The position numbers and the translations under genes were made by a program. Of a stretch of DNA of 35,429 bases, positions 1 through 35,429 are shown piece after piece. The DNA comes from Candidatus Nitrosopumilus sp. (GTDB taxonomy: Archaea; Thermoproteota; Nitrososphaeria; Nitrososphaerales; Nitrosopumilaceae), in the NCBI GenBank assembly GCA_013043295.1, contig JABDOO010000018.1:1-35429 (forward strand). Reading direction: 5' to 3'. The notes beneath the pieces were generated by a model. The model did not search any database and was not told the origin of the DNA. It was given only the letters and a program-made list of their open reading frames with translations. Every line of letters begins with the position of its first letter. Position 1 is the stretch's first letter.

Positions 1-512
1 CAGGAGAATTTACTGTGATGATTGCATTAATAAAAAATAAAAAACCAATACTTGGAGTAATTAATTGGCCTACGGAAAAAACTTTGTTTGTAGCACAAAA
101 AGGAAGCGGTGCATTTAGATTTTCAAATGGGGAATGGAAAAAAATTTCGGTATCTAAAGTATCAGACCTTACAAAATGCAAAGCAGTAGGTTCTAGACAT
201 CATTTATCTGATAAAGAAAAATTATTTATCAGAAAATTAGGAATTAAAGATTTTACAAGTATTGGTAGTTCTCTAAAAGTAGGAAAGATCAGTTCGGGAG
301 AAGCTGATGCGTATATTACTACAACTGATAAAATGAAAGAGTGGGATTCAGCAGCTTCCTATTGCATAATTTTTGAGGCTGGTGGAAAAATGACAGATAT
401 TTTAGGAAATGATCTTACTTACAACAACAAAGAGGTTCATCATCTACATGGAATTGTGGTAACAAATGGTTTAATTCATAATAAAATAATTGATGGTTTT
501 AAAAAATTATAA
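1..512 (+). CDS. Inositol monophosphatase family protein (3'(2'),5'-bisphosphate nucleotidase / CysQ-like), 5'-truncated by the window edge
   Basis: Frame is open to the window start (GEFTVMIALIKNKKPILGVINWP); 'KEWDSAASYCIIFEAGGKMTDILGN' is the C-terminal IMPase motif (WDxAA...EAGG). Adjacent to an APS kinase gene. Confidence 0.8.
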   Translation, partial: GEFTVMIALIKNKKPILGVINWPTEKTLFVAQKGSGAFRFSNGEWKKISVSKVSDLTKCKAVGSRHHLSDKEKLFIRKLGIKDFTSIGSSLKVGKISSGEADAYITTTDKMKEWDSAASYCIIFEAGGKMTDILGNDLTYNNKEVHHLHGIVVTNGLIHNKIIDGFKKL

Positions 513-1022
513 AAGATTTCTACTTTTAAGAAATTCTTTTACTTTGTTTGCACTTTCTAAGAGTGGTTCATGTTCTGTATCAATCACAAGATCTGCTTTT
601 TCTGGAGATTCGTAGGGATCGTCAATTCCTGTAAAACCTTTGATTTCTCCTTTTCTAGCCTTGGCATACATTCCTTTAACATCTCGCTCTTCACACTTTT
701 CTAGCGAACATTTTACATAACATTCTGCAAATTGATCACCAGCATTGATTATTTCTCTAGCATTTTCTCTATTCTCAATATATGGAGATACTAGAGATAC
801 TGCACTTGGAACACCATGCTTTAGCAAAAGCTTCGCTAAATGAGCAACTTTTTTGTTGTGCTCGTCACGTCCTGCTTTTGAAAAGTCTTTTGGTGAGAAC
901 CATTCTCTTAATTCATCACCATCAAGCATTGCCAAATTTGGAATATCTTTTTGCAAATCTTTTACGATTGTGGTCTTTCCTGAACAAGGAAGACCAGTCA
1001 TCCAAAGAATGAAAGGTTTCAT
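507..1022 (-). CDS. cysC: Adenylylsulfate (APS) kinase
   Basis: Walker A 'GLPCSGKTT', 'LDGDELREWFSPKDFSKAGRDEHNKK', 'FTGIDDPYESPEKADLVIDTE' are APS kinase motifs. Confidence 0.9.
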   Translation of the reverse strand: MKPFILWMTGLPCSGKTTIVKDLQKDIPNLAMLDGDELREWFSPKDFSKAGRDEHNKKVAHLAKLLLKHGVPSAVSLVSPYIENRENAREIINAGDQFAECYVKCSLEKCEERDVKGMYAKARKGEIKGFTGIDDPYESPEKADLVIDTEHEPLLESANKVKEFLKSRNLL

Positions 1023-1058
1023 AAATAAAATATCTAAATAACCAATAAAGAGCTTACG

Positions 1059-1601
1059 TTAGTTTTTTGCCCAAGGTTGATTTTCCAAATAATCAATATC
1101 AGCAATTAGTTCTTCTACTTTTTTTACTATTGCAAAAACTGATTTGTATTGTTCATACATTTCTATTTCCTCCTCTTTGGTTAAGACATTAGCTTCTGCA
1201 TCATCAAAAAATTTATTTTCTTTGTTTAAATGATCATTTAAAAAAATAGCATATGTTCTCAGATATCTTGATACTGGTTCTTGAGCATCTTCTCCATTTT
1301 TCCATCTAGATAGATGATGCATTATTTGTCTAGCTATATTTCTTCCAAATTCATGTTCAATCATAAATTTTCTAATTTCTTCTTTCAAAGTATCATAGCT
1401 TGCCACACATGGAAAATACGAGTCTTCTTCTCTTGAGTGATGAATTGAATCAACGAATTCTGAAATGACTATAGTAATTTTTGTAAGATCTGAAAAAGGT
1501 ATTTTTGTTCCTTTGTATAGTTCATCTGCACATTTTGCCACAATTTTTTCTAAACGGCGAACTTGTTCATGATCTTCACGCAGTTGATTGGTTGCACTCA
1601 T
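1059..1601 (-). CDS. Hemerythrin-like HHE domain protein
   Basis: Histidine/acid pattern 'LREDHEQVRRLE', 'SIHHSREEDSYFP', 'MIEHEFGR', 'LNDHLNKENKFFF' region typical of HHE domains. Confidence 0.8.
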   Translation of the reverse strand: MSATNQLREDHEQVRRLEKIVAKCADELYKGTKIPFSDLTKITIVISEFVDSIHHSREEDSYFPCVASYDTLKEEIRKFMIEHEFGRNIARQIMHHLSRWKNGEDAQEPVSRYLRTYAIFLNDHLNKENKFFDDAEANVLTKEEEIEMYEQYKSVFAIVKKVEELIADIDYLENQPWAKN

Positions 1602-1682
1602 GATACCTAGTCAATGATATGTTATTTAAAAATCAGTAAAGAGTCTAGAATAGCAAATTAATCGAGTTTAACTTTTATCCAG

Positions 1683-3194
1683 ATGATTTTAGATTCATCA
1701 TATATGGATTTGATAATTTTATCAATATTGAATTTGTTTAATGGACAAATTGGTGAGATAGTTCCATTACCCAATTTTGACACAAATATAATATTTGATA
1801 AAATTTTAGAAATACAAAATTCAATAGTTGGATTATCAAGTAGTAATGGACCAATTGCAGAAGCTCATGTAATTTTACTTGCTGCAGGAGTAGTAATTTT
1901 TCTAGGAGTCGCAGGTGAGGCTTTCTTTAAAAAAACTGGAATTCCAGATGTAGCTTTTCTAATGATTTTGGGTGTAATTATAGGACCAGTCTTTGGATTA
2001 ATTCAACCAGAAGCAGTAATTCAAGTTGTGCCATATTTTGCGGCTCTTGCATTAATTATTATCATGTTTGATGGTGGACTGAATCTTGATATCAAACATG
2101 TAATCAAAACTGCACATTTTTCAGTAACACTTGCGGTTTTAGGATTTATTTTATCAGTTGTAATGATCACTCTTGCAGCACATTATGCATTAGGTTGGTT
2201 GTGGTTAGAGAGTATTCTTTTAGGTTCCATTGTAGGTGGAAGCAGTTCAGCAATTGTATTTGGTTTAGTTAGAAATGTCAAAATTTCAGAAGAAACTAAA
2301 TCAATGCTGAGTTTTGAATCTGCATTAACAGATATTTTAGCCACAATTATTGCATTCATATTATTTGAAGCCGTATTAGCAGGTCATTTTGATCTTCAAA
2401 CTTTGCAGGAAACAATTGGAAGAGCAGTAGTAGTTGGTCTGGTTCTTGGATTTGGAGTAGGAATTCCTTGGATGTATGTTTCTACAAAACTTGGAAATGC
2501 ACAACATGCCTATATGCTTACTTTGGGAGTTTTGTTTGTCTTATTTTTCTTGGCAAATTCCTTTGGAGAATCCGGAGCACTTACTGCTCTAGTATTTGGT
2601 TTGATGATCGGAAATAAAGTTCACCTAGCAAAGATTCTCAAATTCAAACTTCCAAGGATTGAGCTAGATGATCCTACACATAATCAACTGACATTTTTGG
2701 TAAGATCATTTTTCTTTGTATTTGTCGGACTGATGGCAAGTTTTGGACAGATAGAGTATCTTTTGTTTGGAGTTTTAATCACAATTGCTGTATACTATGG
2801 AAGAGTACTAGTTGGAAAAATTACATTAACAAAAAGATTTTCACTTTTGGATAGAGCGGTAACAAATTCTATGATTCCTAGAGGATTGGCAGCTGCCGTA
2901 CTTGCAACATATCCAATTACTCTGGGATTGCCAAATGCTGATGCATATCCACAATTGATTTTCTTTATTATTTTATCATCAGTAATAATTACAACTATTG
3001 GTTTAGGAAAATCAAAAAAAATTCCTCCACCAGAATCAGTTGAGGGTGGATTTGTAAAGCCTGATGATGATTCAACAGACGACGTGGTTGAAGTAGAAAA
3101 AATAACTGATATCACATTGGATGAAAATATTGAAGGTGGATTCATCAGAGATAAAGAAGAAAAATTAGACGATGATAAAACTAAGCAGAACTAG
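1683..3194 (+). CDS. Cation:proton antiporter (CPA1/NhaP-type)
   Basis: About 12 hydrophobic segments; 'FDGGLNLD', 'GSIVGGSSSAIVFGLV', 'ESALTDILATIIAF', 'MIPRGLAAAVLA' are CPA-family motifs; acidic cytosolic tail. Confidence 0.85.
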   Translation: MILDSSYMDLIILSILNLFNGQIGEIVPLPNFDTNIIFDKILEIQNSIVGLSSSNGPIAEAHVILLAAGVVIFLGVAGEAFFKKTGIPDVAFLMILGVIIGPVFGLIQPEAVIQVVPYFAALALIIIMFDGGLNLDIKHVIKTAHFSVTLAVLGFILSVVMITLAAHYALGWLWLESILLGSIVGGSSSAIVFGLVRNVKISEETKSMLSFESALTDILATIIAFILFEAVLAGHFDLQTLQETIGRAVVVGLVLGFGVGIPWMYVSTKLGNAQHAYMLTLGVLFVLFFLANSFGESGALTALVFGLMIGNKVHLAKILKFKLPRIELDDPTHNQLTFLVRSFFFVFVGLMASFGQIEYLLFGVLITIAVYYGRVLVGKITLTKRFSLLDRAVTNSMIPRGLAAAVLATYPITLGLPNADAYPQLIFFIILSSVIITTIGLGKSKKIPPPESVEGGFVKPDDDSTDDVVEVEKITDITLDENIEGGFIRDKEEKLDDDKTKQN

Positions 3195-3225
3195 GCAATT
3201 TCTAAATTATTTACCCTAAAAGAAA

Positions 3226-4155
3226 TTATAGATCTAGGGATTCTTTGAGACCTTTGTACCTATTTCTTATAGTTACTTCAGTTACATTTGCAGCCTCTGC
3301 GATATCACGCTGAGTTTTATCCTCGCCATTTTTTACACAAGATAGGTATAGTGCGGCAGCTGCCAATCCCATTGGATCTTTTCCTGCTGATACCTCATTT
3401 TCTTGTGCCATTTTCAATACTTTACTGGCATATCTTTTTGTTTTCTCTGCAATTCCAATTCTGCTTGCAATTCTTGCAACACATTGAATTGAATCAGTTA
3501 CTGGCATCTTCAAATCTAATTCTTTAACTAGTAATCGATAACATCTTGCAATGTCTTTTCGTTTGATGTTTGCTGCTTGCTCTACATCTTTTAGATTTCT
3601 TGGTGTTGAAGTATCACGACATGCAGCATATAGTGCTGATGCCATAAGTGCAGAGATTGAACGCCCTCTAACTAGTCCTTTTTCAAGTGCTTTTCTGTAA
3701 ATATAGGCAGCTTTCTCGATTACGGAATCTGAAATTGCTAGTTTGTCCTTTAGTCTGTTTAATTCACTAAATGCTTGTCTAAAATTTCTATCAACTGGTT
3801 CGTGAACCTGGCTTCTGCTGTCCCAAGTTCTCAGTCTTTCAATGGTACTTTTCATAGATGCCGAAAGTGGTCTTCCAGAAGCGTCTTTGTTAACAGGATT
3901 AATTATTGTTGCAAGGCCCATGTCATGCATTGTTAGTGATGTAGGAGCACCGGCTCTTGCTTTGTTACCACCTTCATCTTGTGTGAATGAACGCCATTCA
4001 GGACCAGCCTCTTGTAATTTTTCAGTGATTACAAATCCACATTTAGAGCAGAACATTTCGCCTGATTCATTATCAGTAACTAACTTTCCTTGAGCACATC
4101 TTGGACAGAGTTCTTTAGTTTTGCTTACCATGGATGATTCTGGAGTTGTATGCAT
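3226..4155 (-). CDS. tfb: Transcription initiation factor IIB (canonical TFB)
   Basis: Zinc ribbon 'CPRCAQGKLVTDNESGEMFCSKCGFVI', B-reader 'GPEWRSFTQDE', two cyclin-like repeats, 'DVTEVTIRNRYK'-type C-terminus. Confidence 0.95.
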   Translation of the reverse strand: MHTTPESSMVSKTKELCPRCAQGKLVTDNESGEMFCSKCGFVITEKLQEAGPEWRSFTQDEGGNKARAGAPTSLTMHDMGLATIINPVNKDASGRPLSASMKSTIERLRTWDSRSQVHEPVDRNFRQAFSELNRLKDKLAISDSVIEKAAYIYRKALEKGLVRGRSISALMASALYAACRDTSTPRNLKDVEQAANIKRKDIARCYRLLVKELDLKMPVTDSIQCVARIASRIGIAEKTKRYASKVLKMAQENEVSAGKDPMGLAAAALYLSCVKNGEDKTQRDIAEAANVTEVTIRNRYKGLKESLDL

Positions 4156-4223
4156 ATTGGTATTTATGAATCAACAACTTTTTTCCGAAAATTAGGCATG
4201 AAAATCCTAAATTTAACTTAGAA

Positions 4224-4523
4224 TTAGGATTCTAATTTTGCCTTAATTGACTGGACATATTTTTCGTTATATTCATTGAATAGTTGAATTTTGTTCTGGG
4301 CCAAAGCCATAGCTCCAGGTCTGCTATTGATATGAGATTCTGCAACTTTTTGTTCTTCTAAAAGTTTTTCAAGGTTTTCTTTTTGGAGAGAGTCTAGTTT
4401 TGATACTAGAATAGTTAGTTCTTTTTCAAAATTATCTCTAGTATCAGGAATTGCTGGAGGATCAGCGCCAATAATTTCTTTGGTTGTGATTTTTCCAAAT
4501 ACTTTTTTATCTAATTCAAGCAA
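4224..4523 (-). CDS. Hypothetical protein, predicted helical
   Basis: ORF of 99 aa in an otherwise uncovered interval; charged, helix-rich composition. Confidence 0.55.
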   Translation of the reverse strand: MLELDKKVFGKITTKEIIGADPPAIPDTRDNFEKELTILVSKLDSLQKENLEKLLEEQKVAESHINSRPGAMALAQNKIQLFNEYNEKYVQSIKAKLES

Positions 4524-4633
4524 TAATGAAACGTAAAATTAGTGATATAAATTCAATTTCATTTTTATATAATTTTGAAAAATGAGTGCAGTGCAATCAA
4601 ACGTTTTATCTTTAGATAGTTTTACACTATTTC

Positions 4634-4843
4634 ATGACATATTGTATAGGTAAATGTAAAAAATACAAAGCGCTAAAACCAGCAGAAATTGGCAGATATG
4701 CTGCTGGACAAAAACGATGTAATCATTGTGAATTGTTTGTAGAATATGATGGGATTATTTGTCCATGCTGTAACAGACAACTAAGATGTCTTCCTAGAAG
4801 TAGAAAGGGAAAAGAAAAGTACATGGATCAAATTCTAAAATAA
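4634..4843 (+). CDS. Small zinc-ribbon-like protein
   Basis: 69 aa with C-x3-C, CNHC and CPCC pairs ('CIGKCKKY', 'RCNHCELFVEYDGIICPCCNRQLRCLPR'). Confidence 0.7.
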   Translation: MTYCIGKCKKYKALKPAEIGRYAAGQKRCNHCELFVEYDGIICPCCNRQLRCLPRSRKGKEKYMDQILK

Positions 4844-4899
4844 ATAATCATGCCTAAAAATTAAAGTTCTATTTATAAGAAATCAAAACTAGTAAGATT

Positions 4900-5172
4900 A
4901 TGGCAATTCCAGAAGATATAGAAGAAATTGTTGAAAAACATATCAAATTGATGCTATCTCAAACTGAAACATATTTGCCATTTATCAGAGTCGCATTTCC
5001 ATACTCAAACAACGTTGCAGACGGGGTTTACAATCTAATTATTGGAAGTGCATTATCGATATTTTTGAATCAATTTGCTTTGAAAATGAAATATCCTACA
5101 GCAGATGATTTTACAGAGTTTGGAAAAATCACATTAAAGTACAGAGATCAAGTTGATCAATTTTTTAAATAA
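4900..5172 (+). CDS. Hypothetical protein
   Basis: 90 aa ORF with a hydrophobic central segment, ends directly against a convergent ORF. Confidence 0.6.
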   Translation: MAIPEDIEEIVEKHIKLMLSQTETYLPFIRVAFPYSNNVADGVYNLIIGSALSIFLNQFALKMKYPTADDFTEFGKITLKYRDQVDQFFK

Positions 5173-5403
5173 TTAAGCTATTTCCCCTAGAAAATGTATT
5201 GTATCATTTGATACTACAACTGTTCTATCTTTTGGAACGTGGTATAATTTTTTTGAACCGTTTGAAGATTGAACAATAAGTTTTGAAAAAGGATCTTTGA
5301 GAGATTTGTATAGAATTCCTTTGTCTCCAACTGACTGAGACCAATGAGTGCCCTGGACAAAAGAGATTGTTTGAAATTTTACGACTTGATATGAGTACAC
5401 CAT
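5173..5403 (-). CDS. Hypothetical protein
   Basis: 76 aa ORF located just downstream of crcB on the same strand (6 nt gap). Confidence 0.5.
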   Translation of the reverse strand: MVYSYQVVKFQTISFVQGTHWSQSVGDKGILYKSLKDPFSKLIVQSSNGSKKLYHVPKDRTVVVSNDTIHFLGEIA

Positions 5404-5409
5404 TTCTAA

Positions 5410-5790
5410 TTAATTGTTAATTATTGCACTCATTAATGACTTTCCTCCAATGAGTGCTGCAATTGACAAGCCAACGTTTGCAAGAATATTTACAGCAAGT
5501 GTTCCATATTGATTATTCTCAAGAAGATTAGTTGAATCTAGAGCAAATGCAGACATGGTAGTAAGTGAGCCACAAAATCCTACAGCAGCAAATAGGGAAT
5601 ATCTTCCATCAAGATGCCAATGCTGAGACAGTACAACAAAAGCTCCAAGAATAAAAGCTCCAAGTACATTGACTATCAAAACATTGACTGGTAATGTATT
5701 GAAAAGTAATGGAGACTCTGTTACCTTGTATCTTAGAAATGCTCCTAGTACAGAACCTGCTGCTAAGAAAACAAATTCTAGACCCTTCAT
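5410..5790 (-). CDS. crcB: CrcB/Fluc-family fluoride ion transporter
   Basis: 'GSVLGAFLRY', 'VNVLGAFILGAF', 'GFCGSLTTMSAFALD' are Fluc/CrcB signature stretches; four TM segments. Confidence 0.9.
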   Translation of the reverse strand: MKGLEFVFLAAGSVLGAFLRYKVTESPLLFNTLPVNVLIVNVLGAFILGAFVVLSQHWHLDGRYSLFAAVGFCGSLTTMSAFALDSTNLLENNQYGTLAVNILANVGLSIAALIGGKSLMSAIINN

Positions 5791-5887
5791 CTATTGATTA
5801 GAATAAACTGACATTATTAGTGCTATTTGGGACAATTTGGATGTAGTTTGTGCCTAATTTGTTCAATTTTAGAAATGCAAGTCCATG

Positions 5888-5898
5888 ATTTTTATAGG
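5888..5898 (+). promoter_or_regulatory. TATA-like element for the downstream small ORF
   Basis: 'atttttatagg' about 25-30 nt upstream of the ATG at 5921, consistent with a leaderless archaeal promoter. Confidence 0.4.
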
Positions 5899-5920
5899 TT
5901 TGATATTTTTTGCAGACTGA

Positions 5921-6112
5921 ATGACATTGAAATTGAGATGTGAAGACTATGGTTTTGAATGTGAATACATTCTAGATGAAGAAAAAACCATAGGTCTGAT
6001 TGAAAAATTAAGGAATCATTTTGAAGAGGAACACGGTATTGATTATACTATAGAAGCAGTAACTCAAATGATTACAAACCGCGGACATTCTTTAGAATCA
6101 ATTAAGAAATAG
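5921..6112 (+). CDS. DUF1059-like small protein
   Basis: 'LRCEDYGFECEYILDEEKT...LRNHFEEEHGIDYT' resembles the DUF1059 C-x-D-x-G-x-x-C / H-x-x-x-x-H layout. Confidence 0.65.
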   Translation: MTLKLRCEDYGFECEYILDEEKTIGLIEKLRNHFEEEHGIDYTIEAVTQMITNRGHSLESIKK

Positions 6113-6292
6113 AATTATTCTTAAAAAATTTGTTTTAATTTTTAACATTTATTACAATGTATGGTATATTGAAAACAAGAATTTTGTTTTGTTAAAAATT
6201 TGAGGAATTTTTAGTATCTAAAGTTTAGTTTTGATTCTTAAATTACCTGAATAGACTTGTTTTTATTTTATAATCACCTAAAGTATACAGTA

Positions 6293-7213
6293 GTGATAGA
6301 GAATTTTTCAAATGATTATGATGTAAAGTGTCAGCTTGATACTTGCAAAACCTATCCCGCAATAACAGATTCTGAAAGAGGAGAAATTGTTTGTGGGGGT
6401 TGCGGTCTTATCCTATTGCAAAATATGGCCGACGCATCATACGAAAACAACGGTTTCACTTCAGAAGACTTTATGAAACAATCCAGAACAGGACCTGCTT
6501 CATCACTGACAATGAATGATAGGGGACTGTCAACTGTGATTGGAACCAATAAGGATTCAACGGGAAAGGCGTTATCTAGCAAAACAAAATACGAGTTTAA
6601 TCGTCTACGAACCTGGGATCAAAGAAGCAAATCAAGAAAGACTGCTAGCTTAAGCAAGGCATTCACTTTGCTTCATGGCATGAAGACCAGGTTAGGATTA
6701 TCAGATAATGTTGTAGAAAATGCTGCCTATATTTACAGAAAAGTGGTTAGTGCAAAGCTAACCAGAGGAAGAACAATGGCTTCATTGATTTCAGCCTCAT
6801 TATATGCAGCATGTAGAGAGAATAACATTCCAAGAACATTAGACGATATTGCAGAGGCTGGAAATGTTGAGAGACGAATACTTTCCCGAGATTTGAGAAC
6901 CATAATCAAAAAGCTTGAATTGAATCTAAATCAATACGATACAACATCATTTATCTCAAAAATTGCAAACAACATGAATCTAAAAGAAACAACCAAACGA
7001 GATGCATTTAAGATATTATCTAGATGTGAAAATGAACAGATTACGGCTGGAAAACACCCTGTAGCACAAGCTGCAGCATCGCTATACATTGCATGTATAC
7101 TAAACGGTGAAAAAATCAGTCAAAAGAAATTTTCTTTAGAATCTGGAGTAAGTGATGTTACAATCAGAAATAGAGCCGTCTTGATTAAGAAAACATTAAA
7201 GCTTGATGAGTAA
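6293..7213 (+). CDS. tfb: Divergent transcription initiation factor IIB paralogue (TFB)
   Basis: Cyclin repeats 'RGRTMASLISASLYAACRENNIPRTLDDIAEAGNVERR' and 'AQAAASLYIACILNGEKISQKKFSLESGVSDVTIRNR'. ORF-track start 6257 (TTG) looks over-extended; GTG at 6293 (VIENFSNDYDVKC) is more plausible. Confidence 0.88.
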   Translation: MIENFSNDYDVKCQLDTCKTYPAITDSERGEIVCGGCGLILLQNMADASYENNGFTSEDFMKQSRTGPASSLTMNDRGLSTVIGTNKDSTGKALSSKTKYEFNRLRTWDQRSKSRKTASLSKAFTLLHGMKTRLGLSDNVVENAAYIYRKVVSAKLTRGRTMASLISASLYAACRENNIPRTLDDIAEAGNVERRILSRDLRTIIKKLELNLNQYDTTSFISKIANNMNLKETTKRDAFKILSRCENEQITAGKHPVAQAAASLYIACILNGEKISQKKFSLESGVSDVTIRNRAVLIKKTLKLDE

Positions 7214-7228
7214 ATTATTCCAAAAATA

Positions 7229-7249
7229 TCCTACAATTTTATTGTAGGA
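7229..7249. terminator. Perfect hairpin between convergent genes
   Basis: TCCTACAAT-TTT-ATTGTAGGA: 9-bp perfect stem with 3-nt loop; followed by T-rich sequence on the + strand (aatattttttc). Confidence 0.5.
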
Positions 7250-7668
7250 GAAAATATTTTTTCAATTAAAACATCTTTTAGTTGATTTGCTAATTCCATG
7301 ATAACACGAATTTGTTCTAGAGTAATTTCTTTGAGACTTTGAATAGAATTGTTTAGCTCTGTAATTTCTGCTTGTAATTTTGATTTTTCATTTTTTAATG
7401 ATGATATTTGGCTTTGTAAGTTAGTGTTTTTTTCTTCTAGCTTTTTATTTTCTTCAGTTAACCGTTTAATTTTTTCTGAATCAGATTCTCCCGGAAAGGG
7501 ATCTGGTGCAGGTTCTGGGCTAGGCATTTTGATTGGTTCTGGTGCAGGACTAGGTTGGGGAATTTGTGGTGGTTCTGGTTCTTGCTCTGTTTCAAAAGCT
7601 AATGTAATTTGAAAAGAACCTATAGATGCACATAGGACAATTATGGTAAAAATCAGACTAGATTTCAT
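7231..7668 (-). CDS. Secreted/anchored Pro-rich coiled-coil protein
   Basis: N-terminal signal-like hydrophobic segment, 'PEPPQIPQPSPAPEPIKMPSPEPAPDPFPG' linker, then heptad-like 'KIKRLTEENKKLEEKNTNLQSQISSLKNEKSKLQAEITELNNS'. Confidence 0.65.
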   Translation of the reverse strand: MKSSLIFTIIVLCASIGSFQITLAFETEQEPEPPQIPQPSPAPEPIKMPSPEPAPDPFPGESDSEKIKRLTEENKKLEEKNTNLQSQISSLKNEKSKLQAEITELNNSIQSLKEITLEQIRVIMELANQLKDVLIEKIFSPTIKL

Positions 7669-7740
7669 GTTAATATTTCACAGAAATCTTATGTGATTTT
7701 TGTATATGAATATGATTATTTTTAGTAATGAAAAAGGAGA

Positions 7741-7959
7741 TTATTTGTAGAAATCAGGCTCTTGATCTCTTTTTTGTTTTGGAAGATCTTCCATTACTGC
7801 TTGAACAACTTCGTTGTGATTGTATGTTAGATGTCTGAGAAACTTTGCAGATTCATCTGCTCTAGTTTTATCATCAGCAAATAACATTTCAGGACTGCTC
7901 AACTCGGTCATCATTGTATTGCATTCTTTACAGGGTTCAAAGTCAAGATAGAGTTTCAT
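7741..7959 (-). CDS. Small putative zinc-binding protein
   Basis: 72 aa; 'CKEC' and 'HLTYNH' could form a Cys2His2 site. Confidence 0.55.
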   Translation of the reverse strand: MKLYLDFEPCKECNTMMTELSSPEMLFADDKTRADESAKFLRHLTYNHNEVVQAVMEDLPKQKRDQEPDFYK

Positions 7960-7994
7960 TATTGTACGTCATTTTCCTTAGTATTTAGACTATT

Positions 7995-10130
7995 TTATGG
8001 ATTAGGGATTGGTGCCTCTTTCTTTCTAGGTTTTACCTTATCCACAGCATCAATTAGATCCTGTTGGCTAATCTTGATCTCCTTAAAGTTCTTTGATTTG
8101 CCTCCAACGTATCTTTTCAAAGCCGCTATTGCAGCTCGGTTTGTGACTGCTGCAATTTCTGCACCACTGAAATCATCAGTTAATTTTACAATTTCTGAAA
8201 TTTTTACATCACTTCCTAGTGGCTTAGTCTTTGTATGAATTTCAAAGATATGCTGTCTTCCTTTTTCATCTGGATTTGGAACTTTGATTATTCTATCGAA
8301 TCTTCCTGGTCTAAGGAGAGCCTCATCTACAATATCCAATCTATTTGTAGCACCAATTATCAATACATTGTGAAGTTCTTCTAGTCCATCAATCTCTGTT
8401 AATATTTGCGAAACAACATTTTCTGTAACGTGAGATTCAGAACCACCGCTGCCTCTTCTTGGAACAAGTGCATCAACCTCATCTAAGAAAATAATACATG
8501 GTGCTGCTTGACGTGCTTTCCTAAAGATTTCTCTGACTCCTTTTTCAGATTCTCCAACCCATTTAGAAAGTAATTCAGGGCCTTTAATGCTAATGAAATT
8601 TGACTCGGTCATTTTTGCAAGGGCCTTTGCTATCAATGTCTTTCCAGTACCAGGAGGACCATGAAGTAGAATTCCTTTGGGAGTTTCTACATCTACATAA
8701 TCATAAGCATCTTTGTATTTTATTGGCCATTCAACAGCTTCTTTTAGTTCTGCTTTTAATTCATCCAAGCCACCTACATCATCCCAACTTACATTTGGAA
8801 TTTGTACTTGAACTTCTCTAAGCGCACTTGGCCCAACTTCTTTTAGTGCATCTCTAAAATCTTCACTGGTAATTTTTATTTTCTGAAGAATTTCTGATGA
8901 GACTTTTTCTTCATCAAGATCAATTTCAGGTAGAATTCTTCGAAGTGATCTCATTGCAGCTTCTTTGGACAATACTTCTAAATCGGCACCAACAAATCCA
9001 TGTGTAGTTTTTGAGATTTGTTTTAGATCTACTTTTTCATCAATTGGCATACCACGAGTATGAATTGAGAGTATGTCAAATCTTCCTTCATCATCAGGAA
9101 TTCCAATTTCAATTTCTCTATCTAGTCTACCTGGTCTCCTTAGTGCAGGATCAATTGAGTCTGGTCTATTTGTTGCTGCAATTACTACAACTTTACCTCT
9201 AGACTTCATTCCATCCATTAGAGTTAGTAATTGTGAAACAATTCTTTTCTCTAGTTCACCAGATACCTCATCTCTTTTTGGGGCAATAGAATCAATTTCA
9301 TCTATGAAAATTATGCTTGGGGCATTTTCTTCAGCTTGATTAAAAATTTCTCTAATTCTTTCTTCACTCTCTCCATAATGCTTGCCCATTATTTCAGGAC
9401 CACTAAGGGAGATAAAGTGGGCATTTGTTTCTCCAGCTACTGCTTTTGCAAGTAATGTTTTACCAGTTCCAGGTGGGCCATACAATAGCACTCCTTTTGG
9501 TGCTTCCACGCCTATTTTATCAAATAATTCAGGATGTCTCATTGGTAATTCAACCATTTCACGAATCTTTTGAACTTCGTTTTTTAGACCTCCAAGTTCG
9601 TCATATGTAATTCTTGGAACAGATGTATCTACTGCTTTGGTAAGTGTTCCAAGTTTGAAAATTGTATTTTCTGTAACTAAAACTGGTTTTGATGGTTTTG
9701 TACTTGTAACAATAAACTGAACCCTTCCTCCCATCTGAGTGTTTAGAGACACAGAATCTCCAGTAGTAAATACATGATTAAGATAGTTGTATGTCATGTA
9801 TTCTTGTAATCCTTCTGCTGCAATCTTTTCAGTTGGAGATAAAACAATTTGTTCTGCATTTACAGCTTCTACTGATTTTAATGAAATTTTGTCACCAATT
9901 CCAGCTCCAATATTTTGTCTTGTCATTCCATCTATTTTGATAATACCAGAACCATATTCTTCAGGGGTACCTGGCCAAAGTTTTACATGAGATTTTTTAT
10001 TATAAGTTAGTTCTAGTATTTGTCCTGTATTCCATTTTTGTTCCTCAATAATTTTAGGATCAACTATAGCTCTACCTCTTCCCACATGTTGTTGTGGACT
10101 TTCTTCAATTCTTAAAATAATTTCAGTCAT
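7995..10130 (-). CDS. AAA ATPase, Cdc48/VAT family (N-domain plus two AAA modules)
   Basis: Two Walker A motifs 'GPPGTGKT', Walker B 'IIFIDEID' and 'IIFLDEVD', '[20 protein letters not shown]', and an N-terminal Cdc48 domain ('[25 protein letters not shown]'). Confidence 0.95.
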
Positions 10131-10158
10131 ATTATCACCTCAAAAATTAACGAGGGGT

Positions 10159-10665
10159 TTATTCAACCTCCACCGTTTTGCCTTTTGGTTTTTCCTCTTC
10201 AACTAATTTGAAGATGATCTGCAAAACCCCATTTTTGTAAGAAGCCTTTACAGAGTCCTCATCAACTTTATGTTGGACAGGAACTTTTGCATGATATTTT
10301 TTATCACCATGCTCTGCTGAAAGATCAACAGTTTTGTTTTCAACAACAATTTTGACATCAGACTTTTCAACTCCTGGCATCTCAGCTATGAGTTTTAGTA
10401 CTTTTTCCTTTTCATCAACAATTGTGTCTACTAATGGTTCTCGTGTTTCAGAAGTTGGTAGGATGCCTGGTTTGACATTTCCATATTCCTTTACAACTGG
10501 TTTTCCATCAGGACCAACGGTCATTGTATATCCATAGTAGTATGGGCCAGTTTCAGAACCATTTCCTTTGAATTCCTCAAAAATGTCATCTATGTTGAAA
10601 AAAGAGTTTGACATTCGCTTGAAGATTCTATCAAATTCGCTATCAAAGAACATTGTCATATTCAC
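10159..10665 (-). CDS. Small heat shock protein, Hsp20/alpha-crystallin family
   Basis: Alpha-crystallin domain 'EPLVDTIVDEKEKVLKLIAEMPGVEKSDVKIVVENKTVDLSAEH...YKNGVLQIIFKL'. Likely start is the ATG at ~10659, preceded by AGGTGA. Confidence 0.92.
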   Translation of the reverse strand: MNMTMFFDSEFDRIFKRMSNSFFNIDDIFEEFKGNGSETGPYYYGYTMTVGPDGKPVVKEYGNVKPGILPTSETREPLVDTIVDEKEKVLKLIAEMPGVEKSDVKIVVENKTVDLSAEHGDKKYHAKVPVQHKVDEDSVKASYKNGVLQIIFKLVEEEKPKGKTVEVE

Positions 10666-10672
10666 CTATAGT

Positions 10673-10690
10673 ATGTAATACCTATTACAT
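10673..10690. promoter_or_regulatory. Palindromic candidate operator upstream of hsp20
   Basis: ATGTAATA-CC-TATTACAT, a perfect 8-2-8 inverted repeat between a TATA-like sequence (minus strand CTTTATATAA, ~10691-10700) and the hsp20 start. Confidence 0.6.
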
Positions 10691-10763
10691 TATATAAAGT
10701 TTATTGATATTTCTTCGAATATTTACATAATCCTATTATAACTGACAAAATATAATAATTTTT

Positions 10764-11429
10764 ATGAGGAATTCAAGCGTATCAATTCCTGAAGTTGTAA
10801 GGGAAATAATTACCAGAAATCGTTCGGTTTATGACTGTATGAAAATGGATTTGATAAACTATACAGCCCTTGCCGTTAAGATTCAACCAGAGATTGAAAA
10901 AATTCTTGGAAATCCGGTAAATCTAAACACTGTAGTGGTTGCAATTAAGAGATATTCTGATTCGTTTGAGATTAAAGACGAGGTTAAAGAAGAATCAGTT
11001 TTGAAAAATGCAAGATTGGCTTTGACTGATGGAATAATGGATGTCAAGTTTTCAGTAAAGGATTCCAACGAAATGGATCCCATGGTAATTTTAGATAAAT
11101 TCTCCAAGGTAACTAACAATTATGAATTTTTTAGATTGTCTGATTCGTTTAGATTTCTTGCTGAAGATATGGATGATATTAGACAGATTTTCAATAAATT
11201 TTCGTCAAATGAAGATATGTTTAGTACGGGTCTTGCAAAAATTAGAATTTCAATTCCAAACTCTCAAAATCAATCTGATGTAGTATCCTATGTTGCTGAA
11301 GTTTTGCATGCAAATGGGATAGAACTGGTAAATGCATTTTTCAGTCATGAAAGCATTACAATTATTCTAAATGAAAGGGATTCATCTAGAGCCTATGATA
11401 TTCTACATTCAGACATAATGAGAACCTAA
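10764..11429 (+). CDS. Hypothetical protein, possible ACT-like regulatory domains
   Basis: 221 aa, good coding character; 'EVVREIITRNRSVYDCMKMDLINYTALAVKIQPEIEKIL' and C-terminal 'GIELVNAFFSHESITIILNERDSSRAYDIL' (ACT-like). Confidence 0.7.
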   Translation: MRNSSVSIPEVVREIITRNRSVYDCMKMDLINYTALAVKIQPEIEKILGNPVNLNTVVVAIKRYSDSFEIKDEVKEESVLKNARLALTDGIMDVKFSVKDSNEMDPMVILDKFSKVTNNYEFFRLSDSFRFLAEDMDDIRQIFNKFSSNEDMFSTGLAKIRISIPNSQNQSDVVSYVAEVLHANGIELVNAFFSHESITIILNERDSSRAYDILHSDIMRT

Positions 11430-11472
11430 GGAATTAGTGAAAAAATTCTGATAGCATATATTCACCCAATTT

Positions 11473-12846
11473 GTGGGAAGAACACAATTGGCAAGAAATA
11501 AGAAAAAAATTCTGATTCTAGGAGGAGGTTTTGCTGGAGTAGAGTGTGCAAAACAGTTAGAGTCAGAGTTTGGTAAGGATCCTGAAATTGAACTGGTTAT
11601 GGTTAGTGAGGATAATTTTTTATTATTTACACCAATGTTGCCGCAAGTAGCATCTGGCATGATTGAAACTAGACATATTGTTTTACCAATTAGGACTATT
11701 TGTAAAAAGACAAAGTTCTATGAAGGAAGAATCAAAAATATTGATCCCTATGGAAAACTTGTAACATTATGGGGAACAGGAGATAAAAGAAGTATTTCAA
11801 TCCATTATGATTTTTTGGTTGTTGCACTTGGCAGTGAAACAAATTTTTTCGGAATGGCAGACGTAGAAAAAAATGCCTACACAATGAAGACACTCAATGA
11901 TGCTGTAATGTTAAGAAATAGAGTTATCGACATGCTTGAGCAAGCAGAAAATGAAACCAACCCGATTCTTAGAAAAAGCTTTCTGAATTTTGTAGTAGTT
12001 GGAGGGGGTTTTGCAGGGATTGAAACTGCTGGAGAATTAATGGATCTTCTTCTGGATGCAAGAAAACATTACCCAACAATCCAGATAGAAGATCTAAAAG
12101 TGGTTGTACTAGAAGCGTTGGGAATGATTTTGCCAGGATTTAATCAAAAATTAGCCGACTTTGCAAAAGATAAGATGGTAGAAAGAGGAATCGACATTAG
12201 ATTAAAAACAGCTGTAACTAGTTTTGATGGAAATGAAGTAACAACAAAATCCTTAGATGAGAATCCAAGAGATTCTATCGATACATCTCAAGTTGATTCA
12301 ATAGTTACAAAGACATTGATTTGGACTGCTGGTGTTACTCCAGTTAATACAATTAAGAGATCTATGTTCAAGACAGAGAAGGGAAAAGTTCTAGTAAATG
12401 ATTACTTGGAAGTTTCAGACTTTCCAGGAGTGTTTGCAATTGGTGATTGCGCATTGCATATAGATCCCAAAACACAAAGACCCTTACCTCCAACTGCTCA
12501 AATAGCCGAAGCTCAAGCAAAGATTGCTGCTAAAAATCTAATATCATTAATTAAAAATTCTAAAAAAGAAAAATTTGTATATCATTCAAAGGGCCAGATG
12601 GCAATTATTGGTAAAAGATCAGGTATTGCAACATTTTTGGGAATGAATATTTCTGGTTTCTGGGCATGGGTGATTTGGAGAAACGTCTATCTTTCAAAGA
12701 TAAATACATTTGATAAAAAAACTCGTGTATTTTTAGATTGGGCAATTGACTTGTTCTTTGATAGAGATATTTCAAGATTAAAACTAATGAAACGTGAAAC
12801 TGAGAAAGAATACAAACTGCTTGATGAAGTAGATGATGTTTGGTAA
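11473..12846 (+). CDS. FAD-dependent NADH dehydrogenase (type II NDH-like)
   Basis: 'KKKILILGGGFAGVECAKQLE', 'FVVVGGGFAGIETAGELMD', 'VFAIGDCALHID'; GTG start. Confidence 0.85.
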   Translation: MGRTQLARNKKKILILGGGFAGVECAKQLESEFGKDPEIELVMVSEDNFLLFTPMLPQVASGMIETRHIVLPIRTICKKTKFYEGRIKNIDPYGKLVTLWGTGDKRSISIHYDFLVVALGSETNFFGMADVEKNAYTMKTLNDAVMLRNRVIDMLEQAENETNPILRKSFLNFVVVGGGFAGIETAGELMDLLLDARKHYPTIQIEDLKVVVLEALGMILPGFNQKLADFAKDKMVERGIDIRLKTAVTSFDGNEVTTKSLDENPRDSIDTSQVDSIVTKTLIWTAGVTPVNTIKRSMFKTEKGKVLVNDYLEVSDFPGVFAIGDCALHIDPKTQRPLPPTAQIAEAQAKIAAKNLISLIKNSKKEKFVYHSKGQMAIIGKRSGIATFLGMNISGFWAWVIWRNVYLSKINTFDKKTRVFLDWAIDLFFDRDISRLKLMKRETEKEYKLLDEVDDVW

Positions 12847-12851
12847 AAAAA

Positions 12852-14387
12852 TTATTTTCTAATTTTATAAATAATTATTGCTGGTGCAGCAAAATACATT
12901 CCAACATTCATCAAAATTATTCCAATTCCATAAGATAGCATTTCTTCTTCAGAATTAATGTCAACATAATTTAGAATTGACAATGATGAGAGCATTGGAG
13001 TTATTGATAATTTTACAACTTCTTTGAATAATGGATGTTCACGTTCTAAATTAGCAATAGTTGGTGAAAATGAATAGTAGATTTGATTGAATCCAGTCAT
13101 AAATGCAGTTCCAGACTCTGTTGATAAGATAGTATTATCTCGTAGTTCTCTGAGTTGCTGAACCTGTGGTGCAAGTTCAGAGCCAAATGTGGCAGTAGCG
13201 ATTAAACAGCCACCAACTTCGGAAGGAATTTCATCTGAAGTAGATTCAGGAGTTATTATTGAAAAGGACTCTACAGTGTCATCAAATCTTGGAAGTTGAG
13301 AATCAAAGTCATCAACACCGTTACTATATGCAAGAGTGTAAAATTTTTCTTTATCGTAAATCATTATTTCTTTGAATTGAACATTGTATAATTCCCCATC
13401 AGAAGAAAACAATCCTTCAGCTTCAGTAACATATGCATCATAACCATTGATTGTCATCTTTTTTTGTGAGCTGACAATTAATTCTCCAGATTCTATAACT
13501 GGTTTGATCGTTTCTAATTTTTCAGAAATAAGTTCATCTAATGTTCTTTGATTAGTTTCTTGAACGGTTAAAGAAATAACTGGATTCATAATTCCTGTTT
13601 TAGGACCTACTGCTACAACATCTGGTGAATTTGGTTGAGAATCATCACGTTCTTGTAATAGCCAACCTTCAGGCACACTTAGACTAATTTCATTCTCTGT
13701 ACTTTGATATTTTTGGTTACCTGATGATGGAGTAAGAGGAGTGTTTTGAGTTCGTTCAGGTTCTTGTAAATCAATAACATTTGGAATTTCTGAAATACTA
13801 ACAACAGTGGCTTTTGTGATTCGTACTTTTTCTGGATCTAATGGATTATCTCTGTCACCAGTTTCTACTGCTGCAATCTTATCAAGGGTTTCAAAACTTT
13901 CTTCAGTAATTATTCTACCAAATACAGTATATTGTTCATCAAGAAAATTAGAATCTTGGTGAACTATGAAAAATTGGGAACCTCCGCTGTTTGGATCAGC
14001 TGATCTTGCCATGGATACAATTCCACGATTGTGTTTGATTGTGTTAAACTCAGCATCTACAGAAGTAGATGGACCACCTGTTCCCCATGTACTAGGATCA
14101 CCATCAATTGTGTTTGGATCCCCTCCTTGAATCATAAATCCTGGAATGATTCTATGAAATAGAACACCCTCATAAAATCCAGATGTGGATAATTTTATGA
14201 AATTTTCAACATGTTTTGGTGCATCATTTGGAAAAAATCCAATAACAATTTCTCCAGAAGTGGTTTCCAAAATTACTACCGGATCAATGATGTTAATGTG
14301 ATTAAATTCAACTGTTTGTGCAAATGAATAACTTCCAAAAGACACAACAAATAAAGAAAATATCACAACTAGAGGAATTTTATTCAA
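12852..14387 (-). CDS. Secreted cyclophilin-type peptidyl-prolyl isomerase with PsbP-like and CFI-box-like C-terminal domains
   Basis: Signal peptide; cyclophilin motifs 'FHRIIPGFMIQGGDP', 'GIVSMARSADPNSGGSQFFI', 'TVFGRI'; middle 'ENEISLSVPEGWLLQER' (PsbP-like); 'GGCLIATATFGSELAPQVQQLRELRDN'; C-terminal TM. Confidence 0.88.
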   Translation of the reverse strand: MNKIPLVVIFSLFVVSFGSYSFAQTVEFNHINIIDPVVILETTSGEIVIGFFPNDAPKHVENFIKLSTSGFYEGVLFHRIIPGFMIQGGDPNTIDGDPSTWGTGGPSTSVDAEFNTIKHNRGIVSMARSADPNSGGSQFFIVHQDSNFLDEQYTVFGRIITEESFETLDKIAAVETGDRDNPLDPEKVRITKATVVSISEIPNVIDLQEPERTQNTPLTPSSGNQKYQSTENEISLSVPEGWLLQERDDSQPNSPDVVAVGPKTGIMNPVISLTVQETNQRTLDELISEKLETIKPVIESGELIVSSQKKMTINGYDAYVTEAEGLFSSDGELYNVQFKEIMIYDKEKFYTLAYSNGVDDFDSQLPRFDDTVESFSIITPESTSDEIPSEVGGCLIATATFGSELAPQVQQLRELRDNTILSTESGTAFMTGFNQIYYSFSPTIANLEREHPLFKEVVKLSITPMLSSLSILNYVDINSEEEMLSYGIGIILMNVGMYFAAPAIIIYKIRK

Positions 14388-14460
14388 TAATTTTTCTCAA
14401 TATGACTTCCTTAAAAGCTAATTGTATTAGTTTTTAACAAAGTCCATTAAATCAACGGAT

Positions 14461-14952
14461 ATGCAACCTGATGAAAAGATTCAGGCACATTTAGTTTCAG
14501 TGTGGAGGGAATCAAAAAAATTCTTTTCAATTGGTGGAAAAGAAGGGATGTTGGTACTTACTGACAAACATTTGATGTTTATTCATAAAACAGAATCAAA
14601 GATGAATTGGTGGAAAGCCATAACTCAAAGACAGGTAATTAATTTCATAAAATCAAAAAATACAATGATTCTTCATGATGGATATAACGAGGAAGATTTG
14701 ATGAATGATTGTGAAGACGATAGAAATGTAGAATTGTCTTTTGATGATATCTCCAGTATTAGTTTTACAGAAAAGGATTGGGGAAGCTCCTTACAATTGG
14801 AATATCAAAAAGATGGAAAAGATGAGAAATTTCAGTATTCAATAGCACAAGATTGGGTAAAATATCCGGTAAAAGAGCCTACTAAATACATGAAAGTGGA
14901 TTGGAAGCCTTTTGTGCAATATATTAAAGACAGGCAAAACTTTACGAAGTAA
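14461..14952 (+). CDS. Hypothetical protein (PH-like fold possible)
   Basis: 163 aa; 'GKEGMLVLTDKHLMFIHK...SFDDISSISFTEKDWGSSLQLEY' resembles the strand pattern of PH-like domains. Confidence 0.6.
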   Translation: MQPDEKIQAHLVSVWRESKKFFSIGGKEGMLVLTDKHLMFIHKTESKMNWWKAITQRQVINFIKSKNTMILHDGYNEEDLMNDCEDDRNVELSFDDISSISFTEKDWGSSLQLEYQKDGKDEKFQYSIAQDWVKYPVKEPTKYMKVDWKPFVQYIKDRQNFTK

Positions 14953-14954
14953 AA

Positions 14955-15671
14955 TTGGGAAAAGTTTTCGCTGTAGGAGTTGGACCGGGATCTCCAAAAT
15001 ATGTAACAGATATTGTAAAGGATATAATTCAAAATTGTGATATTGTGATTGGTTACAAATACACCCTAAAAACAATAGAAGATTTGATCCAAGGAAAAGA
15101 GATCTATGAAATCACCATGAATGATCAAGAAGAATCTTATCAAAAAATTCTTCCTAAGCTTGGTGAAAGAACTTTGGTAATTCCATTTACTGGAGATGTA
15201 AATTTTTCAGAATCAGAAGTTGTAGATAGATTAATTGAAATCTTTGGAGAGGTTGAAATTATTCCAGGCATAAGTTCAATTCAGGTAGCTGCATCAAGAG
15301 CAAAGGTCCCTTTGGATAAATCCAAAGTAATCACCATGCATGTTACAACTCCAATTGAAGATAAAAAATTGGAATTACAAAAAGCGTTGATTGATGGTTT
15401 TAGTGTGATTTTGGTTCCAAGACCTTGGCCAAAACAACCAGACAAACATTTCATGCCATCTGAAATAGCAATCTACCTTAGGGAGCATAATTTTGACACT
15501 GAAAACATCAAAGTACATGTTTTTGAGGCCATTACTACTGATAATGAGACTAGTTTTGTTGGAACTGTGAAAGATTTGGAAGGAAAAGAATTTTCTGATT
15601 TGTCTGTTATGGTGTTTAATCAGACTAGTTTAGATTCATACATGAATTATAGATGGCAGTGGGAAAATTAA
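14955..15671 (+). CDS. cbiE: Cobalt-precorrin-7 (C5)-methyltransferase
   Basis: 'VFAVGVGPGSPKYVTD', 'VIPFTGDVNFSES', 'EIIPGISSIQVAASRAKVP' are CbiE-type tetrapyrrole methylase motifs; TTG start 2 nt after the upstream stop. Confidence 0.85.
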   Translation: MGKVFAVGVGPGSPKYVTDIVKDIIQNCDIVIGYKYTLKTIEDLIQGKEIYEITMNDQEESYQKILPKLGERTLVIPFTGDVNFSESEVVDRLIEIFGEVEIIPGISSIQVAASRAKVPLDKSKVITMHVTTPIEDKKLELQKALIDGFSVILVPRPWPKQPDKHFMPSEIAIYLREHNFDTENIKVHVFEAITTDNETSFVGTVKDLEGKEFSDLSVMVFNQTSLDSYMNYRWQWEN

Positions 15672-16543
15672 TTTCCCAGATTTTGACCTTTTCCTAAGAT
15701 TGTATTATCAACAGTTGGGAATACATATGCTACAATTCTCATCCATGGATAATCTGGATCATACAATCTGTAAAACCCTGCATCCTCAAATGTAATATTA
15801 GTTGAACCTCCTACTGCAATCTCACCAGTTGAGATTTTTCCATCTGGAGTAAATGGAATGTAACGATCATTGTTTTCTTTTCCACTGATAAGATTATGAG
15901 TTACTATATCATTATTGATTATTGTGATTGTTGTTCCAGGTTGAACAGAAATTCTATCTTTTGAGAAATATTTAATGCTGCCAGATTCAATATAGCTCCC
16001 TGCACCTCCTTGTGAAGAGGAACCTTTCTGAATATGGACTTTGATGGTTTCCGGTTCCTCAGTTGTAGTCTGAGTGATTTTTGATAGTGTTGATAGTTTT
16101 ACAGTGTAAATTATTTTATAAGTCTCATCTGGTGTTGTAATCCTTCCTGTAAAACCATAAACTGATGCATCTTTACTTTGATCAACTAGTCTTCCGAAAA
16201 AACTAATTGAAGAATCAAAACCGTTTGAACTTTCAATATTTCCATTAATTCTAATATATTTTCCTTCACGCAAAAATTTACCGTCTAAATTAGAAATAAT
16301 AAATTCTTCAGAATCCAGTGTAACAAAGCCATCCTCAATCATAAAATTTATTGTACTTCCAAGCTGATTTTTTGAAGTCAAACCTAAATCAATTTCAGAA
16401 ATTTTTATTGTTTCTTCGGTCACAGCAAACCCTGAACCCTCTAAAAGAAATGCTTGATTCTCAGAAACTTCTGCAAAGGATTCATTGATAAAATATCCTG
16501 ATGAAACAACTAGCAAAGATAGCAACAATATAGCCAGTTTCAT
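15668..16543 (-). CDS. Secreted protein with C-terminal cupredoxin-like domain
   Basis: N-terminal signal peptide; 'SVQPGTTITIINNDIVTHNLISG...TGEIAVGGSTNITFEDAGFYRLYDPDYPWMRIVAYVF' matches cupredoxin layout. Confidence 0.7.
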   Translation of the reverse strand: MKLAILLLSLLVVSSGYFINESFAEVSENQAFLLEGSGFAVTEETIKISEIDLGLTSKNQLGSTINFMIEDGFVTLDSEEFIISNLDGKFLREGKYIRINGNIESSNGFDSSISFFGRLVDQSKDASVYGFTGRITTPDETYKIIYTVKLSTLSKITQTTTEEPETIKVHIQKGSSSQGGAGSYIESGSIKYFSKDRISVQPGTTITIINNDIVTHNLISGKENNDRYIPFTPDGKISTGEIAVGGSTNITFEDAGFYRLYDPDYPWMRIVAYVFPTVDNTILGKGQNLGN

Positions 16544-16619
16544 GATTAAATTATCATAAAATCTGGCTTATAGTTTGCTGCTAAATTATTTTAGACTGAT
16601 TAGGCAAATCAAGGGGAAA

Positions 16620-17180
16620 CTAGAATCCAGGCATATCCATGAACCCTTGTTCTTGGGCCATCTCAATCATGTAAAACTCAAGATATCCTCCAGCTAAAAG
16701 AAGTCCAACCACAATTCCAATTTCAATAATTGTAGGTTTGACAAATTGTTTCAAATCAATTTTTTTTACCACTGCTCTAATCAAGATAAAACTCCTAGAA
16801 ATGCCAAAAGAGTAAGCAGTAATTTCCATTAATCCAAAAGGAGATAAGAATAGAATAGTTAGTGGATGAATTTCACCAATTTGAGGAGCAGAAACTACTA
16901 TTGCTGCAAAAGCAAATCCAGTAGACCATGCTGAGAACAGACCCCAGGCAACACCAAATCCAGGTACAAACATTGGTAATGCAAGAGTAAGATTGTGTGT
17001 AAAGATTCCAAAGGCATCAATATCTAAAACTAGTTCTTCAAATTCTGACATGAAGAGATTTGCTTCCTCTACACTGACAGTTGACATTGAACCTAATTGG
17101 AATGCAGTTGTAAAAAGACCTAGAAAAACAAAGAATGTGATTATTCTGATTTTATTCACAATGCCATACCTTACAAACAA
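16620..17180 (-). CDS. SpoIIM/DUF95-family membrane protein
   Basis: Multiple TM segments; 'IFTHNLTLALPMFVPGFGVAWGLFSAWSTGFAFA' and 'FLSPFGLMEITAYSFGISRSF' match the SpoIIM (H-N...P-HG-E) pattern. Confidence 0.75.
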   Translation of the reverse strand: MFVRYGIVNKIRIITFFVFLGLFTTAFQLGSMSTVSVEEANLFMSEFEELVLDIDAFGIFTHNLTLALPMFVPGFGVAWGLFSAWSTGFAFAAIVVSAPQIGEIHPLTILFLSPFGLMEITAYSFGISRSFILIRAVVKKIDLKQFVKPTIIEIGIVVGLLLAGGYLEFYMIEMAQEQGFMDMPGF

Positions 17181-17234
17181 TATTTGAGGGTTGGTGTAGG
17201 GCAGATTTAATTAAACCAGATTATATTTTTTGAT

Positions 17235-18680
17235 ATGAATAAGGAACTGTCCTTTGCTCTTAATTATGCATTAAACAAGGGTTTCCAGATTCACCCTGAT
17301 GCGTTTAAGATTTTAGAAAACGTAGATGTAAAAAAGTTAGAGAAGATAATAAAGGAAATAGTAAGAGAGAAAACAAAACAGAAGTTATTTCAGATTAATC
17401 AAGATGATTTAGAAAGTTATCTTGGAATTAAGGAGGATTCTACGTTACAAAATGAAGTGAAGGTATTATCAGATCCTACAACAAAGATAACATCTGGAGA
17501 AGGAGTAAAAGGATACAATGCCCTATTTTCAAGCCGTTTTAACAAACTTAAACGAATAGTCTCAGATAGACCAGAATCAAAATTATTAAAATCTGCAGCC
17601 TCAGTCAAAAATGCAAAAATTGATGATGATTTGTATGTGTGTGGATTAGTCACAGTAAGGAATTCAGAGAGAAATGTTACAAAATTGGTTCTTGAAGATC
17701 CATCAGGTTCCTTTGAGGGGATAATTTTTGATGAGGAGCTGCAGAAAAGTGCCGGGACTCTTCTAATTGATCAATTTGTAATGGCAAGAATAAGTTCAGC
17801 TAAAAACTCTGGGTATATTATCAAAGATTTAATTCTGCCAGATATTCCTGAGCAGGCAAAGAACAGATCTGAAAGTGAGGCATACGCAGTTTTTCTATCA
17901 GATTTGCATATTGGGAGTAAATACTTCATGGAAGATGAATTCTCAGAATTTGTATCTTGGATTTCAAGTCCTGATCCTGTTGCAAGAAAGATTCGTTTTG
18001 TCCTAATAGGTGGAGATGTGGTAGATGGGGTTGGGATATATCCAAATCAGAATAAGGAATTGGTTTGCCAGACAATTCAAGAGCAATTAAAAAAAGCAGA
18101 AGATTTACTTGATAAAATTCCTAAAAATGTGAAAATTATCATAATGCCTGGTAACCATGATCCAGGTAGAAGAGCATTACCACAACCGGCAATTCCCAAA
18201 AAATACAACTCTAGTCTTTGGGAAAGAGAAAACGTGATAATGGTTGGAAACCCAGCAGTAATTTCATTAAATGGGGTAATAGTTTCAATGTTTCACGGTC
18301 AAAGTATTGATGATATAGTCAAAACCACACCGGGTCTAAGTTATGATCATCCTGCCGATGTAATGAAACATCTACTTCGTGCAAGACATCTAAGTCCAAT
18401 TTATGGTAGTCAAACTCCTATAGCACCAGAAATGGAAGATTTGTTAGTAATTCAGGACATACCTGACATTTTTCATGTGGGTCATGTTCATAGAGCCCAA
18501 TTGGACTTGTATAAGGGAATTTTATTGGTAAATTCAGGTTCATGGCAAAAACAGACGCCTTTTCAAGCTAGTGTAGGTATGACGCCAAACCCAGGAATTG
18601 CAATATTGGTAAATCTAAAAACATTACAAGTCTACCATCAAAATTATAGTTCTAATTTAGATAATGTCTTGCAGAGTTAG
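17235..18680 (+). CDS. polB: DNA polymerase II (PolD) small subunit DP1
   Basis: OB-like region 'YVCGLVTVRNSERNVTKLVLEDPSGSFEGIIF' and Mre11-like phosphoesterase 'LSDLHIGSKYF', 'GGDVVDGVGIYPNQ', 'MPGNHDPGRRALPQPAIP', 'HVGHVHRAQ'. Confidence 0.95.
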   Translation: MNKELSFALNYALNKGFQIHPDAFKILENVDVKKLEKIIKEIVREKTKQKLFQINQDDLESYLGIKEDSTLQNEVKVLSDPTTKITSGEGVKGYNALFSSRFNKLKRIVSDRPESKLLKSAASVKNAKIDDDLYVCGLVTVRNSERNVTKLVLEDPSGSFEGIIFDEELQKSAGTLLIDQFVMARISSAKNSGYIIKDLILPDIPEQAKNRSESEAYAVFLSDLHIGSKYFMEDEFSEFVSWISSPDPVARKIRFVLIGGDVVDGVGIYPNQNKELVCQTIQEQLKKAEDLLDKIPKNVKIIIMPGNHDPGRRALPQPAIPKKYNSSLWERENVIMVGNPAVISLNGVIVSMFHGQSIDDIVKTTPGLSYDHPADVMKHLLRARHLSPIYGSQTPIAPEMEDLLVIQDIPDIFHVGHVHRAQLDLYKGILLVNSGSWQKQTPFQASVGMTPNPGIAILVNLKTLQVYHQNYSSNLDNVLQS

Positions 18681-19859
18681 ATCATCACCAAATGTTTTTT
18701 TAATCATTTCTGAAGAAATTGTCAGTTTGTATTTTTTTGTCCTACCATGAATTCCTTGATGAATTAGTCTTCCTGAGATTAATCCAGACAATTCAATTTC
18801 ACTTAGCATTTGTGTGATTCTTCTTTGGGTAAGCTCGTCTTTCCCAACTGCCTTGCAGAGATTTTTGTATGAAGAGTATATTTCTCCGGTAGAGGAGCCG
18901 TTTGCCTTCATAATGGCAATTAGGATGAGTTTTTCATGAAGAGGGAATGATTTGAGGGATTTTTCTTCTTTGTTTTCTTCCATTTTTTGAGAGGCCTCTC
19001 TGACATGTTCAATTGTAACTTTTTCAGATTGTTGTCTCTCTGCAAGTTCTCCAGCCACTCTAAGCAGATCAATTGCTCTTCGAGCATCCCCATGTTCCCC
19101 GCCTGCTAGGGCAGCAATTAGATTTAGGGCAGGATCTTCAACTGAATTTTCAATAAATGATTCTTGGATTCTTTCTTCTAGAATTTTTTTAATTTGTTCA
19201 ACATTGTAATTTGTAAAGACAATTTCCTCTTCTCCTAAACTACTGATTACTCTAGGGTCTAGTTTTTCTTTGAAAGTTAAGTCGTTTGAAATTCCTACTA
19301 AAGTAAGGGAGCCTTGTGTCAGACGTTCATTTGCCCTAGTAAGTTGGTATAGAATGTCTTTGCCTGTTTTTGCGACTAGTTGCGCAAGATAGTCTATTTC
19401 ATCTATAACAAAAACTGCGTTGAGTTTACCTTCTTCAATTTTGTTTAGTAGTCTTTTGAATACTTCGCTTATTGCTAGCCCAGTTGTGGGTAATTCCTTC
19501 TCTTTTAGGTCTAATTGCCTGCCTAAACTGACCAATAATCCATATAATGTGGTCTCTTCTTTAGAATTTGAATAAATGAGTTTGATTGGGAAATTTGATT
19601 TCTCAACTCTCTCTTGGATTTTAGAGAGCACTTTTTTCACTACTAATGTTTTACCTGTTCCAGGCTTACCATATACTAGGAGATTTGAAGGTCTTGATTT
19701 TTTTAAAATTGGTAATAATGATTGGGTGACTTGTTCTTGTTCATTTTTTCTATGTAATATGATATTTGGAATATATGAATAATGAAGTATATCACGATTT
19801 TTTATTATTGATTTTCCAGACTCTGCAGCATCTAACAAATCATCAATTGGATCAGACAT
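18657..19859 (-). CDS. cdc6: Orc1/Cdc6 replication initiator
   Basis: Walker A 'YGKPGTGKT', Walker B 'VFVIDEIDYL', sensor region 'LVGISNDLTFKEKLDPRVISSLGEEEIVF', 'GGEHGDARRAIDLLRVAGE', C-terminal winged helix. Start placed at ATG 19859 (MSDPIDDLLDAAESGKSI); track start 19907 looks over-extended. Confidence 0.95.
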   Translation of the reverse strand: MSDPIDDLLDAAESGKSIIKNRDILHYSYIPNIILHRKNEQEQVTQSLLPILKKSRPSNLLVYGKPGTGKTLVVKKVLSKIQERVEKSNFPIKLIYSNSKEETTLYGLLVSLGRQLDLKEKELPTTGLAISEVFKRLLNKIEEGKLNAVFVIDEIDYLAQLVAKTGKDILYQLTRANERLTQGSLTLVGISNDLTFKEKLDPRVISSLGEEEIVFTNYNVEQIKKILEERIQESFIENSVEDPALNLIAALAGGEHGDARRAIDLLRVAGELAERQQSEKVTIEHVREASQKMEENKEEKSLKSFPLHEKLILIAIMKANGSSTGEIYSSYKNLCKAVGKDELTQRRITQMLSEIELSGLISGRLIHQGIHGRTKKYKLTISSEMIKKTFGDDLTLQDII

Positions 19860-20108
19860 ACTCACACACCTTTGTTTCCTATCAACACTAACACAACCAT
19901 ATCTCAATTAAGAGAGTATAGAATAGAATAGTAATAGTAGTTTAGTTTGTAATTAATTATTTTTAGTTAGTTTTAGATTTCTTTTTAAAAAAAATTAAAG
20001 AAAAAAATAGAGTGGAAATATTGGTGTGTGGGTTGAATCCTAAATTAGGTATGGATTAACAATAATGTTAATGAAGTGTTAAGAAAATTCCCAAAAAGCC
20101 TATTTTGA

Positions 20109-20130
20109 CCCCTTTATTTCCATTCCAAGC
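20109..20130 (-). repeat. ORB-like repeat copy 1
   Basis: CCCCTTTATTTCCATTCCAAGC; 19/22 identical to copy 2. Confidence 0.75.
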
Positions 20131-20170
20131 GTTAAGAAAGGTGTTAACATTGTGAACATCTCGAAAACAA

Positions 20171-20192
20171 CCCCCTTATTTCCACTCCAGGC
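20171..20192 (-). repeat. ORB-like repeat copy 2
   Basis: CCCCCTTATTTCCACTCCAGGC; reverse complement GCCTGGAGTGGAAATAAGGGGG resembles the archaeal ORB core (AGTGGAAAC plus G-string). Confidence 0.75.
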
Positions 20193-20351
20193 ACAAATAT
20201 ATCTAAATTAAAGGGCTTTAAACAAAAAACACTGTTAATAACAAAAATTAGGCTAGGCGTGGGCTAGGCAGTCAATGTTAACAAACCACTTTGTTAACAA
20301 ATATTCTGGGATCATTTGAACTGTTAACATTCGATCCTTTAGATCTCAAAG

Positions 20352-20738
20352 ATGACTAAAAAACACATTCGAATTGGTATGGAAGACGCTGATGGTGCCA
20401 AATATGATATTAAATTGGAAGGTAATGTAACCAGAGATAAAGTTCTTAAAATATTTGAAATGATGGATTTGATGAATATTGAAGAGGAACAAGAACCAAT
20501 TAACATGGATTCTGCAGGTTCAAAAATTTGGAATATAATTGACAAATTCTTCCCAATGGGCAAATTTACCTCTACAAACATACTTGAAAAATATGAGGAT
20601 GAATATAACGAGCCTGTGAAATTAAGTATAATTTCCACTTATTTGTCACGATTTGCTGTAAAAGGTAGGGTAAATAGAACTAGAAATGGCAGAGAATGGA
20701 CTTATCAAACCATCAAAATTCCCCAAAAACAACAATAA
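20352..20738 (+). CDS. Hypothetical protein, possible C-terminal winged-helix DNA-binding domain, next to the putative origin
   Basis: 128 aa; 'KFTSTNILEKYEDEYNEPVKLSIISTYLSRFAVKGRVNRTRNGREWTYQTIKI' resembles a wHTH recognition helix plus wing. Confidence 0.75.
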   Translation: MTKKHIRIGMEDADGAKYDIKLEGNVTRDKVLKIFEMMDLMNIEEEQEPINMDSAGSKIWNIIDKFFPMGKFTSTNILEKYEDEYNEPVKLSIISTYLSRFAVKGRVNRTRNGREWTYQTIKIPQKQQ

Positions 20739-20743
20739 TCCAA

Positions 20744-20905
20744 TTAAGAAATAGTGACTTTTCTAACCAATAATCGATCTTTACCCAAAATTACTTTAAC
20801 ATATTCTCCTTTTTGGATATCCATATATTTTCTAAACTGTTTGGGGATTGAAATTGTACCTGCAGAGGTAATTTTTACCAAGACTTCGTTCTCTTGTACA
20901 GACAT
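20744..20905 (-). CDS. AbrB/SpoVT-type small DNA-binding protein (absent from the ORF track)
   Basis: Hand translation of the minus strand: MSVQENEVLVKITSAGTISIPKQFRKYMDIQKGEYVKVILGKDRLLVRKVTIS, 53 aa with stop; swapped-hairpin AbrB pattern 'TSAGTISIPKQFRKYMDIQKGEYVKV'. An in-frame ATG at 20911 is an alternative start. Confidence 0.85.
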   Translation of the reverse strand: MSVQENEVLVKITSAGTISIPKQFRKYMDIQKGEYVKVILGKDRLLVRKVTIS

Positions 20906-21038
20906 ATACATACTATAATTTAATAATATATATAATTTAATAAATTATCAAAACATAACATTATGATAAAATACACCTATTTTCACTAAAATCATCGAAC
21001 AATAATTGAAAAATATTTTTAAAAATTCTAAAATTCCC

Positions 21039-21644
21039 TTATCCGACTGTTGGATTCTCTTCTAATTGGCCTACTTTTGACATTCCTTTTTCAGTAATTG
21101 AGTAAGTATAGGGCTTTGATTCAGTATTTCTTTGAACATATCCATCTTCAAACATCTTTTTCATTAGGCGTGAAGTATGCTCTCTACTTTTCTTTAATGT
21201 GATTTGTATATCACGTGATGTCATAGCTTTGTTTGTGATAAGTTGCAACACATAATCAACTGGGTTTGTAGGTGCTAAATTAACTGGATTAGGCGTGGAA
21301 ATTACCTTTTCTGGTTCTTCTTCCACCTTAGTAGCTTGTTCAATTGGCCTTTCTTTTACTTCATTCTTTGCTAATTTCTCTAAGAATTGTTTTAAATCAA
21401 GATTAGGATCTTCTACTTTTTGCTCAATCCCTTGGATTTCTAATGCATCCAGGCGTATTTTCATATCAATTAACTGCCTTTCATAATACTCCAAACGTTC
21501 TGCTTGTGAAGCATCAAACCCTTCACTTTTAATTTTAACAAATGGTCGTATCTTAAAGTAAGCATACAAACCAACAATACCTATGATAAAAGCTAAAATC
21601 ACACCTAAAATCACTTCAGGTTCAGGAATTTCAACTAACATCAC
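21039..21644 (-). CDS. Membrane-anchored coiled-coil/winged-helix regulator-like protein
   Basis: N-terminal TM 'VILGVILAFIIGIVGLYAYF', coiled coil 'QAERLEYYERQLIDMKIRLDALE', C-terminal wHTH 'VLQLITNKAMTSRDIQITLKKSREHTSRLMKKMFEDGYVQRN'. Confidence 0.75.
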   Translation of the reverse strand: MMLVEIPEPEVILGVILAFIIGIVGLYAYFKIRPFVKIKSEGFDASQAERLEYYERQLIDMKIRLDALEIQGIEQKVEDPNLDLKQFLEKLAKNEVKERPIEQATKVEEEPEKVISTPNPVNLAPTNPVDYVLQLITNKAMTSRDIQITLKKSREHTSRLMKKMFEDGYVQRNTESKPYTYSITEKGMSKVGQLEENPTVG

Positions 21645-21768
21645 ATGTTATACGCCTACCTCGTGATTTATCGTGATTGAACAATATTATTTCACACTTT
21701 AGATTAACAATCTCACATGCATTATCACATACAAACTGAAGAAGGGATAACTATTGGTATCACATACA

Positions 21769-22161
21769 TCACATATTACATGCCTGACGGATGAGCCTGT
21801 CAATCACACTTATCACTTCATCTTCTCTTTCTGGGAAAATATCACTCTCATTAATCACATTGATTTGTTCAGAAAGTTTTGATATCACATCTATATCATC
21901 AGGCAAAAGTATGCCTAAACCACGAAAAAGTATGATTGAGTAGAATAATCCAATTAATTTGTCTCTAGACTGCCCAACTTGCCTATAATACGCGCCTTTG
22001 GAAATAGAGAAATTAGATTCTAGAAGATCTTTCTGATTTAAAATAATTTCAACTTGTCGCTCTGTAAACAGTGATTTTTTGATAATTTTACGTATTATAT
22101 TGTTAAAATTAGATTTATCCAACTCCTCCATAGCTATACAAATCTGTATACTACATTCCAA
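21769..22161 (-). CDS. Hypothetical protein with HTH-like segment
   Basis: 'FTERQVEIILNQKDLLESNFSISKGAYYRQVGQSRDKLIGLFYSIILFRGLGIL' HTH-like; a start at the internal Met (MEELDKSNF) is plausible. Confidence 0.65.
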   Translation of the reverse strand: MECSIQICIAMEELDKSNFNNIIRKIIKKSLFTERQVEIILNQKDLLESNFSISKGAYYRQVGQSRDKLIGLFYSIILFRGLGILLPDDIDVISKLSEQINVINESDIFPEREDEVISVIDRLIRQACNM

Positions 22162-22195
22162 TTAAACTTTAAAGAGACACACGTAAACCTCTTTC

Positions 22196-22948
22196 ATGGC
22201 TGGAAACAAAGTCGAATCATTCCTAAAATCAGAATTAAAAAAGAAAAATGCGTTACTGTTTGTTTTAATCGACTCCGAAGTCTCAAATTTACAGGCATCA
22301 AGTAAGCTTGCCAAAGACGTAGAAAAGATTGGAGCATCAGCAATACTCGTAGGAGGTTCTTCAGCAACTGATCAAATTGAGATGGCTCAAGTGGTTAAAG
22401 GAATCAAAAAAGGTCTAAAAATCCCAATTATTCTATTTCCTGGAAATGTTACAGGTGTTGTACCTGATGCTGATGCCATATTATTTAGCTCATTAATGAA
22501 TTCGGAAAATCCATATTTTATCACTCAGGCTCAGGCTTTGGGTGCACCTAGTGTACTAAAGTTTGGATTAGAACCACTTCCAACTGCGTATTTAGTAATT
22601 GGAGATGGAACATCAGCTTGGTTTGTTGGTTCAGCAAGAGGAATTCCATTTGAAAAACCAAAAATTGCAGCAGCATATTCTCTAGCAGCACAATTCCTTG
22701 GAATGAGATTCGTATACTTGGAGGCAGGTTCGGGTGCAAAAACTAACGTGACACCTGAAATGGTCAAAACGGTAAGACATGCATTTAATGGATTTTTGAT
22801 TGTTGGTGGAGGAATCAAAGATGAAAAAACTGCCGAGAGTCTTGTCAAAGCTGGGGCTGATGCATTAGTTATTGGAACCTTCCTTGAAAAAGGCGGCAGT
22901 CTCAAAAAACTTGAAAAAATAGCAAAAGCAATTCAAAGAAGCAAGTAG
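22196..22948 (+). CDS. Geranylgeranylglyceryl phosphate synthase
   Basis: 'LFVLIDSEVSN', 'AILVGGSSATD', 'PIILFPGNVTGVVPDADAILFSSLMNS', 'FVYLEAGSGAKTNVTPEMV', 'LIVGGGIKDEKTAESLVKAGADALVIGTFLEK' are GGGPS motifs. Confidence 0.93.
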   Translation: MAGNKVESFLKSELKKKNALLFVLIDSEVSNLQASSKLAKDVEKIGASAILVGGSSATDQIEMAQVVKGIKKGLKIPIILFPGNVTGVVPDADAILFSSLMNSENPYFITQAQALGAPSVLKFGLEPLPTAYLVIGDGTSAWFVGSARGIPFEKPKIAAAYSLAAQFLGMRFVYLEAGSGAKTNVTPEMVKTVRHAFNGFLIVGGGIKDEKTAESLVKAGADALVIGTFLEKGGSLKKLEKIAKAIQRSK

Positions 22949-22961
22949 TAAAGGACGTATT

Positions 22962-25900
22962 ATGTCTGAAAATGATGCAATTTCTCGAATTCGTGATATC
23001 AAGATGCCAAATTACTATCTTGATTATTATTCCAATCTATCAACTGAGACATATTCAATATTTCAACATGCAGCATTGGCAAAATCTACTTTAGCAGATT
23101 CTTCAGGCATAATTGAGCCTAAAATTGCATTTGACCTGGCAGATAGAGTTGCAAAAATGCACGAGATTGACATTGCAGATCCACTCAGGGAAATACTAAA
23201 AATCAATGGAAAGGAACTCTCTGCTCTTATTTTAGCAAAAGAGATTGCGCAGGGGAAATATTGTCTTCCAGATGCTACACTTGAAGACAAATTAGATCTT
23301 GCAGTTCGTGTAGGCTTAGCAATAATTACTGAGGGTGTTACTATTGCACCATTACAAGGAATTAGTGAAGTAAAAATTAAGAAAAATAAAGATGGAACTG
23401 AATACCTATCAGTTTCGATTGCAGGACCAATGCGTTCAGCAGGAGGTACAGAATCTGCAGTAACTCTACTAATTGCTGATCATGTTAGAAAAATAGCAGG
23501 ATTATCTAAATTTCAAGCAAATTCCTTTGATGATGAAACAGGTAGATTTGTTGAGGAATTACGAATTTATGAAAGAGAAGCAAGCAGCTTCCAATTCCAT
23601 ATCTTAGATGAAGACATTGAACATGTGATTTCTAATCTACCAGTTGAATTAGCAGGAGTAGATACTGATCCTTACGAAGTAGTTAACCACAAATCTATGA
23701 CTCGAATTCAAACTGACCGAGTTAGAGGTGGGGCTTTACGTGTCTTAAATGATGGATTGATTGGAAGATCCAAAAAATTACTCAAAAGAATTGAATTGTA
23801 CAATTTAGATGGTTGGGAATGGCTCAATGATTTGAAAGGAGCTGTTCAAACTGGTGATAGCCAAGAAGACGCAGCTGCAAAAAGAATGCGTGAAGTAATT
23901 ACAGGCAGATCTGTATTGTCAATGCCTAACACATTAGGCGGATTTCGTTTAAGATATGGAAGATCATGTAATACAGGTTTTGCAGCAGTAGGGATTCATC
24001 CAGTAATTGCTGAAATTCTCGATCACACAATAGCTGTAGGTACTCAAATCAAGATAGATATTCCAGGAAAAGGTGCAACCGTAGCATTTGTAGATTCTAT
24101 TGATACTCCAACAGTCCGTCTTACCAATGGCAGTGTCGTAAAAATACGTGATGTAAAACATGGATTAGAAATTAAAAATCAAATAGAAAAAATTTTACAT
24201 TTGGGAGATATTTTAATTTCATTTGGAGACTTTTTAGAAAATAATGCCCAATTAGTTCCATCAGGTTATGTAGAAGAATTTTGGATTGAAGAATTAAAAC
24301 AAAATATTCAAAAATATGAGCCTGATGATCAATACCTTAATCAATTTTTGAATAGGACGCCAACAATAGATGAAGCATTAAAAATCTCACTTGATTTTAA
24401 AATCCCATTACATCCACATTACTTGTATTTCTGGGATAAAATTTCTGCTGAAGAACTGAGTAATCTTTTAGAACCAAACAAAGTCAATGAGACTTCTATT
24501 GAATATCCAAACAAAGTCAAAAAGATTCTTGAAAATTTAGGAACTCCCCATAAAGTAGAAAATGAAACATTGATTTTAGAACATCTTGAAGCAAAAATTT
24601 TCTTTAATTTATTATTTAGAACCAAACCAATCATTGATGATTTATCAGTTCCAAAAATTTTATCGAAATCATCAGGAATCAAAATAAATAATAAATTTTC
24701 AACTAGTATAGGAGTTAGAATAGGAAGACCAGAAAAAGCAGCCCCAAGACAAATGAAACCTGCAACACATGTGTTATTCCCAATTGGTGAGAAGGGCGGA
24801 CCTACAAGAGACCTTCTAAAAGCCTCTAGAACTGAGCACTTTTTTGCTAATCTTTTCAACAGGCAGTGTACAAAATGCAACCAACCCTCAATAGGCATAA
24901 AATGTTCTATATGCGGCACCAAGACCTCTATTTCCTACAGATGTTCTAATTGTAGAGATACACTAACAGAGCCATTTTGTGAAAAATGCAAACGCAAAGC
25001 TCCTGCTCATTCACACCAAACATTTCCTTTGAAAAAGAGATTGCTATTAGCTCAAGAGAAGATGGGACTTCGAGCAAAAGAACCCTTCAAAGGAGTTAAA
25101 GAACTTATTAATCAAGATAAAATTGCTGAACCTCTAGAAAAAGGACTTGTCAGACAAAACTTTGGATTAACAACTTTCAAAGATGGAACAGTAAGATTTG
25201 ATGCAACAAATTCTCCATTAACACAATTCAAACCATCTTGGATAGGAACATCTATTGAAAAATTAAAAGAACTTGGTTACTCTCATGATATTGATGGAAA
25301 TCCTCTCATTTCTGTTGAACAGACAATTGAACTTCGAATGCAAGATGTAATTATTCCATATGAAAGTGGAAAATATCTAGTTTCTATTTGTAAATACATT
25401 GATGTTCTTTTAGAGAAATTCTACGGGAAGACTTCATTTTATAATGTAAAAAATTCTGAAGAACTAATTGGGCATTTAATTATTGGTCTGGCTCCTCATA
25501 CATCTGTAGGGATAGTTGGACGAATTATAGGATATACTGAAACACATGTTTGTTTTGGAACTCCTAATTGGCATTCAGCCAAAAGACGAGATGCTGATGG
25601 TGATGCTGATTCAATAATGCTACTGATGGATAGTCTTCTAAACTTTTCAAGACAATTCCTTTCTGACAGAATTGGTGGTTTAATGGATGCACCATTATTA
25701 ATCCAACCACATGTTTTACCTCACGAGTCCCAACCCCAAGCGCATAATCTTGAAGTCACAAAAATTCTTCCATTAGAATTCTTTGAATCTACATTCCAAC
25801 AAATTAAATCCTCAGATATTTCATCAATTGAAATTATTAAATCACGTCTTGAAACCGAAAGACAGTTCTATGATTATCACTTTACACATTCAACATCATC

Positions 25901-26339
25901 ACTAACTACTTCTAAATCAAGAAGCGCATATTCTACGCTTGGTTCTATGCTTGATAAATTTGATATGCAAGTTAGAAATGCTGAATTAATCAACGCTGTA
26001 AACACTTCAGAAATTGTTTCAAATGTAATTTCCACTCATCTTGTACCTGATTTGATGGGAAATCTAAGAGCATATGCAAGGCAGAGCTTTAGGTGCACAG
26101 CATGTGGAAAATCATTTCGTAGAATGCCTCTTATTCAAACTTGTGTATGTGGGCATAAACTGATTGCCACAATTACTAGGGGGTCTGTAGAAAAATATCT
26201 TAAACTTGCAAAAAGATTAGTCGAAAAATATGATGTTGGTGAATACCAAAGGGGAAGAATACATGCTCTATCAGATGAAATCGAATTAGTTTTCGGAAAG
26301 AGTCAAGGGGATCAATCACTACTTACTGATTATGCGTAA
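22962..26339 (+). CDS. polC: DNA polymerase II (PolD) large subunit DP2
   Basis: '[27 protein letters not shown]', '[26 protein letters not shown]', zinc-binding cysteine clusters, '[50 protein letters not shown]'. Confidence 0.96.
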   Translation: [1125 protein letters not shown]

Positions 26340-26341
26340 AT

Positions 26342-27673
26342 CTATCTCAATTTGACGTATTCATAAGCACCCAATTTATTATCAAAACAGAATTTGACTT
26401 TCTGATAGTCTTTTCTGAATGTCTTGACTTTTGATAATAATTTCTTTGGATCTTTTTTATCAATTACAACCTGTTTAATGTAAGATGCAATTTCTTCCAT
26501 CTCATTCTTTTTCATTCCAAGTCGTGTTATTTCTGAAACTCCCAATCTAATTCCACCAGGATGGAAATAATTTCTTCCGGCTTTAATATCACCTGGAATT
26601 AATTGTCTGTTAACAATGATGTTAGCTTTTTCTAAATCAGCTTCAACCTTACCGCCATCTGAATAATCTAAAACATTTACTGCAATTTGATGTGATTGAG
26701 TAAATCCTCTACTTTCGCCAAGTACTTTGAATCCCAAATCACTTAATGCTTCTGCAAATATTTTTGCATTTTTAATTACTTGTACTGCATAATCTTTTCC
26801 AAATTCTAAAGCTTCTGCAAAAGCAACAGCTTTACCGGCCATATGATGAATATGATGACTACTTGTAAGTCCAGGAAATGTTGCTTTTTTGATAACTTCC
26901 TCATGCTCCTTTGAACCTAAAACTAATCCACCCTGAGGACCAAACAATGTCTTATGGGTACTCATAGTCATAGTATCGGCTCCTTCTCTAAGAGGATCTT
27001 GGAATTTTCCACCTGCAATTAATCCTGCTACATGAGCTGCGTCATAATTGATATGCATTCCATAACTTTTTAGAAAATCTGATAATTCTTTTACAGGATG
27101 AGGAAATAAGAAAAGTGATCCACCAAACATAGCCATTTTGGGAAGACGATTTGCTTTTTTAAGATCTTTAACTTTCTGTTTTGTCTTATCTACATCAATT
27201 GTCATTTCTTCTGCATCAAATGGATAGAACTCTATTTCTAATCCATGTACCAAACCTGCTGTTCCATAATGTTCTTTTTTCCCATGTGAAATGTGTCCAC
27301 CTGCTGGTATTGAAGGTGCTAACATAATGTCTCCAGGATTTGTAAATGCAGAATAGACTGCTAAATTTGCAACAACTCCTGAAATTGGTCTAACATCAGC
27401 AAATTTTGCTTTGTATAATTTTTTAGCTAATTTCATACATTCAAACTCTACATCATCTATGTAGACACAGCCAGCGTATACTCTTTCACCTGGCCATCCT
27501 TCAGCATATCTATTTCCAAAATCAGAAATTATTGCTTCTCTAACTGCTGGACTCGGAATATTTTCACTTGCAATCAATGGAATTGAATTTTCAAACCATT
27601 TGTGATGTTCTTTTAATTTTGCAAAAATATTATCATAAGCTGTTTTATTCTGTGATTTAGCCATATTTTGCAA
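26342..27673 (-). CDS. glyA: Serine hydroxymethyltransferase
   Basis: 'LIASENIPSPAVREA', 'NRYAEGWPGERVYAGC', PLP-lysine motif 'TMSTHKTLFGPQGG'. Confidence 0.93.
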   Translation of the reverse strand: MQNMAKSQNKTAYDNIFAKLKEHHKWFENSIPLIASENIPSPAVREAIISDFGNRYAEGWPGERVYAGCVYIDDVEFECMKLAKKLYKAKFADVRPISGVVANLAVYSAFTNPGDIMLAPSIPAGGHISHGKKEHYGTAGLVHGLEIEFYPFDAEEMTIDVDKTKQKVKDLKKANRLPKMAMFGGSLFLFPHPVKELSDFLKSYGMHINYDAAHVAGLIAGGKFQDPLREGADTMTMSTHKTLFGPQGGLVLGSKEHEEVIKKATFPGLTSSHHIHHMAGKAVAFAEALEFGKDYAVQVIKNAKIFAEALSDLGFKVLGESRGFTQSHQIAVNVLDYSDGGKVEADLEKANIIVNRQLIPGDIKAGRNYFHPGGIRLGVSEITRLGMKKNEMEEIASYIKQVVIDKKDPKKLLSKVKTFRKDYQKVKFCFDNKLGAYEYVKLR

Positions 27674-27736
27674 CTTAATTTTCCCAATTTAAAAACACCG
27701 ATATGATTTCAAAAAAGCCGATCTTGATCTGGAAGG

Positions 27737-27744
27737 TATAAAAG
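27737..27744 (+). promoter_or_regulatory. TATA box of thermosome gene
   Basis: TATAAAAG (ggaaggtataaaagggg), ~25-30 nt upstream of the ATG at 27768; implies a leaderless or near-leaderless mRNA. Confidence 0.65.
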
Positions 27745-27758
27745 GGGAATCTGAAGTT

Positions 27759-29480
27759 TTGGCATCTATGGGAATGCAAGCAACTTCAAAAGGTAACATG
27801 CCTGTTGTATTGCTCAAAGAGGGCGGTTCTGAAACCAAAGGACGAGAAGCCCAAAAAAATAACATTGCTGCAGCTAAAATAATCGCTGAAATTGTTCATA
27901 CTAGCTTAGGCCCACGAGGCATGGATAAAATGCTAGTCGATTCATTAGGTGATGTTACTATTACAAATGATGGTGCAACCATTCTAAAAGAAATTGATGT
28001 TCAACACCCAGCAGCAAAAATGCTAGTCGAAATCTCAAAAACTACAGATAATGAAGTTGGAGATGGAACAACATCTGCAGTAATCTTAGCAGGTGCTTTA
28101 TTATCACAAGCTGAATCATTAATTGATCAAGATGTTCATCCAACAATCATTGTTGATGGATATAGAAAAGCTGCAAGAAAAGCAAAAGAATACCTCGAAG
28201 AAATTGCAGATACTATTACTGCAAATGATAAAAATATTTTAAATAAAATTGCAAAAACTTCAATGCAAACAAAACTTGTCAGAAAAGACTCTGATCTTCT
28301 TGCAGATATTATTGTTAAATCCGTACTTGCTGTTGCAGAAAAGGATGGTGAATCTTTTGATGTTGACATTGATGATATCAAAGTTGAAAAGAAAGCAGGT
28401 GGTTCAATTAAGGATTCAATGATTATTCAAGGAATTGTTCTTGATAAAGAAATTGTTCATGGCGGTATGCCCAGAAAAATCACTGATGCCAAAATTGCAT
28501 TAATTAACACTGCATTAGAGATTAGTAAAACTGAAACTGATTCTAAAATTAACATTTCAAATCCTCAACAACTCAAATCATTTCTAGATGAAGAAAATAG
28601 AATGCTAAAAACAATGGTTGACAAAGTCATTGGTTCTGGCGCAAATGTAGTATTGTGTCAAAAAGGATTAGATGATATGGCTCAACATTATCTAGCAAAA
28701 GCAGGAATAATTGCAGTTAGAAGAATTAAAGAAAGTGATCTTACAAAACTTGCAAAAGCAACAGGAGCTAGAATAGTTACAAATCTAGATGATCTTTATG
28801 AAAAAGATCTCGGTTCTGCTGATGTTGTAGAAGAAAGAAAAATTGAAGAAGACAAATGGGTATTTGTTGAAGGATGCAAACATCCAAAGGCAGTTACATT
28901 ACTTCTTCGTGCTGGTTCTCAAAGAGTAGTTGATGAAGTTGAACGCTCTGTTCATGATGCTTTAATGGTTGTAAAAGATGTAATCTTAAAACCAGAAATT
29001 GTTGCAGGTGGTGGAGCTCCTGAAACTTATGCAGCAACCAAAATTCGTGGTTGGGCAAAATCTTTGGAAGGTAGAGAGCAATTGGCAGCAGAAAAATTTG
29101 CCGATGCACTAGAAGAAATCCCAATGGCTCTAGCTGACAATGCAGGAATGGATCCAATTGATACTCTTACACTTCTTCGTTCAAAACAACAGAAAGGAGA
29201 AAAATGGACTGGTATTGATGTAATGAAAGCAAAGATTGGTAATATGAAATCAAGTGATATTATTGAACCACTAGCAGTCAAACTTCAAATTGTTTCAGCT
29301 GCTGCAGAGGCTGCTTGTATGATTCTTAGAATAGATGATGTTATTGCAACCCAGAAATCTGCAGGAGGACCACCAGGTGGTGGAGAAGGTGGAATGCCAC
29401 CAGGAATGCCACCAGGTATGGGTGGTATGGGCGGCATGCCAGGTATGGGTGGAATGCCTGATATGGGCGGAATGATGTAA
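27759..29480 (+). CDS. Thermosome (group II chaperonin) subunit
   Basis: '[63 protein letters not shown]' and the C-terminal GGM-rich tail. Start may be the ATG at 27768. Confidence 0.97.
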
Positions 29481-29533
29481 ATCATTTTGAATTTTTTCAA
29501 AACTTTAATTGCTAAACAAATTTACGAACAATA

Positions 29534-29812
29534 TTGAATAAAACATCCTCTACAATGCTAACTGGTTTCAAGTATGTCTATCTGGTTGCATTTTTTGCAT
29601 TACTTTCTGGTCTTTTTCATCCATTAATTACTAACACAAGTTTTGATGGAACAATATCTGGGGTGTTAGTATTGTTTGTAGGTCTTGCAGGTGGAGTTTT
29701 GTTATACAGAGCTGCGACATCTGAAAGCAAACGAGTAATATTTCTAGGAAGTGGATTTGGTCTAATGGCTATTTCATTATACTATATTTTCCAATTAACT
29801 GGAAGAGCTTAA
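29534..29812 (+). CDS. Small hypothetical membrane protein
   Basis: 92 aa with three hydrophobic segments. Confidence 0.65.
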   Translation: MNKTSSTMLTGFKYVYLVAFFALLSGLFHPLITNTSFDGTISGVLVLFVGLAGGVLLYRAATSESKRVIFLGSGFGLMAISLYYIFQLTGRA

Positions 29813-31281
29813 ACATCAAAGTATAGATAAAATTCATGCGGATGTGGTCTAATGGCTATTTCACGTTGATCTCTTCTTTCTAGTTCAATAATTTTGTCAA
29901 TCACATCATTAGTGTAAATTGGACTGAGGAATTTTCTATCACTTTCAAGTTCATCTAATGCTTCTCCAAGACTTTTTGGGAGAACTCCAATTCCTCTCTT
30001 TGCCCTATCAGATTTTGTCATCTTGAATATATCGTCACGAACTTCATCCCCTGGATCCATCTTTTTCTTAACTCCATCCATTCCTGCTGCAGTTACTGCT
30101 GCAAACACGAGATATGGATTAGATGAAGGATCTGGGGCTCTAAATTCAAGTCTTTTAAGATTAGAATAATTTTTGCCTTTCAGATGTTTTGGCACTCTTA
30201 CTATTGCAGAACGATTTCCTGAACTCCATGCAATGTATGCAGGAGCCTCATATCCTGGAACTAATCTGTGATATGAGTTAGTAGTAGGATTACATATTGC
30301 TGATAATGCTTTTGCATGGTTAACAATACCGCCACAGAAATATCTCCCAAGTTGGCTTAATTCAATTTCATCATCAGGATCGTAAAATGCATTTTCCATT
30401 CCTTTCCATAAACTTACATTGACATGCATTCCAGAACCAGAATCCATAGCTATTGGTTTTGGCATCATTGTTGCAACTTTTCCATACTTTTGTGCTACAT
30501 TTCTAATCACATACTTGTATGATTGTGCAGCATCTGCAGCATTTGTCATATAATCATATTTGATATCAATTTCACATTGTCCAGCTGTTGCTACTTCATG
30601 GTGATGATTATCACACAAAATTCCAAAATTTGTATTGAGAATATTTACACATTCATTTCTATATGGTGTTAGTGTATCTGCAGGAGTACTTGGATAGTAT
30701 CCTTCTTGTAATCCCATTGGATATCCTTCACCTGATTGATTCCAAGGAGCTTCTTTTGATTCAATTGAATATGATTGACCTTTGTATGGCGTTAGAACAT
30801 CCCAATGTACTTTATCAAATACAAAGAATTCAACCTCAGGACCCCAAGTACTAAAATCAAATCCTTGAGTTTTGATATATTCTTCAGCTTTTTGAGAAAT
30901 ACCTCTGGGATCTCTTGATAATCTACCTCTGTCCTCACCCCAATAAACATCACAAAGTAGTCGAGCAGTTTTATTTTCAGTCATCCAAGGAATAATTGCA
31001 AATGTACTTGGATCAGGTTTCAAGAGTAAATCGGAATCATCAATACTTGTAAACCCAATGATTGATGAACCATCCAATTTTGGTAATCCGTCTCTCATTT
31101 GCTCTGGAGTAAAAGTATTAGCTGAAATTGTAGTATGATGAAAATGACCAGTTAGGCCAGTAAATTGTAGATCAATAAACTGAATGCCTTCATGTTGAAT
31201 TCTTGAAAATACTTCATCAGGTGAATATGTTACTTGGATTGCTTTACCGTGGCTGACTTTATATGGCAATTTATTCTTCAA
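29809..31281 (-). CDS. glnA: Glutamine synthetase, type I
   Basis: 'FDGSSI'-equivalent 'KLDGSSIIGFTSIDDSDLLLKPD', 'DSGSGMHVNVSLWK', 'NPTTNSYHRLVPGYEAPAYIAWSSGNRSAIVRVP', 'RLEFRAPDPSSNPYL'. Confidence 0.96.
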   Translation of the reverse strand: MKNKLPYKVSHGKAIQVTYSPDEVFSRIQHEGIQFIDLQFTGLTGHFHHTTISANTFTPEQMRDGLPKLDGSSIIGFTSIDDSDLLLKPDPSTFAIIPWMTENKTARLLCDVYWGEDRGRLSRDPRGISQKAEEYIKTQGFDFSTWGPEVEFFVFDKVHWDVLTPYKGQSYSIESKEAPWNQSGEGYPMGLQEGYYPSTPADTLTPYRNECVNILNTNFGILCDNHHHEVATAGQCEIDIKYDYMTNAADAAQSYKYVIRNVAQKYGKVATMMPKPIAMDSGSGMHVNVSLWKGMENAFYDPDDEIELSQLGRYFCGGIVNHAKALSAICNPTTNSYHRLVPGYEAPAYIAWSSGNRSAIVRVPKHLKGKNYSNLKRLEFRAPDPSSNPYLVFAAVTAAGMDGVKKKMDPGDEVRDDIFKMTKSDRAKRGIGVLPKSLGEALDELESDRKFLSPIYTNDVIDKIIELERRDQREIAIRPHPHEFYLYFDV

Positions 31282-31322
31282 TCAAACACAAATACATCAG
31301 CCATTTAAGGATTAGGTAAGAA

Positions 31323-31880
31323 ATGTCAGAATCAAATCAAATCAATATCACATCACTGCATCATACAGTTTTACGTGAAACTGAAAGTGATTCTATTTTA
31401 GAAATTGATCCTAATTTTTACAGGAATCTAGCTGATTTTATTGGAAATTTACGAAAACAAGAATTTGATGGAATAGAAAATAAAATTAAAGACACAATGA
31501 TAGAAATGGTTATCGAATTATCAACATTGCTAATAGAAATTAGATTAGAAAAAATTTCAAAAACTTCCGATTTGGAAATTAGTAATCTTTTAGATGAAGA
31601 AAAATTTATTTTTGATTCACAAGAAGACAAAAAAGACAGAACTGAAATGATTCTTTCTGCAACAATTAATGGCAAATCAAAATTTTTAGAATCAATAGCC
31701 CAAAATCATAAAACAAAGAAAATCGTTGTTAGATTTCTAAATGAAGTTGATGAAATAGTAGGAGCTGATCTAGAAAAATATGGACCTTTCAAAACTGAAG
31801 ATATAGCTACAATTCCATATGAGAATGCTCAGGCTCTAATTGCCAAAAATGTTGCAACTAAGGTTCATTTAGAAGATTAG
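31323..31880 (+). CDS. Archaeal GINS replication factor subunit (Gins51-like)
   Basis: Helical A domain followed by C-terminal B domain 'KKIVVRFLNEVDEIVGADLEKYGPFKTEDIATIPYENAQALIAKNVATKV'. Confidence 0.85.
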   Translation: MSESNQINITSLHHTVLRETESDSILEIDPNFYRNLADFIGNLRKQEFDGIENKIKDTMIEMVIELSTLLIEIRLEKISKTSDLEISNLLDEEKFIFDSQEDKKDRTEMILSATINGKSKFLESIAQNHKTKKIVVRFLNEVDEIVGADLEKYGPFKTEDIATIPYENAQALIAKNVATKVHLED

Positions 31881-31911
31881 ATAGAAATTATACCTATCAT
31901 TACCGAATAAT

Positions 31912-32196
31912 ATGTCTCATACAGGCGTTGATGTTATAGATTTTCTTTTTTACACAATATATCCAGTAATTGGGATTTTTCTGGTTGAAGTAATTAGTCG
32001 TTTAGTAAAAATACCAAAATGGATTAAATTATGGACACAAGCGATTGTATCAATCGGATTTGGAGTTTACTATTGGTTTATTCTACCAGCACCACAAAAT
32101 TTTCCGTTGACTGCAATGGTAATGTTTGCACTAGCAATTGCTCTTATTTACCAAGGAAGAAGGGCAAAAATCTCTCCAGACAAAAGTCCATATTGA
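31912..32196 (+). CDS. Small hypothetical membrane protein
   Basis: 94 aa with three hydrophobic segments and a basic C-terminus. Confidence 0.65.
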   Translation: MSHTGVDVIDFLFYTIYPVIGIFLVEVISRLVKIPKWIKLWTQAIVSIGFGVYYWFILPAPQNFPLTAMVMFALAIALIYQGRRAKISPDKSPY

Positions 32197-32199
32197 TTT

Positions 32200-32421
32200 T
32201 TAAAATCTTCCAAAAATTCGTTTTAAAATATTAGGTCTGTTTCGTCCACCATCACGAATTACTTTTTTCTCCCCAAACCTTTTAGCTCTAATCTGGCTTA
32301 GTTTTACACATCTATGTTCTTCAGGTAATCTGTGTTCTGCACAAAAAGGATCCTTACAATAATTGCACTGAAATGGCATGTCAGTTAGGTCTCCACAATA
32401 TGCACATTTTTCTGATTCCAT
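32200..32421 (-). CDS. AN1-type zinc finger protein
   Basis: 'CAYCGDLTDMPFQCNYCKDPFCAEHRLPEEHRC' matches the AN1 finger pattern. Confidence 0.85.
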   Translation of the reverse strand: MESEKCAYCGDLTDMPFQCNYCKDPFCAEHRLPEEHRCVKLSQIRAKRFGEKKVIRDGGRNRPNILKRIFGRF

Positions 32422-32497
32422 ATTTTCAATTACTACTTTTCTTTTAATAAAGGTGCCAGTGTTTCTTGAGATTTCTTAATGTCTAAACATTTTTACG

Positions 32498-33259
32498 ATG
32501 TTCAAATTTAGTTTGGTTGTGATAAAAGATAAAGTTGCAATAATTACTGGTGCTAGTAGCGGTATTGGTTTTGCGACTGCTTTAGCCTTATCAAAAGCTG
32601 GTGCAAAAGTTGCAATAGGAGCTAGACGAGTTGACAGATTAGAAGAGCTAGCTAAAAAAATCACCACTGATGGTGGAGAAGTATTTTTCCAAAAACTAGA
32701 TGTAACAAAAAGATCTGAATGTGAAAATTTTGCTAAAGCAGTTTTAGATAAATGGGGTTCTATTGATATTTTGGTAAACAATGCAGGTTTGATGCCTCTT
32801 AGTTTCTTCAAAAGTCTCAAAGTTGACGAATGGGACAGAATGGTGGATGTGAATATCAAAGGTGTTTTGTATTCTACAGGTGCTGTAATTTCTCATATGA
32901 AAGAAAAAAAGTCCGGCCATATAGTTAATCTATCATCTGTAGCTGGAAGAATAGTATTTCCAGCTGGTAGTGTATATTGTGCTACAAAACATGCAGTTGC
33001 TGCATTTAGTGAAGGTTTGAGACAAGAATTTAGTGTACGCTCAAACATTAGAGTAACTAGTATTGAACCAGGTGTGGTTGCTACAGAACTTAATGATACA
33101 ATAACTGATGAATCATTACAAGGATTCATTGAAAATACAAAAAAGATGGAAGCATTACAAGCCGAAGATATTGCAAAAGCAATTTTGTATGCAGTTGATT
33201 CACCATCTCACGTTAATGTTAATGAAATTTTGATTAGACCTACAACTCAAGAACGTTAA
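32498..33259 (+). CDS. Short-chain dehydrogenase/reductase (SDR)
   Basis: 'VAIITGASSGIGFATALALSKAG', 'NNAG', catalytic 'S...YCATKHAV'. Start may be downstream at VIKDKVAII. Confidence 0.92.
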   Translation: MFKFSLVVIKDKVAIITGASSGIGFATALALSKAGAKVAIGARRVDRLEELAKKITTDGGEVFFQKLDVTKRSECENFAKAVLDKWGSIDILVNNAGLMPLSFFKSLKVDEWDRMVDVNIKGVLYSTGAVISHMKEKKSGHIVNLSSVAGRIVFPAGSVYCATKHAVAAFSEGLRQEFSVRSNIRVTSIEPGVVATELNDTITDESLQGFIENTKKMEALQAEDIAKAILYAVDSPSHVNVNEILIRPTTQER

Positions 33260-33260
33260 G

Positions 33261-34409
33261 TTGTCAAATATTCCACATGTTGTAATTTTAGGGGGTGGGT
33301 TTGGTGGATTATCAGCTGCCAACGAGATAAGAAAATCACTATCTACATCTGAAGTAAAAATTACCTTAATTGATAAAAAAGACTGGTTTATGGTTGGATT
33401 TGCAAAGCTATGGATCATAAATGGCACACGAACTTTTGAAAATTCAGTTGGTTCATTAAATGAACTGCAAAAAAAAGAGATCAATTTCATCAAAGATGAA
33501 ATCATATCAATTAATTCTGAAAAAAAGTATGTTGAGACAAAATCTGAATCAATTTCATTTGATTTTCTAATAATTTCAATGGGTGCTGTACTGGCACCTC
33601 AAAAAATTCCTGGATTAGAAGAAAATGGATTCAATCTATATGATCACAATCAACTTTCACAAATTCACGAAAAACTTGATAATATGACATCAGGAAAAAT
33701 TGCAATATCAATAATGGGCATGCCTTACAAATGTCCTCCAGCACCATTTGAGGCTAGTTTATTGATTGATGCGATGCTAAGAAAGCGAGGAGTTCGTGAT
33801 TCTGTTCAAATTGATTTTTACAGTCCAGCTCCTATAACACTGCCTGCAGCTGGACCTGAGGTAAGCAAACAAATTCTCGATCTAGTAAATTCAGAAAAAA
33901 TTATTTTTCATAATTCTAGTAAAATTAAATCTGTTGAATCAAATAAATTAATTTTCGAAAACAGTGAAGCTGATTTTGATTTGTTATTAGCAGTACCACC
34001 TCATATTGCCCCAAAAATTATTTATGATTCTGGATTAGCAAAAGAACCTGGATTCATTTTAATAGACAGAGATTGCAAAACACCTTTTGAAAATGTCTTT
34101 GCAGTAGGTGATGTAACTAGTTTAACTGTTGCAGAAAATATGGCAGTCCCAAAAGCAGGGATTTTTGCAGAAGGCGAAGGAATTACAGTTGCTAAAAATA
34201 TTATTTCAAAGATTCAATCAAAAGAAGAATCCGCACTATTTGATGGAAAAGGTGGCTGTTTTATTGAATCAGGTAGAGATACAGCATCTGTAATTGAAGT
34301 GGATATGTTCACAAACGATAAACCTTCCACTAATCTAACAGAATCAACATCAGATAATCTTTCTAAAAAGATTGAATTTGAAAAAGAACGATTATCAAAA
34401 TGGTTATAG
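33261..34409 (+). CDS. FAD-dependent oxidoreductase, SQR/FCSD-like
   Basis: 'HVVILGGGFGGLSAANEIRK', 'MGMPYKCPPAPFEASLLIDAML', 'FENVFAVGDVTSL', 'GGCFIESG'; TTG start 1 nt after the SDR stop. Confidence 0.8.
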   Translation: MSNIPHVVILGGGFGGLSAANEIRKSLSTSEVKITLIDKKDWFMVGFAKLWIINGTRTFENSVGSLNELQKKEINFIKDEIISINSEKKYVETKSESISFDFLIISMGAVLAPQKIPGLEENGFNLYDHNQLSQIHEKLDNMTSGKIAISIMGMPYKCPPAPFEASLLIDAMLRKRGVRDSVQIDFYSPAPITLPAAGPEVSKQILDLVNSEKIIFHNSSKIKSVESNKLIFENSEADFDLLLAVPPHIAPKIIYDSGLAKEPGFILIDRDCKTPFENVFAVGDVTSLTVAENMAVPKAGIFAEGEGITVAKNIISKIQSKEESALFDGKGGCFIESGRDTASVIEVDMFTNDKPSTNLTESTSDNLSKKIEFEKERLSKWL

Positions 34410-34410
34410 T

Positions 34411-34623
34411 TTATTCATCTGAATCTTTGCTTTTTGATAGATGTTCTAAAATTGCTTTGACTCCTACATCCAATTCTTCATTATTATTTGCCAGATTGAG
34501 TTTTTCTGGAAGACTATTTTTAAAATCTTCAGCTTCAGCTTCTATACTTCTTTTTTGAATACAATCTAGATGATCTTGATCTGTAGCAGAAATCTTATGA
34601 CAAATATTACAAAGTTTCATCAA
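34411..34623 (-). CDS. Small putative zinc-binding protein
   Basis: 70 aa; 'CNICHKISATDQDHLDC'. Confidence 0.6.
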   Translation of the reverse strand: MMKLCNICHKISATDQDHLDCIQKRSIEAEAEDFKNSLPEKLNLANNNEELDVGVKAILEHLSKSKDSDE

Positions 34624-34676
34624 TTTTGTTTACCAATACGACGATTTAATAATTTCATTTTGTGCCTCTGAAACGA

Positions 34677-34750
34677 GGGAACGTAGTCTAGCTTGGTATG
34701 ATACTAGTCTGGGGGACTAGTGGTCGCAGGTTCAATTCCTGCCGTTCCCA
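34677..34750 (+). tRNA. tRNA-Pro (anticodon GGG)
   Basis: Acceptor GGGAACG/CGTTCCC, anticodon stem CTAGT/ACTAG with loop CTGGGGG (anticodon GGG at 34711-34713), T-arm GCAGG-TTCAATT-CCTGC, discriminator A; no intron and no encoded CCA. Confidence 0.95.
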
Positions 34751-35429
34751 TCATAATTTTAAAACTTTGAGTAATTTTTCAAAATTTTCTCTTGATTTCT
34801 CTTGCTTGTATGATTTTAGAGCCTGAATAATTTTCTCTTTGGATGAATTTTTGTAAATTTTTTGAGCTTTTTTTGAAATTCCTGAACCAATAAAAAATGC
34901 TTGAGTAATCGATGTCACATTAGATGGCCTTCTTTCTGTACTTGAACTTTCAAAATCAATTAGTGAAGTTTTTGTTTCACCTACAATAACATGCTTTGAA
35001 ATATTACTTAGTTCACCGTGATCAAATCCAATTTGATCTAATCTATAACAATCTTCTAACACATTTCTTATGATAGTTTTTAATTTTTTTGCACTTCCTA
35101 TTCCCTTTAACATCTCAATCCAATCACTAAATTTTTCCCCATCCAAATATTCCATTACTAAGAAATTTTTACTGACATCAATCATTTTTGGACCAACTTT
35201 AACTGAGTTAACTAATTTTAGTAATATTGCCTCATTTTTCATATTTTTCCTTGGAGAATCAGTCCTTCTAATTTTTAGAGCTACTGTCTTGCTACCTTTT
35301 TTTGCAATTACTACAACACCAACGTATCCTTTTCCTAAGATTGCTAAATTTCCAAGTGTCGTAGGACCTGTTAAAGAAATAGATTTTATTTTTAATTTTT
35401 CTAATTCGTTAATTCTTGATTTTATTTGA
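34751..35429 (-). CDS. Predicted Ser/Thr protein kinase-like protein (COG2112-like), N-terminus cut by the window edge
   Basis: Track ORF starts at 35242, but the frame stays open to the window end: ...LTGPTTLGNLAILGKGYVGVVVIAKKGSKTVALKIRRTDSPRKNMKNEAILL (Gly-rich loop and VALK), then 'DQIGFDHGELSNISKHVIV...SLIDFESS'. Confidence 0.8.
   Translation of the reverse strand, partial: QIKSRINELEKLKIKSISLTGPTTLGNLAILGKGYVGVVVIAKKGSKTVALKIRRTDSPRKNMKNEAILLKLVNSVKVGPKMIDVSKNFLVMEYLDGEKFSDWIEMLKGIGSAKKLKTIIRNVLEDCYRLDQIGFDHGELSNISKHVIVGETKTSLIDFESSSTERRPSNVTSITQAFFIGSGISKKAQKIYKNSSKEKIIQALKSYKQEKSRENFEKLLKVLKL

Follow-up and report, generated by a model that had tools for sequence, protein, structure and literature searches.

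The 492 bp region at positions 19860-20351 of the window (the whole stretch of 35,429 nucleotides analysed here, contig 121 of a 1.17-Mb, 160-contig metagenome-assembled genome, in a genus with Nitrosopumilus as its named relatives) is very probably the chromosomal replication origin of this marine ammonia-oxidizing archaeon, as is expected for the genus. Alongside its origin recognition boxes (ORBs) we identified a second array, composed of GTTAA boxes, and this array, together with the small winged-helix protein paired with it (here termed nb), is a real and conserved component of many Thermoproteota origins that apparently has not been described before. The region is intergenic and adjoins the orc1/cdc6 initiator gene, which occupies 18660-19859 on the minus strand and encodes 400 aa. 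The first-pass annotation had correctly located a gap beside cdc6, but had put its size at ∼440 bp; as the conserved cdc6 start is an ATG at 19859 and not the TTG at 19907, the gap measures 492 bp. The gene to its left is a bona fide orc1/cdc6: the product contains the Pfam domains Cdc6_lid and Cdc6_C, belongs to the orc1/cdc6 family TIGR02928 and matches the Orc1 structures of S. solfataricus and A. pernix (2qby and 2v1u) with E-values of about 1e-81. It is the single Cdc6 seen in this fragmented genome; many other Nitrosopumilaceae genomes contain at least one additional paralogue (about 30 % identical, e.g. G034:C1:326836-327978), possibly on integrated elements.

The common archaeal ORB motif, TCCA[CG]T[TG]GAAA[TC][GA]AAGGGGT (Ori-Finder 2/DoriC, PMC4164010), was used to scan the window at a threshold of ≥ 15/20 matching positions. 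Exactly four matches were found in the 35 kb, all of them within the cdc6 gap. Two, ORB2 (20108-20130) and ORB3 (20170-20192), lie on the minus strand with starts 62 bp apart, and contain the two 22-mers that had been proposed as ORB-like repeats with a G-string; these are indeed present at 20109-20130 and 20171-20192, are identical at 19/22 positions and each match the published motif at 17/20, G-string included, whilst many relatives reach 20/20. When the gap was dinucleotide-shuffled 500 times, neither a 19/22 pair nor two ORB matches of ≥ 17/20 appeared. ORB1 (20008-20027, plus strand, 15/20) is conserved genus-wide and corresponds to the partial copy GAGTGGAAATA noted earlier at 20010-20020, in the orientation opposite to the 22-mers. 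The fourth element, ORB0 (19866-19885, minus strand, 15/20), was absent from the first-pass list; it has the core GGAAACAAAGGTGTGTG, lies immediately upstream of the cdc6 start and includes ACTCACACACCTTTGTTTCC, which is strongly conserved in the genus alignment. ORB0 and ORB1 differ from the common motif and form a divergent subtype, GGAAAY...GGTGTGTG; the pattern GGAAA[CT]...GGTGT occurs at only two sites in the 1.69-Mb genome of the relative G098, namely ORB0 and ORB1.

To describe the anatomy of the region we used an alignment of 86 distinct Nitrosopumilaceae gaps, in which the conserved blocks are ORB0 at the cdc6 start, an A/T-rich tract, ORB1, ORB2, ORB3 and the series of GTTAA boxes. 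In each of the 74 genus loci that were measured, ORB2 and ORB3 are spaced 61-62 bp apart. The A/T-rich tract (19910-20009) suggested previously as the unwinding element is real, being 84 % A+T over the genus alignment, strongly conserved at 19905-19975 and the part of the gap with the lowest duplex stability; its candidate role is supported by the inverted arrangement of ORB0 and ORB1 around it. This support is qualified in that ORB1 and ORB2 face each other too, over 80 bp that contain three GTTAA boxes at about helical spacing. The A/T tract sits between ORB0 and ORB1 rather than between ORB1 and ORB2.

A search with a 23-mer spanning the ORBs, allowing ≤ 3 mismatches, returned exactly two copies per genome in 13 of 13 genomes, all beside cdc6 and 61-62 bp apart, whilst the reversed control pattern gave zero matches in the same 13 genomes. 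Likewise, in G098, a complete relative of 1,690,905 bp with a Cdc6 95 % identical to that of the window, ORB motif matches of ≥ 17/20 number two in the entire genome, and these are ORB2 and ORB3. The ORBs are thus concentrated at the cdc6 locus and not scattered. Nucleotide skew was taken from G098 because the window's own assembly is a metagenome-assembled genome in so many contigs; local skew within the 35-kb window gave no clear signal. In G098 the cumulative GC skew reaches its maximum at 564 bp from the ORBs; its minimum is 828 kb away from them, near the antipode (845 kb). For GC, AT, purine and keto skews alike, the chromosome is best halved at about 0.77 and 1.62 Mb. We regard this as good but imperfect evidence, as the GC amplitude is modest (P 0.058 against shuffled blocks) and the cumulative AT and RY maxima fall about 200 kb off the origin, even though their best half-split is at the origin. 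Third-position strand skew is unequal between co-directional and head-on genes of G098, indicating that the asymmetry is not merely one of gene orientation. The GC/AT values (L112-L196) are -0.016/-0.030 for co-directional and +0.078/+0.153 for head-on genes; the leading strand is relatively rich in C and T at third codon positions, and the origin consequently coincides with the maximum of cumulative GC skew instead of its minimum. Confinement of the ORBs to this locus and the skew inflection in G098 together support the candidate origin beside orc1/cdc6 that had been put forward from the sequence.

That origins in this phylum are poorly characterized, as was supposed in the same annotation, does not hold for N. 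maritimus. Passages of PMC4010727, PMC4588119 and PMC5333045 that cite Pelve et al. (2013) describe one origin per chromosome in this species, mapped in vivo by marker frequency, and PMC5797428 mentions ORB repeats adjoining cdc6 there. The present locus resembles that origin, from the same genus, in being probably a single chromosomal origin with ORB repeats beside cdc6; as a single origin has already been mapped there, the origin itself is not new.

The second array, by comparison, had been overlooked. The gap contains 13 GTTAA boxes where 2.9 are expected from shuffles, and four TGTTAACA palindromes where 0.03 are expected. Three boxes lie 10-11 bp apart between ORB1 and ORB2 (20056-20082; 20056 on the minus strand, 20066 and 20077 on the plus strand). 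A second group (20131-20158) comprises GTTAAG at 20131, TGTTAACA at 20142-20149 and a G-type box, TGTGAACA, at 20151-20158, and a third (20233-20329) consists of TGTTAATAACA at 20233-20243 followed by TGTTAACA at 20276, 20292 and 20322, with fixed spacings of 43, 16 and 30 bp. Altogether the boxes cover almost 300 bp, interleaved with the ORBs at fixed spacing, and reach into the divergent promoter region, the last one lying about 20 bp from the nb start. Across 91 loci, box-to-box distances of 11, 12, 43, 16 and 30 bp recur, 11 bp being the commonest and the 43/16/30 series being found in nearly all. Half-sites lacking the palindrome are conserved equally in the genus alignment.

In the G098 gap, GTTAA is the most enriched 5-mer (16 copies against 1.03 expected, P 3e-14); fifteen copies fall within 400 bp at the origin, whilst every other 400-bp stretch holds ≤ 7, making this the strongest such cluster in that genome. 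We rejected the notion of TGTTAACA as an abundant genome-wide site, as only 40 copies exist in the 1.69 Mb of G098, 3 of them at the origin. Every complete gap of the Nitrosopumilus group contains 9 to 18 GTTAA copies. Practically all the Nitrosopumilaceae origins that were checked carry the array, and so do other families of the class, even where G+C reaches 49 %. TGTGAA replaces TGTTAA as the enriched box in families f4, f6, f7, f8, f10 and f12; the same holds for such divergent loci as were examined beyond the class. A literature search of open-access papers returned no description of TGTTAACA boxes or a TGTTAA/TGTGAA array at archaeal origins, nor of nb.

The gene for nb (20352-20738, plus strand) is divergent from cdc6 and specifies a protein of 128 aa, which, along with its winged-helix fold, went unremarked in the first-pass annotation. 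AlphaFold places a winged helix-turn-helix at residues 55-120 (pLDDT 80-95 by block). Foldseek matched winged helices generally, MecI among them, with a probability of 1.0 but E-values of about 0.01, and TubR was one of the weak matches. The Penicillinase_R profile (PF03965) matches 18 of 35 nb members (best E-value 1.1e-7); as the window protein itself scores below the curated cut-offs (18.1 vs 22.6 bits for PF03965 and 18.8 vs 121.95 for TIGR02698), we refer to nb as BlaI-like and not as a member of the family. A sequence search of the PDB with nb gave nothing better than an E-value of 0.01, and a search of PHROGs gave no match. The C-terminal winged helix is what nb shares with the BlaI/MecI/CopY repressors (PF03965, TIGR02698); it differs from them in its N-terminal part, in the lack of any antibiotic or copper context, and in its linkage to cdc6 and ORBs. 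BlaI and CopY bind palindromes of TACA/TGTA half-sites, which makes TGT-type half-sites plausible for nb.

Of 201 genomes belonging to the class, 181 contain nb, as do 192 of the 301 genomes in a phylum-wide sample. A divergent arrangement with cdc6, across an ORB-containing gap of about 0.5-0.85 kb, is common, and the gene pair is conserved beyond the class. Twelve genomes without nb were tested for cdc6, and in ten of these the main-type cdc6 was also missing; in the other two the sequence ends 115-154 bp beyond cdc6, so that nb may simply be unassembled. Neither nb nor the main-type cdc6 was found in any sampled member of two genera (G222 and G232 in f7, g35; G150, G153 and G156 in f15, g57), possibly reflecting joint loss or a changed mode of initiation.

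Rearranged families bear on the question of which gene the boxes belong to. Where nb has been displaced by 3-60 kb (f2, f24 and f43), the boxes stay upstream of cdc6 and the nb promoter has only 0-3 of them; in the four genomes of f20, the ORB and GTGAA boxes lie beside nb and neither is beside cdc6; and in f29 boxes are present at both genes. It follows that the boxes move together with the ORBs, and this identifies them as a component of the origin rather than an operator for one gene. The displaced-nb families largely eliminate the idea that the boxes are solely nb's own operators. A broader version, in which the locus is an origin but the boxes serve as nb repressor operators for divergent transcription of cdc6 and nb, with no direct role in initiation, we judge to be unlikely. 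BlaI-type proteins are usually transcriptional repressors, which counts against an origin role for nb, and both the BlaI/MecI/CopY-like character of nb and the position of the boxes in the divergent promoter region would suit such operators. Opposed to this are the near absence of boxes at the displaced nb promoters, the f20 boxes that accompany the ORB beside nb instead of the displaced cdc6, and the extent of the array, with its ORB-interleaved layout and fixed spacing. Control by the boxes of cdc6 alone is possible in most families.

Returning to an array that acts at the origin, its most plausible reader is encoded next door. Residue 93 of nb falls in the helix predicted to be the recognition helix (H91-103), and its identity agrees with the type of box at 79 of the 81 loci called: TGTTAA goes with I, V, L, M or A, and TGTGAA with Thr. 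The two exceptions are L278 (f13), with Thr and TGTTAA, and L318 (f4), with Met and TGTGAA. We derived this rule from 55 loci before applying it to others; the additional f4 loci with a divergent pair were all of the GTGAA type, with L318 as the one exception in the residue, and divergent loci outside the class fit the rule. Two of 128 columns in nb separate the box types (residue 93 and residue 114 in the wing), compared with none of 400 in Cdc6. On this comparison of sequences, nb is probably the reader of the GTTAA boxes, and we lean, with less assurance, towards its being directly involved in replication.

The box type changed only two or three times on the Cdc6 tree, and with so few independent switches a formal phylogenetic covariation test has no power. 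As such, the correlation with nb might instead be one of shared ancestry, the boxes being bound by some other factor, such as a UBP-like nucleoid protein or a GTTAAC DNA methyltransferase. The small number of joint switches, the palindromic nature of GTTAAC and the precedent of UBP on the Sulfolobus element ucm (PMC12141716) would all fit; nevertheless, we consider this improbable, given that Cdc6 shares the same ancestry, yet none of its columns distinguishes the box types, that the further f4 loci and those outside the class obey the residue rule with one exception, that half-sites lacking the palindrome are just as conserved, and that nb and the main-type cdc6 go missing together.

Distinctly less probable is an origin-proximal centromere, in which nb would be a winged-helix centromere-binding protein for chromosome segregation, comparable with TubR on iterons or with AspA. 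Arrayed short sites and a small winged-helix protein near the origin do resemble partition sites, TubR appears among the Foldseek matches and AspA is a winged-helix partition protein (PMC5120986); those matches, however, are to winged helices in general, and no motor gene of the ParA, SegA or TubZ type was recognized among the ten neighbouring genes scanned. Finally, it is hardly credible that the gap is no origin and only a conserved divergent promoter at which Cdc6 regulates its own gene: ORB0 abuts the cdc6 start codon and autoregulation by Cdc6 is plausible, but the skew extremum of G098 falls within 564 bp, a single in vivo origin is known in N. maritimus (PMC4010727, PMC5333045), and in f20 the ORB lies next to an nb that has no cdc6 beside it.

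We accordingly return to a single oriC with four ORBs bound by Orc1/Cdc6 and a separate GTTAA array bound by nb and acting at the origin, a model that, taken whole, we hold to be likely. We infer that Orc1/Cdc6 from the adjacent gene would bind ORB0 and ORB1, which bracket the A/T tract in inverted orientation, as well as ORB2 and ORB3, a 62-bp direct pair facing ORB1; Orc1 at these sites would load MCM, and the tract would presumably be where the duplex opens. The GTTAA array, made up of half-sites and TGTTAACA palindromes that lie partly among the ORBs and partly downstream of them, would form a separate origin element to which nb could bind, most likely as dimers, and by which it may organize the origin or regulate its firing beside Orc1/Cdc6. 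More tentatively, and at rather less than even confidence, one may envisage a second origin-recognition system that spans the phylum, in which many Thermoproteota lineages would have a cdc6-paired winged-helix protein that reads TGTKAA arrays at their Orc1 origins and serves beside Orc1/Cdc6 as a co-initiator or as a factor controlling the origin, a change in its recognition helix having switched its specificity from TGTGAA to TGTTAA.

What is known of archaeal origins beyond a few models is mostly their ORBs and A/T tract. If correct, an origin-clustered array and one small uncharacterized protein over much of the phylum would point to an ancient factor acting at the origins of a major archaeal lineage, and a concrete test is on offer in the form of one 128-aa protein, one 8-bp site and one predicted specificity residue. 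Furthermore, the ORB0/ORB1 subtype and the fixed spacings define a thaumarchaeal origin sufficiently to attempt a minimal plasmid that replicates in ammonia-oxidizing archaea, a group in which no established genetic tools are known to us.

By analogy, the nearest precedent for the second array is Sulfolobus ucm and its protein UBP. The Sulfolobus oriC1 (Orc1-1/ORB2-DUE-ORB3; PMC12141716) likewise has inverted ORBs around an A/T-rich region beside an initiator gene, and ucm is a short non-ORB element on which the activity of the origin depends and to which the small protein UBP binds (PMC12141716). The likeness lies in an extra short element for a small non-initiator protein, which here would be nb, whose binding we infer. 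The two systems differ in that ucm is a single 11-bp site inside the DUE and UBP also binds hundreds of genome sites (PMC12141716), whereas here about 13 boxes are concentrated at the origin and the winged-helix candidate is encoded next door; GTTAA is repeated and, in G098, clustered at the origin only, and in this respect the element does not correspond to ucm/UBP.

Two further features of the locus were recorded. The DNA polymerase D subunits DP1 and DP2 are encoded at 17235-18680 and 22962-26339, on both sides of the origin and within 4 kb of it. In addition, CTAGGC is directly repeated at a distance of 12 bp within the origin gap, at 20252-20269 (CTAGGCGTGGGCTAGGCA), and this repeat is conserved.
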